Positions 1 through 64,000 of a DNA stretch of 64,000 bases are shown here, one piece after another (the stretch's first letter is position 1; the number at the start of each line of letters is the position of its first letter). The DNA is taken from assembly GCA_016208305.1 (NCBI GenBank), contig JACQYI010000009.1, positions 558,001 to 622,000 on the forward strand, given 5' to 3'. This DNA is from Oscillatoriophycideae cyanobacterium NC_groundwater_1537_Pr4_S-0.65um_50_18. GTDB lineage: Bacteria; Cyanobacteriota; Cyanobacteriia; Elainellales; Elainellaceae. The notes under the pieces were generated by a model. That model worked only from the letters and a program-made list of their open reading frames with translations. It was not told the origin of the DNA and did no database searches. The position numbers and the translations under genes were made by a program.

Positions 1-173
1 AACTGCTGACCGCACTCTTGTTGGAGCACTAGCTCCCATAAATCCTCTACAATTCTGAGGCGATGACGCAAAAACAGATCGGAGGTGAAGACTGGCGCTG
101 CGTCTTGATTTTTCTCCTCTGTTGCCGTGCCGGAACGGGAAGCGTCGTCTGAGGATTGAAGGATTGAACTCAT
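1..173 (-). CDS. ppc: Phosphoenolpyruvate carboxylase, N-terminal fragment (runs off window)
   Basis: Reading the minus strand from an ATG at 173 gives 57 codons open to the window edge. After a variable acidic leader of about 28 residues comes SDLFLRHRLRIVEDLWELVL followed by QQECGQQ, which I recognise as the start of cyanobacterial PEP carboxylase (leader, then LFLRHRL.IVE.LWE.VL..ECGQ). The enzyme makes oxaloacetate from PEP and bicarbonate and is the main anaplerotic CO2-fixing step in cyanobacteria; the full protein is about 1,000 residues, so only about 6% is here. It is transcribed divergently from the recombinase at 514. Identity rests on the short N-terminal motif only. Confidence 0.82.
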   Translation of the reverse strand, partial: MSSILQSSDDASRSGTATEEKNQDAAPVFTSDLFLRHRLRIVEDLWELVLQQECGQQ

Positions 174-513
174 AGTCTGCCCTGGCAAGATTATTTTGAC
201 AATTCTATGGCTTTTGCTCGGTCGAAACTATATTGCTACAGCTTCCCTAAGCGCTTTCTCAAGCTTTCTTGAGAAGCATCTGCCTCACAAATATATATGA
301 CGAAGGTCGCAAGTTATGACTTTAGATAACGGTATCTTTAATTCTTTCGGCTCTAATCCCTAAATCTGGCTTTTACACTCAAAAATTGGTTAAAAATCGG
401 TGGCGTGAAACCAGCCAATTTCAAGAGTTTCAGATGTTAGACTGTTTTGTTCTGTATTAATTATCACTAATTCATCGGGCGATCGGAAAGACCACCTCCT
501 CCTATGAAACCAT
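174..513. promoter_or_regulatory. Divergent intergenic region ppc / recombinase
   Basis: These 340 nt separate two outward-facing genes and must hold both promoters. The clearest structure is an imperfect palindrome at 253-277, with TCTCAAG (257-263) facing CTTGAGA (268-274) and short outer arms; it could be an operator or a weak hairpin. AT-rich blocks lie around 290-345 and 450-475. I see no RNA gene and no small ORF with family features. No -35/-10 pair stands out enough to call. Confidence 0.4.
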
Positions 514-1953
514 ATGGAACCTGAGAGAGTTCTGGCTTATTCCTACAGTGAGCCACTGCTGGAATCTTTACCCAATGGGGGTGCTTGGGGGCGATCGGTC
601 GATCAGGTCTATCAGGATTTTGGGGATCGCTTGCAGCTTCAGCAATTGCTGCAAGACTGTCGCAGCCATCCCGGAACCTACGTACTGGTGCGCCAGTTGG
701 CAGATCTGGGCAACTCGGTGGCAGAGGTGCGCGATCGCCTCTCTGAGATGGAAGCGCTGGAGGTTCATCTCATCGTACTTGAAGAGAGTATTTCATCTAA
801 AGGGAAAAACTTTGAAGAGAACGGCTCTGAAAATGTGCTGCGCCGATCGGACTTGCTGACGCTGCTTCAGATGATGCAAAACACGCAGGTGATGCAAGCT
901 AGCCAGCTCAGCCGTATTTTGCGCCGAGGCCATGCCCGCAACCGCATTAAGGCATTGCCGCCGCCGGGAAAGGCTCCCTATGGCTATCGCCGGGGGAAAG
1001 ACCGTTATGTGCTCGATCGCAGTACGGCTCCTATTGTTAAAGATTTTTTTGAGCAGTTTTTGCTATACGGCTCCTTACGGGGTAGCGTTCGCTATCTGCA
1101 AAAGAAGTACAGCAAAAAGATCTCGGTTTCTACGGGCAAGCGCTGGTTGGCGAGTGCTGTTTACCGAGGCGATTTGGCCTATCACAATGGCGAGGTCATC
1201 TCCAATACCCATACGCCGATTCTCTCGCGGGACGAGGCAGCTCAGATCGATCGCCTTATGCGCCGCAACCGCCGCATGCCGCCTCGCTCTGCTAGTGCGC
1301 CTCGATCGCTCTCAGGTTTGGTAGTGTGTGGCAATTGCCAGTCGCCTATGACGGTGAGCCGCGTGACGTCTCCACGCCAAAAGCAAGAATATCTGTATCT
1401 GCGTCCTACGGCCTGTTTGGGGTTGCAAGGCTGTAGCAAAATGACGGGTTTGCCGACTCCGATCGCTCCAGATCCCATTGAGCCAGATCCCATTGCGCCG
1501 AATCTAATCGAATCAAACAAGTGCAAAGCGATCGCCTATGCCAAAGTTCTCGATTGTACGATTCAGCAAATCTGTCATGACCTGCCCCTTGCCGTCGCCG
1601 GAATGCCTGTGCCAGACATGGAGGGGATCAAGCAGGAAATTGCTGCTAAACTTGCCGCTAAGCAGGCTATTCTGGCCCAGTTGCCTGACCTAACGGCAAG
1701 TGGCGTTTTGGATAGCGAAACTGCCGATCTGCGTGCCTACCGACTGCGTACTGAAATGGCAGCGCTGCAAGCTCAGCTCGCACAGTTGCCTCCGGTCAGC
1801 CTTAAGGCGATCGCTCAGGCGGTTTCTATTCCTCAGTTTTGGCTGGATCTATCTGAGCCGGAGCGACGATTTTACTTCCGAGAATTTATTCGCCAAATTC
1901 AAATTCTGCGGCAAGGGTCAGCTTGGCAGGTCAAACTGATGTTTATTTTTTAG
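514..1953 (+). CDS. XisF-like large serine recombinase family protein
   Basis: 479 residues. Residues 1-95 resemble a serine-recombinase catalytic domain in fold pattern (DFGDRLQLQQLLQDC at 35-49, LVRQLADLGNSVAEVRDRL at 58-76) but the usual YxRVS start is replaced by AYSYSEP. Residues about 140-250 match the Recombinase domain (APYGYRRGKDRYVLDR). A zinc ribbon follows with C272, C275, C301 and C307, then a Pro/Ile/Asp repeat (about 313-330) and a C-terminal helical, coiled-coil-like region (355-430). This architecture is that of cyanobacterial XisF/CisA-like recombinases, which in heterocystous species excise the fdxN element. No nif gene or element edge is nearby, so its substrate here is unknown. 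The gene stands alone and is followed by a long hairpin. Confidence 0.75.
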   Translation: MEPERVLAYSYSEPLLESLPNGGAWGRSVDQVYQDFGDRLQLQQLLQDCRSHPGTYVLVRQLADLGNSVAEVRDRLSEMEALEVHLIVLEESISSKGKNFEENGSENVLRRSDLLTLLQMMQNTQVMQASQLSRILRRGHARNRIKALPPPGKAPYGYRRGKDRYVLDRSTAPIVKDFFEQFLLYGSLRGSVRYLQKKYSKKISVSTGKRWLASAVYRGDLAYHNGEVISNTHTPILSRDEAAQIDRLMRRNRRMPPRSASAPRSLSGLVVCGNCQSPMTVSRVTSPRQKQEYLYLRPTACLGLQGCSKMTGLPTPIAPDPIEPDPIAPNLIESNKCKAIAYAKVLDCTIQQICHDLPLAVAGMPVPDMEGIKQEIAAKLAAKQAILAQLPDLTASGVLDSETADLRAYRLRTEMAALQAQLAQLPPVSLKAIAQAVSIPQFWLDLSEPERRFYFREFIRQIQILRQGSAWQVKLMFIF

Positions 1954-1968
1954 GCGTTTCTGATTTCT

Positions 1969-2027
1969 GGGATGAATTTTTGTTGGAGAGGGGCGCTCCG
2001 CGCCCCTCTCCAACAAAAATTCATCCC
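1969..2027. repeat. 28-bp perfect hairpin with GCGCTCCGCGC apex
   Basis: Arms 1969-1996 and 2000-2027 are perfect reverse complements around a TCC loop. It begins 15 nt after the recombinase stop and could end transcription, but no T-tract follows on the plus strand. The apex GCGCTCCGCGC recurs in the two palindromes at 28141-28225 although the stems there differ, which suggests a repeat family rather than a plain terminator. Confidence 0.85.
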
Positions 2028-2214
2028 CCTAATTAAGCAATGCTATTTTTTGGCTCAGTTTTTGGGGATCGGGTGTGCTGGAAGGTGAATATCCTCTGCC
2101 AACGTCCTTGGACAAAAATCCCCAAGTCCTGCAACCCATAACTCAATCGATCGTCTATAGTCTAATCTGTGTTACCGCAACCGACCTTTCGAGCGCTAAC
2201 TTTTGGCTCAACCC

Positions 2215-3996
2215 ATGATTAAAAATCTTTTTAAGAATCAAAAAACAGTCTTGTGGATTGCCGTCGGTTCGGCGATCGGCTTGACGGTAGGCGGCGCGAT
2301 CGCCTGGTGGTCGCTACAACAACCCGTCATTGAAGGCTTGCCAACCGGAGCCGATGTGATTCCAGAGGATGCCGCAGTCACCCTCTCTTTTTCGACAAAT
2401 GAGGGGCAATGGCGGCAACTTCGCCAGTTTGGCACGCCCGAAACGGAGGCAGCGCTGAATAAAAACTGGACGCAGCTTCGCGATCGGTTGCTAACAGCCA
2501 ATGGGCTAGATTATGCCCGCGATATCAAACCCTGGATTGGCAGCGAGATGACGGTTGCGTTTCTGGCTCCGGCAGCGCTTCGAGCGGCAGGTCAATCTGC
2601 CCCACAGCAAATCCAACCCTATGCTGCCGATCCCCTTAAGGGTGATGCTCCGACGGTGCTGGTGCTGCCGATCGCCAATCCGGCAAAGGCGCAGGAGATT
2701 CTGGCGCGGCCTCAGGTGTCTGCGAGTCAAGATTGGGTCGATCGCGACTATAAGGGCGTCAAGATTCGAGAAGTGCAGGGTAAGACGGAAAGAGCCTATG
2801 CTGCCGCTGTTGTGGGCGATCGCTACTTGGTCGCTTCGGCAGATGGCAAGGCGATTGAGCAGGTAATTGACACCTTCAAAGGCAAGCCTTCGGTGGCTCG
2901 CACCCCTGGCTATGGGCAAGCTTTTTCGCAGCTCCAGGCCGAGGCACCTTTGCTGCGGGCTTATGTGAATGTGCCCGTTGCCACAGTGGTGGCGACTAAT
3001 AACGCCAATCAACCGATACCACCGCAAGGTTTGGCGCTGTTGCAGGGGAACCGAGGCTTTGCTACGGCGATGGATTTGGAGCCGGAGGGGGTACGGTTTC
3101 AGTCATTGGCTTGGCTCCCTTCAGACAGCAAGGTGCGCTATTCCACCAGCAACAAGGCGCTTCGAATGCCTAGCTTGCTGCCGGACTCAACGCTCATGAT
3201 GGCTTCGGGCGGAAACTTTAAGCAAACCTGGCAAAACTATAGCCAACAGATGGGCGATAGTACGACGGGCGGGGTGTTAAGTCCTGGGTTTCTGCGCCAG
3301 GGGTTCAACAATCTGACCGGGCTGGATTTTGATCGGGATCTGGCTGGATGGATGGATGGTGAGTTTTCTCTGGCGCTGATCTCTGATCCGGGTACGGCGA
3401 ATCCTAAAGCGGCGACGCCGCCTACTGCTGGGGTGCTGCTGCTGGCGCAAACGGGCAATCGTAAGGCGGCGGATGAGGCTTGGAAGAAGCTGGATGCCGT
3501 CATGGGCGATCGCTACAAGTTTCGTGTGAGTGAAACTCAGGTGGGAGGCAAAGCGGCGATCGCCTGGGTGTCGCCTTTTTCGTCATTGACGGTGACGCGG
3601 GGCTGGCTAGAAGATGATGTGGCGTTTTTGGCGATCGGGGCAGATGTGGGCAATGCGATTGTTCCAGCTCCAGCCAAGCCGTTGGCGACAAATCCGCTGT
3701 TTAGCAGTACGGCTTCTCAAACAATAGAGTCTAGTAGCGGGCATTTCTTTATGGCGAGCGATCGCCTGGCTCGTCGAGATACGACGTTACCGCTGCCAGT
3801 TTTGCCCGCAGAAAATCAAGCTTATATTAGCGCTATCCGAGCGCTTCAGGTGACGGGAGCTGTTCAGGATGCTCAGACGTCTCGCTATGATGTGCATGTG
3901 CTGCTGCGTCGGGTGAGTAGTCCGCCTGTAACCGTGCCTGCGCCTAAGGTGGAGGCGACGTTGGAGGCTGCGCCGAGTGGAACTCCGGCAAATTAA
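2215..3996 (+). CDS. DUF3352 domain protein, membrane-anchored
   Basis: 593 residues from the ATG at 2215 (a TTG four codons upstream is possible). After the positively charged start MIKNLFKNQK comes one hydrophobic segment (about residues 11-35), then a large domain starting GADVIPEDAAVTLSFSTNEG, a signature I associate with the cyanobacterial DUF3352 family. The domain is probably outside the cytoplasmic membrane (periplasm or thylakoid lumen), with the N-terminus as anchor. The tail (last 25 residues) is Pro/Ala-rich. No catalytic motif is visible and the function of the family is unknown to me. It is monocistronic as far as can be seen; the next gene is convergent. Confidence 0.75.
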   Translation: MIKNLFKNQKTVLWIAVGSAIGLTVGGAIAWWSLQQPVIEGLPTGADVIPEDAAVTLSFSTNEGQWRQLRQFGTPETEAALNKNWTQLRDRLLTANGLDYARDIKPWIGSEMTVAFLAPAALRAAGQSAPQQIQPYAADPLKGDAPTVLVLPIANPAKAQEILARPQVSASQDWVDRDYKGVKIREVQGKTERAYAAAVVGDRYLVASADGKAIEQVIDTFKGKPSVARTPGYGQAFSQLQAEAPLLRAYVNVPVATVVATNNANQPIPPQGLALLQGNRGFATAMDLEPEGVRFQSLAWLPSDSKVRYSTSNKALRMPSLLPDSTLMMASGGNFKQTWQNYSQQMGDSTTGGVLSPGFLRQGFNNLTGLDFDRDLAGWMDGEFSLALISDPGTANPKAATPPTAGVLLLAQTGNRKAADEAWKKLDAVMGDRYKFRVSETQVGGKAAIAWVSPFSSLTVTRGWLEDDVAFLAIGADVGNAIVPAPAKPLATNPLFSSTASQTIESSSGHFFMASDRLARRDTTLPLPVLPAENQAYISAIRALQVTGAVQDAQTSRYDVHVLLRRVSSPPVTVPAPKVEATLEAAPSGTPAN

Positions 3997-4067
3997 GTTT
4001 GCTGTAGCGCTAGGCGCTCAAATCCAACAAATATTTCTTCTAACCTAATTGCGTGGAGCGATAGAAC

Positions 4068-4112
4068 TTGGGGGTCTCCCCCAAACCCCCGGCAGGGGAC
4101 GGGCACGTCCCC
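4068..4112. terminator. Pair of short GC-rich hairpins between convergent genes
   Basis: TTGGGGG (4068-4074) pairs with CCCCCAA (4078-4084), and GGGGAC (4095-4100) with GTCCCC (4107-4112). They lie between the convergent DUF3352 and glycosyltransferase genes and may act as terminators. The G/C-run composition also resembles dispersed cyanobacterial intergenic repeats. Confidence 0.35.
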
Positions 4113-4193
4113 CACACCCCCTCTGCATGAGGTTTGAGAAGGGTGGCAGGGGTCGCTTCGCATGGGTGGGGCGATCGGGCGTTAAGGGGAGAA

Positions 4194-5351
4194 TCACACT
4201 GTGTTGCTGGAGTAGACGCGCTGCTGTTGCAAGACTTGGCGATATAGCTCTTCTAAGCTGGTGATGTTGTCGCTCAGGGTATAGCGATCGATCGTCCGCT
4301 GTCGGGCTTTTTTGCCGAGTAGGGTTGTGAGTTCGGGGTGGTCTTGGAATAGGGGCAACAGGGTTTGGAGTTGGGTGGAAACGCGGTGGGTATTGAGGAC
4401 AACACCTGCTCCTGATTCCAAGACTTCGCCATCGGCTCCCGCATCGGTGGCAAGGCAGGCGACACCGCAGGACATGGCTTCTAGGAGGGAGAGGGAAAGT
4501 CCTTCAACGAGCGAGGGCAGGATGTAAACGTCGGAGCCGCGCAAAATCTCGATGCGGCGCTGTTCATCGGCAATAAAGCCCATCCAGACGACGCCTTGTT
4601 CTTCGCCGTAGGTGCTCATCAGGGCGGGCGCGAGGGGGCCACTGCCTACTATCACAAGCTTGCTATCTTCGCCCATCTCGGCGTGTTTCCAGGCTTTGAG
4701 TAGCGATTCTACGTTTTTCTCCATGGCTACCCGCCCTTGGTAGACGAAGACGCGCTGTGCGCCAAGCTCGGTTTTTAGGCGTGATAGTCCAGGCGAATAT
4801 TTCTCTATGTCTACGCCGTTAGGAATGACGGCTAAGCGGGATTTGGGAATGCCTAAGCGCATTAGCAGGTCGCGCTGAATCTTGGAGAAGATGATGACGC
4901 GATCGTAGTTTGCCAAAAATGGAGCATAAAGCTGATACATCAGGTGTTGGGTGCCTGAGGTCAAGTTGCGCCGCTTGCGGGCAAAAGGGGGATGAAAAGT
5001 GGCTACAAGGGGAATGTTTAGCTCTTCGCAGATTTCGGGCAGCAAAAAGTCAAGGGGTGACAGCGTCAAAGAGGCGTGAACGATGTCGGGTTTTAGCTCC
5101 CGCAGCGCCTGAGTGAGTACTTTGCTCGATTTCAGCGAGGGGATAGTGTAAATCTGAGACTTGAACAGAAACGGAATGGGAACTTCTTGCACCTCTCCCC
5201 AAGAGGCGGTCAGAGGGTGCTCGTCATCTTCTTGGGCAAAATGGACAAAACTAACTTGATACCCTCGATCCAGCAGCGCGTTCGTCACTTCCCGACCGTA
5301 TGTAACGTTGCCACAGAACGGGGATTTCTTGCCAAGCCACGCAATATGCAT
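4194..5351 (-). CDS. dgdA: GT4 glycosyltransferase, probable digalactosyldiacylglycerol synthase (DgdA-like)
   Basis: 385 residues with the GT-B fold of family GT4: N-terminal acceptor domain (MHIAWLGKKSPFCGNVTYGR, then VHASLTLSPLDFLLPEICEE) and C-terminal donor domain with IPNGVDIEKYSP, GRVAMEKNVESLLKAW and the E-x7-E motif EGLSLSLLE. From memory the N-terminus is very close to the cyanobacterial DGDG synthase DgdA, which adds a second galactose to monogalactosyl lipid in thylakoid membranes. That identity is recall, not a search; another lipid or polysaccharide glycosyltransferase is possible. It lies 59 nt downstream of the MFS gene on the same strand and may be the last gene of the deoC-recO-MFS run. 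Confidence 0.65.
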   Translation of the reverse strand: MHIAWLGKKSPFCGNVTYGREVTNALLDRGYQVSFVHFAQEDDEHPLTASWGEVQEVPIPFLFKSQIYTIPSLKSSKVLTQALRELKPDIVHASLTLSPLDFLLPEICEELNIPLVATFHPPFARKRRNLTSGTQHLMYQLYAPFLANYDRVIIFSKIQRDLLMRLGIPKSRLAVIPNGVDIEKYSPGLSRLKTELGAQRVFVYQGRVAMEKNVESLLKAWKHAEMGEDSKLVIVGSGPLAPALMSTYGEEQGVVWMGFIADEQRRIEILRGSDVYILPSLVEGLSLSLLEAMSCGVACLATDAGADGEVLESGAGVVLNTHRVSTQLQTLLPLFQDHPELTTLLGKKARQRTIDRYTLSDNITSLEELYRQVLQQQRVYSSNTV

Positions 5352-5410
5352 TCAAGTTAAGCGCTTATTCGGTAGATTTTTTAGGATATTAAGGATTCTA
5401 GTGGTTTATG

Positions 5411-7201
5411 TCAGCCTTTGTTAATCTTGTCAGCTGATTTTCCCAAATGATTTGGCGATCGAGAGATCGTCCAAGTTAAAATCCCCCCGGCGATCGCCAT
5501 TGTGGACAGCACCAAGAATACGGCTTGCAGCCCAAACCAGCTCTCAGCAATTCCTGCGAGTGCCAAAGGCAGGCTAAGGGCAATGTTGATGGCGTTATTT
5601 TGCAGCCCAAACACCTTGCCGCGCATGGCTTCAGGGGTTTCTTCTTGAATGGCGGTCTGCATGGGTACCCCGGTAATGGCTGAGCAGGCTCCTAGCACGA
5701 CCAGCAGGGGCAAGGTTGGAAACAGATGATGGGTGAAGAAGGAAATAGCTGCTAGAGAGGCTGCCATGCCAATCGATCCATACAGAGCCATTTGTGCCCG
5801 CGATACCCGCTGCCCAAACTGACCGACTAAAACAGCACCGATCGCCATGCCTACGCCGCCTGCCGCTAACAAAAAGCCAAATTGAGAAGATTTTAGCTCA
5901 GGCATGACTTCTGCCAGACGAACCGCCAACACGGCCAGAGCCGCGAAAATAGAGAACAAAATCACCAGATGAATCAGCGCGGCTCGCACAACGCCGTGAT
6001 TCTTCAGGTAGCGTAGCCCGTCCTTGATGTTTTCCCACACATCCGGAAGTTCTTCGTGTGGGTCAACGGCTTTCTCGTTGGTGCCTAGCGAGATCAGTAG
6101 GAGTCCGGCGATCGCATAGCTGCCTCCCACCAAAATTTCTTTGCCCATGTCTGGAGCCAGGTGCAGGAGAGGGGCAATGGGGGCAATCACAGTTTCCGCT
6201 AAGGCCAGCAGCGGCTCTCCTAGGGCAAATCCCACAATCACCGATGCCATCATGGTCATGGTGTAGAGAGAATTGGCTGAGAGCAGGTGCCGTCGCTCAA
6301 CAATCAGCGGAATCACGGCCTGTTCGGCAGGGGCAAAAAATTGCGTCAGGGTAGACACCAGGAAGGTTACCGTTAGCAGCACCAGAAAACTAACGGGCAT
6401 GCCAAAGAATGCGCCCCAATCATGGGAAATCCACAGCAAGACGGGTAAACTCAGCACCAATCCGCCCCGCAGCAGATTCGTGGAAACCAGCACAGCTCGC
6501 TTGCGCCAGTGATCGACAAAAACACCTGCTACCGAGCCAAATAGAATGGCTGGAATAGTGAAGGCAATCATTAGCGAAGATACCCAGCCGCTAATGGTCT
6601 GGTCGGCTGACTGAAAGCGGCTGGCAATGATGGCAATCATCAGTACTAGGTAAACTTTATCGGCCAACTGAGAAAAGACTTGGCCGCTCCACAGCTTCAG
6701 GAAGTTGCGGTTTTTGAGGACGGGCAGCAGTCCGCGCTCTAGCTCGGCTTCTGGCTCCCCTGCATCTTCTGAGGATTCTGTCGTTTTGGAGCCGCTGCCG
6801 CTATCACTGCCGCCTAATTTGGGTGCGTTGGCATCTTCTTTCGTCCAACCTGCGATCGAGTCTGTTAACGGTGCAATGCCATTTCCCAAGACGGCAGGCG
6901 CGATCGGCGGGCGCGGCTCCCCACCGCCTTCCGATATCCTTTCTCCTTTAATTTCTGGTAAGACAGGTTCTGGGGCACTAACCTGAGGCAGTTCAGAATG
7001 CCGTCCTGATGCGTAGGGCGGGCTTCCCATCGCGGGTGTAAAGTCAGTTGCAGAACCATTTGAAGAACCATCCTGCGCCGGATGTTTTCTCTCAATAGCA
7101 TGGGAACGACCGAAAGCATCCTTTCCCGTCGGCTCAACAGAGCCGGACATATGCATCTTCCTATTGAGGGCTTCAAGATCTGAGTCAAAGGGTTGCATCA
7201 T
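5411..7201 (-). CDS. MFS transporter with long hydrophilic N-terminal extension
   Basis: 596 residues. The first 155 or so are hydrophilic and low in complexity (Pro, Ser, Gly, Glu), with no recognisable domain. From LLPVLKNRNFLKLWSGQ onward about 12 hydrophobic segments follow, in the pattern of the MFS_3 exporter group (enterobactin or macrolide efflux type), with VFVDHWRKRAVL in the loop after TM2-3 and QRVSRAQ midway. Substrate unknown. Its ATG overlaps the recO stop codon by 4 nt (ATGA), so translation is probably coupled. The extension is long for the family. Confidence 0.75.
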   Translation of the reverse strand: MMQPFDSDLEALNRKMHMSGSVEPTGKDAFGRSHAIERKHPAQDGSSNGSATDFTPAMGSPPYASGRHSELPQVSAPEPVLPEIKGERISEGGGEPRPPIAPAVLGNGIAPLTDSIAGWTKEDANAPKLGGSDSGSGSKTTESSEDAGEPEAELERGLLPVLKNRNFLKLWSGQVFSQLADKVYLVLMIAIIASRFQSADQTISGWVSSLMIAFTIPAILFGSVAGVFVDHWRKRAVLVSTNLLRGGLVLSLPVLLWISHDWGAFFGMPVSFLVLLTVTFLVSTLTQFFAPAEQAVIPLIVERRHLLSANSLYTMTMMASVIVGFALGEPLLALAETVIAPIAPLLHLAPDMGKEILVGGSYAIAGLLLISLGTNEKAVDPHEELPDVWENIKDGLRYLKNHGVVRAALIHLVILFSIFAALAVLAVRLAEVMPELKSSQFGFLLAAGGVGMAIGAVLVGQFGQRVSRAQMALYGSIGMAASLAAISFFTHHLFPTLPLLVVLGACSAITGVPMQTAIQEETPEAMRGKVFGLQNNAINIALSLPLALAGIAESWFGLQAVFLVLSTMAIAGGILTWTISRSPNHLGKSADKINKG

Positions 7202-8127
7202 GGGTCACAGACAGGAAGGGCATCAGCAAAACAGGCATCGATCAAAGTTGCCGATCGAATCGATCGATCAAAATGATACTGGGCATACTGGCGCAAGAGA
7301 CGTTCTAACGACAGCCAAATTCGAGACGCAGGCAGTGGAGCAGAGGAAACCGCCAGCCAATTCTGGATCAAATCGGGCTGAGCCAATTGCTGTAAAGTGT
7401 CTAACTCGATCGCCCCAATCTGCGTATAAAGCTCGGTTGCCTTGGCGGACGATCGCTGGGGGATGGAAAACTCTTTGGTAGCGCTCCGAGGGGCGGCTTT
7501 TAGGGCTAAGGCTCTAGACTCTGAAGCTTTTGGCGCTGAGGAGTCCGCCTTCAGGCGATCGAGTGCCGATAATAAAAAGGTTCCGCCTGCGCTAACGCTA
7601 AAGCCCACGCGCCAATCTGGCTCGGAAAAATTGGGAGTAATGAGCTGCTGCGTCACACAGCAGTTCTGCACCTGAGGCGGCAGCCCTGCGAGTGCTAGAA
7701 GATGATAAGTCGCATGGACAAGGCAGGGCAGCGTTGCGGCAGCCGGAACCCTCTCTAGACGGCTAAGATGCTCTCGCAACAGGCAAAATAAATCGGGTTG
7801 AGGATGGTCATCCATAGCCTGGAGAAGCGCCAATTCGGCCAGGTATTGCCCTGCCGTCAGCTTGCCTAAGTTCTGGCTCAGGCCAGGATAGGATTCTAGA
7901 CTTTCAGCCTGGGTAATCTTATCTAGGTTTTTGCCCTTGGCTACCAGCAAATGATTGACTACAAATAAACTGCTGCGCCCCCCCAGACTAGACTTGTGTT
8001 TGCGAGAACCTGGAGCCACTGCCCGAATTAAGCCAAATTCCTCAGTGAGGATCGTCAGCAGGCGATCGCTCTCTCCTAATGGAGCGCTTTTGAGGTTAAT
8101 GCCAAGGGCTTTGTAAGTTCCACTCAT
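7198..8127 (-). CDS. recO: DNA repair protein RecO
   Basis: 309 residues. The N-terminal OB-fold begins TYKALGINLKSAPLGESDRLLTILTEEFGLIRAVAPGSRK, the classic RecO start, followed by GGRSSLFVVNHLLVAKGK and a helical C-terminal half. RecO loads RecA on SSB-coated DNA with RecR and anneals strands in RecFOR repair. The usual four-cysteine zinc site is incomplete: NCCVTQQ is present, but the second pair after GG is missing (GGTFLL). There is an insertion rich in Ser/Ala/Lys near residues 200-230. It sits between deoC (73 nt upstream) and the MFS gene (4-nt overlap). Confidence 0.92.
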   Translation of the reverse strand: MSGTYKALGINLKSAPLGESDRLLTILTEEFGLIRAVAPGSRKHKSSLGGRSSLFVVNHLLVAKGKNLDKITQAESLESYPGLSQNLGKLTAGQYLAELALLQAMDDHPQPDLFCLLREHLSRLERVPAAATLPCLVHATYHLLALAGLPPQVQNCCVTQQLITPNFSEPDWRVGFSVSAGGTFLLSALDRLKADSSAPKASESRALALKAAPRSATKEFSIPQRSSAKATELYTQIGAIELDTLQQLAQPDLIQNWLAVSSAPLPASRIWLSLERLLRQYAQYHFDRSIRSATLIDACFADALPVCDP

Positions 8128-8149
8128 GAAGACAGGGGGCGAAGAGTGC

Positions 8150-8194
8150 CAGTAGGGAACAGACCAGTAGGGAGCAGACCAGTAGAGAGCGAAC
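8150..8194. repeat. Three tandem 15-bp repeats between deoC and recO
   Basis: The unit CAGTAGGGAACAGAC occurs at 8150, with variants at 8165 and 8180, filling most of the 72-nt gap between the deoC stop and the recO start. It is noncoding on both strands as far as I can see. A 15-bp unit size recurs in other intergenic arrays of this window. Confidence 0.8.
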
Positions 8195-8199
8195 CGAGA

Positions 8200-8877
8200 T
8201 TAACGTCCTCCCTCCAGAGTATCGCGTTGGCGGATCAGGTCAACACCTCTAGAAGTGCCTAGCCGAGTTGCCCCTGCCAAAATCAGCTCGATCGCTTGGG
8301 GAGCAGAACGGATACCGCCTGAGGCTTTGATGCCGACACGGTCTTTTGCGAGTGCTTTAAGAAGTGTAACATTTGCAACCGTGGCTCCGCCTTGCCAACC
8401 CGTACTGGTTTTAAGGTAGGCCACTCCAGCATCCATACAGGCTTCTGCGGCTACCTTAACCTCAGCCTCGGTTAGCACCGCCATTTCTAAAATGGCTTTG
8501 ACAGGTTGACCCATCTCACAAATTTCGGCAATTTCTCGATGGAGGGCATCCAGCTTTCCAGCTCTCAGCAAACCCAGGTTAATCACCATATCTAGCTCTG
8601 TTGCCCCGTTTTCAATCGCTTCTCCAGCTTCGTAAGCTTTGACGGTTGAGGTGGTCGCACCGCTAGGAAAGCCAATCACGCAGCTCACCTGAGGGCGCTT
8701 TTTATAGAGCAGTTCAGCCGCTTGGCGCACATGCGTAGGATAAATACAAACTGAGGCAAAGCCATAGCGATCGGCTTCTTCGCAATACTGAGCCACTTGC
8801 TCCGGGATGGCGGCAGGGTCTAGTAAAGAATGATCAATGAATTCAGCGAGGTTAATTTCTGAATGAACTTCAGACAT
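8200..8877 (-). CDS. deoC: Deoxyribose-phosphate aldolase
   Basis: 225 residues, normal for DeoC. It is a TIM-barrel aldolase that splits 2-deoxyribose 5-phosphate to glyceraldehyde 3-phosphate and acetaldehyde in nucleoside salvage. The Schiff-base lysine lies in [10 protein letters not shown], the second active-site lysine in IKASGGIR, and the phosphate site in the C-terminal [10 protein letters not shown]. The start METs [21 protein letters not shown] fits the family. It leads the run deoC-recO-MFS and has a tandem repeat just upstream of its start. Confidence 0.93.
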
Positions 8878-8887
8878 AGGATTCTTG

Positions 8888-8930
8888 CTTCTGCTCTGTT
8901 AGCTTCTGCTCTGTTACTTCTGCTCTGTTA
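8888..8930. repeat. Three tandem 14-15-bp repeats upstream of deoC
   Basis: CTTCTGCTCTGTTA occurs at 8888, 8903 and 8917, ending 11-40 nt before the deoC start on the minus strand, so the array is in or next to the deoC 5' leader. Whether it binds anything is unknown. Confidence 0.8.
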
Positions 8931-9019
8931 ATAGTGTGTATCAGAAACGCTGGGAAATTTATGTCTCTTCGGAGTGATAACCTTTGCTGATGGCTCTGGT
9001 GCGAGGCTCAAACCACAGG

Positions 9020-9811
9020 TTAGCTAGAAGCGCTCGTATAGAACCGTAGGGCAAACTTCCAGAACGATCGCGCCACCCAGAGCAGAGCGATCGCCAGCCC
9101 CCCAGCCCCGGCAATCCAGATCACTTCAACTCGGTTGAGCAAAGTCTCTGCTGGAATCGTGGTCAGAAACGCTACTGGAATGACAAATGTAAAAAAGAAA
9201 CGATAGGCAACAGGGTAGGCCGCCATCGGATAGCGTCCTGCTTCTAGCAAACCCCGCAGCACTTCAGTAACGTTATAAATTTTGACAAACCAAATGCTAG
9301 TGGCTCCCAGCATAAACCACAAGCTATAAAGACTGAGCAAGCCAAAAAACAGCGGCACAGCGCCCAAGAGATAGGAGAGCGGCTGCACCCCCAGCCGATT
9401 TCCGGCATAACCAATCAGGATGACCCCAAACAGCAAGTCCGGTAGGCCCCAAGGCGAAACCGTGCGAGCCGACAGCCAAAACTGCGAGCTAATCGGCTTC
9501 AGCAGCACAAAATCTAACGTGCCTTGCTGTACCTGTTTCACAATTTGGTTCAGGTTAGGGGCAAGAAATGTGCTGGAAAACCCTTGCAGCAGCGTGAACA
9601 AGCCCAAGACAATCAGCGCCTCTTCCCAGCTCCAGCCCTCAAAGGTATAGCCTGTCTGATAGAACAAAAAGAGACCAAATAGGCTACCTGCTAAACCACC
9701 CAGGCTCGTCAGCGTCGCCAATATAAAGTTAATCCGATACTCCAGCTCGGCAGCGATCGCCGTTCCCCAAAACAGCCGCAGCACTCGCCCGTGTCTTGTG
9801 ACCCAATCCAT
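9020..9811 (-). CDS. ABC-2 type transporter permease
   Basis: 263 residues with six hydrophobic segments: about 25-45 (INFILATLTSLGGLAGSLF), 60-80, 105-150, 145-175, 200-220 and 230-250. The region LDFVLLKPISSQFWLSAR is typical of the ABC2_membrane_6 (DUF990-like) permease family. It would form the membrane half of an ABC exporter. No ATPase gene is adjacent, so the partner must be encoded elsewhere; in many cyanobacteria two such permeases and an ATPase work together. It lies 90 nt downstream of the asparaginase gene on the same strand. Confidence 0.72.
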   Translation of the reverse strand: MDWVTRHGRVLRLFWGTAIAAELEYRINFILATLTSLGGLAGSLFGLFLFYQTGYTFEGWSWEEALIVLGLFTLLQGFSSTFLAPNLNQIVKQVQQGTLDFVLLKPISSQFWLSARTVSPWGLPDLLFGVILIGYAGNRLGVQPLSYLLGAVPLFFGLLSLYSLWFMLGATSIWFVKIYNVTEVLRGLLEAGRYPMAAYPVAYRFFFTFVIPVAFLTTIPAETLLNRVEVIWIAGAGGLAIALLWVARSFWKFALRFYTSASS

Positions 9812-9865
9812 AGGTTATGGCGATAGTGTTGCAAAAATAAATTCTGAGTCTAGCCCTGCTCAACC

Positions 9866-9908
9866 ATTACGGCCAGCTATTACGGCCAGCCATTGCGGCC
9901 ATTACGGC
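9866..9908. repeat. Tandem repeat ATTACGGCCAGCC
   Basis: Two 13-bp copies (9866-9878, 9879-9891) are followed by shortened copies at 9892 and 9901. The last runs into the 3' end of the asparaginase gene, whose stop codon is at 9902-9904, so the end of that protein lies within repeat sequence. Confidence 0.75.
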
Positions 9909-10858
9909 ATAGCCAGCTCTCCGAGCACCTCTAGTCGCTTGAAGTTACCCAAAGTCATAAAGGTCTCTGTCAAAGTTTCGGCGATCGTCGGCGTAATCCA
10001 GCCCATTTGCTTGAGTAGGTGAATGGCGATCGCATGTTTTGCGCGCTTGGCACCGTCAGTCGCTTTGATGGCTAGACCCAGACCTTGCCCTACTCGCGCC
10101 ACACACTGGATGCCCTCTGCCCCAGCTTTGCTAACCAGCTCGCCCTCGGCAAAGCGCATCAGCTCTGTGTCAAACTGGCCGTCCCCCGAAATTAAGCTGG
10201 GATGATGGGTCATGGCGCGCACAACCCGCTCCATATCTAGGCTATCTCCTGAGCCAAGCTGGGCATACAGAGTGGCCATTTGCCCTAACTGCATAAAATA
10301 AGTCGGCGCACCGCAGTCGTCATGGGCATAGATAAACTCTTCTGGCGGCATCTTGAGCAGCTCGCCCATCTTATTCACAATCAACCGCTGGACGGGATGG
10401 TTGCGCTGTAGATAGTTGCTCAGCGGAAAATTGCACTGACGGCAAACCGCCAACATTCCAGCATGTTTTCCTGAGCAGTTGTGCTCTAGCGGACTGCGTT
10501 TGCCCAACGGCACCGGGCATTGCAGCGCTGTTGGCTCTACGTCGCAGCGCCACAGAATGTTAAACACCTGCCGCGCCTGATCGACCGTGCCCTGATGGGA
10601 GCTGCACATGACCGCCAAATCTCGATCGGTCAAACCAAACCGTTCTAGCGTGCCTGTATTGGCTACTGCCAAAGCCTGAAACGGCTTCAGCGCCGAGCGA
10701 ATAAATGTAGAAGTCTCTGGATTGCCTGCCACAGACAAAACTCGCCCCCGACTGTCTGAGACAACAGCCTGGACTCGATGCGTCGATTCAATAATGCCTT
10801 CTCGCAGCAGCCGCACCTGAAGCTCTGCGGTTTGGATTGTGCGTTTTCCCCTTGTCAT
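9902..10858 (-). CDS. Asparaginase of the PF06089 (L-asparaginase II) family
   Basis: 318 residues from the ATG at 10858 (MTRGKRTIQTAELQVRLLREG); an in-frame ATG at 10927 would run into the upstream gene and adds an unrelated Cys-rich leader, so I reject it. Family features are ESTHRVQAVVSDSRG, SALKPFQALAV, CSSHQGTVDQA, and the KRSPLEHNCSGKHAGML segment. These enzymes hydrolyse asparagine to aspartate in the cytoplasm and are unrelated to the bacterial ansA/ansB fold found at 58178. It is third in the run rsfS-cgld27-asparaginase, 43 nt downstream of cgld27, an order I recall as common in cyanobacteria. Confidence 0.85.
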   Translation of the reverse strand: MTRGKRTIQTAELQVRLLREGIIESTHRVQAVVSDSRGRVLSVAGNPETSTFIRSALKPFQALAVANTGTLERFGLTDRDLAVMCSSHQGTVDQARQVFNILWRCDVEPTALQCPVPLGKRSPLEHNCSGKHAGMLAVCRQCNFPLSNYLQRNHPVQRLIVNKMGELLKMPPEEFIYAHDDCGAPTYFMQLGQMATLYAQLGSGDSLDMERVVRAMTHHPSLISGDGQFDTELMRFAEGELVSKAGAEGIQCVARVGQGLGLAIKATDGAKRAKHAIAIHLLKQMGWITPTIAETLTETFMTLGNFKRLEVLGELAMP

Positions 10859-10901
10859 GGCTAAAACTGTGCCACACTCCCGTACCCGCTGCAAGCGATC
10901 G

Positions 10902-11399
10902 CTACAAAAACATCCACAAAACACCACCTAAAATAAACAGAGCCGCAATTACACCAAAAGTCAGCTTCAGCCTTTGCAGAAGCGACTTGAGCTGATAGTT
11001 AACAATCAAATTATCTCGTTGCAGCACCTCTTCTGGCTTCGTCCATTCCTGGCCGTCATACCAGCCTGACTCTTCATAAAAGATCGTGGCGTTCGAGAGC
11101 CGATCGCACACATACACCCATCCCAAGTACAGACGCAGAAGAGCCAGCAGGGGAATCACCATCGCCCCTGCTGCCCCAAAAATAAAAAACTGCGCCGGAT
11201 GTTTCGACAAATGAAAGCTAGTCGCCGCTACAGGGCCAGCTATCAGCCAGCTCGCCAGCCACAAAACGATAATGGGCTTGATGAAGCCCTGTAAGTTAAG
11301 GGTCGCCCACCTAAAAAACCAGGATTCTTTCAGCTCCTGATATTCATTAATGGGCTGCTGCTCGGTAGGAACAGGACAAACGGGGGCAGAAGACGGCAT
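10902..11399 (-). CDS. CGLD27 (Ycf36, DUF1230) family membrane protein
   Basis: 165 residues with three or four hydrophobic segments (about 40-60, 68-95, 145-165). The family signatures are CPVPTEQQPINEYQELKESW at the N-terminus and VCDRLSNATIFYEESGWYDG with KPEEVLQRD. This is the DUF1230 / Ycf36 / CGLD27 family, conserved in cyanobacteria and algal or plant plastids; in plants and algae it has been linked to photosynthesis and iron status, but the mechanism is not established. It lies between rsfS (30 nt) and the asparaginase gene. Confidence 0.88.
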   Translation of the reverse strand: MPSSAPVCPVPTEQQPINEYQELKESWFFRWATLNLQGFIKPIIVLWLASWLIAGPVAATSFHLSKHPAQFFIFGAAGAMVIPLLALLRLYLGWVYVCDRLSNATIFYEESGWYDGQEWTKPEEVLQRDNLIVNYQLKSLLQRLKLTFGVIAALFILGGVLWMFL

Positions 11400-11429
11400 G
11401 GTTTGGGCGCAACTTGGATAGCTGTGCCT

Positions 11430-11903
11430 TTACTTTAGCGAATCTGCCCTCGTCTGGGCTAGAGGCTCAAACTTTGTTTGCTCAGCATGACCCCAAAAGG
11501 CTTCTAAGCCATAAAACTCTCGAGCTTTGGGCATAAAAATATGGGCAATCACATCGCCGTAGTCCATCAAGATCCAGTAGCCTTCCGACCGTCCCTCTAC
11601 CCGCAGAGGCAAGCGCTGCCAGTCTTTCTCGACTTGACCCTCAATCGAGCTAGCGATCGCCCTCACCTGCACATTCGAAAGACCCGTCACCATGACAAAG
11701 TAGTCCGCAATGTAGGACACATCAGACACCTTTAGCAAAACAATATCGCCCCCTTTGCGATCGTCTGCGGCGGCAGCAATGGTCATGGCAAGCTTGCGGC
11801 TATCTTCTTTACGGCTATCTTCTTCGCTGTTCGCTTCTCGCCGCTTGGGCGGTGTGGCAACGCTATGGGCAGAATCCTGAGCTTGAAAAGCGTTAAACAT
11901 CAA
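11430..11903 (-). CDS. rsfS: Ribosomal silencing factor RsfS
   Basis: 157 residues. After a 37-residue hydrophilic leader containing a small repeat (EEDSRKEDSRK), the RsfS (Iojap/DUF143) domain runs from KLAMTIAAAADDRKGGDIVL through DYFVMVTGLSNVQVRAIASS to GYWILMDYGDVIAHIFMP and EFYGLEAFW. RsfS binds ribosomal protein L14 and blocks subunit joining under poor nutrition. It heads the minus-strand run with cgld27, asparaginase and possibly the ABC permease. The leader could be partly untranslated if a later start were used, but no later ATG precedes the domain except the one in KLAM. Confidence 0.92.
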   Translation of the reverse strand: MMFNAFQAQDSAHSVATPPKRREANSEEDSRKEDSRKLAMTIAAAADDRKGGDIVLLKVSDVSYIADYFVMVTGLSNVQVRAIASSIEGQVEKDWQRLPLRVEGRSEGYWILMDYGDVIAHIFMPKAREFYGLEAFWGHAEQTKFEPLAQTRADSLK

Positions 11904-12508
11904 GAAATGAATTCTCCTAAAAAGTTGAGTGATTAGAAACTCGTCAACCTAAAGCTTCTAGCAAGTCTAAGACTTTATCTCCCGATACTTTCGATCATAG
12001 TGAACACCGTCAATTTCGGGAACGGCAGCAGCAGATCTTGGCACATTTCTTGGCATATTGCCTTCCCACCCTTCCCATCCTCCCGTCATCCCATCCTCCC
12101 ACCCTTCTCATCATCCCGCTCTGCATCCCGCCATCCCACCATCCCACGACACCTCAAAAAGCAAGTAAGCAACGATCTCTCGGTGACAACTCGCAGATCA
12201 ATCCAGTTATCAATTAAACCTTTACAGATTATTCCAAGACAATCCACCTCAATTAATACTGACCCAAACAAGGGGAAATCAGCATTTTAAGATGAGCAAG
12301 CTGCTCTGAACCCAGCTTTCACAAAGCGATCGCAGCCGCTTTCTCTCTCCCAGCAGCTTGCAGCAAATGCCGTGTTCTCACGGTAGCAAAACTTACCCGC
12401 AAATTAATACACCTAAGTTGGACACTGGGTTGAACACTAGGTTGAACGTTGGGTTGAACATTGTGCAGTCGAGTGTTTGGTCGCTTCACCTCAGCGCTGG
12501 GACAAATT
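11904..12508. other. Intergenic region with C-rich low-complexity tract and 12-bp repeats
   Basis: About 600 nt lie between the divergent rsfS and glycosyltransferase genes. At roughly 12059-12150 there is a low-complexity tract of CCCATC/CCCACC-type motifs, of a kind often found dispersed in cyanobacterial intergenic DNA. Both strands contain short open frames here, but they are made of the repeat and have no family features. Promoters for both genes must lie here; none is clear. Confidence 0.6.
12418..12465. repeat. Four tandem 12-bp repeats upstream of glycosyltransferase
   Basis: TTGGACACTGGG, TTGAACACTAGG, TTGAACGTTGGG and TTGAACATTGTG follow one another without gaps at 12418, 12430, 12442 and 12454, ending 43 nt before the ATG at 12509. 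The position in the leader or promoter makes an effect on expression possible. Confidence 0.8.
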
Positions 12509-13807
12509 ATGCGAATTCTGATTTATTCCTACAATTACTACCCTGAACCGATTGGCATTGCGCCCCTAATGACCGAACTGGCCGAAGGTCTGGTTGCGCG
12601 CGGGCACGAAATCAGAGTTGTCACAGGTATGCCCAACTACCCTCAGCGAAAAATCTATCCCGACTATCAGGGCAAGCTGTACTGTACCGAAGAGCGCAAT
12701 GGCGTCGTGATCCAGCGCAGCAGCGTCTGGATTCGTCCGCAGCCCGGACTCATTTCACGCATGCTGCTCGATGGCAGCTTTGTCCTCACAAGCCTGCTTC
12801 AAGCGCTGCGAGGCTGGCAGCCTGACGTCATTTTGCTGACGGTGCCGCCTCTACCGATCGCCGTACCTGCAACGCTGCTGGGCTGGTTCTACGCTTGCCC
12901 AGTGGTGCTCAACCTGCAAGATATTTTGCCTGAGGCCGCAGTCCATGTGGGATTGATCAAAAATAAGCACGCGATCAAAGTGTTCGAGGCGCTAGAAAAA
13001 TTTGCCTATCGCTCAGCTCATACCATCAGCGTGATCACAGAAGGCTTCACCGAAAATCTGGTCGGCAAAGGCGTGGCGATCGAAAAAATTCGCTGCATTC
13101 CCAACTGGGTGGATGTCAAGTTCATTCGCCCTCTGTCTAAAGCCCAAAATCCATTTCGTCAGATTCACGCTTTGCAAGACAAATTTGTAGTCATGTATTC
13201 GGGCAACATCGCCCTCACTCAAGGACTCCAAACAGTAATTGAGACAGCAGCCAAGCTGCGTCATCTTTCCGATATTGTGTTTGTCATTGTAGGCGAAGCC
13301 AAAGCGCTAGATGACCTGTGGCAGGTTTGCAGAGAGCATCAGGTTGAAAACGTTTTGCTGCTGCCGTTTCAGCCGCGAGAAAAGCTGCCAGAGATGTTGG
13401 CTGCCGCTGATGTGGGTTTAGTGATGCAAAAGAAAAACGTGGTGGCCTTCAATATGCCCTCAAAGATTCAGGTGCTGTTGGCGAGTGGTCGTCCTATTGT
13501 TGCCTCAGTTCCGATGAATGGAACAGCAGCAAACGCTGTTCGCCAGAGCGGTGGTGGTATTGTGGTCGAGCCAGAGTCTGCCGATCGCCTTGCCGAAGCC
13601 ATTGTCGAGCTACATGCAGACCCAGCCAAGGTAGCGGCCATCGGAGAACAAGGCAGACGCTACGCCATACAGCATTACTCTGCCGAACAGGCGCTTAACC
13701 GCTACGAAAAGCTATTTTATGAGGTGGCATCGGCTGGAGTTTCGACAAAATCTGGCGCTACCCTGCCATCAGAAAATGCTCTCCCCGATGCCGTACCGAT
13801 TGAGTAG
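12509..13807 (+). CDS. GT4 glycosyltransferase, WcaI-like
   Basis: 432 residues from the ATG at 12509; an earlier in-frame start at 12461 would add 16 unrelated residues. The start MRILIYSYNYYPEPIGIAPL and VVTGMPNYPQRKIYPDYQGK are typical of WcaI-type (colanic acid) glycosyltransferases. The donor domain has IPNWVDVKFIRPL, YSGNIALTQGLQTVIETA and the late MPSKIQVLLASGRPIVASV. Members add sugars to lipid-linked exopolysaccharide precursors at the cytoplasmic membrane. No other polysaccharide gene is next to it, so the product is unknown. It ends at a perfect hairpin shared with the convergent NIL-domain gene. Confidence 0.8.
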   Translation: MRILIYSYNYYPEPIGIAPLMTELAEGLVARGHEIRVVTGMPNYPQRKIYPDYQGKLYCTEERNGVVIQRSSVWIRPQPGLISRMLLDGSFVLTSLLQALRGWQPDVILLTVPPLPIAVPATLLGWFYACPVVLNLQDILPEAAVHVGLIKNKHAIKVFEALEKFAYRSAHTISVITEGFTENLVGKGVAIEKIRCIPNWVDVKFIRPLSKAQNPFRQIHALQDKFVVMYSGNIALTQGLQTVIETAAKLRHLSDIVFVIVGEAKALDDLWQVCREHQVENVLLLPFQPREKLPEMLAAADVGLVMQKKNVVAFNMPSKIQVLLASGRPIVASVPMNGTAANAVRQSGGGIVVEPESADRLAEAIVELHADPAKVAAIGEQGRRYAIQHYSAEQALNRYEKLFYEVASAGVSTKSGATLPSENALPDAVPIE

Positions 13808-13847
13808 TGCCAATCGCATAGAGCTGAATTCAGAGCAATTACACGAC

Positions 13848-13883
13848 AGTTTAGGGTTTGGAGCAGGCTCCAAACCCTAAACT
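13848..13883. terminator. Perfect 17-bp hairpin, bidirectional terminator
   Basis: Arms 13848-13864 and 13867-13883 are perfect complements with a 2-nt loop. It fills the space between two convergent genes (ends at 13807 and 13887), so it can serve both. The outer stem is A/T-rich and the inner part G/C-rich. Confidence 0.75.
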
Positions 13884-13886
13884 CGA

Positions 13887-14192
13887 TCACCAAACCTCAT
13901 CATCCTCTTCGTACCAAATTTCCAAGTCTAGATCGTTCAGATCAATCAAGGCACTCTGAATTTGAGCTTGCGTACCATTTAGCTCTAGATCAAACCAGCC
14001 ATCTTCGCGACCGTTGGCTCCTAAAAGCGCTGCGGCAATGTTGACCTTAAGACCATATCGCGTAATCAAATTCGAGATAATCGGCTCCTGCTGATAGGCT
14101 TTGGGAATTCGCAGCCGCACCCGTAGCTGGGTGTAGCGATCGCTTGGTGCTGTATCGGTAAACTGGGCGGAAAACGATTTAAGCGTCGTCAC
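13887..14192 (-). CDS. NIL domain-containing protein
   Basis: 101 residues made almost wholly of one NIL domain (PF09383): RYTQLRVRLRIPKAYQQEPI, then ISNLITRYGLKVNIAAALLG, GWFDLELNGTQAQIQSALIDL and an acidic end YEEDDEVW. NIL domains are ACT-like and otherwise found at the C-terminus of the methionine ABC transporter ATPase MetN and next to ferredoxin domains. A free-standing NIL protein is common in cyanobacteria; a small-molecule sensing role is likely but unproven. Confidence 0.82.
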   Translation of the reverse strand: MTTLKSFSAQFTDTAPSDRYTQLRVRLRIPKAYQQEPIISNLITRYGLKVNIAAALLGANGREDGWFDLELNGTQAQIQSALIDLNDLDLEIWYEEDDEVW

Positions 14193-14586
14193 TTGAGCCT
14201 CCTGATTAATCTACGATTAGTCGGTCAAGATAGTGATGTTTACATCATATCCGAGATCATCAACGAAAGTACCCTGAAACAAAACTCATTTCCCCAGTCT
14301 CAGCCGTTCTCATTCTGGATTTCATAGGGGGGAGTTCGCGTCCGCAGGACGCGAACTCCCCCAGCAAAGCCCTCCTGCGGCGGGCTTTCGGGCTTTGTTT
14401 CACAGCGAGAATGGCTGCCCCAGTCTGCGATGTCTCAGCGATCTTGCTCGTGGCAGGTAGAATTAAAGCAGCCTTGTCCGATCGCCCTCTGCCTGCCATA
14501 CCTAAGTTTTGTTCGCTATGCGTCAAATCCCTCAGCCCTTCAGCCTTCTATTTCTGGCAGACTCTGAGTTTCGGCAGCTCTGCAAA
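14193..14586. other. Intergenic region carrying a dispersed hairpin element
   Basis: The space between the NIL-domain gene and the exported protein holds a repeat at 14315-14369 (listed separately) followed by a second, weaker hairpin in which AAAGCCC near 14366 can pair with GGGCTTT near 14391. The remainder to 14586 presumably contains the promoter of the exported protein. No RNA gene was recognised. Confidence 0.5.
14315..14369. repeat. Dispersed hairpin element, copy 1
   Basis: CTGGATTTCATAG is followed by a perfect 16-bp stem, 14328-14343 with 14347-14362, loop GCA. A second copy is at 22241-22293. Between the copies one stem pair changes from G-C to A-T on both arms, so the pairing is kept by a compensatory change. 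Confidence 0.88.
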
Positions 14587-15222
14587 ATGGCTGGACTCAA
14601 AAGGCGAACTTCAGGATGGCTACTTTCCAGCCTATCTGTGCTGCTGGCAGTATCGGCCAATGTTGCCTTATGCGCCAAAGCGGCAGCCTCAAATCAAGAA
14701 ACGCTGCTGCTGTTAACCACGCCTCTGGATGCACAACAGGTCAATCAGCTCTGGGCAGGAAGTCCGCCACCTGATCCAGCGATTATTGCTGCAAACACCG
14801 TTTCTCAATCTGACTTGACGGTGCCTAGCCTGTGGTGGGCGCAGCAACAGTTTGGTGGAACTTTACTTAATTACTGGGTGGCTTATCCTGGCACCGATGG
14901 CATGGCGCGTCGAATTGACCTGCTGGTAGACCAATTGGTCTGGAATTCAACAAGCTATATCGATCGCTATGCTTTTATTACACAGATGGGTGAAACAGCC
15001 AAAGACTTTAGCTATAACCTACGAGTCTTTACCTGGCGAGGAGATTTGTTAGGAGCCTATGTCTGCGACTTCAGCAATTCCAACAGCGCTAGCGAGTCTA
15101 ACGCTGCTGGTGCGATCGCCACCCTGGCTGATCAGGCTACGATCGCACCTCAGTGCAACGTGTTTCTTGGACTTTCTGACCCAGGAGCTTTCCAGACCAC
15201 CAACCCCTCGCTTGACCCCTGA
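14587..15222 (+). CDS. Exported protein of unknown function
   Basis: 211 residues from the ATG at 14587. I chose this start because it gives a textbook signal peptide: MAGLKRRTSGW, then a hydrophobic stretch LLSSLSVLLAVSANVALC and a likely cleavage after AKA. Earlier in-frame starts (14509, 14518) would bury it. The mature part has many aromatic residues (LWWAQQQFGGTLLNYWVAY) and a pair of cysteines (YVCDF near 161 and PQCNVF near 197) that could form a disulfide. I do not recognise a family. It is convergent with the solute-binding lipoprotein gene 24 nt away. Confidence 0.65.
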   Translation: MAGLKRRTSGWLLSSLSVLLAVSANVALCAKAAASNQETLLLLTTPLDAQQVNQLWAGSPPPDPAIIAANTVSQSDLTVPSLWWAQQQFGGTLLNYWVAYPGTDGMARRIDLLVDQLVWNSTSYIDRYAFITQMGETAKDFSYNLRVFTWRGDLLGAYVCDFSNSNSASESNAAGAIATLADQATIAPQCNVFLGLSDPGAFQTTNPSLDP

Positions 15223-15246
15223 GCTAGAGTCCTGAAAGGCCGATCG

Positions 15247-16482
15247 CTAAACATTCGAGTTAGTTCTATTTCGCATTGTTATCCAGAAGCGGCGATATTG
15301 TTCAAGAGTGCTGAGGTCAAGCGGCAGAAGAAACTCGCTACGCTGCTGAATGCCCACATCAGCGATCGTGGCCTTGGCTTGACGCAGAGACTCTGAGAGC
15401 TGACTGCCAGATTGTCTAGGCGCATCACCCGCCGTTTTCCCAAAAAGCAAAGGAGAAGCCGCAGCGCTGAGTAACGAAAGCTGGGCAGCAGTTTGAGGTT
15501 GCCAGCAAAAGCCAATCCACCGCTTCATCAAAGCTAAGCGATCGCCCGTTCCGCTAGCAGCCTTTGGAGCAGCCGTAGGATTCACCCACAAATCAGCCGT
15601 CAAAATGCTGCCAGATCGGGGCACGACACCCGCCAACTTTTGTTGACGCTTAAGAACAGGCAAAATTTCGTGTGACCAACCGACCGCCAGCCAAGTATCT
15701 TCTAAAATCAGCGGCTGTAGATAGGCCTTAGAGCTGTAGAACTTGACTTGCTGTTGAAGCGATTGCAGCTCTGACGGCAAGCTAGCAACACTTTCGAGAT
15801 CGGCAAGATTGAGCGATCGCCCTAATTTCTTGAGCGTTAGCCCAATCACGGCTCTAGCACTATCGGGCAAAGAAATATGGCCCCTAAGGGGCGATCGCCA
15901 AAGGTCACTCCAATCGGTCGGCGTCCAGCCCAAAGCCTCAAACTTTTCTGGTCGATAGGCTATCATCAGCGTTCCCCAGCGATAGGGTGCTGCCCAAAGC
16001 GAACCAGCATTGGCCTGATCGAGGCTAACGTTTCCCCGATCATCTCGTCGGACAAACTGCTGCCAGATTGCGGGTAACTGCTGCCATTCGGGGATGTCTT
16101 GCAGCGGCAATGGCTGAATTAGACCCTGCTGAATGGCAGATGCTAGCCAGTAGTCGCCTAATGTGACTAAATCAGACGGCAGCACCGCATTACTGCCAAT
16201 GAAAGGAACGAACCCTGGCAGCTCAATAGGACTCGATTTAGGCTTGTCTTGCTGATTTTGCCAAGTTTGCAACAGCTCAAACAGATCTGCCAACTGCTGG
16301 CTCTGAGAAAAATCAAGCTGCACGCTGCCTAACTTGCGCTGAAACTCTTTTAAGAGCTGAGGCGGCACAGAGTTTTCCAAAATGCGAATTTTGAGAGCGG
16401 CATCACCAGAATTGCATCCCAGGAGAAGCTGGCTGAGAACTAGAGCACTGCTGCCAAAGAGGAGCGATCGCCGGGTAAGCAT
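15247..16482 (-). CDS. Periplasmic solute-binding lipoprotein, PotD-like
   Basis: 411 residues. The N-terminus has a twin-arginine-like motif (TRRSLLF) and a lipobox LLGC with Cys23 as the predicted lipid-modified residue, so it is probably a Tat-exported lipoprotein. The rest matches extracellular solute-binding proteins of the spermidine/putrescine type: KIRILENSVPPQLLKEFQ, LWAAPYRWGTLMIAYRPEKF, WSDLWRSPLRGHISLPDSAR, LAVGWSHEI. No permease or ATPase is adjacent, and the ligand is unknown. It shares the strand with the bilin lyase gene 21 nt upstream, which may be co-transcribed. Confidence 0.8.
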   Translation of the reverse strand: MLTRRSLLFGSSALVLSQLLLGCNSGDAALKIRILENSVPPQLLKEFQRKLGSVQLDFSQSQQLADLFELLQTWQNQQDKPKSSPIELPGFVPFIGSNAVLPSDLVTLGDYWLASAIQQGLIQPLPLQDIPEWQQLPAIWQQFVRRDDRGNVSLDQANAGSLWAAPYRWGTLMIAYRPEKFEALGWTPTDWSDLWRSPLRGHISLPDSARAVIGLTLKKLGRSLNLADLESVASLPSELQSLQQQVKFYSSKAYLQPLILEDTWLAVGWSHEILPVLKRQQKLAGVVPRSGSILTADLWVNPTAAPKAASGTGDRLALMKRWIGFCWQPQTAAQLSLLSAAASPLLFGKTAGDAPRQSGSQLSESLRQAKATIADVGIQQRSEFLLPLDLSTLEQYRRFWITMRNRTNSNV

Positions 16483-16503
16483 GAGGCGAAATCTCAGTAA
16501 GTT

Positions 16504-17148
16504 TTATGCCGCTTTGTGCTCCACACCAAACCCAATTAAATCAATAACATTGGGAACGGTCTGAGCGGCGGGGCGTTGATAGGTGACGATCGTGCGGATG
16601 CGCAGGTCGGGCGTGACAAACCGCATTTGGTCAACCGCAACAGAGCGATTGTAGTAGGTTGTCATTTCCAGAGTCTGACGCGTAGGCGAATAGGTAAAAC
16701 GCCCAGCGATCGCCCCTGACTCAGAATAGCCTTTGTCGCGCAGATAGAAGCCTCGAATCACCTCATCGGCCTCTGCCACTTGAGCGGCAATCGGCAAAGA
16801 TACCGCAGGAAGCGTGTCGGCAATCACATAGCTCTCTGGCACAAACAAGGCTTTGAGACTCATGGACACCTCCTCGCCTTTTTCCGATCGCGTTTCAAAA
16901 GAGATGGCAAACCCAGGCGCAAAGGCTGGATCTAGCAGAGCGCGATCGACATCGATCTTAACTCCCGAAAATGCCTCACTTCCTGGAGCAGCGCTTAACA
17001 AAATTTGCTGCTTTGTAGCCTGATCGAGCGTCTCTGCCCGAAACTCAGTGTAAGAGCGCTCCACCTCATTTTGCAGCACAGAATGGTAGGTTCTCTCAGT
17101 TTTCCAGAGTCCAGCGCAGTCGATAAAAAATTCCTGAAAACTTAGCAT
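16504..17148 (-). CDS. CpcS/CpeS-family phycobiliprotein lyase
   Basis: 214 residues, usual for the family (about 180-210). The start FQEFFIDCAGLWKTERTYHS corresponds to the conserved F...S.G.W...RT.H of CpcS/CpeS/CpcU lyases, lipocalin-like beta barrels that attach phycocyanobilin or phycoerythrobilin to cysteines of phycobiliproteins. The tail has MTTYYNRSVAVDQMRFVTPD and RIRTIVTYQR, also typical. Which subunit it serves cannot be told; the sequence looks more like the CpcU/CpeU side than CpcS, but this is recall. Confidence 0.8.
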   Translation of the reverse strand: MLSFQEFFIDCAGLWKTERTYHSVLQNEVERSYTEFRAETLDQATKQQILLSAAPGSEAFSGVKIDVDRALLDPAFAPGFAISFETRSEKGEEVSMSLKALFVPESYVIADTLPAVSLPIAAQVAEADEVIRGFYLRDKGYSESGAIAGRFTYSPTRQTLEMTTYYNRSVAVDQMRFVTPDLRIRTIVTYQRPAAQTVPNVIDLIGFGVEHKAA

Positions 17149-17263
17149 TGCTTCTTGACCGTTACTGCAATGACAGACTGAATCATTTTAATCTCTACTC
17201 ATCCTAGCCCTTTATCAATACCTCTACAGACCCATTCCCCTCTAGATGACCTTAGGAATCTAT

Positions 17264-17320
17264 GCATAGTCTTGGCACAGCGCAAAGTGCCAGTATCCTA
17301 TACCAGTGCCAAGACTATGC
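17264..17320. repeat. 15-bp perfect inverted repeat, 27-nt loop
   Basis: GCATAGTCTTGGCAC (17264-17278) faces GTGCCAAGACTATGC (17306-17320). On the plus strand it is followed by CTGTTGATC and a T6 run, so it could be a terminator facing into argC, though no plus-strand gene ends here. It lies between argC (ends 17444) and the lyase promoter; an operator or relic element is also possible. Confidence 0.7.
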
Positions 17321-17443
17321 TCTGTTGATCTTTTTTAAAAAAACTACTGAGGATTTTCAAATACAAGCCAAGTGTCACCTAAGTTCAGGTACTAACAATC
17401 AGGCGCAAAGCACTGCCAATCCAAAGGCTTTAAGAATCAGGCT

Positions 17444-18502
17444 TTAAGGATAAAGCCCTAACTGGGGCAGACCCAATGTTTCATCCCAATCCATCATGAT
17501 ATTGAGGCACTGAATTGCCTGACTCGCTTGCCCCTTCATCAGATTGTCAATCACCGACATCACGATGACGCGATCGGTACGCGGATCGACTTCAATCCCA
17601 ATCATGCAGAGGTTGGTACCTGCCACCCACTTGGTTTGAGGGTATATGCCGCTAGGCAACATCTTCACCCAAGGCGAAGCGCGATAAAACGCCTGGAAGA
17701 TGGTCAGCAAGTCATCTCGAACCAGACCGGGATCGCGCAAGGTGGCATAAACCGTCGAGAGAATGCCCCGCACCATAGGGATCAAATGCGGCGTGAATTG
17801 AATTAACACCTCCCGGCCTGCTAATTCACTACACACTTGCTCAATCTCAGGCGTATGGCGATGGCGAGCAACGTTGTAAGCCCCAACCGATTGATCGGCC
17901 TCAGCTAGCAGCATGTTGACAGCGGCTTTGCGTCCACCACCCGATGTACCCGTCTTAGAATCGATAATGGCACTTTCTGGCACAATCAAGCCCTGCTTGA
18001 GTAACGGAGCCAGCGCCAGCAGGCTAGCAGTGCAATGACAGCCCGCACAGCCAATCAACTGAGCTTCAGCAATGCGAGCGCGATATAGCTCTGGCAATCC
18101 ATACACAGCCGTTTCAGCAACTTCTTGATCTTGACGCTCTTTGCCATACCAGGCTTCGTAAATGCTGAGATCGGTAAAGCGGTAATCTGCAGAGAGATCC
18201 AGCACCTTGCAGCCTTTAGCCAATAGTTTGGGAGCCATATCGCAAGCCAAACCATTAGGCATTGACAAGAAAACGGCCTGACAGCGATCGGCAATTTGAT
18301 CAAGGTCGATCGCTTCTATCATTAGCCCTGGCTTATGGCTTAAATGAGGATAGAGATCAGAATAGGGTTTTCCAGCACTGCTGTCTCCGCCCAAATACAC
18401 TAGCTCTAACTTGGGATGGTCTTGCAGCAAGCGCACTAACTGTACACCCCCATACCCCGAAGCTCCCACAATTCCTACTGGTACAAGTCCTGAATCGCCC
18501 AT
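17444..18502 (-). CDS. argC: N-acetyl-gamma-glutamyl-phosphate reductase
   Basis: 352 residues. ArgC reduces N-acetylglutamyl phosphate with NADPH in arginine synthesis. The nucleotide site is [17 protein letters not shown] at the N-terminus; [34 protein letters not shown] and [11 protein letters not shown] are all present. The active-site cysteine is C155, but its surround reads [10 protein letters not shown] where the family usually has GNPGCYPT; the cysteine itself is kept. It is monocistronic and divergent from ribBA. Confidence 0.94.
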
Positions 18503-18839
18503 GATGGCTTACCACTCGAAGGTTTAGTTGAAAAATAAGGCTTAGTAAAAACACAATAAAGGAACTCTGTTTACCCCGTCTATATAGGAGTCCGACATCT
18601 ACATAGACGCTCTATACAAACAGATAATCTCTGTAAATATGGCTTAAAAACTGCATTCTAATCTGAAGTTCTAAGTTGTGTTGTGATTAAATCTTCCAGA
18701 ACGGCTCTCAAAATAAAGTTCATAGCCAGATTAATCACTGCTCGAAAATGCAACCCTGGGTAGACAGGGGCGGGAAGCGCTAGGATCTGAGAGAAAGCCT
18801 CAATCTACTTCGCTAGATAGTTTACCTGGACATTTTCTT
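18503..18839. promoter_or_regulatory. Divergent intergenic region argC / ribBA
   Basis: 337 nt between two outward-facing genes. I looked for an FMN riboswitch before ribBA and found none of its conserved loops. A GGGTAGACAGGGGCGGGAAG stretch near 18755 is G-rich without an obvious fold. Otherwise AT-rich, with no RNA gene recognised. Confidence 0.45.
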
Positions 18840-20606
18840 GTGGAACCGCTTCAACACGCAGACAATACGACATCTTCTCCATTAACTTCAGAATTTCAGT
18901 TCGATTCGATCGATGCAGCACTAGACGATCTAAAGGCTGGACGATCGATCGTGGTCGTGGATGATGAAAACCGCGAGAACGAGGGTGATGTGATTTGCGC
19001 GGCTCAGTTCGCTACGCCCGACATGATTAACTTTATGGCGGTCGAGGCGCGGGGGCTCATTTGTCTAGCGATGACGGGCGATCGCCTCGATGAACTAGAT
19101 TTGCCGCTGATGGTGAGCAGCAAGAGCTTTGAAGACAGCAATGAACAAACGGCTTTTACAGTCAGTATTGACGGAGCCTATCATCTAGGCGTAGGAACGG
19201 GCATCTCAGCCGACGATCGCGCCCGCACTATTCAGATCGCCATTAATCCCAATAGCAAACCCAACGATTTACGTCGTCCAGGGCACATCTTTCCGCTCCG
19301 CGCCAAACAGGGCGGTGTTTTGAAACGGGCTGGACATACCGAAGCAGGCGTCGATCTAGCGCGGATGGCGGGTCTATATCCTGCGGGGGTAATTTGTGAA
19401 ATTCAAAATCCAGATGGCTCAATGGCGCGACTGCCAGAGTTAATCGATTACTCCAGACAGCATCGGTTAAAGCTGATTAGCATTGCTGACTTAATCAGCT
19501 ATCGACTCCACCATGAGCGATTTGTCCAGCGAGAGGCGATCGCCCAGTTACCTAGCCAGTTTGGTCAGTTTCAGGTCTATGCCTACCGCAATTTGCTAGA
19601 TCACTCCGAGCATCTGGCGATCGTTAAAGGCAATCCTGACCATTTCAAAGACCAGTCCATCATGGTGCGGGTACATTCAGAATGCCTGACTGGAGATGCC
19701 CTAGGCTCATTGCGTTGTGACTGCCGTATGCAGCTCCAGGCAGCCCTAAAAATGATTGAGAACGCCGGCCAAGGCGTCGTCGTCTATCTACGGCAAGAAG
19801 GACGCGGTATTGGGCTAATCAATAAGCTAAAAGCCTACTCACTGCAAGATATGGGACTAGATACTGTAGAAGCCAACGAGCGGCTAGGCTTCCCTGCCGA
19901 CCAGCGCAACTATGGCGTAGGGGCGCAAATCCTCAATGATTTAGGCGTGCAGAAATTTTGTTTGATTACCAACAATCCCCGTAAGATAGCCGGACTCAAA
20001 GGCTATGGGCTAGATATGGTCGATCGCGTGCCGCTGCTGATTGAGGCTACTTCCTACAACATGGACTATCTGGCAACTAAAGCTGAAAAGCTGGGACATT
20101 TGCTGCTGCGAACCTATCTGGTGACTGTGGCGATCGCCTGGAAAGTAGAGGGTGAAGCCAGTGATTCGTCAGACCCTGCACCTGTGTCTATCGCTGAGCG
20201 GTACAAGCGCCTAGAGAAAATTCGACATCTGGCGAAAGATTTCGATCTGCTGTTGCAAGAAGAGGCACGTCCCCTAGCGACCGCCCTCTTTGGCAAAGCT
20301 TCGCTGATTTTCCATTTGGGGTTTGATCAGTCTGGGGTAGCCTCAGCCACCTGGTATCAAAACCCTGAGCATCCTTATATGAAAGGGATCGCTCAAATCT
20401 TGGATACGCTGGCGGGTTGGCAGTCGATTGAACAACTAGAGTTTATGATCTCATCGGGTGGTGATCCGCTGGTCAATTTGCAGGTACAGCTCGATCGCCA
20501 GATCTTTAAGCTGGGTACCCCAGATAGCCTCAAGCCTTCCGCCATTTGTAGCCAGCTTACAACCCAACGGATTTACGTATTTTCTGCCCATACACCGCTT
20601 GATTAA
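18840..20606 (+). CDS. ribBA: Bifunctional RibBA (DHBP synthase / GTP cyclohydrolase II) with C-terminal extension
   Basis: 588 residues from a GTG start. The RibB half (about 20-225) has [28 protein letters not shown] and [16 protein letters not shown], and makes dihydroxybutanone phosphate from ribulose 5-phosphate. The RibA half (about 230-430) has [19 protein letters not shown] with its zinc cysteines, [14 protein letters not shown] and [11 protein letters not shown], and opens GTP; both feed riboflavin synthesis. About 155 further residues (from [12 protein letters not shown]) form an additional domain with no motif I can name; similar tails occur in other cyanobacterial RibBA proteins as far as I recall. 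A 16-bp hairpin follows the stop. Confidence 0.94.
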
Positions 20607-20624
20607 CGGCTATGCGGCTCTAAC

Positions 20625-20658
20625 GTAAAAGCGTCGCCCCTTGGGGCGACGCTTTTAC
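20625..20658. terminator. Perfect 16-bp hairpin after ribBA
   Basis: Arms 20625-20640 and 20643-20658, loop TT; GC-rich apex and A/T outer stem. It starts 19 nt after the ribBA stop. No long T-run follows on the plus strand, so its strength is uncertain. Confidence 0.7.
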
Positions 20659-20689
20659 ATCGGGTGATGTTTTCGGATTGTATTTTGGA

Positions 20690-20812
20690 GTGGATACATC
20701 TCGTCGTTAGGGGAGCAGATATTTTTAGTGATGAGAGAGCGAACAACAGCGATCGCATCATCCCACTCTCCCGCCCTCATAACATTTAAAGGCTCCCCTA
20801 ACTGCTGCCCGT
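20690..20812 (-). mobile_element. Small TIR element, copy A (MITE-like)
   Basis: GTTAGGGGAGC at 20706-20716 and its exact reverse complement at 20792-20802 bound a 97-bp segment. In reverse complement this segment and short flanks match 41001-41122, including GAGTGGGATGATGCGATCG, CTCATCACT, AATATCTGCTCCCCTA and GACGAGATGTA. The element has no ORF, lies between the convergent ribBA and protease genes, and contains one HIP1-like site. Confidence 0.75.
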
Positions 20813-20819
20813 TTTAAAG

Positions 20820-21947
20820 TTAGCTACTGGCTAGCTTTTCTTCTGCTCGCTTTTGCAGGAGTTGAAGAATCGAGTTCTTCTCAATCATGCCCATGAGCGT
20901 GCCTTCCCTCAAGACGGCCAGAGCCGGAACTCGCTTCTCTTCCAAAAGTGTCACCACTTCTAGCAAAGGCTGTTCGGAATCTACAGTCTCAAGTTGAGGA
21001 GCAGGCTGCATTAGCTCTCGAACTCTGACATTCCACCAATCGTTTGTCGGTACACCATTCAAAGCATCCACAGGGATCTCACCTACCAGCTTCCCTTCCG
21101 GATTCGTGACCAGATATTTGCGCCAATCTGATGTTTTGCCGATGATGTAGTTATTAGCAAACTCCCGCAACAGCAGCTCTTCAGAAATGATCGGACTGTT
21201 GGGAATCACTGCATCTGCTGCCGTCAAACCGCTCATTTGCTCTTGAATGCTAGCCGCTTGAGCATAGCGATCGGCATTTTGCAGGAGGAACCAACCCACT
21301 AAGAGCGTCCAGAGGCTACCAATATTGCTGATCCCCAGCATATACAGCACACCTAGACCAATACCGACCCAGCCTAGGAATTGACCCGTCTTGCTGGCAA
21401 AAGCAACACCTTTGTAAGGTTTGCCTGTCACCTTCCAGACGATCGCCTTCAACACGTTGCCGCCATCCAAAGGCAGACCGGGCAGCAGATTGAACAAAGC
21501 CAATGCCAAGTTAATAGAGGCCACCAGGCTCAGCACCGCAGCGCCAGCTCCCGTAATGCCGGAGAAGGTGTTGACTGCCGTGAGGCCGCCCCAGAGCAGC
21601 AGACTAACGAGAGGCCCAGCGATCGCAACCCAAAACGCCCCAGCCGGAGTTTTTGACTCTTCGCCCAAGCTTGCCAAACCACCAAACAGAAATAGCGTAA
21701 TGGAATTTACAGGAATTCCTTGGCGGATGGCGACAAAGCTATGTCCCAGTTCATGCGCCAAAACTGAAGCGAACAAGAGCAATGATGCGACTAGACCAAC
21801 TAGCCATGCCGATGCTCCCAAAGTGGGAAATGCTAACCCCAGCTGATTGCCGTAGTCCCAAGTCACCAGACTCAAAATTAGGAACCAGGACAGGTTCACA
21901 TAAAAGGGAATGCCAAATAAACTTCCGACCCGTAGGCTACCATTCAT
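20820..21947 (-). CDS. Site-2 protease (M50 family) with CBS domain pair
   Basis: 375 residues. An intramembrane metalloprotease: HELGH at 65-69 supplies two zinc ligands and the glutamate, and LPGLPLDGG (155-163) supplies the third ligand. Six hydrophobic segments cover about 10-220. Residues about 245-370 form a CBS pair ending AVLREGTLMGMIEKNSILQL, which may sense adenine nucleotides. This SREBP-protease/SpoIVFB-like group cuts membrane-bound anti-sigma or regulatory proteins; its target here is unknown. Monocistronic and convergent with ribBA. Confidence 0.88.
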   Translation of the reverse strand: MNGSLRVGSLFGIPFYVNLSWFLILSLVTWDYGNQLGLAFPTLGASAWLVGLVASLLLFASVLAHELGHSFVAIRQGIPVNSITLFLFGGLASLGEESKTPAGAFWVAIAGPLVSLLLWGGLTAVNTFSGITGAGAAVLSLVASINLALALFNLLPGLPLDGGNVLKAIVWKVTGKPYKGVAFASKTGQFLGWVGIGLGVLYMLGISNIGSLWTLLVGWFLLQNADRYAQAASIQEQMSGLTAADAVIPNSPIISEELLLREFANNYIIGKTSDWRKYLVTNPEGKLVGEIPVDALNGVPTNDWWNVRVRELMQPAPQLETVDSEQPLLEVVTLLEEKRVPALAVLREGTLMGMIEKNSILQLLQKRAEEKLASS

Positions 21948-22425
21948 GCTGTTGCCCTCCTGATGCGATAACTGAATGTGGTAACTGAGCGGCTAGGATG
22001 CCCTGAGTTACTGTACTGATTAACTGTCATGAATTTGCTGTTATGCACTTGCAATGCACAGTGCTGCAATAAATTCTGTCGTAATGAAATAACTGCGCTT
22101 TTGTTTCATGAGTTCATCGTAACGAAATGTAATCTACTTTTTAAGCTTCTAATGGCAGAGATAGCCGCCCTAATTGGTTCGGCGTTCTGCCTAAAGGCTG
22201 AGAGTTTTCGTTTTTGGGCGAAAAGACGGTAGTTCTCAGGCTGGATTTCATAGGGGGAGTTCACGCCCGCAGAACGTGAACTCCCCCAACAAGGCTCAAA
22301 AAAAGGCAAAACATAGCTGACGGCTATGCCACCTTGGGCTTCTGGCAAGACATCCATCACGGGATGAAATGGGGAAGACTAGACTAAACACATTCTTCAC
22401 CGCCGCCTCTCCCGGTCGAAAGTTT
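21948..22425. other. Intergenic region with hairpin element copy 2
   Basis: The space between the protease and the DUF2157-type gene holds an AT-rich stretch with a short hairpin near 22040-22070, then the dispersed hairpin element at 22241-22293. Open frames on the minus strand across 22106-22360 consist of the repeat and its flanks and are not supported. The divergent promoters are not clear. Confidence 0.5.
22241..22293. repeat. Dispersed hairpin element, copy 2
   Basis: CTGGATTTCATAG then stem 22253-22265 with 22275-22287 (13 bp perfect). Same element as 14315-14369, in the same orientation. One stem pair is A-T here and G-C in copy 1. Confidence 0.85.
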
Positions 22426-25400
22426 ATGGCCTCCCCTCACGATCGCTCTGCCATTCTTCGGCTTGCCCCTGATCAATTGCACCGCCCAGAACTGCTGACA
22501 GGGCTAGAGTCATGGCTGCATCTAGCGCTCTTATCTGATGAGCAAGTCATAGAGTTTTGTCAGCAATATCTGGTCTGTCCTGTGCCCGTGGCGATCGCAG
22601 AACCAGTTCGCCCTTTATCCTCTTCACCCGACTCTTCAGATCGCCTTCTAGTTGAAGCCTCCAACCCTGGCTTCACGAATGACTTTGCCAACGCTGTACC
22701 CACTCCCCCCTCACCCGCCTCACCCACTCCCACCCTCCCCTCTCCCTCACCCACCTCATCCAACCCCCTCACCCGATCGCTCCGCTCCTTTTTGGCAGAA
22801 GTCAGCATCATCTGGCTCTTGATATTGGGCGTGTTTATGGTGGTTGTCTCTTCGGGTGTCTTAGCGGCAACCCAGTGGCAAAACTTCTCGGTAGTTGGAC
22901 AATACGGCATCTTGTTTGCCTACACGATCGCGTTTGCCATTGCTAGCCTCTGGACAGCACAGCAGGCAAATTTACGCCTAACGTCACGCATGTTGCAGCT
23001 CGCCACCTTGCTCATCATTCCCGTCAATTTTTGGATGATGGATGGATTGCAGGTCGGCGCCAGCCTGGGGGGCAGCTTCTTGAGCGCGATCGCAGCTCTC
23101 AGCTTGACTGCCATGCTGTTAAGGCTGCTGCATCCGCGCACAGGGCTAACCTCTGGCGATCGTTTTGGACTGATTGCGAGCAATTGCATTGGCCTAGGCT
23201 GGCTGCATTGGGGCTGGGGTTGGGCAGGCGTGCCGCTCATAGCCACCTATATTGGCACCGTAGGTACGGCTGTTTTGCTGTGGAAACTTTCCCGAATGGA
23301 GGGAGCAGCCTTGGAAGCGGTGGAGAACGGCAGCGAGGATTTGCCAAAATCTCTCTCGCCCGAATCTCCATTACCCAAGATTGTCATTGTGCTGACGGCA
23401 CTGTTGCTGGTCGGTCGCGCCATTTTGGCGGCAAAGGTTCCGGTAGATCAGTTAGGACTGGCGCTGGGTCTTTGTGGCTGGGTGCTGAGTTGGCTCAACC
23501 GTCGAGAACAAGCAAAGCTCTGGCGCTGGGCTGGGGCTGGGTTACTGCTTCTCGGCTGGCTAGTGGCACTTCCTGCCGATCTACCCTGGCAGGCGATCGC
23601 AGTGAGTGGCTTAATCCTATGGCTGCTAATCGATCAATGGCAAACCGATCGATTGCAGGCTCAACCCCTAACGGTGATTGCTCTATTTGGAGTGGGGCTA
23701 CAAACCTATGCGTTGCTGTGGCGTATGATACCTGAACTCTGGCGGCAGCAGCTCCTCGACGCAGTTGTTCAGGTTGCAGGCGATCGCGGTATGCCAGAAG
23801 CCTTGATGGGGATAGGAGGATTTCCTTACCTGCTATTCACCCTGGGCGTGGCGGCAAGGCTACGACAAAGAGCGCTGTCTGAACACAGGCTCGACCGATC
23901 GGCAGGGTTGGCCGAGCAGCTGGCGCTCATTTTGGGCATAGGCATGACGCTGACGAGCTGGGACAATCTACTGCTGCGATCGCTCAATCTCATCCTTTCG
24001 GCGCTAACGCTGTTCTTGGCTTTTCGGCAGCGGCGATCGCCTTTGCCTATTCTCTATCTCACTCACATCACGGCTTTGGTGGGCATTCTCAGCTGGATCG
24101 AGCTGCTGTTTCCTGAACTAGACAACCTAGCGAACGCCCGGATTTTGCTGGTGGGGATGGCGATTGAATGGGGGTTGAGTCAAGGCTCTAACCGTTGGCA
24201 ACGCAGCGCTTGGCATCTAGGGCTGGTTTTGGCTGGATGGAGTTATTTCTTGCTGCTTACAGGAGATTTGAGTCCTGCAGCCGCCTATGCAAATCTCGTT
24301 GGCCTATTGATTCCGCTGGGGCTAACAGGGCTGTCACAGTCTCGCCGTTTTCCCCATCGGCGATTGGCCGCTTGGCTCAGTGCCGCCATGCTGATAGCAC
24401 AATTGCTATTGCTCAATACGCTCAATGCCGCGCTAATCAGTCTCTGCGTAGCGGTCGTGTTGATGATGCTCAATACGCAGCTTTTGCGTCATCTGTTTGC
24501 CGCCTTTTTGACCGTTGGCTTTGCGCTAGGCTGTGAGGCGGTAACGATCGCGCTCCAAGAGCCAAGCTGGCTCACAAACTCGGTCTTTGCAAATCTACTG
24601 GCGGCAAATCTCTGGTTGCTCTGGCTGTTGCGAGATCAGTGGCAGAACAGGCGACATCAGGACTCAGACCCGCCCAGCTTGCCCCAATTCTATGCCACTG
24701 CCGCCAATAGTTGGGCGATCGCACTCTGTGCCCTGGCGCTCCTCTTCCTAACCTTCCTCTGCTTATTTGAGCCGACTTGGGCTATCGTCATCGCCACCGG
24801 ATTGACGATCGGGGCAATGGCTTATCGCATCTGGCAACAGCCCACGAATCTCAGCTTCTATGGCGTGGCCTGGGCAACCGAGATCTTGACGATCGCCTGG
24901 GTGCAGCTCCATCAGGGCGATGTTATTGTCATGGCGAGCGTCACCCTGAGCTTAGGCTTACTCACCCAAATTGCTGGAGATGTTTGGGTGCGGCGATCGG
25001 GGCAGCCGTACCGTTCTAGTTGGCATTTGATTCCTCTGTGCTACGGGGGGTTAGGCTGGCTCATGGCGCACTCCAACTTTGTTGCCACCACAGGGCTGTA
25101 TACGCTGGCAGCCGCTTTGATTGGGATAGGCGTAGGACGGCGATCGCCCCGGCTTAAATCTTTCTCGGTCATGTCGGTTTTGCTATGCTCTCTCGCTGCC
25201 TATGAGCTGCTGATCTATCAACTCCTGCTGGCGGAGAGCGGCAATCAGGGCGATGGCGTCATTCTATTGGCTGGGTTAGCGGCTCTCATCGCGATCGCCA
25301 ATCGCCTTTTGTCGCGCGGGTTGGTTAACTATCTGCGTCTGACTTCTTCAGAGCTACGAAGCATTGCCCATCTTCATTGGGGGCTTGGCAGCGGCTTGGC

Positions 25401-26370
25401 GGCGCTGGCAGCCTTTCTCGGCCTTAGCACTCAGGGCGCTATTGGGGGGCTTGGGGTTGCCGGGTTGCTGTCTGGCTATGCCTTGGCCATGGGCAGAGTC
25501 AATCAGATCTCTACTTCAGAAACAGCAGAGACAGCCACAGTAGAGAAAGGGGAGATCTGGACTCATGCCGGGATCTGGGAAGCGATCGCCGCTCTCGGCT
25601 ATCTTCTTTATCGCTGGGTACCCGAAGCAGAAGGCTGGGCAGGGGCGATCGCTTCACTCCTAGCCATTGGGCTACACTGCTTGCCCTGGCAGCGTTGGGG
25701 TTGGTCAGTGCGCCCCTGGCAAAAGGCTGCGCTAGGGCTTCCAGGGCTGGCGATTTTGCTGACAGGCTGGGTCGGAACGATTCCAAATCTGCTGATTACA
25801 GGCGCTTTTTATGCTTGGCTAGCTCAATCGACTCGCCAAATTCGCCTCAGCTATCTCAGCCTTTTGCTGCTGGATTGGGCGCTGTTGCGATACCTCAATC
25901 AGCAGGATTGGCTGACTCCAAGGATGTTAAGTCTGGTGTTGGGCGGCTCACTGCTCTACATTGCACAGGTCGAGCCCAGGCTACAGACCGCTTCGGCTAG
26001 ACAGCAGCGCCACTGGATGCGATCGATCGCCACCGGACTGATTTGCCTCACGGCATTTTACCAAGCGGAAGCGGATGATACTGCGGTCTGGGTGATGAGA
26101 GGCTTGGCTGTGGGGCTAGGACTAGGACTGGTCCTCCTGGGAATTATGCTCAAAGTGCGAGCCTTCCTTTACGTCGGCACTGCGGCCTTTATGCTACAAA
26201 TTTTGCGGCTGCTCTGGCTCTTTATTGCGTCTTATTCTGCATTACTTTGGGCGATCGGCATTGTTTTGGGGCTGATGCTCATTTGGGCGGCTGCGACCTT
26301 TGAGGCAAGGCGCAGCCAAATGAATGCCCTGGTGCAGTACTGGGTATCGGAGTTAGAAAGCTGGGAATAG
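22426..26370 (+). CDS. Giant multi-pass membrane protein, DUF2157-type
   Basis: 1,314 residues from the ATG at 22426 (MASPHDRSAILRL); an earlier ATG at 22369 adds 19 residues. Residues about 10-55 (LTGLESWLHLALLSDEQVIEFCQQYL) resemble the soluble start of DUF2157 proteins. A Pro/Ser/Thr linker follows (about 85-125), then some 35 or more hydrophobic segments in pairs to the C-terminus, rich in Leu, Trp and Ala. Such very long membrane proteins are found across cyanobacteria with no known function. No pore, transporter or enzyme motif is visible. Membrane topology may be internally repetitive. Confidence 0.72.
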   Translation: MASPHDRSAILRLAPDQLHRPELLTGLESWLHLALLSDEQVIEFCQQYLVCPVPVAIAEPVRPLSSSPDSSDRLLVEASNPGFTNDFANAVPTPPSPASPTPTLPSPSPTSSNPLTRSLRSFLAEVSIIWLLILGVFMVVVSSGVLAATQWQNFSVVGQYGILFAYTIAFAIASLWTAQQANLRLTSRMLQLATLLIIPVNFWMMDGLQVGASLGGSFLSAIAALSLTAMLLRLLHPRTGLTSGDRFGLIASNCIGLGWLHWGWGWAGVPLIATYIGTVGTAVLLWKLSRMEGAALEAVENGSEDLPKSLSPESPLPKIVIVLTALLLVGRAILAAKVPVDQLGLALGLCGWVLSWLNRREQAKLWRWAGAGLLLLGWLVALPADLPWQAIAVSGLILWLLIDQWQTDRLQAQPLTVIALFGVGLQTYALLWRMIPELWRQQLLDAVVQVAGDRGMPEALMGIGGFPYLLFTLGVAARLRQRALSEHRLDRSAGLAEQLALILGIGMTLTSWDNLLLRSLNLILSALTLFLAFRQRRSPLPILYLTHITALVGILSWIELLFPELDNLANARILLVGMAIEWGLSQGSNRWQRSAWHLGLVLAGWSYFLLLTGDLSPAAAYANLVGLLIPLGLTGLSQSRRFPHRRLAAWLSAAMLIAQLLLLNTLNAALISLCVAVVLMMLNTQLLRHLFAAFLTVGFALGCEAVTIALQEPSWLTNSVFANLLAANLWLLWLLRDQWQNRRHQDSDPPSLPQFYATAANSWAIALCALALLFLTFLCLFEPTWAIVIATGLTIGAMAYRIWQQPTNLSFYGVAWATEILTIAWVQLHQGDVIVMASVTLSLGLLTQIAGDVWVRRSGQPYRSSWHLIPLCYGGLGWLMAHSNFVATTGLYTLAAALIGIGVGRRSPRLKSFSVMSVLLCSLAAYELLIYQLLLAESGNQGDGVILLAGLAALIAIANRLLSRGLVNYLRLTSSELRSIAHLHWGLGSGLAALAAFLGLSTQGAIGGLGVAGLLSGYALAMGRVNQISTSETAETATVEKGEIWTHAGIWEAIAALGYLLYRWVPEAEGWAGAIASLLAIGLHCLPWQRWGWSVRPWQKAALGLPGLAILLTGWVGTIPNLLITGAFYAWLAQSTRQIRLSYLSLLLLDWALLRYLNQQDWLTPRMLSLVLGGSLLYIAQVEPRLQTASARQQRHWMRSIATGLICLTAFYQAEADDTAVWVMRGLAVGLGLGLVLLGIMLKVRAFLYVGTAAFMLQILRLLWLFIASYSALLWAIGIVLGLMLIWAAATFEARRSQMNALVQYWVSELESWE

Positions 26371-26406
26371 GTTTTGAGTCAGCAGGACGTTCTATCTCCC
26401 ACCCAC

Positions 26407-27723
26407 TCAGAACCCGGCCTTGCGTGATCCGGCTATGAGATCAGCGACGCCAGAAACCTCGGCTCCAGTTCCGACAGCCTCCCTCACACAGGCGGCAGCA
26501 ATCTCTGCCCGGAGGACATGCGTTCTCTCCAACGTTTGCGCTTGAGCAACTTTTAGCCCATTACGGATAAGCTGGGCTAATTCCTGGCGATTTTGGGCGG
26601 CATGTACCAAAGAGGCCCCTAGCGCATCAATGTCTCCAGACGGAACCAGAACACCGCTCTTCGTACTCTCAATCAAAGCATCCGTTCCCGGATTGCGATA
26701 GAGAATGATAGGCAGACCTAACGCCATTCCCAACAGCACGTTACGGCTAATTTCTGCCGTGAGATTGGTAATAGGCATGACATGAGCCTGTTGCAGTAAA
26801 TCAAACAGCGTATAGCCATAGGGAACAGTTCCCAAAAACCGCACCTTGTCGGCAATGCCCAGATCTTGCGCCAATTGCTTACAAGATCCGACAGATTCGC
26901 CATCACCAATGATGTCTAGCTCTAGCGCAACCCCTTGGTTGATCGCGATCGCCATTGCTTTCAACACATGGTCAGGCGCTTTAATCGGAATTTGCCGACC
27001 CGCAATTACCATCCGCAAAGGCTGAGTTTCATCCAGAATGTTTTGGATGCGACGCTCTATTTGCTGTGCGTTAGGCAGCATTTGCTGGGTAACAAAACTG
27101 CGATTGAAGCTGTGGCAATGGTTGCTCCAGACTTGGTTAAACCGCTCGGCAACAGAGGCATTGTGGGCAAAGACTAAATCGGCTTCAGCAACGGCTTTGG
27201 TGCAAAAGCCCTCAAATTGTTTCACCACTCTATGCTTGAAGAGACGCTTGAGAGGGTTGGGTTCCTCTGCCACATATTCTGCCAAACGCGGAAAGGGATC
27301 AGCGCCATCAAAAACCCAAATCCCTTTTTTGTTATGTTTCTCTGCGATCGACCAGGCCATCTGACCCAACGGAATGGGATGACCGCCATAATCTGCTTGC
27401 ACAATTGAAGCCCATTGGCAGGCTTGATCAAGCTGATTTTTGACCGATCGGTAAACCCGCAAAAAAGTCTTCCAAGAGCGATAGTGGGTTAGCGGAAACA
27501 GGTTGAACTCTTCCTCTTGTAAATTCACTTCCACCAGATTAAAGCTACCGCTAAACTCAACCGGAATGCTGTCTAGGCAGGGGGCTGCTACCGCCAGACG
27601 GCCATAGGGAGACCAAGCTTTGGCTTGAGCACGCAAGTCTTCGAGCCACATGTCACCCACAAGATAGTGATGCGGAGCGTGCCCCTTACCGAAGGGGATG
27701 TGATTAATAAGTAGATAATTCAT
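26407..27723 (-). CDS. GT4-type glycosyltransferase
   Basis: 438 residues from the ATG at 27723 (MNYLLINHIPFGKGHAPHHY), the first start giving a normal glycosyltransferase N-terminus; ATGs at 27753 and 27924 lie upstream. The N-terminal half has GIWVFDGADPFPRLAEY, the C-terminal half RMVIAGRQIPIKAPDHVLKA, DIIGDGESVG and the late EISRNVLLGMALGLPIIL, which fits a GT-B fold of family GT4. It is isolated from other sugar genes. A function in exopolysaccharide or glycolipid synthesis is likely but the sugar and acceptor are unknown. Confidence 0.72.
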   Translation of the reverse strand: MNYLLINHIPFGKGHAPHHYLVGDMWLEDLRAQAKAWSPYGRLAVAAPCLDSIPVEFSGSFNLVEVNLQEEEFNLFPLTHYRSWKTFLRVYRSVKNQLDQACQWASIVQADYGGHPIPLGQMAWSIAEKHNKKGIWVFDGADPFPRLAEYVAEEPNPLKRLFKHRVVKQFEGFCTKAVAEADLVFAHNASVAERFNQVWSNHCHSFNRSFVTQQMLPNAQQIERRIQNILDETQPLRMVIAGRQIPIKAPDHVLKAMAIAINQGVALELDIIGDGESVGSCKQLAQDLGIADKVRFLGTVPYGYTLFDLLQQAHVMPITNLTAEISRNVLLGMALGLPIILYRNPGTDALIESTKSGVLVPSGDIDALGASLVHAAQNRQELAQLIRNGLKVAQAQTLERTHVLRAEIAAACVREAVGTGAEVSGVADLIAGSRKAGF

Positions 27724-28247
27724 TGCAAAATTTAGGTAGATGGGGGGCTTCATCGCGCCTAGGGTATAACTATCGCCTGACACCATCGACTGATGAAATT
27801 TAAGAGTCCGCTGAAAACCGCTCCAAAATTTCTTTAGAAAGAAACGTCGGAGTAAAATAAATTCAGCAAAATTCAACCCGTCGATCAAGCCAGCCAATAT
27901 TGTCCCTAGACAGACATCGGACAAATTGGTTTTCGAAGCACCCCTACAAGCTAACGCGAACGCAGCTCAGTTACATATACCAGATTAAGAGGGTCTTTGA
28001 TGTATGGCGCTACACATTATGGATAGAAAAGGGGATGGGTGGATGGGTGATGGGAAACTCTCATTCGTTCCTCTACCTATCACCCCCAACTATTCCTTGA
28101 CTAACCTTAGTAGATCGCAAAGTCCATCTATTGCTTTATTAGAAGCTGGATTTCAAAAGCGCTCCGCGCTTTTGAAATCCAGCTTCTAGGGTTTTGTGGC
28201 GCGCTCCGCGCGCCACAAAACCCTAATTTGCGATCTGCTGAACCTCA
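27724..28247. other. Intergenic region, mostly repeat element
   Basis: About 520 nt. The part from 28019 has low-complexity GGATGGGTGG-type sequence, followed by the double-palindrome element at 28109-28239. The first 180 nt could encode an N-terminal extension of the glycosyltransferase, which I consider unlikely. No RNA gene seen. Confidence 0.5.
28109..28239 (+). mobile_element. Double-palindrome element with terminal inverted repeats (MITE-like), copy 1
   Basis: Ends AGTAGATCGCAAA (28109-28121) and TTTGCGATCTGCT (28227-28239) are inverted repeats with one mismatch. Inside are two back-to-back perfect palindromes: 28141-28162 with 28166-28187 (22 bp) and 28187-28204 with 28208-28225 (18 bp), each with a TCC loop and the apex GCGCTCCGCGC. 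An inverted, partly decayed copy is at 59540-59650. It ends 9 nt from the stop of the next minus-strand gene, so it may also end that transcript. Confidence 0.82.
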
Positions 28248-28781
28248 CTAGTGAGCCGCTTGCACTTTCGCCGGAGACTGATGCTGCGCTGTAAATGGCC
28301 AGGTCTGCAAATCGCTAGATTGCGCATTACGGTATGTGAGCAGCCCTGTAAAGGTTGCAGAAGCAATTTCCCCTTGCAGTGCGATCGCAGAACTCGGTTT
28401 GCTAGGCAAACCGCCAGCCGTACAGGCCGATAGCGCATCTGTCTCGCCTGACAAGTTGATCTGCGGCGGTTGCCACAGCCCCGTGAGCGAAGGCTTCTCC
28501 TCTGATGGAGCCTCAGCACTCTGGGCACGTTGAGCTGCATCGGCAGACTCCAACCCCACAGACCCATTGAGATAAATACCAGACTGTTGAATCGTTAACA
28601 CCCATTGTTCGCCCTCTGGGCATCCTGGGGGAGCTGAGGTGCTGAGATAGCGACCATTGAGGTTAGGAGGCGCTTTGAGATTGGCCTCACCATAGGCACT
28701 AACCATCCGAAAAAGTATCAGGACTGAGCCGATAATGGCTACGTAAAACAGAATATGTTTGGAATGAGAAAGGCGACTCAT
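28248..28781 (-). CDS. Small membrane-anchored protein coupled to the antiporter
   Basis: 177 residues. One hydrophobic segment at about 8-28 (HILFYVAIIGSVLILFRMV), then a soluble domain: NLNGRYLS, CPEGEQWVLTIQQSGIYLNGS, a low-complexity Ala/Glu/Ser stretch, LTGLWQPPQINLSG, and TFTGLLTYR. The mature part looks like a small beta-rich domain. No named family. Its start overlaps the antiporter stop by 4 nt, so the two are translationally coupled and the protein probably works with, or modulates, the antiporter. Confidence 0.7.
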   Translation of the reverse strand: MSRLSHSKHILFYVAIIGSVLILFRMVSAYGEANLKAPPNLNGRYLSTSAPPGCPEGEQWVLTIQQSGIYLNGSVGLESADAAQRAQSAEAPSEEKPSLTGLWQPPQINLSGETDALSACTAGGLPSKPSSAIALQGEIASATFTGLLTYRNAQSSDLQTWPFTAQHQSPAKVQAAH

Positions 28782-30991
28782 GCTTTGGCTCCGGGCTGAT
28801 CTTGACTCAACTCATTCTGGCCTGACTCCGAACTCATCACAGCCTCTGATCCCAGGAGGGCGGCGAGGTGGGTGGTCACTTTGCTATAGCGACGCAAAAT
28901 CAACAGGGGTGAGTGACATTTCACCGCCAGTTCATCTGTATATTGACCCAGCGTTTGGCGTTCAATTCCCCACTCACGACTGGCTCCTGCGATCGTCAAG
29001 TCTACGGTTCTAGACGCTTCAATCACGGTTTGAACCGTGTCTGTGGCAGAAACGACGCTAAGATGAATCCGATCGCGAACAGAGGCAGGCAACTGTTGCA
29101 TCACCGTGTGGAACTCATAGCTAAATTCGCCCACAGCGCGATCGGGTCGGGTAACACGTAGCACAGTCAGGCGGCAGGTTGGGCGGTTCACCAAAATCCG
29201 AATCGCCAGTTCCAACCCCAGATCATTGTGAATTCCCATCATGTAAGGAACCAGCAGCGTATCGAGCACGATATCTTTGCGAGGTGCATCAATATATACC
29301 GCTACATCAGTTTTGGCTGTACCCAAAATTTGTCCTACACGACCGCCTAAACGGTTACTGCTAAAGCCAGGGCGATGCCAGCCTAGTAAGATCAGATCGG
29401 CTTGCTCCAGCTCGGCGAGTTCAGTCATCTCTCGCGCTACATCATTGGCAATACGCACCACCGGATACATCAGAGAACGAATATCGGGTTCTAAGCTCTC
29501 AACTAGCGCTTGTAGCTGATCCTGTTGCGCAGCAATATGACGTTCTGCCTCGATCGGCATACTTTCAAAAGCATATTCCTCTTTAAGCTGAATTAAACTT
29601 AGCGGGATCACCCTCGACGTTTGCAGATTTCTGCCTGCGATCGCTGCGGCCAACTGCACCAGACCTTTCTGCGTGTTAGGGTTAGCGATCGCCACCAAAA
29701 CTTGATAGGTGAGCGCTTCGCCCAAGGGTGCTGCTTCTGGAACCTCTGCCTCTGCCCGATCCTGCTGAATCAGCCGTTTTGGAAATGTCCATTCCAGCAG
29801 GGGCGAGGTCATAAAAGTTGTCACCAGCGCCATAATCACCAGCATGGTGAACAGCAGAGGCGAAATCACGCCCAAGCTTAGGCCAATGTTCAGCACAATC
29901 AGCTCTGTCAATCCTCGCGTATTCATCAGCCAACCCAGGGCAGAAGATTCTCGCGAACTCATGCCTGACACACGCGCCGCAACGAAGGTGCCCACATACT
30001 TACCCACAATAGCCACCAGCAGCACTGCCAAGCAGAGCAGCCACAGCTCTGGACGATTCAGCAGCCCAATCTGAGTCCGTAGACCGCTGTAGGCGAAAAA
30101 GATAGGTAGTAAAAAAGTCAAGACAAAGTCTTCAGTTTTTTCAGCCAGTTCTCGTGTTAATCCCTCATTTTTGGGCATGGCTGCGCCCAGCAAAAAAGCT
30201 CCAAAAATCAGGTGAATGCCAATTATTTCAGTAATGAGTGCAGAAGCAACTACACCCATATAAATGAGAGCAAGCGTGAGCTGAGAGAGTTTGCCTGTGC
30301 GCTCATACAGCTTTGCCAACCGCTTCAGAAACGCCCGCCCCAGAGTCAGCATAAAACCAATATAGAGCGCAGACGCAATCAAGGTTGGAATAGCATCCAC
30401 CATACTGTTAGTGCGGGTAACTGCGATCGCCAATGCCAGCAAACACCAGGCCGTTACATCATCTACCGCAGCGCAGGTAAGTGCCAGGGTGCCCAAGCGA
30501 GTTCCCTGCAAATTATTTTCAGTCAAAATTCTCGCCAGTACAGGAAAGGCGGTAATTGACATTGCTGCTCCTAAGAATAGAGAAAATGCCGTAAAAGAAA
30601 CGCTGGTATTTGACACTAAAGGATACAGAAGCAAGGCCAATATAGAACCCAAAGAAAAGGGCACCACAATACTGACATGGGAAATCAGCACAGCCTTTTC
30701 CATTTGTCCTTGAAGATACTTAGGATTTAACTCTAAGCCAATCAAAAACATGAAGAAAATTAAGCCGACCTGCGACAAAATATTGAGGAACGGAATGGTT
30801 TCGGCTGGAAACAATGTGGTTGCTAGCTGAGGTGCAATCAGCCCCAGCAGAGACGGCCCCAGCATAATCCCAGCAACAATTTCGCCAATAACCAAGGGCT
30901 GCCGAATCCAACGAAATCCTAACCCCACCAATCGAGATAGTCCAATGACCAGAAGCACCTGAAACAAAACAAGAACAATAGTATTGGACAT
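28778..30991 (-). CDS. CPA2-family cation:proton antiporter with universal stress domains
   Basis: 737 residues. Residues about 1-400 form 12-13 membrane segments of the Na+/H+ exchanger superfamily: IVAGIMLGPSLLGLIAP, FLIGLELNPKYL, TCAAVDDVTAWCLLA (the Asp pair of the ion site) and MNTRGLTELIVLNIGL. The rest is soluble, with two UspA-like halves (about 425-560 and 585-715; LLGWHRPGF, VDLTIAGASREWGIERQ). This is the NhaS-like CPA2 type of cyanobacteria, which exchanges Na+ or K+ for H+ at cytoplasmic or thylakoid membranes. First gene of a two-gene unit with the coupled small protein. Confidence 0.9.
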   Translation of the reverse strand: MSNTIVLVLFQVLLVIGLSRLVGLGFRWIRQPLVIGEIVAGIMLGPSLLGLIAPQLATTLFPAETIPFLNILSQVGLIFFMFLIGLELNPKYLQGQMEKAVLISHVSIVVPFSLGSILALLLYPLVSNTSVSFTAFSLFLGAAMSITAFPVLARILTENNLQGTRLGTLALTCAAVDDVTAWCLLALAIAVTRTNSMVDAIPTLIASALYIGFMLTLGRAFLKRLAKLYERTGKLSQLTLALIYMGVVASALITEIIGIHLIFGAFLLGAAMPKNEGLTRELAEKTEDFVLTFLLPIFFAYSGLRTQIGLLNRPELWLLCLAVLLVAIVGKYVGTFVAARVSGMSSRESSALGWLMNTRGLTELIVLNIGLSLGVISPLLFTMLVIMALVTTFMTSPLLEWTFPKRLIQQDRAEAEVPEAAPLGEALTYQVLVAIANPNTQKGLVQLAAAIAGRNLQTSRVIPLSLIQLKEEYAFESMPIEAERHIAAQQDQLQALVESLEPDIRSLMYPVVRIANDVAREMTELAELEQADLILLGWHRPGFSSNRLGGRVGQILGTAKTDVAVYIDAPRKDIVLDTLLVPYMMGIHNDLGLELAIRILVNRPTCRLTVLRVTRPDRAVGEFSYEFHTVMQQLPASVRDRIHLSVVSATDTVQTVIEASRTVDLTIAGASREWGIERQTLGQYTDELAVKCHSPLLILRRYSKVTTHLAALLGSEAVMSSESGQNELSQDQPGAKA

Positions 30992-31438
30992 AGTTTAGGC
31001 AAAGTTTAGACAAAGCTCTGTATAGTGAATCTAAACGAATAAGAGATGTAAATCTAACTGGAGTTTATATAAAGCTAGGGCAGAAAATATAGACTTCTAA
31101 CGGAATACTTCAAGAACCCAAAATCAAATTAATTCAAAAACATTACAGCATTCACAAATGGCTTGTGAACAAGAGGGTATGGGGCGTTGCCTCCACGCAG
31201 GGATTTCACCCCTGCACCCCGTTCATTGACCTGAATCAAAACTAGATTTAGCATAGCTTGGGTTTGTAGCATCGTAATACAGAAGCTGTAAAAGTATGAA
31301 CCTCAGGAACTGAGAAAACCTGAGAACTCACGTCCAAGCCTGATGAAACTGGGTGACACAGGTAGAATATGGGCACAGGTAGAATCTGTGCAAATGCATT
31401 GTTTTTTTACAGAAGCCATCTTACCGAAATAACGCTTT
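30992..31438. promoter_or_regulatory. Divergent intergenic region antiporter / glcD
   Basis: 447 nt. The first 150 nt are AT-rich and probably contain the antiporter promoter. At about 31179-31220 GCGTTGCCTCCACGCAGGG followed by CACCCCTGCACCCC forms a hairpin typical of a dispersed cyanobacterial intergenic repeat. CACAGGTAGAAT occurs twice (near 31358 and 31375), a short direct repeat close upstream of glcD that could be a binding site. Confidence 0.45.
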
Positions 31439-32932
31439 ATGATTACGCTCGACAAATCCGATGCAACGCCTTCAATTGACTGGCAGCCTATTATTCGAGA
31501 ATTTGAGGCTGTGTTGGGGGCAAGGGGTGTTGTGCAGCGTCAAGAAGAACTGCTGGTTTATGAATGCGATGGGTTGACGAGCTATCGCCAGCGTCCGGCG
31601 GTCGTGGTTTTGCCCCGCACCACAGAACAGGTGGCAGAGGTTGTCAAGATCTGCGATCGCCATTCCCTTCCTTTCGTCGCTAGGGGAGCGGGTACGGGGC
31701 TTTCGGGAGGTGCGCTACCTATCGAAAATTGCGTGCTGATTGTCATGGCATTGATGAATCAAATTCTAGAGGTCGATTTTGCCAATCAGCGAGTCGTGGT
31801 GCAGCCCGGCGTAATCAATAACTGGGTCACGCAAGCGGTCAGCGGTGCTGGCTTTTACTATGCCCCCGATCCCTCTAGCCAAATTATTTGTTCGATCGGC
31901 GGCAATGTAGCCGAGAACTCTGGCGGTGTGCATTGCTTAAAATATGGCGTGACGACCAATCACGTACTGGGCTTAAAGCTGGTGCTGCCCGATGGGGCGA
32001 TCGTCGATGTGGGTAGCAAAATCCCTGAAATGCCTGGATATGACTTGACTGGGCTGTTCGTTGGCTCCGAAGGGACGTTGGGCATTGCCACCGAGATCAC
32101 CCTTCGCATTCTCAAGGCTCCAGAGTCCATCCGCGTTTTGCTGGCCGACTTTACCCATGTCGAGGCGGCAGGGCAAACCGTGTCTGACATCATCAGCGCT
32201 GGCATCCTGCCGGGTGGCATGGAGATCATGGATAACTTCAGCATCAATGCCGTAGAGGATGTCGTGGCCACAAGCTGCTACCCGCGAGATGCAGCTGCAA
32301 TTTTGCTGATCGAGCTAGATGGGCTAGAGGTTGAAGTTGCAGCCAACAGCCAGCGCGTAGAAACCATTTGTCGGCAAAATGGTGCTCGCAACATTACCTC
32401 TGCAACCGAGGCTCAAGAAAGGCTGACCTTATGGAAGGGACGCAAAGCCGCCTTTGCTGCCGTTGGCAAAATTAGCCCTGACTATTATGTGCAGGATGGC
32501 GTTATTCCTCGTACCAAGCTGCCCTATGTTTTATCAGAGATTGAGGCTTTAAGCCAAAAACATGGCTATCGTGTCGCCAATGTGTTTCATGCCGGAGACG
32601 GCAACCTGCATCCGCTGATTCTTTATAACAATGCGATTCCAGGTGAGCTAGAAGCAGTAGAAGCTTTGGGCGGCGAGATCCTCAAGCTTTGCGTTAGGGT
32701 AGGCGGCAGCATTTCTGGAGAACATGGCATTGGGGCAGATAAGCGTTGCTATATGCCGGAGATGTTTAGCGCAGCGGATATGGAAACCATGATTTGGGTG
32801 CGGCAGGTCTTCAATCCTAAAGGGCTAGCCAATCCAGAGAAGATTTTTCCTACTCCCCGCACCTGTGGCGAAGCGGCACAATCCCACCCGCAGTCGGCCA
32901 ATCAGCAGTTTGCCCATATAGAACGGTTCTAA
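31439..32932 (+). CDS. glcD: Glycolate oxidase subunit GlcD, FAD-linked
   Basis: 497 residues, normal for GlcD. An FAD_binding_4 domain (about 50-225) contains RGAGTGLSGGALP, PDPSSQIICSIGGNVAENSG and LVLPDGAIVDVGSK; the FAD-oxidase C-domain follows with VANVFHAGDGNLHPLILY, GEHGIGADKRCYM and FNPKGLANPEKIFP. It oxidises glycolate to glyoxylate in photorespiration, or D-lactate in some relatives. glcE and glcF are not adjacent, as is usual in cyanobacteria. Single gene, convergent with dprA 11 nt away. Confidence 0.9.
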   Translation: MITLDKSDATPSIDWQPIIREFEAVLGARGVVQRQEELLVYECDGLTSYRQRPAVVVLPRTTEQVAEVVKICDRHSLPFVARGAGTGLSGGALPIENCVLIVMALMNQILEVDFANQRVVVQPGVINNWVTQAVSGAGFYYAPDPSSQIICSIGGNVAENSGGVHCLKYGVTTNHVLGLKLVLPDGAIVDVGSKIPEMPGYDLTGLFVGSEGTLGIATEITLRILKAPESIRVLLADFTHVEAAGQTVSDIISAGILPGGMEIMDNFSINAVEDVVATSCYPRDAAAILLIELDGLEVEVAANSQRVETICRQNGARNITSATEAQERLTLWKGRKAAFAAVGKISPDYYVQDGVIPRTKLPYVLSEIEALSQKHGYRVANVFHAGDGNLHPLILYNNAIPGELEAVEALGGEILKLCVRVGGSISGEHGIGADKRCYMPEMFSAADMETMIWVRQVFNPKGLANPEKIFPTPRTCGEAAQSHPQSANQQFAHIERF

Positions 32933-32942
32933 TGGGCATGTT

Positions 32943-34064
32943 TTAGCTGCGCTGATAGCGGGTGCCGCCAGAAAGTTGACAGACCAGACCCATCAATTCC
33001 AATTGCGATAGGGCACTCAGCACCGTTCCTGTCGGTAGTTTTGTCTGCTGAACTACTACATCAACTGCGATCGCTTCACTGCCCATCATCTCTAAAACCT
33101 GTTGCAGGTCAGGGGTGAGATCATCAGGCGGTGGCGTTTCTAGCAGCGAAAGCTGTTGCGGTGGCGCAGAGGCAAGGCGAGGTAAAGCCTCTAACAGTTC
33201 CAACAGATGAGCCTCACTCAAAATGGCATGGGCACCCTGATAAAGCAAGTCCAGGCAGCCGCGACAGCGTTTATTGTCTAGCGATCCGGGTAACACATAC
33301 ACATCTCTGCTGTAGTCATTGGCCAGACGAGCCGTAATCAATGCCCCTGATTTCTGAGGCGCTTCAAGGACAAGCGTGGCGCGCGAAAGTCCGGCAATGA
33401 TGCGGTTACGCCGGGGAAAGTTGACGCGATCGGGTTGCGTCCCGGCAGGATATTCGCTCAAGAGCAGCCCTTGTTGGGCGATGCGCTGTGCCAGGTTACG
33501 GTTGCAGAAGGGATAAACCACATCTACCCCTGTTCCCATGACGGCGATCGTTCGTCCTCCTGCATTCAGGCAGCTTGTATGGGCTTCTGTGTCGATGCCA
33601 TCCGCCAACCCCGACACGACTAGAAAGCCCGCCTGCGCCAGAGCCACGCTGAGTTTGCGCGTCCATCGCCTGCCGTAATCTGAAGGATCGCGGGTGCCCA
33701 CAATGGCGATCGCAGGAATAGCGCCCCGGTTCTCTAAGGGTTCAACGACGCCTTGATAATACAAAACGGGTGGGGGATCAGGAATCTCCAGCAGCAGACG
33801 CGGATACTCTGCTTCGGCAGGAGTCCAAAAACAGGGATTTTCCTGTTCATGCTGGTGCAAAAACTGCTCAGGGTTGATCCGGCGGCGATCGATCGCGATG
33901 GCTGAAGCCGTTTGCAGACCTAAGCCATCCACTGCAAGGAGTTCATGCGGCTGCGCTTCCCAGGCTTTTTCCAAACTGCCAAAGCGATCGGACAGGCGAC
34001 GAATCAAAATGGCTCCGACCCCTGCAACTTGCGACCAAGCCAACCAAAAAGCACGCTCCTGCAC
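32943..34064 (-). CDS. dprA: DNA-processing protein DprA
   Basis: 373 residues. The Rossmann-like DprA core has IAIVGTRDPSDYGRRW, VVSGLADGIDTEAHTSCL, AVMGTGVDVVYPFCNR, LLLSEYPAGTQP, NFPRRNRIIAGLS and ARLANDYSRDVYVLPG. An N-terminal helix-hairpin-helix-like part (about 10-70) and a C-terminal winged-helix domain (about 305-370) flank it. DprA binds incoming single-stranded DNA and loads RecA during natural transformation. A cyanobacterium with DprA and RecO may be competent, but other genes decide that. It follows psbA on the same strand, separated by a terminator. Confidence 0.93.
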   Translation of the reverse strand: MQERAFWLAWSQVAGVGAILIRRLSDRFGSLEKAWEAQPHELLAVDGLGLQTASAIAIDRRRINPEQFLHQHEQENPCFWTPAEAEYPRLLLEIPDPPPVLYYQGVVEPLENRGAIPAIAIVGTRDPSDYGRRWTRKLSVALAQAGFLVVSGLADGIDTEAHTSCLNAGGRTIAVMGTGVDVVYPFCNRNLAQRIAQQGLLLSEYPAGTQPDRVNFPRRNRIIAGLSRATLVLEAPQKSGALITARLANDYSRDVYVLPGSLDNKRCRGCLDLLYQGAHAILSEAHLLELLEALPRLASAPPQQLSLLETPPPDDLTPDLQQVLEMMGSEAIAVDVVVQQTKLPTGTVLSALSQLELMGLVCQLSGGTRYQRS

Positions 34065-34200
34065 GGAATCCCACCCTAATTTTTGACTTATTGTTTATCA
34101 AACTTCTTGTCAGTTTTGAATTAGCAAGAAGTGTATGAATTAAACAACACAGTTCCGCCATTTTTTCTTGGGTTCAGTATGCCCTAGAAAAGCAATGAAA

Positions 34201-34240
34201 TAACCCTAAAGCCTTCCCAGTTAGGAAGGCTTTAGGGTTA
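34201..34240 (-). terminator. psbA terminator hairpin
   Basis: Perfect 17-bp stem, 34201-34217 with 34224-34240, loop CAGTTA. On the minus strand it lies 43 nt after the psbA stop and is followed by TTTC. It separates psbA from dprA and should end the very abundant psbA transcript. Confidence 0.82.
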
Positions 34241-34283
34241 TACAGTAAGGAGCTGTTTACTGGCAGTTTCTAGCTGTCAGCGA

Positions 34284-35366
34284 TTAACCATTGATAGCAG
34301 GAGCTTGCAAAGCAACAGGTGTCGCTTCACCCGCAGCAAGGTCAAGGGGGAAGTTGTGAGCGTTGCGCTCGTGCATCACTTCCATACCCAGGTTCGCGCG
34401 GTTTAAAACATCTGCCCAAGTGTTTACAACACGACCTTGGCTATCCAACACAGACTGGTTAAAGTTGAACCCATTCAGGTTGAACGCCATCGTGCTGATA
34501 CCCATTGCGGTTAACCAGATTCCCACGACTGGCCATGCACCCAAGAAGAAGTGCAGAGCACGGGAGTTGTTGAACGAAGCGTATTGGAAGATCAACCGAC
34601 CGAAGTAGCCGTGAGCCGCAACGATGTTGTAGGTCTCTTCTTCTTGGCCAAACTTGTAGCCGTAGTTCTGAGATTCGGTTTCGGTGGTCTCACGTACCAA
34701 CGAGGAGGTGACCAAGGAACCGTGCATCGCGGAGAACAAGCTGCCGCCGAAAACGCCTGCCACACCCAGCATGTGGAAGGGGTGCATCAGGATGTTGTGC
34801 TCGGCTTGGAACACGAACATGAAGTTGAAGGTGCCAGAGATACCCAGGGGCATCCCGTCTGAGAAGGAACCTTGGCCGATTGGGTAGATCAAGAAAACGG
34901 AGGTTGCAGCGGCCAAAGGAGCGCTGTAAGCAACGCAGATCCAAGGACGCATGCCCAAACGGTAGGACAGTTCCCACTGGCGACCCATGTAGCAGAAGAT
35001 GCCGAGCAAAAAGTGGAAGACCACCAACTGGTAAGGGCCACCGTTGTACAACCACTCATCGAGGGAAGCGGCTTCCCAGATAGGGTAGAAGTGCAAACCG
35101 ATCGCATTGGAGGAAGGCACAACAGCACCGGAGATGATGTTGTTGCCGTACATCAGAGAACCTGCAACAGGCTCGCGGATGCCGTCGATGTCAACGGGGG
35201 GAGCGGCAACGAAGGCAATGATGAAGCAGATGGTAGCGGAAAGCAGGGTCGGGATCATCAGAACACCAAACCAACCGACATAAAGACGGTTGTCGGTGGA
35301 GGTGACCCAAGAACACAGGCGATCCCACAGGTTAGCGCTTTCGCGCTTTTGGAATGTGGTAGTCAT
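34284..35366 (-). CDS. psbA: Photosystem II D1 protein, Gln130 (low-light) form
   Basis: 360 residues, exact length for D1. Redox-active Tyr161, His190, chlorophyll ligand His198, the iron and quinone ligands His215 and His272, and the herbicide-site Ser264 are in place, as are the manganese-cluster ligands Asp170, Glu189, His332, Glu333, Asp342 and Ala344. Processing removes residues 345-360. Residue 130 is Gln, marking the standard-light isoform; stress forms have Glu130. Five membrane helices. Single gene; further psbA copies are expected elsewhere in the genome. Expression in cyanobacteria depends on light. Confidence 0.98.
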
Positions 35367-35639
35367 GATGATTGCTTGATGTTAAAGAATGGAATGTTTG
35401 AGAAACTATGTATGCAAGCAGACCTGTATCTACTTGGTTTTTATACTATGTGGGAATTAGCGATTTTTAGCAATTATCAACATTAATTATGTAACTTCTT
35501 TTAATAAACTTTTGTAAGCAAATAATGCCTCTACGACACTATAGGCATTCCGCCGCAGTAGACCATTAATTAGTGTTAATCAATGTCTCAAATTCGCAAT
35601 ATTCACCGATTGAATTAAACCTTGATTGTAGAGAGAAGG
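35367..35639 (-). promoter_or_regulatory. psbA upstream region
   Basis: AT-rich, about 270 nt, between psbA and the alpha/beta hydrolase (both minus strand). On the minus strand a TAGTATAAA sequence near 35448 is a candidate -10 region of psbA, giving a leader of about 70 nt; no clear -35 box precedes it. A TTAAT-rich segment at 35475-35580 lies further upstream. Confidence 0.4.
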
Positions 35640-36548
35640 CTACTGTTTCTTCAGGGCTTCAGATAGTAGGCTCGTCACAATTTCGGGTGTTTCGAGATGA
35701 GGCAATACTCCTGCCTGGGCGATCGCCCAAAACGCTCGAACCGCATGAGGATTGCTCTTTACCAGTCTTCTGCCGATCTCAATGCTGCTGAATCTTGCCT
35801 GCTCACCCCAAACGACGAAAGTAGGCACCGTCAACCGATTGAAATACAGCGATAGATCAAAACAGAGATCGCCCCGCAGCGAAGCCAAAGCCGCATATTC
35901 TGCATGGCGCTGGGTTGCCGAAGCTAAGTATGCCTCTACCGTTTCTGGAGTCAGACGCGATCGCTCGGCAAAAAGAAACTGCTCTAGAAAATTCCTCACC
36001 GCAAATTCGTTAGCAGCACCCAGGGTATAAAGTAGGCGATCGAGCAGCGGAATGCCTGCTAATTTGGCGGCTACGCCCTGACCATAATCCAACCCAAAGT
36101 CGTTATAGCCTGATGGTGCAACGAGAAACAGTTTTTCTACCAGATCAGGGCGTTGAATCGCGAGTCGAATAGTCAACCCAGCCGTGAGGGAAGAAGCGGC
36201 GATCGGTACGGGCGGATGAAGTTGCTCTAGGAGTTCAGTCAGCAGCGTTAGATAATCCTCAGCTTGGTAATCCTTGACGGGATGGGTAGACTGTCCCCAG
36301 CCAATTAAGTCAGGCGCAATCACCTGATACTCGGATGCAAAAGCAGGGTAAACTTTCGACCACTCATAGGCCGAAGATCCGCCACCCAAGCTGTGTAGAA
36401 AGAGCAAGGCCGGAAATTCAGATTCTGTGCCGTCAAAAGCCTTGTTATGAGAACGCCAGGGCGGGGCGATCGGCGTATAGTACGCCATCACGCCTAAAGA
36501 AGTCTTGAAAACGCGCTGACCAAATCCGGGGGGTTGAGCGAAGAGCAT
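35640..36548 (-). CDS. Alpha/beta hydrolase fold protein
   Basis: 302 residues. The oxyanion motif is LLFLHSLGGGSSAYEW, followed by VIAPDLIGWGQSTHPVKDY. The nucleophile elbow reads PIAASSLTAGLTIRLA, so the serine lies in A-S-S-L-T instead of the usual G-x-S-x-G. The acid (VVWGEQARFSSIEIGRR) and histidine (VLPHLETPE) regions match. Members hydrolyse esters or act on pigments and lipids; the substrate is unknown. It lies upstream of psbA but AT-rich space between them suggests separate transcription. Confidence 0.78.
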   Translation of the reverse strand: MLFAQPPGFGQRVFKTSLGVMAYYTPIAPPWRSHNKAFDGTESEFPALLFLHSLGGGSSAYEWSKVYPAFASEYQVIAPDLIGWGQSTHPVKDYQAEDYLTLLTELLEQLHPPVPIAASSLTAGLTIRLAIQRPDLVEKLFLVAPSGYNDFGLDYGQGVAAKLAGIPLLDRLLYTLGAANEFAVRNFLEQFLFAERSRLTPETVEAYLASATQRHAEYAALASLRGDLCFDLSLYFNRLTVPTFVVWGEQARFSSIEIGRRLVKSNPHAVRAFWAIAQAGVLPHLETPEIVTSLLSEALKKQ

Positions 36549-36588
36549 GAGATGTAGATGGCGAAAAGTCGGCTAATGTTCCAAAACC

Positions 36589-37320
36589 CTAAAGCATCCA
36601 TTCCAGCGAGACACCCACGCGATGCTCTTTGCTATGGGGTGCATTTTGCTGCTGGAGATCTGTAGAGAGGCGCAGGTCATGGGTGAGGGCATAGCCCAAG
36701 GAAAGACTGGTAATGCCCACCTCTTCGGAGGTGCCAGGAGCGACAAAACGTTGGCTGAGAGAGGCATCGGCGGCTCCGGTACGTGAGAGAGACAGCATAA
36801 GGCGCACGCCGACACTCACGCCATCTACAGAATCGCGATCGCTCTCTACATGGCGGTATCCCACGGTAGGAGCCACATTCACAGACTCACCCAGCGGCAA
36901 CAGGTAGTAGCGAGCCTCTGCCCCAAAGGCTTCCTGATTGCCCTGAAAGTCGGCTTGGTAGTCGGCGCTGGCTGTCACGCCCGATCGCCCCACAAAGACA
37001 TCCTCAACCCCAACATTCATTCCTGAGGCATCACCGGAGGAGAACTGAGAATAGCCTAACCGCAGTCTCGTCCGAAAAGCCGGATCGTTGCGAATATCGG
37101 AGCGCACATCTGGAATCTCTTGCAGCCAACGTTGTAGGACAGGGCTATTCTCAAGCATTTCTGGGCTGAGGTTGAGTTGCTCAGCAGTAGGCGGGGAGGC
37201 TTCAGGCGGCGGACTGGGGGAAAGGGGGGGAGTAGGGGAAGGAGACTGGGCGATCGCGCCTCCCGGTATGGCCAGCAGCATTCCCAGGGTTATTCCTAAC
37301 GATCTCCAAGCTTGTCTCAT
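36589..37320 (-). CDS. Exported beta-barrel-like protein
   Basis: 243 residues. Signal peptide (about 1-25, ending GGAIAQ), then a Pro/Ser-rich linker (26-45), a short helical part (LNLSPEMLENSPVLQRWLQEIP) and about 150 residues of alternating polar and hydrophobic residues with Tyr/Phe/Leu turns (LRLGYSQFSSGD, VGVSLEWML at the end). The aromatic-rich C-terminal strand and absence of cysteines fit a small outer-membrane or periplasmic beta barrel. No named family. It follows the alpha/beta hydrolase in reverse order and is 40 nt upstream of it. Confidence 0.65.
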   Translation of the reverse strand: MRQAWRSLGITLGMLLAIPGGAIAQSPSPTPPLSPSPPPEASPPTAEQLNLSPEMLENSPVLQRWLQEIPDVRSDIRNDPAFRTRLRLGYSQFSSGDASGMNVGVEDVFVGRSGVTASADYQADFQGNQEAFGAEARYYLLPLGESVNVAPTVGYRHVESDRDSVDGVSVGVRLMLSLSRTGAADASLSQRFVAPGTSEEVGITSLSLGYALTHDLRLSTDLQQQNAPHSKEHRVGVSLEWML

Positions 37321-37462
37321 ATGCGCTCACATGCAGTAAATCCCTCAGCAGCATAAACCTTTAAGCTCGTTTGTCGCCCTTAAGTTTGTGTTTATTTGTC
37401 TTGTCTTTGTAGCCGTAGCCATCGGCCTTAGAAAACTTTTATAGGAGCGCGGAGAATCCTCA

Positions 37463-38269
37463 TCAAAAGTTCTCTGTACCTACTTCTGCCAGATATAAAT
37501 GAGTCACGTAAGATAAGGCTAGCGAATCGCTACCCAACTGGGCTACCCAAGACGCGCATAGCGCCTGTAGATCTGAAATGAGCTGATCGTGAGCTGCTCC
37601 TTGTTTGGGAATGTAAGACGAGCTGAGTGCCAAACCGATAAGGCCCTCCGGGGTCAGAGGATGGCGATGGGTAATGGCATGGCTGCGATAGTGGGTAAAG
37701 TGTGGGCTAGTAGCAAGCGCCTCCGGAGATTTCCGATCGCTCCAGTCAAAAATTTGGCGATCGGCGGCGAGTCTTAATGCCTCTGAATATTGATAAGTCA
37801 ATTCATCTTCTAGGTTGCGCTCGTTCCAAATCAGCGCTACTCGTCCCCTAGGCTGAAGAATGCGGCGAAACTCTGTTAAGGCTGCCGTTTTATTAAACCA
37901 GTGAAAGGACTGACAGCATAAGACGAGATCAACAGCGCCATCGGCAAGCCCGGTCTGTTCGGCTGTACCCTCTCGATAGTCCACGAGCGGGTGGGGAACT
38001 GCAACCTTGCGCATGGCGGCATTGGGTTCGATCGCCCATACCTTAACGCCTTGGTCTGCCAAAAGGCGAGAAGAAATTCCTGTGCCAGCCCCGATGTCGG
38101 CGGCTGTCAATGCAGCCATAGAATCAACATGACTCAAGTTTTCTAGCGTTAGGTCGATCGCCTCTAGCGGATAAGTCGGGCGAAATTTAGCATAGTCGAT
38201 CGCTCGTTCAGAAAAACGTCCAGTCGGGTTTTGAGCATGCAGTGGCGGCAGCCCCTTTTCTATTTCCAT
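37463..38269 (-). CDS. Class I SAM-dependent methyltransferase
   Basis: 268 residues. The SAM-binding loop is ALTAADIGAGTGISSRLLADQG, followed by VWAIEPNAAMRK, YREGTAEQTGLADGAVDLVLCCQSFHWF and ILQPRGRVALIWNERN. The opening RFSERAIDYAKFRPTYP is typical of the ubiquinone/biotin-synthesis-like Methyltransf_11 group. Substrate unknown; a small-molecule or lipid acceptor is likely. It is divergent from mtnA. Confidence 0.85.
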   Translation of the reverse strand: MEIEKGLPPLHAQNPTGRFSERAIDYAKFRPTYPLEAIDLTLENLSHVDSMAALTAADIGAGTGISSRLLADQGVKVWAIEPNAAMRKVAVPHPLVDYREGTAEQTGLADGAVDLVLCCQSFHWFNKTAALTEFRRILQPRGRVALIWNERNLEDELTYQYSEALRLAADRQIFDWSDRKSPEALATSPHFTHYRSHAITHRHPLTPEGLIGLALSSSYIPKQGAAHDQLISDLQALCASWVAQLGSDSLALSYVTHLYLAEVGTENF

Positions 38270-38422
38270 TGTGTAATCCCTTGCCTGATCCCTTGTCTGA
38301 ATTCATTGTGTGACACGTTCCGCGTTGCCGGATATAGTTGAACATAATTGGCGTTCAATCCAATTTTGTGACGCGCATTTCCCCCAGATCACCTCTAATT
38401 AACATCGTTCCTGATCGTCAGT

Positions 38423-39481
38423 ATGTCTATTACGAACCAAGTTTTTCCTGTCATTTGGTACGAAGATCATGTGCGGTTGATTGATCAAAATCATTTGCCT
38501 ACCAGCTTTGAGGTGGTGGAAATTAGCCGCAGCGACGATATGGCCGTTGCCATTAAAACCATGATTGTGCGTGGGGCACCCGCGATCGGCGTAGCGGCGG
38601 CCTACGGTATGTATTTGGGCGCTAGAGAAATTGAGACGAGCGATCGCGATCAGTTTTTGATTCAGCTAGAAACCGTTGCCAAGAAACTGCGCGCCACTCG
38701 CCCAACAGCCGTCAATCTGTATTGGGCCAGCGAATGCATGCTCAAGGCCGCACGGCAAACCGTTGGCCCTGTAGATTATCTCAAGCAGGTGCTGCTAGAA
38801 ACGGCTCAAGCCATCAATGCAGAAGACATCGAAACTTGTCAGGCGATCGGCGATCATGGGCTGAGCGTCATGCCCCAAGAGCCAGCTCAACTGCGGTTGC
38901 TGACACACTGCAATGCTGGAGCCTTAGCCACGGCTGGCTATGGTACGGCTCTCGGCGTAGTGCGATCGGCCTGGCGAGAGGGTCGGCTAGAGCGGCTCTA
39001 TGCTGACGAAACGCGCCCCCGTTTGCAAGGCGCAAGGCTAACCGCTTGGGAATGCGTACAGGAAGGCATCCCTGTTACGCTCATTACCGATAGCATGTCT
39101 GCTCACTGCATGAAGCAGGGCATGATTGATGCGGTAGTGGTTGGAGCCGATCGGATTGCAGCAAATGGCGATGCCGCCAATAAAATCGGCACCTACGGCC
39201 TAGCACTCATTGCCAAGGCTCACAGCATTCCTTTTTATGTCGCGGCTCCGCTCTCTACCGTTGACTTTGAGCTAACAGACGGCAGCCTGATTCCGATCGA
39301 AGAACGTGACCCCAGCGAGGTGTACCAAATTGGGCAAACGCGCATTTGTCCGGTGGGTGCAGAGTTCTACAATCCTGCCTTTGATGTCACCCCCGCAGAG
39401 CTAATCACGGGGATCATCACGGAGTATGGCGTGGTCAAGCCGATCGAACTGCTCAAGTTTCGCGAAAAGCAGGTGAGCTAG
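38423..39481 (+). CDS. mtnA: S-methyl-5-thioribose-1-phosphate isomerase
   Basis: 352 residues. It belongs to the eIF2B-like family: [50 protein letters not shown] with its active cysteine, [17 protein letters not shown], and [21 protein letters not shown] with the catalytic aspartate. It converts methylthioribose 1-phosphate to methylthioribulose 1-phosphate in methionine salvage. No other salvage gene is adjacent. Convergent with ndbB; the shared hairpin lies between. Confidence 0.94.
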
Positions 39482-39501
39482 GCAGAGAAGACAGGATTTT
39501 C

Positions 39502-39532
39502 CCTAAAAGCCTTGCTTTATCAGGCTTTTAGG
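39502..39532. terminator. Bidirectional terminator mtnA / ndbB
   Basis: CCTAAAAGCC (39502-39511) pairs with GGCTTTTAGG (39523-39532), with A/T flanks (TTTTC before, AAAGA after) that extend the stem with one bulge. It lies between two convergent stop codons. Confidence 0.72.
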
Positions 39533-39543
39533 AAAGATCTGGA

Positions 39544-40752
39544 TTAAGGTCGCGGATTTGAAGCAGATAGCAGCTCCCGTAAAGGCTGCATAATCCAGTT
39601 CAGCCCCACTTTAATCTGATGATCTAGCGTAGGCATTCGATAGAGGTAGGCCAAGCGGCGAGCAATATGGGCAAAAGAGCCATCCAATTTAACTCCTAGT
39701 CCCGCCAGCGTGGCGTTATCTTTGCCTAGCGTCATCATCTCGCCCAATGCCTGATAGCGGAAGGGCAATAAAGGTTTATGGGTAATGGATGCCCAGAGAT
39801 TCCAGCCCGCATAGTCTGCTTGCTGAAAAGCGGCCTGAGCCGTTCCGGGTACCTTCTGCCCTTCAGCATCGATACATTCAGCCGAGTCACCCAAGGCAAA
39901 GATTTCCGGGCGATCGGTTTGCAGGGTTGGGGTGAGCACAAGCTGCCCCCGCTCGTTATGCTTGAGCGGCAGCGCTTTGACCACAGGAGCCACCCTAGTG
40001 CCCACTGTCCACAGCACAATATCCACCGGGATGGTATCAACCTGTTCGCGATATTCCAGAGCGATCGTATCAGCCGAAATAGACTGCACCTGGGTGTCCA
40101 GATCCACAAATACGCCCAGCTTTTCCAATGCCTCGCTGGCGGTCTTGCGATTAAATTCGGGAGAAGCCCGCAGAATTTGATCGGTTGCCTCGACCAGACG
40201 AATGCGTCCTCGATCGCCCAATCGCTCTGCCAGCTTACAGGCTAGCTCCACGCCGCTATAGCCACCGCCCACGATCGCCACCCGAATCTTATCGGCTGGA
40301 GACTGCTCCAAAAACCTCAATCTTTCTTCAAGCTGGTAAGCATCGGCGATCGTCCGGAAGGGAATGGCATGCTCGGCGGCTCCTGGCACCCAATCCATTG
40401 GCGTTTCGCCCCCCATAGCCACCACTAAATAGTCATAGGATAAGGCCGTTTCAGCGTCTTTGATGTGTACCTGGCGAGACTCTACATCGACGCTGGCTAC
40501 TTCAGCCTGACAGAACTGAATGCCTGTATTAGCCAGTAGCTCCGTATAGGGGGGCGCAATCTCCCAAGTTTCTAGCTCACCCGTAAGCAGCTCATACAGG
40601 AGAGGAGAAAAGAGAAAGCGATCGCGTTGATCGACCAGCACAATGTCAGGTTTTTCGAGCTTTGTCCAGGGCAACTGGCTGAGGCGCAGGGCCGTATAGA
40701 GACCCCCGAAGCCTCCCCCCAGAATACAAATACGAGTGGGTTGTTGGGTCAT
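39544..40752 (-). CDS. ndbB: NdbB-type NAD(P)H:quinone oxidoreductase (NDC1-like)
   Basis: 402 residues. FAD site: ICILGGGFGGLYTALRLSQ; NAD(P)H site: VAIVGGGYSGVELACKLAER; late FAD motif EIFALGDSAECIDAEGQ. FSPLLYELLTGELETWEIAPPY is a type-II NADH dehydrogenase signature. Within the cyanobacterial paralogues the length and start suggest NdbB, the counterpart of plant plastoglobule NDC1, which reduces a demethylated naphthoquinone in vitamin K1 synthesis and plastoquinone. Choice among the Ndb paralogues is by recall. Likely associated with the thylakoid membrane surface. Confidence 0.8.
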   Translation of the reverse strand: MTQQPTRICILGGGFGGLYTALRLSQLPWTKLEKPDIVLVDQRDRFLFSPLLYELLTGELETWEIAPPYTELLANTGIQFCQAEVASVDVESRQVHIKDAETALSYDYLVVAMGGETPMDWVPGAAEHAIPFRTIADAYQLEERLRFLEQSPADKIRVAIVGGGYSGVELACKLAERLGDRGRIRLVEATDQILRASPEFNRKTASEALEKLGVFVDLDTQVQSISADTIALEYREQVDTIPVDIVLWTVGTRVAPVVKALPLKHNERGQLVLTPTLQTDRPEIFALGDSAECIDAEGQKVPGTAQAAFQQADYAGWNLWASITHKPLLPFRYQALGEMMTLGKDNATLAGLGVKLDGSFAHIARRLAYLYRMPTLDHQIKVGLNWIMQPLRELLSASNPRP

Positions 40753-41168
40753 GGTTGGGGATTGGAGCGAGAGGACAACTGCCTTCAGGATAGCAACGAA
40801 TCCTCTTTGCCAGAGTAGCCACAGCTTTGCCAGAGTAGCCGCAGCGGGTTGGCAGCATTTCTAAGAAATAGTTGAGAACAGGAGAAATGAGTTCAAATAT
40901 ACTATTTATTTTGTGGTGAGGAGTGCTGCGCTCTTTCGCTAAAAACAGTAGACTGCTGGCGTGAACCGTTATACGCCGGAGTCTTGCCTTAATGGTGCAT
41001 CTGGCAGTTGGGGGAGCCTCTAAATGTTACGAGAGTGGGATGATGCGATCGCCATTGTTCACTCTCCCACTATTCCACTCTCTCATCACTCAAAATATCT
41101 GCTCCCCTACCGACGAGATGTACCCATCCATGCAAGATATATCCAGGCAAGATACATTCAGGCAAGAG
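40753..41168. other. Intergenic region with TIR element copy B
   Basis: The first 240 nt hold a short direct repeat (TTTGCCAGAGTAGCC near 40807 and again near 40831) and an AT-rich part with the probable promoters of ndbB and the GAF gene. The rest is the TIR element at 41001-41122 plus a small GGCAAGA repeat near 41145 and 41160. Confidence 0.5.
41001..41122 (+). mobile_element. Small TIR element, copy B (MITE-like)
   Basis: GTTGGGGGAGC (41007-41017) and GCTCCCCTACC (41101-41111) are imperfect inverted repeats around 83 nt; the segment matches copy A (20690-20812) in inverted orientation, apart from a 16-nt expansion of the CACTCTCCCAC region. The match runs on to GACGAGATGTA, which supplies an in-frame ATG at 41118 for the GAF gene. 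Confidence 0.75.
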
Positions 41169-41723
41169 ATGAGTATCCCAGAACCCCAAAGCCCTATGGC
41201 AGAAGCACCGCTCCCCCCCCACCTCGCTGAGGTTTTTGCAAAACATCAGCAGCCAGAAGCCTTATTCACCGCACTTTTACCCAAAGTCTGTGAAGTGCTG
41301 CAAACCGATCGCTGCTTTCTTCAGGTGCGTAATCCAGATCTGCGGCTCAGCCGAATTTTTTGCTGGCGGCGCTGTCCAGCCTTCCCTGATGTCAGCACTC
41401 CCACCTGGCAGCAGGAAGAGCCTTGGGAAGAGCGCGATCCGATGTTTGCAGCAGCTTTACGCGCAGATCCTTCAATTTTTGTCGAAGATGTAGAAACAGC
41501 CGGATCGGAGGTGCTGAATCTCGACTTTGAGCGCGAAACGTTTGGGCATCGCGCCTTAATTCACGCTCATATTTGCCAGGATGGCAAGCTGTGGGGCATT
41601 TTGCAGCCCTGCATCTTTGGGCATCCCAGAGTTTGGAGTTCAGAAGATCGCGCGATCGTCGCTAAAATCATTGAGAGAGTTAGAACTTCAGTCGTCAGCT
41701 ATGGAGAGACTGCTATGACTTGA
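41169..41723 (+). CDS. GAF domain protein
   Basis: 184 residues from the ATG at 41169, which has AGGCAAGAG just before it. In-frame ATGs at 41118 and 41130 also exist, but the first lies in a mobile repeat. The domain runs from LAEVFAKHQQPEALFTALLP through VCEVLQTDRCFLQVRNPDLR, a Trp-rich stretch, FGHRALIHAHICQDGKLWG to EDRAIVAKIIERV, the GAF fold. The ILHV-type conserved Cys of bilin-binding GAFs (chromophore Cys) is not obvious. Function unknown; probably sensory. Followed by an ExbB/TolQ-like gene 136 nt downstream. Confidence 0.7.
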   Translation: MSIPEPQSPMAEAPLPPHLAEVFAKHQQPEALFTALLPKVCEVLQTDRCFLQVRNPDLRLSRIFCWRRCPAFPDVSTPTWQQEEPWEERDPMFAAALRADPSIFVEDVETAGSEVLNLDFERETFGHRALIHAHICQDGKLWGILQPCIFGHPRVWSSEDRAIVAKIIERVRTSVVSYGETAMT

Positions 41724-41859
41724 GGCGATGTCAGCCAATACCGCGATCGCCTTCTCGCCTTGTCAGGACTGACGCATAAGTACGGCTCCCAATCGATCGC
41801 GGCTGCAACATTTAGATCATTCCCTCATTCCACTCTAAACTCAAAAATTTCAATTCCTC

Positions 41860-42519
41860 ATGTCTACGCTCTTTGACTTCCTGGCTAAAGGCGGCTTAAT
41901 CATGATCCCCATGTTGGGATTTTCAATTGTGACATTGGCTTGTGCCTTAGAGCGCAGCTGGTTTTGGTATCGGCTGTTGAGTCGGGAGAGTCGCATCGTC
42001 CATGATGTGCTGGAAGCCGCTCAGTATGACTTGCAGCAGGCAAAGGCGATCGCCCGCCAAGCCGAAGATCTGCCGATTGGGCGGTTTCTTTTAGCGCCCT
42101 TGCAGCTCAATCAGCCCAGCCCTGAAACCTTTCGTTTGGCGATGGAAGGGGCATTAGATGACGAATTTGTGCAGATGCGCAAAGGCGACAAGCTTCTGGA
42201 AACCGTGATTGCCGTTTCTCCGCTGTTGGGGCTGCTGGGAACGGTAACAGGACTGATCTTGACCTTTAGCAACCTCAATATTGGCGGCGGAGAGGGCGGC
42301 AAGCAAGCCACTCTGGCCGCAGCAGGCATTGGCGAAGCCCTGATTACGACCGCTGCTGGAATGGTGCTTGCGATCGTGGCTCTGCTCATCTTTCGGGTAA
42401 TGGTCGTCTTGCAATCGCAACAGATGGACTATTTCACAAAGGTGGGCACGCAGTTAGAGCTAATCTATCGTCAAGGGTGGTATGAGCCAGCCCAACGAGA
42501 ACAGCTAGCCGCTCGATAG
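41860..42519 (+). CDS. MotA/TolQ/ExbB proton channel family protein
   Basis: 219 residues. Three membrane segments (about 8-32, 108-133, 160-185) with the family signature LLETVIAVSPLLGLLGTVTGLILTF and ALITTAAGMVLAIVALLIF. ExbB/TolQ proteins form a proton channel with ExbD/TolR and power outer-membrane transport. No ExbD/TolR gene is next to it, so the partner is elsewhere or absent. It has an ATG start with moderate RBS and is convergent with the ABC exporter. Confidence 0.85.
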   Translation: MSTLFDFLAKGGLIMIPMLGFSIVTLACALERSWFWYRLLSRESRIVHDVLEAAQYDLQQAKAIARQAEDLPIGRFLLAPLQLNQPSPETFRLAMEGALDDEFVQMRKGDKLLETVIAVSPLLGLLGTVTGLILTFSNLNIGGGEGGKQATLAAAGIGEALITTAAGMVLAIVALLIFRVMVVLQSQQMDYFTKVGTQLELIYRQGWYEPAQREQLAAR

Positions 42520-42559
42520 AACATCTCAGGTTTGGGCTTTTAAGCGGCTGTAAAGCAAC

Positions 42560-44347
42560 CTATGCGATCGTTGCGGCTGTCCCTAACTGCAAAGCGTAGA
42601 GATTGGCATAAACGCCTTTTTGCGCGATGAGTTCTACATGGCTGCCCTGCTCAACAATTTGTCCCTGCTGAATCACCAAGACGCGATCGGCTTGAGTCAC
42701 CGTACTGAGGCGATGGGCAATCACAAAACTGGTTCTGCCTTTGAGCAGGCGGGCGATCGCTGACTGAACCAACGCCTCGGTGCGGGTGTCAATGCTGCTG
42801 GTAGCTTCATCGAGGATTAAGATGCGAGGGTCAATTAGCACAGCGCGGGCAATGCTGATCAACTGCCGCTGTCCCTGACTGAGGGGGGCACCCCGCTCTC
42901 CCAGTTGGGTCGCGTAACCTTGCGGCAGCGAAGTGATGAATTCATGCACATTTGCTAGCTGCGCCGCCGCTTCGATCTCAATTTGGCTGGCGTTGGGAAC
43001 ACCAAAGGCGATATTTTCGGCAACGGTACCGCTAAACAAAATATTATCTTGCAGCACAATGCCAATCTGGCGACGCAAGCTGTTTTGGGTAACGCTGCGC
43101 ACATCAATGCCATCGATCTTAACGGCACCTCCGGTCACATCATAGAACCGCAGAATCAGATTGATAATGGTACTTTTACCCGCTCCTGTCGCACCCACCA
43201 AGGCAATCATCTGACCGGGCTGCGCCTGGAGATTGACCCCCTTCAGCACAAGCTGCTCTGGCGTATAGCCAAACTTGACATTCTCGAACGTGACTTCGCC
43301 CCGAATCGGCGGCATTATTGTCGCATCTGCTCTATCTCTGAGCTGCGATGGTTCATCCAATAGCTGGAAAATTCGCTCCAGTCCAGCGAAAGCAGACTGA
43401 GCCTGGGTATAAAACTGGCTAAGGATCTGAATGGGGCGAAAGAACTGTTGCACATAGAGTAAGAAAGAAGTGACCACGCCCACCGTGGCAGCCCCTGTGA
43501 CGGCTAGATAGCCCCCATAGGCCAGCACCCCCCCTGTTGCCAGCGTGTTGAGAAAATCGATCGAGGGCAAGAAAGCCGAGGTAATGGCGACGGCCTGCAC
43601 ATTGGCATCTCGGTTGGCAGCATTGAGGCTGTCAAATTCTTCAATATTCATCTGCACGCGGTTAAAGGCTTGAGCCTCTCGCACGCTGCCAATGTCTTCT
43701 TCTAGCTTGGCAGACAGCTCCCCGATCGTCTTACGCGTGACGCGAAATCTGGCTCTGGCCCAGCGGGCAAACAATCCCGTGGTAAAGATCATTAAAGGCA
43801 CAGCCAGGTTGCTCAACAAACCCAGCTGCCAGTTGATTGCCAGCATGGCAATCACAATGCCAATTAAGCTGAAGGCATTGCCCAACATTTGGGCGATCGT
43901 CTGTCCAAATGCCTGATTGACGGTGTTGACATCATTCAACAGCCGACTCATCAAGTCGCCTGCCTCGCTGCGATCGAAAAAGCTGAGGGGCAAACTCTGA
44001 ATTTTGATAAAGATATCTTGCCGAAGCTGCGCCAGCACGCGCTGCATAATCCAGCCCACGCGCAAAATCTGCCCCCTGATCGCCCAGACTCCTGCCAGAT
44101 AAATCAGCGCTAGCCCTCCCAAGAGCTGCCACAGCCCCCGCAGGTTGCCTTGAGCAATCACATGGTCGATCGACCAGCCTAAGAGAAAAGGGCCGATCGC
44201 TTGGGTGGCTGCCCCAATCGTGACTAGGGTGAGGGCAATGGGAATTTCTTTGCGGTAGGGTCGCAGGTAGCCCAAGAAGCGCCGTAGAGTGGAAGCCTGC
44301 TGTGTAGCCTTTTGGTCAGATGCAATCATAGGACTTGCAACTCTCAT
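42560..44347 (-). CDS. ABC exporter (MsbA/MDR type), fused permease and ATPase
   Basis: 595 residues. The start at 44347 is preceded by GAGGAGAAAGC, a good ribosome site; an ATG at 44371 lies further upstream. Six-segment membrane domain to about 320, then the ATPase: Walker A GATGAGKSTII, Q-loop LQDNILFSG, signature LSQGQRQLISIARA, Walker B ILILDEATSSID, and the H-loop VIAHRLSTV. A lipid, peptide or drug exporter, working as a homodimer. Substrate unknown. Monocistronic. Confidence 0.9.
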   Translation of the reverse strand: MRVASPMIASDQKATQQASTLRRFLGYLRPYRKEIPIALTLVTIGAATQAIGPFLLGWSIDHVIAQGNLRGLWQLLGGLALIYLAGVWAIRGQILRVGWIMQRVLAQLRQDIFIKIQSLPLSFFDRSEAGDLMSRLLNDVNTVNQAFGQTIAQMLGNAFSLIGIVIAMLAINWQLGLLSNLAVPLMIFTTGLFARWARARFRVTRKTIGELSAKLEEDIGSVREAQAFNRVQMNIEEFDSLNAANRDANVQAVAITSAFLPSIDFLNTLATGGVLAYGGYLAVTGAATVGVVTSFLLYVQQFFRPIQILSQFYTQAQSAFAGLERIFQLLDEPSQLRDRADATIMPPIRGEVTFENVKFGYTPEQLVLKGVNLQAQPGQMIALVGATGAGKSTIINLILRFYDVTGGAVKIDGIDVRSVTQNSLRRQIGIVLQDNILFSGTVAENIAFGVPNASQIEIEAAAQLANVHEFITSLPQGYATQLGERGAPLSQGQRQLISIARAVLIDPRILILDEATSSIDTRTEALVQSAIARLLKGRTSFVIAHRLSTVTQADRVLVIQQGQIVEQGSHVELIAQKGVYANLYALQLGTAATIA

Positions 44348-44413
44348 GCTTTCTCCTCGGCGCAATTTCACCCTCGTACTCTATCAAGATTACGCCTATC
44401 CAGATGACGCCAA

Positions 44414-45211
44414 TTAACCCACCCTATTATTTTCGTCCTGAAGCACCGCATCCACGACATGACGAAAGACGGCCTCAAACTGGTGTTTTGCCCGATCGAA
44501 TTCGGGCACATCCCAATCGGGGACAGCAGCCTGATCGAGTTGCTGGGCATCCAGATAAACCGGATAGCGAACTTCTATCTGCAACGCCTCTACCTGCGGC
44601 GACTGTCCATAGTGCTGAGTAATGTACCCACCGCTAAAAACTTTATTGCGAACCACCTGGTAGCCCTTCGAGCCAAAAGCGTCTTCCACGAGGGTAATAA
44701 AGCGATCGCTACAGGTTTTGCCATTACCGTTACCCAAACAAACCTCATCTTCGATCAGCCCCAAGAAGCTATGCAAATCTAGCAGATACACTTTGCCAAA
44801 TTGCTCGATCGCTTGATGCAGTAAATTTTGTAGCTGATGGTGATAGGGCTGGTAATATTGCTCAACCCGCTGCTGAATCTCTAGCGGAGAGGGCGTTGTT
44901 TGATAGAGAGACACATTAAAGGCAGTCTTTTCGGCAATGACCGCCTGCCAGAAGTTGCCAAATAGCGGCTGTTTGGGCGATCGATTCAAATCCACGACAT
45001 AGCGGCTATAGACGGCTTGCAGTACGGTAATCCCCAGGCTGGGCAGGAAATCATAGAGTTTGTCTAGATGCCAATCTTGATTGGGCAAATGCTGATGCGG
45101 CTGTAGCTGAGATGCCATTTCTGGAGGAATGAGCAACCCGCTATGGGGTAAATTTGCAATGACCGGGATGGCCTTAGCCGTCGGCAAATGCAGCAAAAAA
45201 GGGCTTGTCAT
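44414..45211 (-). CDS. N-formylglutamate amidohydrolase family protein
   Basis: 265 residues. The family (PF05013) start is VIANLPHSGLLIPPEM, then DWHLDKLYDFLPSLGITVLQA and the RYVVDLNRSP motif, VYLLDLHSFLG, KVFSGGYITQHYGQ and ALQIEVRYPVYL. The enzyme releases formate from N-formylglutamate in histidine breakdown, but no other hut gene is near, so in this organism it may act on another N-formyl or related compound. Metal ligands (His, Asp, Glu) of the motifs are present. Confidence 0.85.
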   Translation of the reverse strand: MTSPFLLHLPTAKAIPVIANLPHSGLLIPPEMASQLQPHQHLPNQDWHLDKLYDFLPSLGITVLQAVYSRYVVDLNRSPKQPLFGNFWQAVIAEKTAFNVSLYQTTPSPLEIQQRVEQYYQPYHHQLQNLLHQAIEQFGKVYLLDLHSFLGLIEDEVCLGNGNGKTCSDRFITLVEDAFGSKGYQVVRNKVFSGGYITQHYGQSPQVEALQIEVRYPVYLDAQQLDQAAVPDWDVPEFDRAKHQFEAVFRHVVDAVLQDENNRVG

Positions 45212-45498
45212 GGTTGACTCAATGAGGGAACGAAGGGCGCGATCGCTACCCGCAGTCTAACCAGCACAACCTCAAATGGGGGCGATTGCTATCTATTGGG
45301 GTAGCGAAGTTAAAAAAGCTGGTGCTTCAGGTTAAGGGCTGCGTGCGATCGAGTCATGTAAAATGCAGACAGGCCGAACAGGGCACGATCTTTTCTGTAG
45401 GCTGGGTAGAACACCCTGAAACCTAGCACGCAACTCTAACTTCGTCACAAAAATTCCTTCAATCTTATATTCTTTTGTATACCGCAGAGAAACCAGCA

Positions 45499-45855
45499 AT
45501 GGATAATAGAACGATCGAAACTTTGGAAGAAACCTTGCGACAGGCGATGCTCAACAGTGATATAGCTGTATTGGATGAACTGATCGCGGATGATCTCGTT
45601 TGGACGATGCATACGGGGCAGGTCGTGGACAAGCAATTTGATCTGAATGCACACCGCTCTGGAATCTTTAAGTTCACCAAGCTGGAGATTAGCGATCGCC
45701 AAATTCATTCCTATGGCGATTGTGTTGTGGTTACGCTCAGGGCAGATCTTGCCGGAACGCTGAGCGGTGAGCCTTTCGCAGCAACCTATCGCTTTACTCG
45801 CGTTTGGCTACAGCGACAGAACCGCTGGCAAATCATTGCAGGTCATGTGAGCTAA
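45499..45855 (+). CDS. NTF2-like (SnoaL) fold protein
   Basis: 118 residues from the ATG at 45499 (MDNRTIETLEETLRQAML); a TTG at 45475 is possible. The cone-shaped NTF2-like domain shows as ETLEETLRQAMLNSDIAVLDELIADDLVWT, HRSGIFKFTKLEI, and the strand pair VVVTLRADLAGT and YRFTRVWLQRQNRWQIIAGHVS. Members often bind or modify small molecules, some as lone domains; function unknown. The tandem array starts 60 nt after the stop. Confidence 0.78.
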   Translation: MDNRTIETLEETLRQAMLNSDIAVLDELIADDLVWTMHTGQVVDKQFDLNAHRSGIFKFTKLEISDRQIHSYGDCVVVTLRADLAGTLSGEPFAATYRFTRVWLQRQNRWQIIAGHVS

Positions 45856-45914
45856 GCCGCCCTTCAACCCTCACCTTCCGACCTCAGAACACCATCTTTC
45901 AGCGTTGGAACAGA

Positions 45915-46195
45915 GACGATCGCGCCTTTTACTCGAAGTTTCTCACTTGCAACAGGAGCGATCGCGTTTCAAGCAAGAACAATCGCAATTTTTGCTCGGA
46001 GTTTCTTACTTGCAACAGGAACGATCGCGTTTCAAACAAGAATGATCGCGGTTTTTGCTCGGAATTTCTCACTTGAAACAGGAACGATCGCATTTTTTAC
46101 TTGAAGTTTCTCACTTATCAACAGGAACGATCGCGTTTCAAACAGGGACGATCACGCTTTTTACTCGAAGCACCTCACTTTAAAGAGGAACGATC
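45915..46195. repeat. Tandem array of ~63-bp HIP1-bearing repeats
   Basis: Five diverged copies of a core of about 40 bp, CGATCGCG then TTTTT, CTCGAAGTTTCTCACTTG, CAACAGGA, begin near 45918, 45981, 46043, 46085 and 46149. Three are separated by a second motif ACGATCGCGTTTCAAACAAG (near 45958, 46021, 46126), giving a period of about 63 bp. CGATCG palindromes fall at regular spacing. One frame stays open over part of it, as a 21-residue peptide repeat; I take this to be chance from a period divisible by three. It is immediately downstream of the TPR gene on the minus strand. Confidence 0.8.
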
Positions 46196-46259
46196 CTACT
46201 TTTGGCTGCATTAGCGTCTTACCCGATCAAATTTAACGCCTGAATCGGTTGAGCAATCT

Positions 46260-47912
46260 TTACAGAAGATTAGAGGATGCTTTTCCTGGCTGCAATTTTT
46301 GCATTGCATCCTGAAGTCCCTGAAGATTTTCACGCACAGTCACAGTATTGGGATGGTTTTCTCCCAACTGCTGCTCAAAGTTTTTTAATGCTTGGACATA
46401 GAGCGGTTCTGCCTCGCTGTAGCGCCCTTGGGATTCGTAGAGCAATGCCAGATTGTTGAGGCGGGTTGCCACATCGGGATGCTCCTCTCCCAACAGCCGT
46501 TTGCTCATATCCAAGGCTTGGACATACAGCGGTTCTGCCTCGCTGTAGCGCCCTTGGGAGTAATAGAGGTATGCCAGATTGTTGAGGCTGGTGGCTACAG
46601 CGGGATGATCTTCTCCCAACAGCCGTTTGCTCATATCCAAGGCTTGGACATAGAGCGGTTCTGCCTCGCTGTAGCGCCCTTGGGAATCATAAAGTGCTGC
46701 CAGATTATTGAGGCGGGTTGCCACATCGGAATGCTCCTCTCCCAACAGCCGTTTGCTCATCTCCAAAGCTTGGACATAAAGCGGTTCTGCCTCGCTGTAG
46801 CGCCCTTGAGATTCGTAGAGTCCTGCCAGATTGTTGAGGCTGTTTGCCACATCGGGATGATCTTCTCCTAACAGCCGTTTGCTCATCTCCAAAGCTTGGA
46901 CATAGAGCGGTTCTGCCTCGCTGTAGCGCCCTTGGGAGTCGTAGAGTCCTGCCAGATTGTTGAGGATGTTTGCCACAGCAGAATGTTCCTCTCCCAACAG
47001 TCGTTGTCTCAGTTCCAAGGCTTGGACATACAGCGCTTCTGCCTCGCTATAGCGCCCTTGGGATTTGTAGAGATATCCTAACCAGTTAAGGCTATTGGCT
47101 AAATCTAGCTCCTGTCCTGGCTCAGCTTGTAGACTGATCGCCTTTTCAAAATACTCGATCGCCCTCGCTGCTTCCGTCCGATAATCCTGCGCTTCGCCTC
47201 GTTCCAGCCTCCCAGCATAAATTCGCCCCATCTGGTTATACAAACCTGCCAGCAGCGGGTCGTTGGGGTTGCGGTCTGCCGTCTTTTGAATCAGGGCTTT
47301 CAGGTCTTCCAGCGGCAACAGAGTATCTTCGTCAATTTCGGGCAAATCTAGTCCTTTGAGCGCCGATCGAACGCCTTCCATTTCTGCCGCTGCCACCGTT
47401 GCCCTCTTGCGCGAGGCAAACCGAAACACGCCCTTGCGCCAGCTCCAGAAATCGGGCGATTTGCGGCTGAGGTTTGCCACCATCTGATGCGTCAGCCAGA
47501 GGATGATCGGAAAGCGAAACTCCCGCAGGGCTTCCCTCGTCCATTGCAGATAGCCAAAGAAAATCTCTTGCTCCGACTTGGCTTCACCAAAGGTCAAGAA
47601 ATAAAGCTGTTCGGTTCCGGTAATCGTCAGAATCGCTTTGCCGCCCTGCCGCAGCGATTCATGCTTCTCTAGCTCTTGGGCAATAGCCGCCTTCAAGCTC
47701 GGCTCCCCTCGCGCCAGCGTCAGCCGATGCGCCTCAAACTCTGGAGCCAATTCCTGCTCATAGTGCTGAATAATTTCGTCGCGCTGTGCTGGGTCATCGC
47801 AGACGGCAATCAAAAGGCTCAGCGTGCCCACCCCTGTTTCGATCGCCACCAGCAGATCGTCGTAGGCATTCTGGTTCTGAAGATCAATATCTTCTGCGTC
47901 GTGCGGCATCAA
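46260..47912 (-). CDS. TPR protein with N-terminal P-loop-less NTPase-like domain
   Basis: 550 residues. Residues about 18-175 (LLIAVCDDPAQRDEIIQHYE, LARGEPSLKAAIAQ, AILTITGTEQLYFL, FPIILWLTHQMVANLSRKSPDF) look to me like an AAA/STAND-type core without Walker A. A short linker (about 180-215) leads to TPR-like helices and then seven 42-residue kinesin-light-chain-type TPRs (about 265-535; LxxLYxSQGRYSEAEPLYVQALE). The repeats are close to identical in DNA, implying recent duplication. It begins at the stop codon of the NTPase gene (4-nt overlap ATGA), so the two are coupled and probably form a complex. Function unknown. Confidence 0.78.
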   Translation of the reverse strand: MMPHDAEDIDLQNQNAYDDLLVAIETGVGTLSLLIAVCDDPAQRDEIIQHYEQELAPEFEAHRLTLARGEPSLKAAIAQELEKHESLRQGGKAILTITGTEQLYFLTFGEAKSEQEIFFGYLQWTREALREFRFPIILWLTHQMVANLSRKSPDFWSWRKGVFRFASRKRATVAAAEMEGVRSALKGLDLPEIDEDTLLPLEDLKALIQKTADRNPNDPLLAGLYNQMGRIYAGRLERGEAQDYRTEAARAIEYFEKAISLQAEPGQELDLANSLNWLGYLYKSQGRYSEAEALYVQALELRQRLLGEEHSAVANILNNLAGLYDSQGRYSEAEPLYVQALEMSKRLLGEDHPDVANSLNNLAGLYESQGRYSEAEPLYVQALEMSKRLLGEEHSDVATRLNNLAALYDSQGRYSEAEPLYVQALDMSKRLLGEDHPAVATSLNNLAYLYYSQGRYSEAEPLYVQALDMSKRLLGEEHPDVATRLNNLALLYESQGRYSEAEPLYVQALKNFEQQLGENHPNTVTVRENLQGLQDAMQKLQPGKASSNLL

Positions 47913-49219
47913 ATCAACCCTTTGCGCTTCAGCAGGTCAATCACGATCGGGTGGGCATCATACCAAATTTCATCATTGCGGTATTCCAACACATGCAGCC
48001 CATGCAACAAGTCTAGAAACTTTTGATCCTTGGGGTCGTCCGGCAAAAACTTTTCGTAGGTAGTCTGCAAAATTTCGTAATCCACCTTACCCAACTGCAT
48101 CTCAAAGTCTAGCCGCAGTTCCTTCACCGCCTCGGCTAGAACGATCGGATCGATCGCCAGAGCAGACTGGTCGGGGTTGCGGCGCAGCGATCGCAAACAG
48201 ATGCGGCAGCAAACGTTCGTCAGCCGAATCAGCTCTCGCAGCACTCCACCGCTATAAAACACAATCTGCGCGGCAATCTCTGGATCAAGCAGTTCTGGAT
48301 CAATCCGTCGATGCAGCACCTCACACAGCGTTTGCATCGCTTCTGCCACCGGAACCGGGTCATCTTTTCGTCGTTCTCCCTTCACAAACGTCTTGGTCAC
48401 GGGCATCTCGACGATTTGATTGTCCGATTCGGTCGTGATGTACGATCGCAGCGAGGTTTCCCGCAATGCCGAAATGGGAATCGTGAAAATGATCCGAATT
48501 CCTGGCAGAAACAAAGCCTTGATGTGCTTCTTATATATCTCTTCCACGACCGCCAGATCCAGCTTGTCCAGGTCGTCAATAATCACCAGCACATCCTGCT
48601 GCGTAGCCGCCTGAATCTGCGCCGCAATGATATTGATCTGCGCCACCAGTTCTGAGATCTTTTTCTCAAACTCCTTGCGGATCTCATCCCGCACCGAAGC
48701 CTCAGACTTGAGCTTGCCGCTAATCAGCTTAAACAGCTCAAACCCCACCGAAACCTCGGCACTGAGCGGAGTCTCCGTAATGATCCGCGCCTTCTTGGCA
48801 AACCAATTGTCGATCGCCGTCTTTGCCGACTTGGGAATGCTCACCGAGGCTTTCTCGGCCTCCAGCATCAGGTTAAGGGCGATCGCAAACAAAATACTGA
48901 CATGATCCACATCCGACATCTCAATCGAGTCGGCAATGGAGAAAAACACCACAAAATAGCCGCGATCGCGACACTGCCGCCCAAACTCCGCCAGCAGCGT
49001 AGACTTACCGCAGCCCCGATGCCCCGAAAAGATGATCTTGCCATCCTTCGAGTCGTCATCCTCGACCAACTGCTGCAACTCCGCCAGCAGATCTAGCCCA
49101 TACGCCACCTGAAACTTCTCTAGCTCCCGTTTCTCAATCAGCGGCAGCAGATCCAGGTTGCGATAGGCTTCTTGAAATCGAGCGAGGCGATCGGCAGCGG
49201 GTGTCAAAGAACCAGACAT
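47909..49219 (-). CDS. P-loop NTPase (AAA/STAND-like), partner of the TPR protein
   Basis: 436 residues. Walker A GHRGCGKST (66-74), Walker B LVIIDDLDKL (211-220), then RIIFTIPISALRETSLRSYI as a sensor-1-like strand. The N-terminal lead-in RLARFQEAYRNLDLLPLIEK and the C-terminal winged-helix-like end (EILQTTYEKFLPDDPKDQKF, LEYRNDEIWYDAHPIVIDLLKRKG) fit a regulatory ATPase of the AAA or STAND kind. An insertion at about 130-205 is helical (KKISELVAQINIIAAQIQ), possibly for partner contact. Such proteins often sense a cue and switch a partner. First gene of the coupled pair. Confidence 0.82.
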   Translation of the reverse strand: MSGSLTPAADRLARFQEAYRNLDLLPLIEKRELEKFQVAYGLDLLAELQQLVEDDDSKDGKIIFSGHRGCGKSTLLAEFGRQCRDRGYFVVFFSIADSIEMSDVDHVSILFAIALNLMLEAEKASVSIPKSAKTAIDNWFAKKARIITETPLSAEVSVGFELFKLISGKLKSEASVRDEIRKEFEKKISELVAQINIIAAQIQAATQQDVLVIIDDLDKLDLAVVEEIYKKHIKALFLPGIRIIFTIPISALRETSLRSYITTESDNQIVEMPVTKTFVKGERRKDDPVPVAEAMQTLCEVLHRRIDPELLDPEIAAQIVFYSGGVLRELIRLTNVCCRICLRSLRRNPDQSALAIDPIVLAEAVKELRLDFEMQLGKVDYEILQTTYEKFLPDDPKDQKFLDLLHGLHVLEYRNDEIWYDAHPIVIDLLKRKGLI

Positions 49220-49346
49220 GAGAAATCCTGGAGAAAGCTGAGGGATTACAGCCCATCATCGCGTAATTTTAGTGCGATCGCTCCCCACACGCTAGACACC
49301 CAGTTATGCAACCCAGTTACACCACCCAAATTATGCAATCAACAGG

Positions 49347-49592
49347 CTACTGATCGAAGTGCCGCCGAAATCGCGGATCGAGGTGATGTTTCTTGCGTGA
49401 GTTGCAGGAACGGCAGAGGGTTTGAAAGTTGCTGATGTCATCGGTTCCCCCTTTGGCCAGCGGAATAATATGATCGATCGTCAGTTCAGCCTCTGCCGCG
49501 TGACAGCCACAGCTTTTGCACTGAGAGCCATCCCGCTCCAGCACATATTTTCGCACTTCAGGCGGAATCCGAATTCGCCGTGATTGAGCCAT
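49347..49592 (-). CDS. Small HNH endonuclease
   Basis: 81 residues from the ATG at 49592 (MAQSRRIRIPPEVRKYVLER); a longer frame up to 49730 adds an unrelated lead. Zinc cysteines CKSC and CRSC frame the HNH motif DHIIPLAKGGTDDISNFQTL, then NSRKKHHLDPRFRRHF. Short stand-alone HNH proteins of this type are widespread in cyanobacteria. Nicking or cleaving DNA is expected; the target is unknown. It lies between the NTPase-TPR pair and the dynamin-like gene on the same strand, with 127 nt and 253 nt spaces. Confidence 0.85.
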   Translation of the reverse strand: MAQSRRIRIPPEVRKYVLERDGSQCKSCGCHAAEAELTIDHIIPLAKGGTDDISNFQTLCRSCNSRKKHHLDPRFRRHFDQ

Positions 49593-49744
49593 AGATTTTT
49601 GTCGTAGGTTGTGATGATAACCGCCATAATAGTTTTGAAGGAAGACGTAGTTAGTCAATTGCCGACTGATGGGGCAACCCAGCATGATCACTACTTGTAT
49701 GGCACACCTAAACGAGGAATTAAATAACACCGGAACCTCAAGCG

Positions 49745-49814
49745 TAAGGGTTTAGCATTCGGGCAACCAGCTTTGCTACGACCAAGGGTACATCTGCCGA
49801 ATGCTAAACCCCTA
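49745..49814. repeat. Long-stem hairpin repeat, 34-nt loop
   Basis: GGGTTTAGCATTCGG (49748-49762) pairs with CCGAATGCTAAACCC (49797-49811), with GTA / TAC extending the stem (one mismatch). I recall nearly the same sequence as a dispersed intergenic repeat in other cyanobacteria. It lies between the dynamin-like gene's stop and the HNH gene. Confidence 0.8.
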
Positions 49815-49845
49815 CAGGTATATCGGTTTTATTTCGTACTCGTTC

Positions 49846-52335
49846 CTAAGCTTCGACCAGCGCGATCGCCTCAACTTCATTAGGCTCCATCTCGCCCATT
49901 GCAACCGACTCTCCTGATTCAGCCGTTGGAGCTGGCACGATCGCCAGATCATTCTTGCTAATTTCGGGGAGCTTTTTGCGATCGAGCTGCATCACCTCCA
50001 AACAGGAATTAATGCCTGCGATCGCTTGATTATAAATGGCGATCTTTTGCTCAATTTCTGCCTGTTGCCGCTGGTTGCTGCGGATTTTTTCGGCGGCCTC
50101 TTTGTCTAGAATTTGCGCCAAATAAGCCCGCGCCTGATCATACTGTTGCAGAATCACGTCAGCTTGATCAGCAGCATTTTGCAGCAGATGCACATTCAGC
50201 GTTTGGTTGATGGTCTGCCGGAAGGTGCGTAAAACCGTTTCCTTCACCTTTTGCTCAAAGTCCAGCTTGAGGAGCTGGCGAATCGCAGGTTCAGCCTCCA
50301 CCATGTTTTGGTAGTCGTAGCCGCGACAGGCTTGCTGCAAGGTCTGGCGGAGCTGCCACATCGAGCAAGAGCCTTCGGTATAAAATTCAGGCCGTTCGCG
50401 CACATAGCGATCGCACTCGGTACGGGCTTCATTCACCAGCGCGTCAGAAACCTTTTGCTGAAGGCGAATCAGGCTGCTCTCAATGCCGCCATCGTTGCCC
50501 AACAGACGATAGAGGTTGCGGTAGTAGTCTTGCTGATGGACGCGATCGTTCAAAGCCTGAAAGAAAGTGGCAACCACCTCCTGGGAAGCATCCACTAGCA
50601 CTTCCTCTAGGCCATCTGCTAGATAGTAAAAGGCTTCTGCCAGAATCCCTAGCAGAGGCACGACCGAATGGCGCTTATGGCTGGCCTGAGCGCGTTTGTG
50701 GACTTCGCCCACAGAAAAGGTATACAGCAGATCATCCAGACGAGTCACCATGCGGGTTTTCAGCCGCGAAAAGCTGTTTTCCAGAGCAATATTGCCATCG
50801 CTGGCGATCGCCTCGTTCACGGTTTGCTCAATATCCTGCCGGAAGCGATCGCCCACCTGCTTCAATTCTTTGCTGAGCTGGCGCAATTCCTGCTCTTTGA
50901 TGGCGTTGATGTCTTGGGGCTGGCTACCCAACTGCTGCCATGCCTCAATGTAGGATTTCTTCAGGCTAATGCTCACAGGCTGTAAATCATCGGCCAGGTT
51001 AGCCAATAGCAACGGCCGTTTCTCGGTGGTCAAGTAGCGGGTGATGGCGGTACGGAATTCTTCAATACCGCTGTCTTTAATCAGCTGCTCAATCAGGGGC
51101 GAACCCGTTTCACTGAGAATGCGAACGTAATTTTCATTAGGCGACTCGTAGCTTTTGACATCGATCCGGAAGCGATCGGCAGGTAGCTTGCCTGAGCTGG
51201 CGCAGTAGCGGTTAAATTCGCTGACAAACTGCGGCGTTTCTTCCTGCCCTTCGGTTTGTCTCTCGACTTGGCCTGCTGCAAATAGCGTGTCTAGCCCAAA
51301 GCGATCGCCCCGTCCAGACACCCGAAGCTGGCTGCCAAAAAAGCCCAGCAGACCGCTGGTTTTGTAGACTCGGCTAGAATCCCGAAACTGATCTTGCAAT
51401 AGCCGCTCTAGCCGCTGCCGTAGTTGGGTGTTATACCAGGTTTCGTCGATGCGGTTAAAGACATAAAAGACGCGATCGCGGATGCCGGGATTCGACTTGG
51501 TTTTCTCCAATAGCTCAGTTTCTTCGCTGGTCATGTCGCCCGCCGCCGCAGGTTTGAGGACGCAGACTACGGCAGAGGTGTCAGGATTTTCGATTTTGGC
51601 GTAGGTTAGTTCGGCATCTTTTTTGACGGGCGCATCAATTCCTGGCGTATCCACCAAAATGTTGCCGTCCCGGAGCAGCTCATGGTGACAGTAATATTCC
51701 ACCCGCTTCAGCACAGCGCTATTGGCTCCGCGACGGGCATAGCTGGCGGCTTCCTGAAGGTTGCGGAAGTTGAACCGCTCCATCGAAAACGTATTGTTGT
51801 TGACGGTGTGAATATGTTCGCGGTTGGCAATAAAGCCCTCTAGCAAAAACCGCAGCGCGCTGGCCTGCTTGGCGCGATCGGACTTACTCTCGCCGCCCTC
51901 TTGCTCAATAATCACCTGACAAGCCTGAGAGACTAAATCGATCACATCCGAACGGTTGATATTGTCTCGTACCGTCAACCCCAGCCGTTCGCACAGCAGC
52001 GTCGCCTGTCCGCGAATTTCGGCCTCGCTGAGGAAAGTCAACACCACCCGCTCTTGATCTGGCTCTGCGTAGGCGATCTGGCATTCGGTTCCGGTAGCGT
52101 GCCCTTCGGCGCTGTAAAGCAGCTCTCGCTCTAGCAGGGCGTTGATCAGCATCGATTTTCCGGCACTAAAGGCTCCGGCAAAGACGATCTCGAAGGTGGG
52201 GGCGATCGCCTTGCGCAACGAGTTTTGAATGGCGGTAGTGTCTTGCGATCGCAACAACGGTTCCTGTTGCTGAAGTTCCAGAAGGCTATTTACCTGCTCT
52301 TGCAGGTTTTGGCACTGTGGGAAGGCTTGTGACAT
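49846..52335 (-). CDS. Bacterial dynamin-like GTPase
   Basis: 829 residues, the size of cyanobacterial dynamin-like proteins. G1 is GAFSAGKS (54-61), G2 the Thr in ATGTE (about 81), G3 DTPG (229-232), G4 NRID (294-297). The rest is mostly helical (bundle and stalk), with a hydrophobic stretch at about 565-590 (VVPLLGILAEAFYYLADGL) that may be the membrane-inserting paddle. Dynamin-like proteins bind and reshape membranes; in cyanobacteria they have been linked to thylakoid structure, and in other bacteria to phage resistance. The acidic tail is unlike the core. Monocistronic, same strand as the NTPase-TPR-HNH genes. Confidence 0.88.
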   Translation of the reverse strand: MSQAFPQCQNLQEQVNSLLELQQQEPLLRSQDTTAIQNSLRKAIAPTFEIVFAGAFSAGKSMLINALLERELLYSAEGHATGTECQIAYAEPDQERVVLTFLSEAEIRGQATLLCERLGLTVRDNINRSDVIDLVSQACQVIIEQEGGESKSDRAKQASALRFLLEGFIANREHIHTVNNNTFSMERFNFRNLQEAASYARRGANSAVLKRVEYYCHHELLRDGNILVDTPGIDAPVKKDAELTYAKIENPDTSAVVCVLKPAAAGDMTSEETELLEKTKSNPGIRDRVFYVFNRIDETWYNTQLRQRLERLLQDQFRDSSRVYKTSGLLGFFGSQLRVSGRGDRFGLDTLFAAGQVERQTEGQEETPQFVSEFNRYCASSGKLPADRFRIDVKSYESPNENYVRILSETGSPLIEQLIKDSGIEEFRTAITRYLTTEKRPLLLANLADDLQPVSISLKKSYIEAWQQLGSQPQDINAIKEQELRQLSKELKQVGDRFRQDIEQTVNEAIASDGNIALENSFSRLKTRMVTRLDDLLYTFSVGEVHKRAQASHKRHSVVPLLGILAEAFYYLADGLEEVLVDASQEVVATFFQALNDRVHQQDYYRNLYRLLGNDGGIESSLIRLQQKVSDALVNEARTECDRYVRERPEFYTEGSCSMWQLRQTLQQACRGYDYQNMVEAEPAIRQLLKLDFEQKVKETVLRTFRQTINQTLNVHLLQNAADQADVILQQYDQARAYLAQILDKEAAEKIRSNQRQQAEIEQKIAIYNQAIAGINSCLEVMQLDRKKLPEISKNDLAIVPAPTAESGESVAMGEMEPNEVEAIALVEA

Positions 52336-52439
52336 AGAGAAAGTCCTAAAGGGCGACGAAGGGAGGCAACCCTCTGTTCAGGATTCCCAGTTTCCCTAAG
52401 GACTTCACGCCGCTATAGAATCAGCAGCGCCCAAAAACT

Positions 52440-52480
52440 AAAGGCCAAATTCAAAGCCAAAGGCCAAATTCAAAGCCAAA
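52440..52480. repeat. Two direct 18-bp repeats
   Basis: AAGGCCAAATTCAAAGCC occurs at 52441-52458 and again immediately after, followed by a partial third copy. It lies between the dynamin-like gene and the small gene at 52542, upstream of the latter's start. Confidence 0.75.
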
Positions 52481-52541
52481 ATTCAAAATCGAATGACACA
52501 ATGAGTCTTGCACTGCCGATCGACCCAAGGAAACGTTCACT

Positions 52542-52769
52542 ATGTGGCGAGTGATTATTCAATGTTCTGCCGAAAGCTGGCGCAATCATGCAGATGCCTT
52601 TAAGGCGATCGCTGCCAAATATCCGGGCATTCCCCTAGCCTCGAAAAAAATGAAAGGGGACGAACGCCGAATTATGGAATATCAGCTTGAAAACGTCGGT
52701 GATGCCGAAGATTTCACCGACGAATGCTTGACGCTTGAGGGATTTACAGCCCAGTTTGAGTCACTCTAG
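52542..52769 (+). CDS. Small conserved-looking protein of unknown function
   Basis: 75 residues, MWRVIIQCSAESWRNHADAF to CLTLEGFTAQFESL. An AAGGAAA ribosome site lies 8 nt before the ATG, which supports expression. The sequence has a beta start, a helix (SAESWRNHADAFKAIAAKY) and an acidic C-terminal half, with no motif I know. It is convergent with the CDF gene, 11 nt apart. Confidence 0.6.
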   Translation: MWRVIIQCSAESWRNHADAFKAIAAKYPGIPLASKKMKGDERRIMEYQLENVGDAEDFTDECLTLEGFTAQFESL

Positions 52770-52780
52770 CTTGAATCACA

Positions 52781-53785
52781 TTAGCCCTGCTCAGCCCCTT
52801 CGGCAACCGGGAAACTCACCAGCTCAAGGCGGGGCGGAACGGAGAGATTGACTGGCTCCGATACTGGGACAGCCGCCATTTGCAAGCAGACTTCATAAAG
52901 ACCAAACTCTTGCTGAAGCGAGAGCTGAAGGTCTTGCAGCAGCCGATCGCGCTTCAGCCCTTCTTGCAGGCTAACCGTCAGATGGGCGGACAGAGCTTCT
53001 TGCCCCAAGGCGATCGTCCAAACCCTCAACCGATCGACTGCGACCACCCCGGCAAAACTCAAAAGATGCGATCGCACCTGGTTCAAATCCAGATGAACGG
53101 GCGTTTTTTCTAGGAGAATATGCAGACTCTGACGAATGAGCGGCAGGGTGCCCAGACCAATAAACACGGCAACGCCCAGGCTAATTGCACCATCTGCCCA
53201 ATTCCACTGAAAAGCCCAGACGGCGATCGCCGCCAAAATCACCCCTACTGAGCTAATGGCATCGGCCACCATATGCAAAAATGCGCCGCGCAGGTTCAAA
53301 TCATCGTGGCTGTCGCCATGCAGCAGCGAAGCGCTGAGGCTGTTTACCCCCAGCCCTACGATCGCCGTTACCAGCATCGGCAAACTCAAAATTTCAACTG
53401 AGGGCGTTTGCAACCGGGCGATCGCCTCCCAGCCTACCCAGACGGCCACCCCTAGCAGCGCGATGCCATTTACCAAGGCCGCCAAAATCTCAATGCGTCG
53501 GTAGCCAAAGGGAGCTTGATCGGTCACAGGCAGTTGGGCGACCCAAGTGGCAAATAGCGCCAGACCTAGCGCCAGCGTATCCGACAGCATATGTCCCGAC
53601 TCTGCCAGCAGCGCCAAACTGCGGCTAAACCAGCCCACTGCCCCCTCAGCGATCGCAAAACCGCCAATCAGCCATAGCGCCATCCAGAGCAATCGAGCTT
53701 TTTCGGCTGTCTCCTGCTGTGTCGCAGGGTGAATGAGAGAATGCTGACGACAGTCAGGCGGGCAATTTAAAGGAGAGTGGTGCAT
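52781..53785 (-). CDS. Cation diffusion facilitator (zinc-type)
   Basis: 334 residues from the ATG at 53785. An upstream ATG at 53875 adds 30 residues without membrane character. The start is His-rich (MHHSPLNCPPDCRQH), then six membrane segments; the metal site is the HxxxD pair: ESGHMLSDTLAL in TM2 and HMVADAISSV in TM5. A C-terminal cytoplasmic domain with VHLDLNQVRSHLLSF and SAHLTVSLQEGLKRD follows. CDF proteins export Zn2+ or related ions in exchange for protons. Monocistronic. Confidence 0.88.
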   Translation of the reverse strand: MHHSPLNCPPDCRQHSLIHPATQQETAEKARLLWMALWLIGGFAIAEGAVGWFSRSLALLAESGHMLSDTLALGLALFATWVAQLPVTDQAPFGYRRIEILAALVNGIALLGVAVWVGWEAIARLQTPSVEILSLPMLVTAIVGLGVNSLSASLLHGDSHDDLNLRGAFLHMVADAISSVGVILAAIAVWAFQWNWADGAISLGVAVFIGLGTLPLIRQSLHILLEKTPVHLDLNQVRSHLLSFAGVVAVDRLRVWTIALGQEALSAHLTVSLQEGLKRDRLLQDLQLSLQQEFGLYEVCLQMAAVPVSEPVNLSVPPRLELVSFPVAEGAEQG

Positions 53786-53902
53786 GAATGCCAGATAGAT
53801 TGAACCAAATAGATTGAAAAAGGGGCGATCGCAGACGGCTAGAATTTGCGGTAGTCTGACTGAGAGCAGACCCATCCACGCAGACTAACAAAATAACCCA
53901 GA

Positions 53903-54277
53903 ATGGCAGTTTATCAGGTTCGCTTAGTGAATGAAGCGTTGGGACTCGATCGGACGATCGCAGTTCCTGACGATCAATACATTATCGACATCGCTGAAGA
54001 AAGCGGCATTCGCTTGCCCGCTGGCTGCAAACAGGGCGAATGCTCGGCTTGCATTGCCAAACTGGTTGCAGGCGAAGTCGATCAGACAGAGCAAAAGTTT
54101 TTGCGACCTCAAGAGCTAAGTCAGGGGTATGCCGTCACCTGCGTGGCCTATCCGCGATCGAACTGTACGCTGCTGACGCATCAAGAGCAGATGCTGTACC
54201 AGTCTTCCCTGTACTATACGAAAAAAGACGGTACGCAAAAAGACGGTACGCAAGAGAGCACGCCTAAAGAGATCTAG
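53903..54277 (+). CDS. Plant-type 2Fe-2S ferredoxin
   Basis: 124 residues. Cluster cysteines CKQGECSAC and a fourth in GYAVTCVAYP follow the C-x4-C-x2-C...C pattern of plant-type ferredoxins. The lead-in YQVRLVNEALGLDRTIAVPDDQYIIDIAEESGIRLPAGC is normal. The tail after residue 98 (LLTHQEQMLYQSSLYYTKKD) is longer than in PetF and includes a duplicated KKDGTQKDGTQ, encoded by a 15-bp direct repeat. It is a paralogue rather than the main photosynthetic ferredoxin; electron partner unknown. Confidence 0.88.
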   Translation: MAVYQVRLVNEALGLDRTIAVPDDQYIIDIAEESGIRLPAGCKQGECSACIAKLVAGEVDQTEQKFLRPQELSQGYAVTCVAYPRSNCTLLTHQEQMLYQSSLYYTKKDGTQKDGTQESTPKEI

Positions 54278-54332
54278 AAACCTGGGGAAACACTATCCCA
54301 GCGCTGCTCTGCTATTATAGCTATGTCGATCT

Positions 54333-54406
54333 GGGGCTGTAGCTCAGCAGGATAGAGCGACCGCCTCCTAAGCGGTAGGTCGAGGGTTCGAATCCCGCCA
54401 GCCCTG
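54333..54406 (+). tRNA. tRNA-Arg (anticodon CCU)
   Basis: Folds as a cloverleaf: acceptor 54333-54339 with 54399-54405 (G1 pairs with U72), D-stem GCTC/GAGC, anticodon stem ACCGC/GCGGT with loop CTCCTAA giving anticodon CCU, T-loop TTCGAAT. The T-stem has one A-G mismatch. CCA is not encoded. TATTAT at 54313-54318 is a plausible -10 box. Reads AGG codons, which are rare in many cyanobacteria. Confidence 0.95.
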
Positions 54407-54444
54407 TACTTATGGCGCGCCTAGCGTAAAACGGATTGAACCAC

Positions 54445-55377
54445 TCAGTCCTGAGATTCCGTAGCCACTGCCTTCAGCTTGCTATAGAAATCTCCAGGCG
54501 AAACAGCCACCGGAGTGAACTGATGAATCTCTTCTGAAGTAGATTTGTCGATCGCCAGCTTTGCCCATTTCAACTTTTCCGCTGCCTCAAGTTCGGCAAC
54601 GGGTTTAAAGGCTTGAATCGGTTCATCTTTGGGCAAATCCTTGAGCCAGGGATGTTCTGATGAAGCGGAAGAATCTGAGGATTGCAGGTCTGAGGATTGC
54701 AACGGGCTATCGTTTTCAAAGCTACGCAGCTTCAGAAAAGCGATCGATTCCTCTGAAGACAGCAGTTTCAAGCGCTGGCTAAACGGCTGAATCGCCTTTT
54801 CAGTTGAGGCAGCAAACTCCAGCAGGTCAGCCTTGGCTTCTTCAGAAGAAGGGGCTGCCGCAGAGACAACCGCAAATGCCCATTCAGATTCTGATAGGCT
54901 GGGCGATTCTGCCTCCCCGTCGGCTGCTACCGCATCGATCGCATCCTCCTGCTCAGAAGTCAGGTCTTCAGGCTGCTCTGCGTTCAATCCTTCAGCATCT
55001 AAAGGCTGAGAAGCGAAGGCATCGGCGTGCTGAGGCGGGGTGAGCGGCTTGGGCGACGGCGTGCTGAGAGAAGCTGGAGAGGAATAGGTGAGGAGGTTTC
55101 TAGAAAATCGCCCCCGGATGATTCGCTCAAACTCATGGTTAAAGTGATAAAGCGGCTGCCCCCGTCGTTGCCAAAACCGCAAAATCTGCTCCACAGAGAT
55201 GGCTTTATACCGACCTTGATACAGGGCTTCAACCAGGGAGAGACATACCCAATGGTCAGGATATTGCGCCAACCAGGTAAAGGCTAACTGCTCAGCGGTA
55301 AATCCATTGAGGTCAAAGCTGAAGCGCTTTAGCAGTTCAGCTACATCAACAGCAGCATCCTTGAGCAAATTTTGCAT
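54445..55377 (-). CDS. Conserved-looking protein with long acidic disordered middle
   Basis: 310 residues. Residues about 1-100 are folded-looking: LLKDAAVDVAELLKRFSFDLNG, FTWLAQYPDHWVCLSLVEAL, YQGRYKAISVEQILRFWQRR, QPLYHFNHEFERIIRGRFSR. Then about 170 residues of Ser/Glu/Ala/Pro-rich sequence, and a shorter C-terminal motif (HPWLKDLPKDEPIQAFKPVA, HQFTPVAVSPGDFYSKLKAV). I recall the N-terminal part from cyanobacterial proteins without known function. It is convergent with the tRNA gene. Confidence 0.65.
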   Translation of the reverse strand: MQNLLKDAAVDVAELLKRFSFDLNGFTAEQLAFTWLAQYPDHWVCLSLVEALYQGRYKAISVEQILRFWQRRGQPLYHFNHEFERIIRGRFSRNLLTYSSPASLSTPSPKPLTPPQHADAFASQPLDAEGLNAEQPEDLTSEQEDAIDAVAADGEAESPSLSESEWAFAVVSAAAPSSEEAKADLLEFAASTEKAIQPFSQRLKLLSSEESIAFLKLRSFENDSPLQSSDLQSSDSSASSEHPWLKDLPKDEPIQAFKPVAELEAAEKLKWAKLAIDKSTSEEIHQFTPVAVSPGDFYSKLKAVATESQD

Positions 55378-55698
55378 GATGAGGAGCGTGGTAAAAGAAC
55401 AAGACTCTCGATGGAGTTGTCAACTGGCCTGAAAACCTTGAACCTTCAAAGCCGAGATTCTCAAGCAAATCCACAATGCTTCATTTCGCCTTCTTTCCTA
55501 ATTTGGCATATTTACTGGGGAGATGACCAGAGTGACCTTCCACTTTCGCGGTCGATCGCCGCACAGCCACGCATCATAGTAGGATTGAAACCTGAATGGA
55601 GTTGTTTATTTTTTGGAAAAGTGTGCACAGCCTCCCGCTCTAAAAAATCAATACTCTGTTTACGGCAACCCCAAACCTCTTAATTTACGATCGCAGCT
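55378..55698. promoter_or_regulatory. Divergent intergenic region upstream of chlM
   Basis: 321 nt between the minus-strand protein at 54445-55377 and chlM. It has no repeat or RNA gene that I can recognise. Short open frames are not supported by any family feature. Promoters for both genes should lie here. Confidence 0.4.
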
Positions 55699-56397
55699 AT
55701 GACCGCAACCGATAATAAAACAGACGATAAGACGATCGTTCGAGAATATTTCAACGCTACAGGCTTCGATCGCTGGCGACGAATCTACGGCGATGGCGAA
55801 GTTAACAAAGTTCAGCTTGATATTCGAGTCGGGCATCAAAAAACGGTTGATACAGTCCTAAGCTGGCTCGAAGCAGACGGCAATTTGGCAGGCTTGTCTA
55901 TTTGTGATGCTGGGTGCGGGGTCGGTAGCCTGAGTATTCCCCTTGCGACCGCAGGCGCACAGGTGTTTGCCAGCGATATCTCTGAAAAGATGGTATCTGA
56001 AGCTCAAGAACGCGCTCAGGCTGTTTTGGGACAAAGCCACAACCCGGCTTTTGCCGTTCAAGATCTGGAAACATTAAGCGGCAAGTACCATACGGTGATT
56101 TGTCTGGATGTGCTGATTCACTACCCAGACGACAAGGCTGCTGAAATGATTAGCCATCTGTCTTCTTTGGCAGAAACAAGGCTTATCCTCAGCTTTGCCC
56201 CCAAAACTCTGGCCTATACGCTGCTCAAAAAAATTGGCGATTTTTTCCCTGGCCCTAGCAAAGCTACACGAGCCTATTTGCACCCTGAAGCCAAAATTGT
56301 CAAGATTCTAGAATCTAACGGCTGGAAGGTGCAGCGTAACGCCATGACCAAAACCCAATTTTACTTCTCTCGATTGCTGGAAGTGACGCGATCGTAG
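55699..56397 (+). CDS. chlM: Magnesium-protoporphyrin IX O-methyltransferase
   Basis: 232 residues, normal for ChlM. It methylates Mg-protoporphyrin IX with SAM in chlorophyll synthesis. The opening REYFNATGFDRWRRIYGDGEVNKVQLDIR is diagnostic, then the SAM site LSICDAGCGVGSLSIPLA, SDISEKMVSEA, VICLDVLIHYPDDKAAEM and LSFAPKTLAYTLLKKIGDFFP. Monocistronic, downstream region full of repeats. Confidence 0.95.
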   Translation: MTATDNKTDDKTIVREYFNATGFDRWRRIYGDGEVNKVQLDIRVGHQKTVDTVLSWLEADGNLAGLSICDAGCGVGSLSIPLATAGAQVFASDISEKMVSEAQERAQAVLGQSHNPAFAVQDLETLSGKYHTVICLDVLIHYPDDKAAEMISHLSSLAETRLILSFAPKTLAYTLLKKIGDFFPGPSKATRAYLHPEAKIVKILESNGWKVQRNAMTKTQFYFSRLLEVTRS

Positions 56398-56510
56398 GCT
56401 CTCAAGCTTCTGCATGCAGCAAACTGAGGAAATGAGCATCTGATGTTTGTGAGGAAAGGGGCAACGTTAAGCTTTGGCTCCTTACAAAATTGAAACCAAG
56501 AACTTTAACT

Positions 56511-56770
56511 CAAGAAGATGTTTGAAAAGTGTTCGGCTGTGACTTTAGGCACCTGTTGATCCCCTGTCCCCTTAAAAAGAGCTACCCTGTACACACATTT
56601 CCGATAAAGTATCCAAGTGCTGCAAGATCCCCCTAAATCCCCCTTAAAAAGGGGGACTTTGAGTCCGGCTCCTCCCTTTTTAAGGGGGGTTGGGGGGATC
56701 AAACCCAGTTAGTTCTGCATCAAAGGATTTGTGGGTGCACGGTAGTTAAAAAGAAGGGCGAAATGAATTC
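56511..56770 (+). repeat. Dispersed repeat, interrupted copy
   Basis: 56511-56579 matches 61182-61250 (CAAGAAGATGTTTGAAAAG, GGCACCTGTTGATCCCC, CCCCTTAAAAAG), and the match resumes at GCGAAATGAATTCA (56759) against GAGAAATGAATTCA (61254). The segment between is absent at 61182-61268. Confidence 0.78.
56581..56745. mobile_element. MITE-like element, 164 bp, with target duplication
   Basis: The ends CTACCCTGTACACACATTTC (56582 on) and the reverse complement of the other end, CTACCGTGCACCCACAAATC, match at most positions over about 21 bp. TTAAAAAGA stands on both sides (56572-56580 and 56746-56754) as a 9-bp target duplication. It has no ORF; inside is a palindrome with arms 56626-56653 and 56674-56700 rich in C-runs and CTTAAAAAGGG, a dispersed cyanobacterial repeat motif. 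Confidence 0.78.
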
Positions 56771-56979
56771 AAAGCCTCCCTTCAAATGGGGAACTTAGGG
56801 GGATCTGAAACGTTTCGCTACCCCTAGTTGGACTGTTCAAACATTCTCTCAGAGCGTGCGGCAGAGCCGTACTCTCTCTAAAAAACCTTGAAGTTATTTT
56901 CGTGAAGATCTTTTCCGTTCAGCTCAGCTAAAAGCGAGGTGGTCATCGAACTCATGAGCAAGAACTGCGGATAAAACCT

Positions 56980-57993
56980 ATGGCTAAAAACAAGATTGCA
57001 ATCCTTTGCCTCGTTGCGATTATTGCAGCCGCAATTATTTTGCACACCGAATTATGGGCCTACGACACATTTGAAGGCAAAAAAGATATCTACTATCTTT
57101 GGCAAGATAGCCAGATGCTTTCATCTGGAGAAAATCCTTATGCCAGGATTTTGTCAGGGAACATGTCGGAGAACAAAAAATATCCTACCTACTTTCCTAT
57201 ATTCTGCTTGCTTTCTTCACTGACGCAAAAGCTAGGACTTAAAGACTATGACGACTGGATTGGCTTTTGGCGACATATCTTTTTAGTTTTTAATCTAGGC
57301 ATTGGTTCACTAATCTTCTACATTTTCTCTCGGCAAAAGCTTGTATTACTGGGGGCTTTTTCGGCCTGCTTTTGGCTGTTTAGCCGTTGGACAATGTATG
57401 TCACAAGAGTAGCGCAAATAGACTTTATTCCTATCTTCTTTTTGCTGCTTTCGCTGTTTCTATTGCGGCGACATAAATGGACGGCACTCTTGCTGTTTAG
57501 CCTATCTCTGGGTGTCAAACAAATTGCCGTCTTTCTGGTGCCCATTTATCTGGTTTGGATCTGGCGATCGACCGAACAAAACAAAGTTAAAACCGTTTTG
57601 TTGGCTGCTGCTATGATCATCAGCATTCCCCTGATCACATCTCTCCCCTTTTTGGTCTGGAATCCAGAAAGCTTCGTCAAATCCATTCTCTTCTCTGCCA
57701 CTCGCGAAGGAGACGACAGCTTTGACTCCCCCAGCTTATTTGAAGCCACAGCAGGTCTGCGCTTTTTACCGATGCTGGTGCTGACGACTCTTATTTGCTT
57801 TGGCATTGTTCGTCAGCAGATAGGGCTTTATACCAGTGCGCTGCTTACCTTGTCGGTCTTTGTCAACTTCAATGCTGTGCTGTTTACCCAATACTTTTGC
57901 TGGGTGCTGCCTTTTGTACCGTTGACCCTCAGCGATTTTTTCGATCGCTCCTCGACGCTTGACGCGCAAAAAGACCTGCCTGAAAACCTGTGA
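56980..57993 (+). CDS. Multi-pass membrane protein, GT87/DUF2029-like
   Basis: 337 residues with about nine hydrophobic segments. After the first (IAILCLVAIIAAAIILHTEL) comes an exported loop with DIYYLWQDSQMLSSGENPYA and YPTYFPIFCLLSS, typical of GT-C membrane glycosyltransferases of family GT87 (DUF2029) that use lipid-linked sugars. LFSRWTMYVTRVAQIDFIPI and SLGVKQIAVFLVPIYLVWIW fit too. Donor and acceptor are unknown. Length is a little short for the family. Confidence 0.6.
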   Translation: MAKNKIAILCLVAIIAAAIILHTELWAYDTFEGKKDIYYLWQDSQMLSSGENPYARILSGNMSENKKYPTYFPIFCLLSSLTQKLGLKDYDDWIGFWRHIFLVFNLGIGSLIFYIFSRQKLVLLGAFSACFWLFSRWTMYVTRVAQIDFIPIFFLLLSLFLLRRHKWTALLLFSLSLGVKQIAVFLVPIYLVWIWRSTEQNKVKTVLLAAAMIISIPLITSLPFLVWNPESFVKSILFSATREGDDSFDSPSLFEATAGLRFLPMLVLTTLICFGIVRQQIGLYTSALLTLSVFVNFNAVLFTQYFCWVLPFVPLTLSDFFDRSSTLDAQKDLPENL

Positions 57994-58008
57994 CAGAGAC
58001 GCTCATTG

Positions 58009-58044
58009 CTTGAGCCAAATTGAAGACTTGAGCCAAATTGAAGC
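58009..58044. repeat. Two direct 18-bp repeats
   Basis: CTTGAGCCAAATTGAAGA at 58009-58026 and CTTGAGCCAAATTGAAGC at 58027-58044, just after the membrane protein's stop. Adds to the many short tandem duplications in this window. Confidence 0.78.
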
Positions 58045-58177
58045 ATTAATATTGAGGCGTCAATTTGCGATCGGCCTCTGCCCACAAAGGTTTCTAAGAA
58101 TACCAAGTAGCCGCCGCTTCTGGGCTATGCTTGCTTTTTCGTTTTAGAAATTAAACCCATTCTCAGGTATTTTCTTA

Positions 58178-59374
58178 ATGAGGAAAAAGCTTTTTATCCC
58201 AGGGCTGCTGGCAGTCTTGACCCTCGGCTGCTTGCTGATCATGCCTGTAATGGCCTCGCGATCGCAATCTGCTCCTCAAACCATTGCCCCAGCAATTGCC
58301 CCAGTCATTGCTCAATCTCCTGCTCCTACCAGTTCACCAGTGCCCAGCGCAACCCCCAGCCCAGTGCCTACGACCAGCGCCAGCCTACCCAATGTGGTGC
58401 TGCTGGCAACAGGTGGAACGATCGCTGGAACAGGGGCAACCTCTACCACCACGGTCGGCTATCAGGCGGCCAAGCTGCCCGTCGAAACCTTGATCTCAGC
58501 TGTACCTGAGCTGAAGAACATTGCCAATATCACAGGCGAACAGGTGCTGCAAATTGCCAGTGAGAACATGACCGTTGAGGGTCTGCTGCAAATTGCCAAG
58601 CGCGTGAACGAAGTTTTGGCTCAGCCTGAAGTGAGCGGCGTTGTCATCACCCACGGCACAGATACGCTGGAAGAAACCGCCTATTTCCTCAATTTGGTGA
58701 CCAAGAGCGAAAAGCCTGTGGTAGTGGTGGGTTCTATGCGTCCCGCTACGGCGCTGAGTGCCGATGGCCCGCTAAATTTGTACAACGCCGTGGCGATCGC
58801 AGGCAGTCCTGAAGCGGTTGGCAAAGGCGTCTTCGTTAGCCTCAACGATCAAATTTCGGCAGCGCGAGAAGTCACGAAATCGAATACGACAAGCCTCAAC
58901 ACCTTCCAGGCAAATGACATGGGCTATCTGGGCTACGTTGAGCTGGGTAAACCCTACTTCTACAGAATGCCGATTCGCAAACATACGGTGGCGACTCCGT
59001 TTGAGGTCAGCGCTCTGACGACGCTTCCCCAAGTGGACATTGTGTATGGCTATGGCAGCAACCGCCCTGCCATGTTTAGAGCAGCGATCGCCGATGGAGC
59101 CAAAGGCATTGTCTATGCCGGAGTAGGGAATGGCAGTATCTCGGTGCAGCTAGAACCCGATGTAATTGCCGCCAGCAAAAAAGGGATTCCCATTGTCCGC
59201 AGTTCGCGGGCAGGGGCAGGGCGCGTGGTGCGCAATGGCGAAGAAAAGGATGACGAAAACGGCTTCATTGTGGCAGATAATTTGTCGCCGCAGAAAGCCC
59301 GCCTCTTGCTGATGCTGGGGCTGACGATTACGAGTGACCCGCAGGCGCTTCAGGAGATGTTTTACACCTACTGA
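58178..59374 (+). CDS. Exported type II-like L-asparaginase
   Basis: 398 residues. A signal peptide (about 1-27, hydrophobic LLAVLTLGCLLIMPVMA) is followed by a Pro/Ala/Ser/Gln linker to about residue 70, so the enzyme is probably periplasmic. The asparaginase core begins VVLLATGGTIAGTGA (catalytic Thr), then GVVITHGTDTLEETAYFL (second Thr with Asp), VVVVGSMRPATALSADGPLN with the active lysine region, VSLNDQISAAREVTKSNTTS. It hydrolyses asparagine, perhaps glutamine. Unrelated in fold to the asparaginase at 9902. Single gene; no amino-acid transporter nearby. Confidence 0.92.
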   Translation: MRKKLFIPGLLAVLTLGCLLIMPVMASRSQSAPQTIAPAIAPVIAQSPAPTSSPVPSATPSPVPTTSASLPNVVLLATGGTIAGTGATSTTTVGYQAAKLPVETLISAVPELKNIANITGEQVLQIASENMTVEGLLQIAKRVNEVLAQPEVSGVVITHGTDTLEETAYFLNLVTKSEKPVVVVGSMRPATALSADGPLNLYNAVAIAGSPEAVGKGVFVSLNDQISAAREVTKSNTTSLNTFQANDMGYLGYVELGKPYFYRMPIRKHTVATPFEVSALTTLPQVDIVYGYGSNRPAMFRAAIADGAKGIVYAGVGNGSISVQLEPDVIAASKKGIPIVRSSRAGAGRVVRNGEEKDDENGFIVADNLSPQKARLLLMLGLTITSDPQALQEMFYTY

Positions 59375-59778
59375 GCCTTAGCAAACCCCAAAGGCTGATG
59401 GTCAAAAGCGTAAGGTTTATTTGAACATCAATTTTTTAGAGACTTATCGGGTTTTTAGAGACTTGTCGGGCATTTGCGATTGCGTGAGCCTATGCCTATA
59501 TTGTGTTTGCAACATCCTTTCAATGGTCAGTAGCTCCAATGGTCAGTAGATCGCAGATTAGGGTTTTGTACGCGCGCTACAAAACCCTAAAAGCTGGATT
59601 TCAAAGACGCTGTGCGCCTCTGAAATCCAGCTTTTAAAAAATAGGGGGACTTTGGAAGCGGAATGCAGAATCCTTAATGGGCGCGAAATAACAAAAAATT
59701 AAAGACTCTGTTACAAATACGAAAAAGCTGACAGGATTTAACTTAGGAATCTGCCACAAATTTCACGCCAGAGAATTT
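59375..59778. other. Intergenic region with tandem and palindromic repeats
   Basis: About 400 nt. TTTTAGAGACTTATCGGG at 59434 recurs with one change at 59453; CAATGGTCAGTAG occurs at 59521 and 59538; then follows the double-palindrome element copy 2 (59540-59650). The last 120 nt are AT-rich and should hold the aminotransferase promoter. Confidence 0.6.
59540..59650 (-). mobile_element. Double-palindrome element, inverted copy 2
   Basis: 59558-59570 (TTAGGGTTTTGTA) pairs with 59578-59590; 59589-59603 (AAAAGCTGGATTTCA) pairs with 59621-59635. In reverse complement this is the element at 28109-28239, including the leading AGATCGCA-ATTAGGG. The centre of the second hairpin has lost perfect pairing, and its right end is decayed. 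Confidence 0.75.
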
Positions 59779-61125
59779 ATGCAAGAGATTACTCGCCCCA
59801 CCTTTACCTCAACCGATCGCGACAGCCTAGATGCCTTCTGGATGCCCTTTACCGCCAATCGGCAGTTCAAGTCCAAGCCTCGCCTGATGGTGTCTGCTCA
59901 AGGGATGCACTACACCAGCGAAGACGGACGGCAGATCCTCGATGGCACTGCGGGTCTGTGGTGCGTCAATGCCGGACATAGCCGCCCCGAAATTGCCGAA
60001 GCAGTACAGAAGCAGGTGATGACGCTGGACTTTTCCCCTACCTTTCAGATGGGGCATCCCGGCGCGTTTCAGTTGGCCGATCGCCTGACAAAAATGCTGC
60101 CCGCCGACCTGAATCGCGTATTTTTTGCTAATTCTGGATCCGAGGCAGTGGATTCGGCCTTGAAGATCGCGATCGCCTATCATCGCATCTGTGGTCAGGG
60201 CACGCGCCAAAGGCTGATTGGTCGAGAGCGGGGCTACCACGGCGTAGGGTTTGGCGGCATCTCTGTGGGCGGCATTGGGCCAAACCGCAAGTTTTACGGC
60301 AGCCTCTTAGCCGGGGTCGATCATTTGCCCCACACCCATAGCTTGGAGCATAACGCCTTCACCAAAGGACAGCCCGCCTGGGGCGCGCATCTTGCCGATG
60401 AGCTAGAGCGGATCGTGGCGCTGCATGACGCCTCCAACATTGCAGCAGTGATTGTAGAGCCTGTGGCAGGTTCGACGGGCGTATTGGTGCCGCCTTTGGA
60501 CTATCTTCAGAGGCTGCGCGCCATCTGCGACAAATATGGCATTTTACTGATTTTCGATGAGGTGATTTCTGGTTTTGGGCGGCTAGGCACTGGCTTTGCA
60601 GCCGACTACTTTGGGGTGATTCCCGACATGATTACCGTCGCCAAAGGCATCACCAACGGTACGTTGCCGATGGGAGCCGTCTTTGTGCGGCAGGGAATTT
60701 ACGATGCTTTTATGGAAGGTTCAGCAGATAATGCGATCGAGCTGTTCCACGGCTACACCTATTCAGGCCATCCGGTTGCCTGTGCGGCCTCAATGGCAAC
60801 GCTAGATATCTACGAAAAAGAAGGGTTGTTTCAGCGTGCCCAGTCGATCTCAAGCTATTGGGAAGAGGCTGTGCATAGTCTACGCGGCTTGCCTCATATC
60901 ATCGACATTCGCAATGTGGGTTTGGTGGCAGGTATTGAGCTAGAGTCAATGCCTGGAAAGCCCGGAGCAAGAGCCTTTGAGTGTTTCCTCCGCTGCTACG
61001 AACGCGGTTTGCTGATCCGCACCACGGCAGATATCATCGCACTGTCGCCACCTCTAATCATTGAGAAATCTCACATTGATCAACTGATTTCGATGCTGGC
61101 AGAAGTCTTAAAGGATCTGCCTTAG
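59779..61125 (+). CDS. Class III omega-amino acid:pyruvate aminotransferase
   Basis: 448 residues, normal length. The opening DAFWMPFTANRQFKSKPRLM and LDGTAGLWCVNAGHSRPEIAEA are typical of the beta-alanine:pyruvate aminotransferase group. PLP-binding lysine in ITVAKGITNGTLPMGAVF, the phosphate site SGSEAVDSALKIAIAYH, and LLIFDEVISGFGRLG are present. It moves an amino group between omega-amino acids and pyruvate or glyoxylate. Exact substrate is not evident and relatives include taurine or GABA aminotransferases. Single gene. Confidence 0.88.
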   Translation: MQEITRPTFTSTDRDSLDAFWMPFTANRQFKSKPRLMVSAQGMHYTSEDGRQILDGTAGLWCVNAGHSRPEIAEAVQKQVMTLDFSPTFQMGHPGAFQLADRLTKMLPADLNRVFFANSGSEAVDSALKIAIAYHRICGQGTRQRLIGRERGYHGVGFGGISVGGIGPNRKFYGSLLAGVDHLPHTHSLEHNAFTKGQPAWGAHLADELERIVALHDASNIAAVIVEPVAGSTGVLVPPLDYLQRLRAICDKYGILLIFDEVISGFGRLGTGFAADYFGVIPDMITVAKGITNGTLPMGAVFVRQGIYDAFMEGSADNAIELFHGYTYSGHPVACAASMATLDIYEKEGLFQRAQSISSYWEEAVHSLRGLPHIIDIRNVGLVAGIELESMPGKPGARAFECFLRCYERGLLIRTTADIIALSPPLIIEKSHIDQLISMLAEVLKDLP

Positions 61126-61508
61126 GATCATGCAACAAATAACCTGCGTAGGTTGGATTTCGCAAAGCTCAACCCAACGCCCAAGAGGATGTTTGAAAAG
61201 CAATCGACTGTGATTTTAGGCACCTGTTGATCCCCCTTGCCCCTTAAAAAGGGGAGAAATGAATTCACAGCGAAACCCAACGCCTGAGATAATTGGGTTT
61301 CATTTATATTGATCGTCCTTGCCTTAAAGACAGGGGCGATCGAGCCATTGGAATTTTCTAGTGGCTCGGTGTTTGTAAGGCTACGGCTAGAATGAGGGAT
61401 GCATTTTTGAGGGGTGTGCGAAGCGTTCCTGTCAAAAATGAATTTAAATCCCTGGCAGAGTTATGATGGGGCAAATTTGATCCAGACTCAATCTCCGAAC
61501 CCCTCAGA
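61126..61508. other. Intergenic region with dispersed repeats
   Basis: GTAGGTTGGATTTCGCAAAG followed by CTCAACCCAACGCC (about 61148-61181) and GAAACCCAACGCC with GGGTTTCATT (about 61270-61305) are inverted-repeat sequences of a motif very common between genes of cyanobacteria. 61182-61268 is the uninterrupted copy of the repeat at 56511. A moderate promoter for upp must lie in the last 150 nt. Confidence 0.6.
61182..61268 (+). repeat. Dispersed repeat, intact copy
   Basis: Matches 56511-56579 and continues into GAGAAATGAATTCAC without the insertion found there, so it shows what the empty site looks like. Contains CCCCTTAAAAAGGGG, a short palindrome. Confidence 0.78.
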
Positions 61509-62159
61509 ATGGCATTACAACTGCGCGTTTACGTTCCCCCCCATCCGCTGATTAAGCATTGGCTTGCCGTCGCCCGTGACAAAGATACGCCAGATATGCT
61601 GTTTCGTAGCGCCATGACCGAGCTGGGGCGTTGGCTCACCTATGAGGCTATTCGAGACTGGCTACCGACGATCGATACCGAAGTCAATACGCCCCTCTCT
61701 CCCTGTGCCGCCACCTTCGTCAATCCAGAAGTGCCGATCGCCGTCATTCCCATCTTGCGGGCAGGGTTGGCGCTCTTAGAAGGCGCACAGGCACTGCTTC
61801 CCCTAGCCTCGATCTATCACATCGGCGTGGTGCGAAACGAAGAAACCCTGGAACCTAGCATCTATCTCAATAAGTTTCCGGCACAGTTTTCGCCCCAAGC
61901 CCATGTGCTGATCACTGAACCCATGCTGGCGACGGGCGGTACCATTGTCACCGTAATGGAAGAGCTGACGAAACGAGGTGTTGACCCCGCCAATGTACGC
62001 ATTATTTCTGTGGTGACAGCGCCTCCTGCCCTGCAAAAGCTCAACGTGGCCTATCCCGGCCTAGTGATTTATGCCGCCTGCATTGACGAGGGACTAAACC
62101 AGAAAGGCTATATTGTTCCAGGGTTGGGAGATGCGGGCGATCGCACCTTTGGCACCTGA
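61509..62159 (+). CDS. upp: Uracil phosphoribosyltransferase
   Basis: 216 residues, normal. It makes UMP from uracil and PRPP in pyrimidine salvage. The start is LRVYVPPHPLIKHWLAVARD, and IPILRAGLALLEGAQALLP. The PRPP loop reads VLITEPMLATGGTIVTVMEE, with Glu where most relatives have Asp. The uracil site GYIVPGLGDAGDRTFGT closes the protein. Single gene. Confidence 0.94.
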   Translation: MALQLRVYVPPHPLIKHWLAVARDKDTPDMLFRSAMTELGRWLTYEAIRDWLPTIDTEVNTPLSPCAATFVNPEVPIAVIPILRAGLALLEGAQALLPLASIYHIGVVRNEETLEPSIYLNKFPAQFSPQAHVLITEPMLATGGTIVTVMEELTKRGVDPANVRIISVVTAPPALQKLNVAYPGLVIYAACIDEGLNQKGYIVPGLGDAGDRTFGT

Positions 62160-62249
62160 TCAAATCTAAAATCTGAGGTTGTCTCGTTCAGAGCGCGTTA
62201 AAATCGTCGTAGAATTGCCCTGACTAAACGCAAATGGCAGGATTTTGTT

Positions 62250-62585
62250 ATGAGCCAGCAAGGTAACTTTTTCGGCGGTTTTTTCCTAGGGGCGATCGTC
62301 GGTGGCGTAGTCGGTGGTGTTGTTGGGGTGCTGGCAACCTCACGCCTAACTCAGGCTGACAATTCTGAAGCAGAATCGTTCAAAATTGACCCCAAAACCG
62401 GAAAAAAGCGCCCCCTCAAAGCCTCAGGCGATCAGGGAATTGAAGTGGCGCGTCGGGGTTTAGAAGATAGAATTGCTCAGTTAAACGATGCCATTGATGA
62501 TGTCAGGCAACAACTCGGCACCGTCAACGGTACGCCTAGAGATCAGGGTAAGGGCAAGGCGATCGCACAAGATCCGCAGAATTGA
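62250..62585 (+). CDS. Small membrane protein, YtxH-like
   Basis: 111 residues. A glycine-rich hydrophobic segment (about 8-32, FFLGAIVGGVVGGVVGVLAT) anchors it, then a basic/acidic soluble part (SFKIDPKTGKKRPLKASGDQ) and a helix with coiled-coil character (LEDRIAQLNDAIDDVRQQLG). Similar small proteins occur in many cyanobacteria next to house-keeping genes. Function unknown. Confidence 0.65.
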   Translation: MSQQGNFFGGFFLGAIVGGVVGGVVGVLATSRLTQADNSEAESFKIDPKTGKKRPLKASGDQGIEVARRGLEDRIAQLNDAIDDVRQQLGTVNGTPRDQGKGKAIAQDPQN

Positions 62586-62620
62586 ACTTTAGGCGGGAAA
62601 CCTCAAGTCCAGCTTGAACC

Positions 62621-62680
62621 CTAAAGTTCAAACACCTAAAGTTCAAACACCTAAAGTTCAAACACCTAAAGTCCAATCCT
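62621..62680. repeat. Four tandem 15-bp repeats between convergent genes
   Basis: CTAAAGTTCAAACAC occurs at 62621, 62636, 62651 and, changed to CTAAAGTCCAATCCT, at 62666. It ends 8 nt before the mscL stop. A half copy precedes it. Noncoding. Confidence 0.82.
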
Positions 62681-62687
62681 GATGGGA

Positions 62688-63116
62688 CTACCGCGACTCC
62701 ATCACTTGGGTCAGGCGCTCGACGGCATGCGTCAGATTTTCTTGAGACACCACGATCGGATCAGGAGGAGCAGCCGCTTCTTCTGCCGCTTTCTGGCGCA
62801 AAAATCTGGTTTTGGCTGCTTCTAGCGCCCGAATCGCCAGGAAGATGGACAGCGCAATGACCAAAAAGTTGAGGATTGCAGCGAGGAAAGAGCCATACTT
62901 AATGCCATTAGCCGAGAGGTTCGCTAAATCATCAACATTGGCGGCTTTTAGAGCGGGGCTGAGAATGGCGGGCGTGATGATATCAGCAACAAAAGATTCA
63001 ACAATCTTGCCGAATGCGCTGCCAATAATCACGGCAACCGCCAAATCGACGACGTTGCCCTGCATGATGAATTTCCTAAACTCTGCCCAAAAGCCGCTGT
63101 TTCCTGATGCTGCCAT
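62688..63116 (-). CDS. mscL: Large-conductance mechanosensitive channel
   Basis: 142 residues from the ATG at 63116; an earlier in-frame ATG (63191) adds 25 residues unlike any MscL. The start FWAEFRKFIMQGNVVDLAVA and VIIGSAFGKIVESFVADIIT are diagnostic: helix S1 and TM1. TM2 is FLAAILNFLVIALSIFLAIRAL, then the C-terminal helix. It opens under osmotic downshock to release solutes. Monocistronic. Confidence 0.94.
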   Translation of the reverse strand: MAASGNSGFWAEFRKFIMQGNVVDLAVAVIIGSAFGKIVESFVADIITPAILSPALKAANVDDLANLSANGIKYGSFLAAILNFLVIALSIFLAIRALEAAKTRFLRQKAAEEAAAPPDPIVVSQENLTHAVERLTQVMESR

Positions 63117-63218
63117 GATAAAACCTTGTAAATTAATGTTTTCAGGGTTAATCTCCTGCTTTTGCCTGAAAATGTCAAGCCACTCAATCACGACTTTCCA
63201 GATTTGAGCAATTTGACC

Positions 63219-63869
63219 TTACCGATCTTTGAGTAATTTTGCACCTCGGTAGAAACCGTATAGCGCAATCATTTGCACCAGATGGTAGAGATCATTAGAG
63301 CTAAGGTATCGAAACAGCACTAGGCCGCTCGTTTGTACGGCGATCGCCACACCCGATATCAAGATTCCGGCAATGATCCAGCCTGAGCCGCACGATCGCG
63401 ATCGGGCAGGCAAAGCCACTCTCAGCTCTAGAAGCAGCACCAGCAGCATGGCTGACAAATAATCCACGACACCGTAGACAAAAGCATCTTCTGGCGAAGG
63501 ATTGAGAACAATCCAGCTCAAATAGGCCAAGAGCTTAACGCCTACCAGTCCCCCAGCCCAGGCTTGCCAACGCCGAGGCAGACGGCTTTTGATCGCAGCA
63601 AACAGCATAAAGTTACCTGCAAGGCTGAGGGCAAACAGCATGAGCTTCCACAGCAAGAGCAGAGTAGAAAATTCGATCAGCAGCGCAAACCCATGACAAG
63701 AGCCACCCAAGAGCGCCGCAATTGCCACGCTGCCAAAGGCGATCGCCCAAAGCTGAATGGCCATTTGCTGACGCCGCCGACCCAGCCTAAACAGCAAAAT
63801 GCCGAATCCAGAACTCTGCAAAGCGATCGCGTAATCCGTCAACATGGTCAGGGGTTCGGTGATGGTCAT
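63219..63869 (-). CDS. Membrane protein, DUF6962-like
   Basis: 216 residues with about seven hydrophobic segments. Motifs TDYAIALQSSGFGILLFRL, ALLGGSCHGF (with a His), WKLMLFALSLAGNFMLFAAI, VVDYLSAMLLVLLLE, WIIAGILISGVAIAVQTSGL and NDLYHLVQMIALYGFYRGAK recall the ceramidase-like membrane protein family now called DUF6962. Conserved His and Asp in the segments could form a metal site. Function unknown. The last gene of the window. Confidence 0.6.
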   Translation of the reverse strand: MTITEPLTMLTDYAIALQSSGFGILLFRLGRRRQQMAIQLWAIAFGSVAIAALLGGSCHGFALLIEFSTLLLLWKLMLFALSLAGNFMLFAAIKSRLPRRWQAWAGGLVGVKLLAYLSWIVLNPSPEDAFVYGVVDYLSAMLLVLLLELRVALPARSRSCGSGWIIAGILISGVAIAVQTSGLVLFRYLSSNDLYHLVQMIALYGFYRGAKLLKDR

Positions 63870-64000
63870 AGGATAGAGGAAGGCAGACTGATCAATACCT
63901 GAAGCCGCATCTGAATCAAGACGCTGATGCAGCGTGGGCGCAGTCAGGACTATCGCAGGCAGGATTTTTACAGGCAGGATTTTTCAAGTATGGCGATCGA

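What the first reader, a model, noticed from the sequence alone, without database searches (positions are those of the whole stretch)
56511..56770. Nested MITE with 9-bp target duplication, and the empty site present 4.6 kb away
A 164-bp element with imperfect 21-bp terminal inverted repeats (CTACC-TG-AC-CACA pattern) is bounded by TTAAAAAGA on both sides. It splits a dispersed repeat whose uninterrupted copy is at 61182-61268. This gives direct evidence for a past transposition, with a before/after comparison within one window. The transposase that moves it is not here.
Basis: seen in the sequence. Interest (0 to 1): 0.62.

Follow-up and report, generated by a model that had tools for sequence, protein, structure and literature searches.

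The report
Mini-transposon nested in another mini-transposon
A 164-base mobile DNA fragment, apparently in a cyanobacterium, has jumped into the hairpin of another small mobile fragment; relatives of it, moved by a Tn5-like enzyme, often land on such hairpins, so these elements pile up inside one another.

Summary
56582-56745 is a 164-bp MITE (CTACC...GGTAG ends) inside a second MITE, 56514-56848. The duplication is better read as 10 bp with one mismatch (TTAAAAAGAG/TTAAAAAGAA) than 9 bp. With the insert and one duplication removed, the outer element aligns along its length with uninterrupted copies; at least 30 copies match in one piece in the genome, and the copy 4.6 kb away is truncated.

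The inner MITE's ends match an IS4-family insertion sequence on contig C19 of the same genome (perfect ends and 10-bp duplication; transposase broken by a stop) and open-frame relatives in cyanobacteria; the nearest solved structure is Tn5 transposase. The outer MITE has TNA duplications (48 of 63 copies) and IS5-like ends.

The nest is not one lucky event. Of 14 inner-MITE loci found by an end search of this genome, 13 adjoin an outer element and one lies in another hairpin core. Both orientations and several registers occur. At 45 distinct target sites the duplication tends to sit on the axis of an interrupted palindrome. This resembles REP-targeting ISRm22. The least usual part is a 74-77 bp hairpin core shared by three element types with unrelated ends.

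The parts
56582..56745 (+). Inner MITE (IE), 164 bp, ends CTACC...GGTAG, no ORF of 100 aa or more
   Evidence: Sequence; ORF list; same kind of ends as the IS on contig C19 and other copies
56572..56581 (.). Left target duplication TTAAAAAGAG
   Evidence: 9 of 10 match with 56746-56755; duplications in the family mostly 10-11 bp
56746..56755 (.). Right target duplication TTAAAAAGAA
56626..56700 (.). 75-bp hairpin core GATCCCCC...GGGGGATC inside the inner MITE; 84-89% identical to cores of five sampled elements with other ends
   Evidence: RNA fold of 56582-56701 z = -6.0
56514..56848 (+). Outer MITE (OE), ends GAAGATGTTTGAAAAG / CTGTTCAAACATTCTC (family GAGGATGTTTGAAAAG), interrupted by the inner MITE
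   Evidence: family TNA duplications in 48 of 63 two-ended copies
61184..61270 (+).
   Evidence: query 1-89 of 171; alignment
55699..56397 (+). Upstream ORF, 232 aa (read as a magnesium-protoporphyrin-type methyltransferase; name from recall, not searched)
56980..57993 (+). Downstream ORF, 337 aa (read as a membrane glycosyltransferase-like protein; name from recall, not searched)

Best explanation
A non-autonomous MITE with the ends of an IS4-family, Tn5/IS50-like insertion sequence transposed into the hairpin core of an older IS5-type MITE and duplicated about 10 bp of target. The transposase would have been supplied in trans by a relative of the IS on contig C19. Its target preference is the loop and inner arms of short G+C-rich interrupted palindromes. 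The outer MITE's core (CCCCTTAAAAAGGGG) is such a site, so insertion there is recurrent rather than accidental. Shown: ends, duplications, empty sites, the matching IS, differing orientations and registers, palindrome symmetry of targets. Inferred: mobilisation in trans, and that the transposase itself (not host DNA structure or selection against other sites) sets the preference.
For: IS with two perfect 16-bp ends 1478 bp apart at C19 and a perfect 10-bp duplication GACCTAGAGG. Its transposase pieces match NCBIfam IS4 family NF033590 (E 1.5e-42 and 6.6e-63; only the second piece is over the cut-off). ORFs of 425-442 aa in four relatives with the same or similar ends (L084 lacks the usual C-terminus). 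D-D-E with Y(2)R(3)E(6)K spacing; the PDB matches are all Tn5 transposase or its inhibitor, best E 7.9e-45. After removing repeats, 68 distinct elements: 45 have a duplication of 8 bp or more with at most one mismatch (10 bp 25, 11 bp 14, 9 bp 5, 8 bp 1); mean matches over 10 bp 6.4 against 3.8 (highest 4.4) in 1000 partner shuffles. In the own genome 13 of 14 MITE loci from the end search lie by an outer-element end, 9 of them between two such ends; the 14th is in another hairpin core. Among 7 near-full-length copies 3 share the outer element's orientation and 4 are opposite, in several registers, by my reading. Palindrome pairing about the duplication centre at the 45 sites: 181 of 315 (0.575) against 0.324 at random centres, 0 of 10000 draws reach it; without the 9 core-like sites 135 of 252, 0 of 10000.
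Against: The near-complete IS in this genome has an in-frame stop and its N-terminal part appears to lie in another frame, so present activity is not shown. The C19 IS sits in a target with weak symmetry (2 of 9 pairs), and other targets score as low (L109 1, L112 2, L197 1, L206 0 of 9). 23 of 68 distinct elements show no clear duplication and were left out of the palindrome test, two of the window genome's own nested copies (L003, L008) among them; 3 had short flanks and 6 were repeats. My first version of the test (48 sites) counted some sites twice; the mended figures are slightly weaker. The window copy's duplication is imperfect and about 2 bp off the palindrome axis. In one of four transposases the second D is E (L081).
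Confidence: 0.9

Rival explanations
1. The nested pair was copied as one composite by the outer element's transposase, so the many nested copies trace to one insertion.
For: Nested copies are dispersed; two same-orientation copies share a register (L002, L003), and these two outer elements keep matching TAA flanks.
Against: Both orientations and several duplication registers occur among 7 near-full-length copies; at least 30 outer copies match in one piece without the insert. Some copying of composites alongside is not excluded.
Confidence: 0.05
2. The inner element entered by homologous recombination or template switching between the shared hairpin cores, not by transposition.
For: Window inner core and sampled outer cores are 88-89% identical, and half-elements with an inner end on one side only look like products of core-core recombination (L005, L009, L014-L016).
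Against: Recombination does not make 10-11 bp direct duplications flush with the ends; both ends are present here.
Confidence: 0.04
3. Apparent targeting is survivorship: insertions elsewhere are removed by selection and hairpin repeats are neutral intergenic landing ground.
For: The window copy is intergenic; the C19 IS lies between two pieces of what reads as one protein (aldo/keto reductase by recall), so other sites can be hit.
Against: Intergenic location alone would not centre the duplication on the palindrome axis; pairing drops from 0.575 at the centre to 0.43-0.45 half a base away and 0.31-0.32 at three bases.
Confidence: 0.15

Closest known systems
ISRm22 of Sinorhizobium meliloti (IS4 family), REP-targeting (PMC1525189, passages seen)
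   Same: IS4 family; its copies lie in palindromic repeats, with the insertion point at the axis of palindromy
   Different: A full IS with 6-bp repeats reported there, placed in subgroup IS4Sa (PMC2266710 passage); here duplications are mostly 10-11 bp, ends are Tn5-like, many copies are MITEs, and targets are varied hairpins including other MITEs
IS50/Tn5 (IS4 family, subgroup IS50; PMC2266710 passages)
   Same: Transposase best PDB match; end consensus CW------Y---CA-A--W- fits CTACCGTGTACACACAAGTC; 20 of 22 two-ended IS copies are 1350-1550 bp; PMC1525189 says Tn5 sites are often palindromic
   Different: Duplications mostly 10-11 bp instead of 8-9 bp; stronger palindrome symmetry than I recall for Tn5
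IS231 subgroup (IS231A, target GGG-N5-CCC, from recall)
   Same: IS4 family, 10-12 bp duplications, target with symmetric G/C arms (recall)
   Different: Ends begin CAT, not CTAC
IS5-type MITEs with TNA duplications (outer element; IS5 and TNA link from recall)
   Same: 48 of 63 two-ended copies have identical 3-bp flanks, all 48 TNA; a 909-bp element with similar ends (2 and 1 mismatches of 16), TTA on both sides and a PF13340 ORF is in relative G014
   Different: No autonomous partner was identified in the window's own genome (its 2 PF13340 loci lack these ends)

Membership tests
IS4 family (autonomous partner) | D(60-110)D(100-150)E and Y(2)R(3)E(6)K motifs, single ORF | tested here: met
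   four relatives: D51, D155, E296; Y289 R292 E296 K303 (numbering of L080); spacings 103 and 140. D155 is D in 3 of 4 and E in L081. Single ORFs of 425-442 aa. The C19 copy itself is broken
IS4 family (autonomous partner) | Target duplication of about one helix turn (about 10 bp) | tested here: met
   10 or 11 bp in 39 of the 45 clear cases among 68 distinct elements (23 unclear); perfect 10 bp for the C19 IS
IS50 subgroup of IS4 | End consensus CW------Y---CA-A--W- and size 1350-1550 bp | tested here: met
   CTACCGTGTACACACAAGTC fits every fixed position (consensus); 20 of 22 two-ended IS copies in size range
IS50 subgroup of IS4 | Direct repeats of 8-9 bp | tested here: not met
   8-9 bp in only 6 of 45 clear cases; so not filed in IS50, only IS50-like
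MITE | Short, non-coding, shares TIRs and duplication length with an autonomous IS, several copies | tested here: met
   164 bp; 14 loci in the genome; same kind of ends as the C19 IS
MITE | Mobilised in trans by the IS transposase | not testable with these tools
   Needs a transposition assay
IS5-type MITE (outer element) | 3-bp TNA duplication and shared ends with an IS5-type element | tested here: met
   48 of 63; G014 element L313. The window copy itself does not show a clean TNA pair flush with its ends

The most novel reading that the evidence does not exclude
A portable 74-77 bp hairpin cassette is shared by at least three cyanobacterial MITE types with unrelated ends (Tn5/IS4-like, IS5-like and a CAGTAGATC type). 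It is a preferred landing pad of the Tn5-like transposase and is exchanged by core-core recombination, so that each new element carries the target for the next and nests grow by themselves.
Probability: 0.35. Interest if true: 0.6.

Novelty: new variant of a known kind. Interest (0 to 1): 0.45.

Why it matters
It gives a within-genome record of repeated, apparently independent insertions into the same hairpin, with many empty sites for comparison. That makes target choice by Tn5-like transposases testable with natural data: Tn5 is a standard laboratory tool whose preference is weak as far as I recall, and a hairpin-preferring relative would be a useful contrast. It may also help explain why cyanobacterial intergenic DNA holds many similar GC-rich palindromes: different mobile elements carry one core and insert into it.

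Tried and rejected
Composite spread and recombination as sole explanations: rejected by orientation, register and duplications. A pattern search with two mismatches in the own genome is near noise: 98 hits against 80 for the reversed control; only hits with at most one mismatch were used (25 hits, 20 loci: 14 MITE loci, 2 IS loci, 4 lone end-like matches without an outer end, L055, L059, L061, L062, not examined further). That end search misses decayed copies: L009, L012, L016, L167 and L168 also hold inner-element sequence by similarity. A gap pattern N{60,90} matched 1 of 11 genomes; N{110,140} matched 11 of 20. Palindrome test: the first version was mended for repeated sites. Corresponding locus: in G003 the methyltransferase and glycosyltransferase genes lie on different contigs; their flanks show no inner end or core, and four weak outer-end-like matches (2-3 mismatches in 13, two per flank) did not look like an element by eye; a 1000-base stretch of G002 showed none. 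So no clean orthologous empty site was obtained. Pfam gave only DDE_Tnp_1 for the transposase. The terminator scan was little above shuffles (2 found, mean 1.0). Inverted repeats by the truncated copy gave nothing of use. Literature: the listings showed no title or abstract start describing this element, and four sequence strings were found in 0 papers. Most subscription papers are not in that library; the work I recall on very small mobile repeats in cyanobacteria and on Nezha was not read. Passages only were seen of PMC2266710, PMC1525189, PMC4692102, PMC4666352 and PMC10969869; all others only in search listings.

Full report
What is there. The window is part of a 6.94-Mb draft genome of 85 contigs (G000:C41:558001-622000). 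Between an ORF ending at 56397 and one starting at 56980 lies an element of 164 bp (56582-56745) with ends CTACCCTGTACACACA and, on the other strand, CTACCGTGCACCCACA. It is flanked by TTAAAAAGAG and TTAAAAAGAA. It lies in a second element, 56514-56848, with ends near GAGGATGTTTGAAAAG. Joining the flanks with one duplication kept gives a sequence that aligns along its length with uninterrupted copies, and over 92 alignment columns with the truncated copy at 61184-61270.

Copies. A search with 260 bases found 91 matches in the genome, many of them of the core alone. A search with the inner end alone, independent of the outer element, gave 25 hits with at most one mismatch at 20 loci: 14 loci with the MITE, 2 with the IS (C19, and a remnant on C82) and 4 lone matches. 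Of the 14 MITE loci, 13 are near an outer-element end, 9 of them between two such ends; the 14th (C41:252185) lies in a core next to CAGTAG-type sequence. A search with one outer element gave 30 matches over nearly the full length in one piece, the query among them and some with small inserts (my count, in which 40 of 92 candidates were scored, so a lower bound).

Independence. Of seven near-full-length inner copies in this genome (L001-L004, L006-L008), three have the same orientation relative to the outer element as the window and four the opposite, by my reading (L007 is judged from one outer end). The duplications, in outer-element orientation, include TTAAAAAGAR, CCTTMAAAAG, CTTAAAAAGG, CCTTAAAAAGG and CTTCAAAAGGG. 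One ancestral nest cannot give this. Half-copies, with one inner end and the rest replaced by outer sequence (L005, L009, L014-L016), look like later recombination between the cores.

The transposase. C19 holds a 1478-bp IS with the same kind of ends (both CTACCGTGTACACACA) and a perfect 10-bp duplication. Its transposase is in two open pieces parted by a TGA, and the expected N-terminus seems to be in another frame. Four relatives carry ORFs of 425-442 aa with the same or similar ends; L084 lacks the usual C-terminus and L081 has E for the second D. NCBIfam assigns IS4 family, the motif spacing fits and the best solved structure is Tn5 transposase. The end consensus fits the IS50 subgroup of PMC2266710, but the duplication length does not, so I call it IS50-like and do not file it there.

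Target. Of 77 elements, 3 had short flanks and 6 repeated another site, which leaves 68; 45 of these have a duplication of 8 bp or more with at most one mismatch, 39 of them 10 or 11 bp, and 23 have none that is clear. At the 45 sites, pairing of bases placed symmetrically about the duplication centre is 181 of 315 (0.575), against 0.43-0.45 half a base off and 0.31-0.32 three bases off. In 10000 draws of random centres none reached it. Without the 9 core-like sites 135 of 252 remain paired and none of 10000 reach it. Letter shuffles of the earlier, slightly larger set gave 0.24. Examples are ctcccctccCCTTAGCAAGGggaggggat (L270, Scytonema) and accccttctCCCAAAGCGGGagaagggga (L262, Kaiparowitsia). 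Several targets show little or no symmetry (L206 0, L109 1, L197 1, L041 2 of 9). In some copies the two flanks are arms of a palindrome without a clear duplication (L084 and L266, the same site); I cannot explain these. Elements also nest in their own family, by my reading (L199, L209).

The outer element. Of 63 two-ended copies in all fetched sequence, 48 have identical 3-bp flanks, all 48 of the form TNA. A 909-bp element in relative G014 has similar ends, TTA on both sides and a PF13340 ORF. That supports an IS5-type origin; the partner was not found in the window's own genome.

The core. Inner MITE, outer MITE and a third type with CAGTAGATC ends (L298, L301; ends read by eye, duplications not tested) share a 74-77 bp hairpin core. 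Window core against the others: 0.89 (L019), 0.89 (L289), 0.88 (L305), 0.84 (L298), 0.84 (L301). The 40-bp flanks are 0.45-0.57, near the level of 0.44 (highest 0.57) for a shuffled core. The two stretches folded, each with a core, fold strongly (z -6.0 and -5.2). How unrelated MITEs came to share it (insertion of a core element, recombination, or selection for a terminator-like hairpin) is open.

Known or new. IS4-family elements that insert at the axis of palindromic repeats are known (ISRm22, PMC1525189 passages), and MITEs in cyanobacteria are known (PMC10969869 passages). New here, as far as the searches named go, is the combination: a Tn5-like MITE family that lands on hairpins of other MITEs, repeatedly and in both orientations, and a core shared across MITE types. 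That makes it a new variant of a known kind.

Noticed in passing
L298, L301 (relative G003); L073 around 1126-1186 (own genome C41): A third element type with CAGTAGATC-like ends carries the same hairpin core; in L073 the inner MITE seems inserted in or beside such an element.
   Followed up: partly
L003, L009, L012, L028, L011: Small inserts (GCGC...GCTAGAAAAAA and GGCGAAGCCTTCCCGAAGGGTAG types) sit in arms of the cores, like the small dispersed repeats I recall from cyanobacteria; a further level of nesting.
   Followed up: no
G045 (relative, same family): 89 exact copies of the inner-type end CTACNGTGTACACACA, the most of the 60 genomes searched.
   Followed up: partly
L084 736-2131 and L266 1206-2601 (the same site): IS copy whose two flanks are complementary palindrome arms instead of direct repeats.
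   Followed up: no
L071 959-2436 (G000:C19:10958-12435): The IS lies between two pieces of what I read as one aldo/keto reductase gene (name from recall), so not all insertions are in repeats.
   Followed up: no
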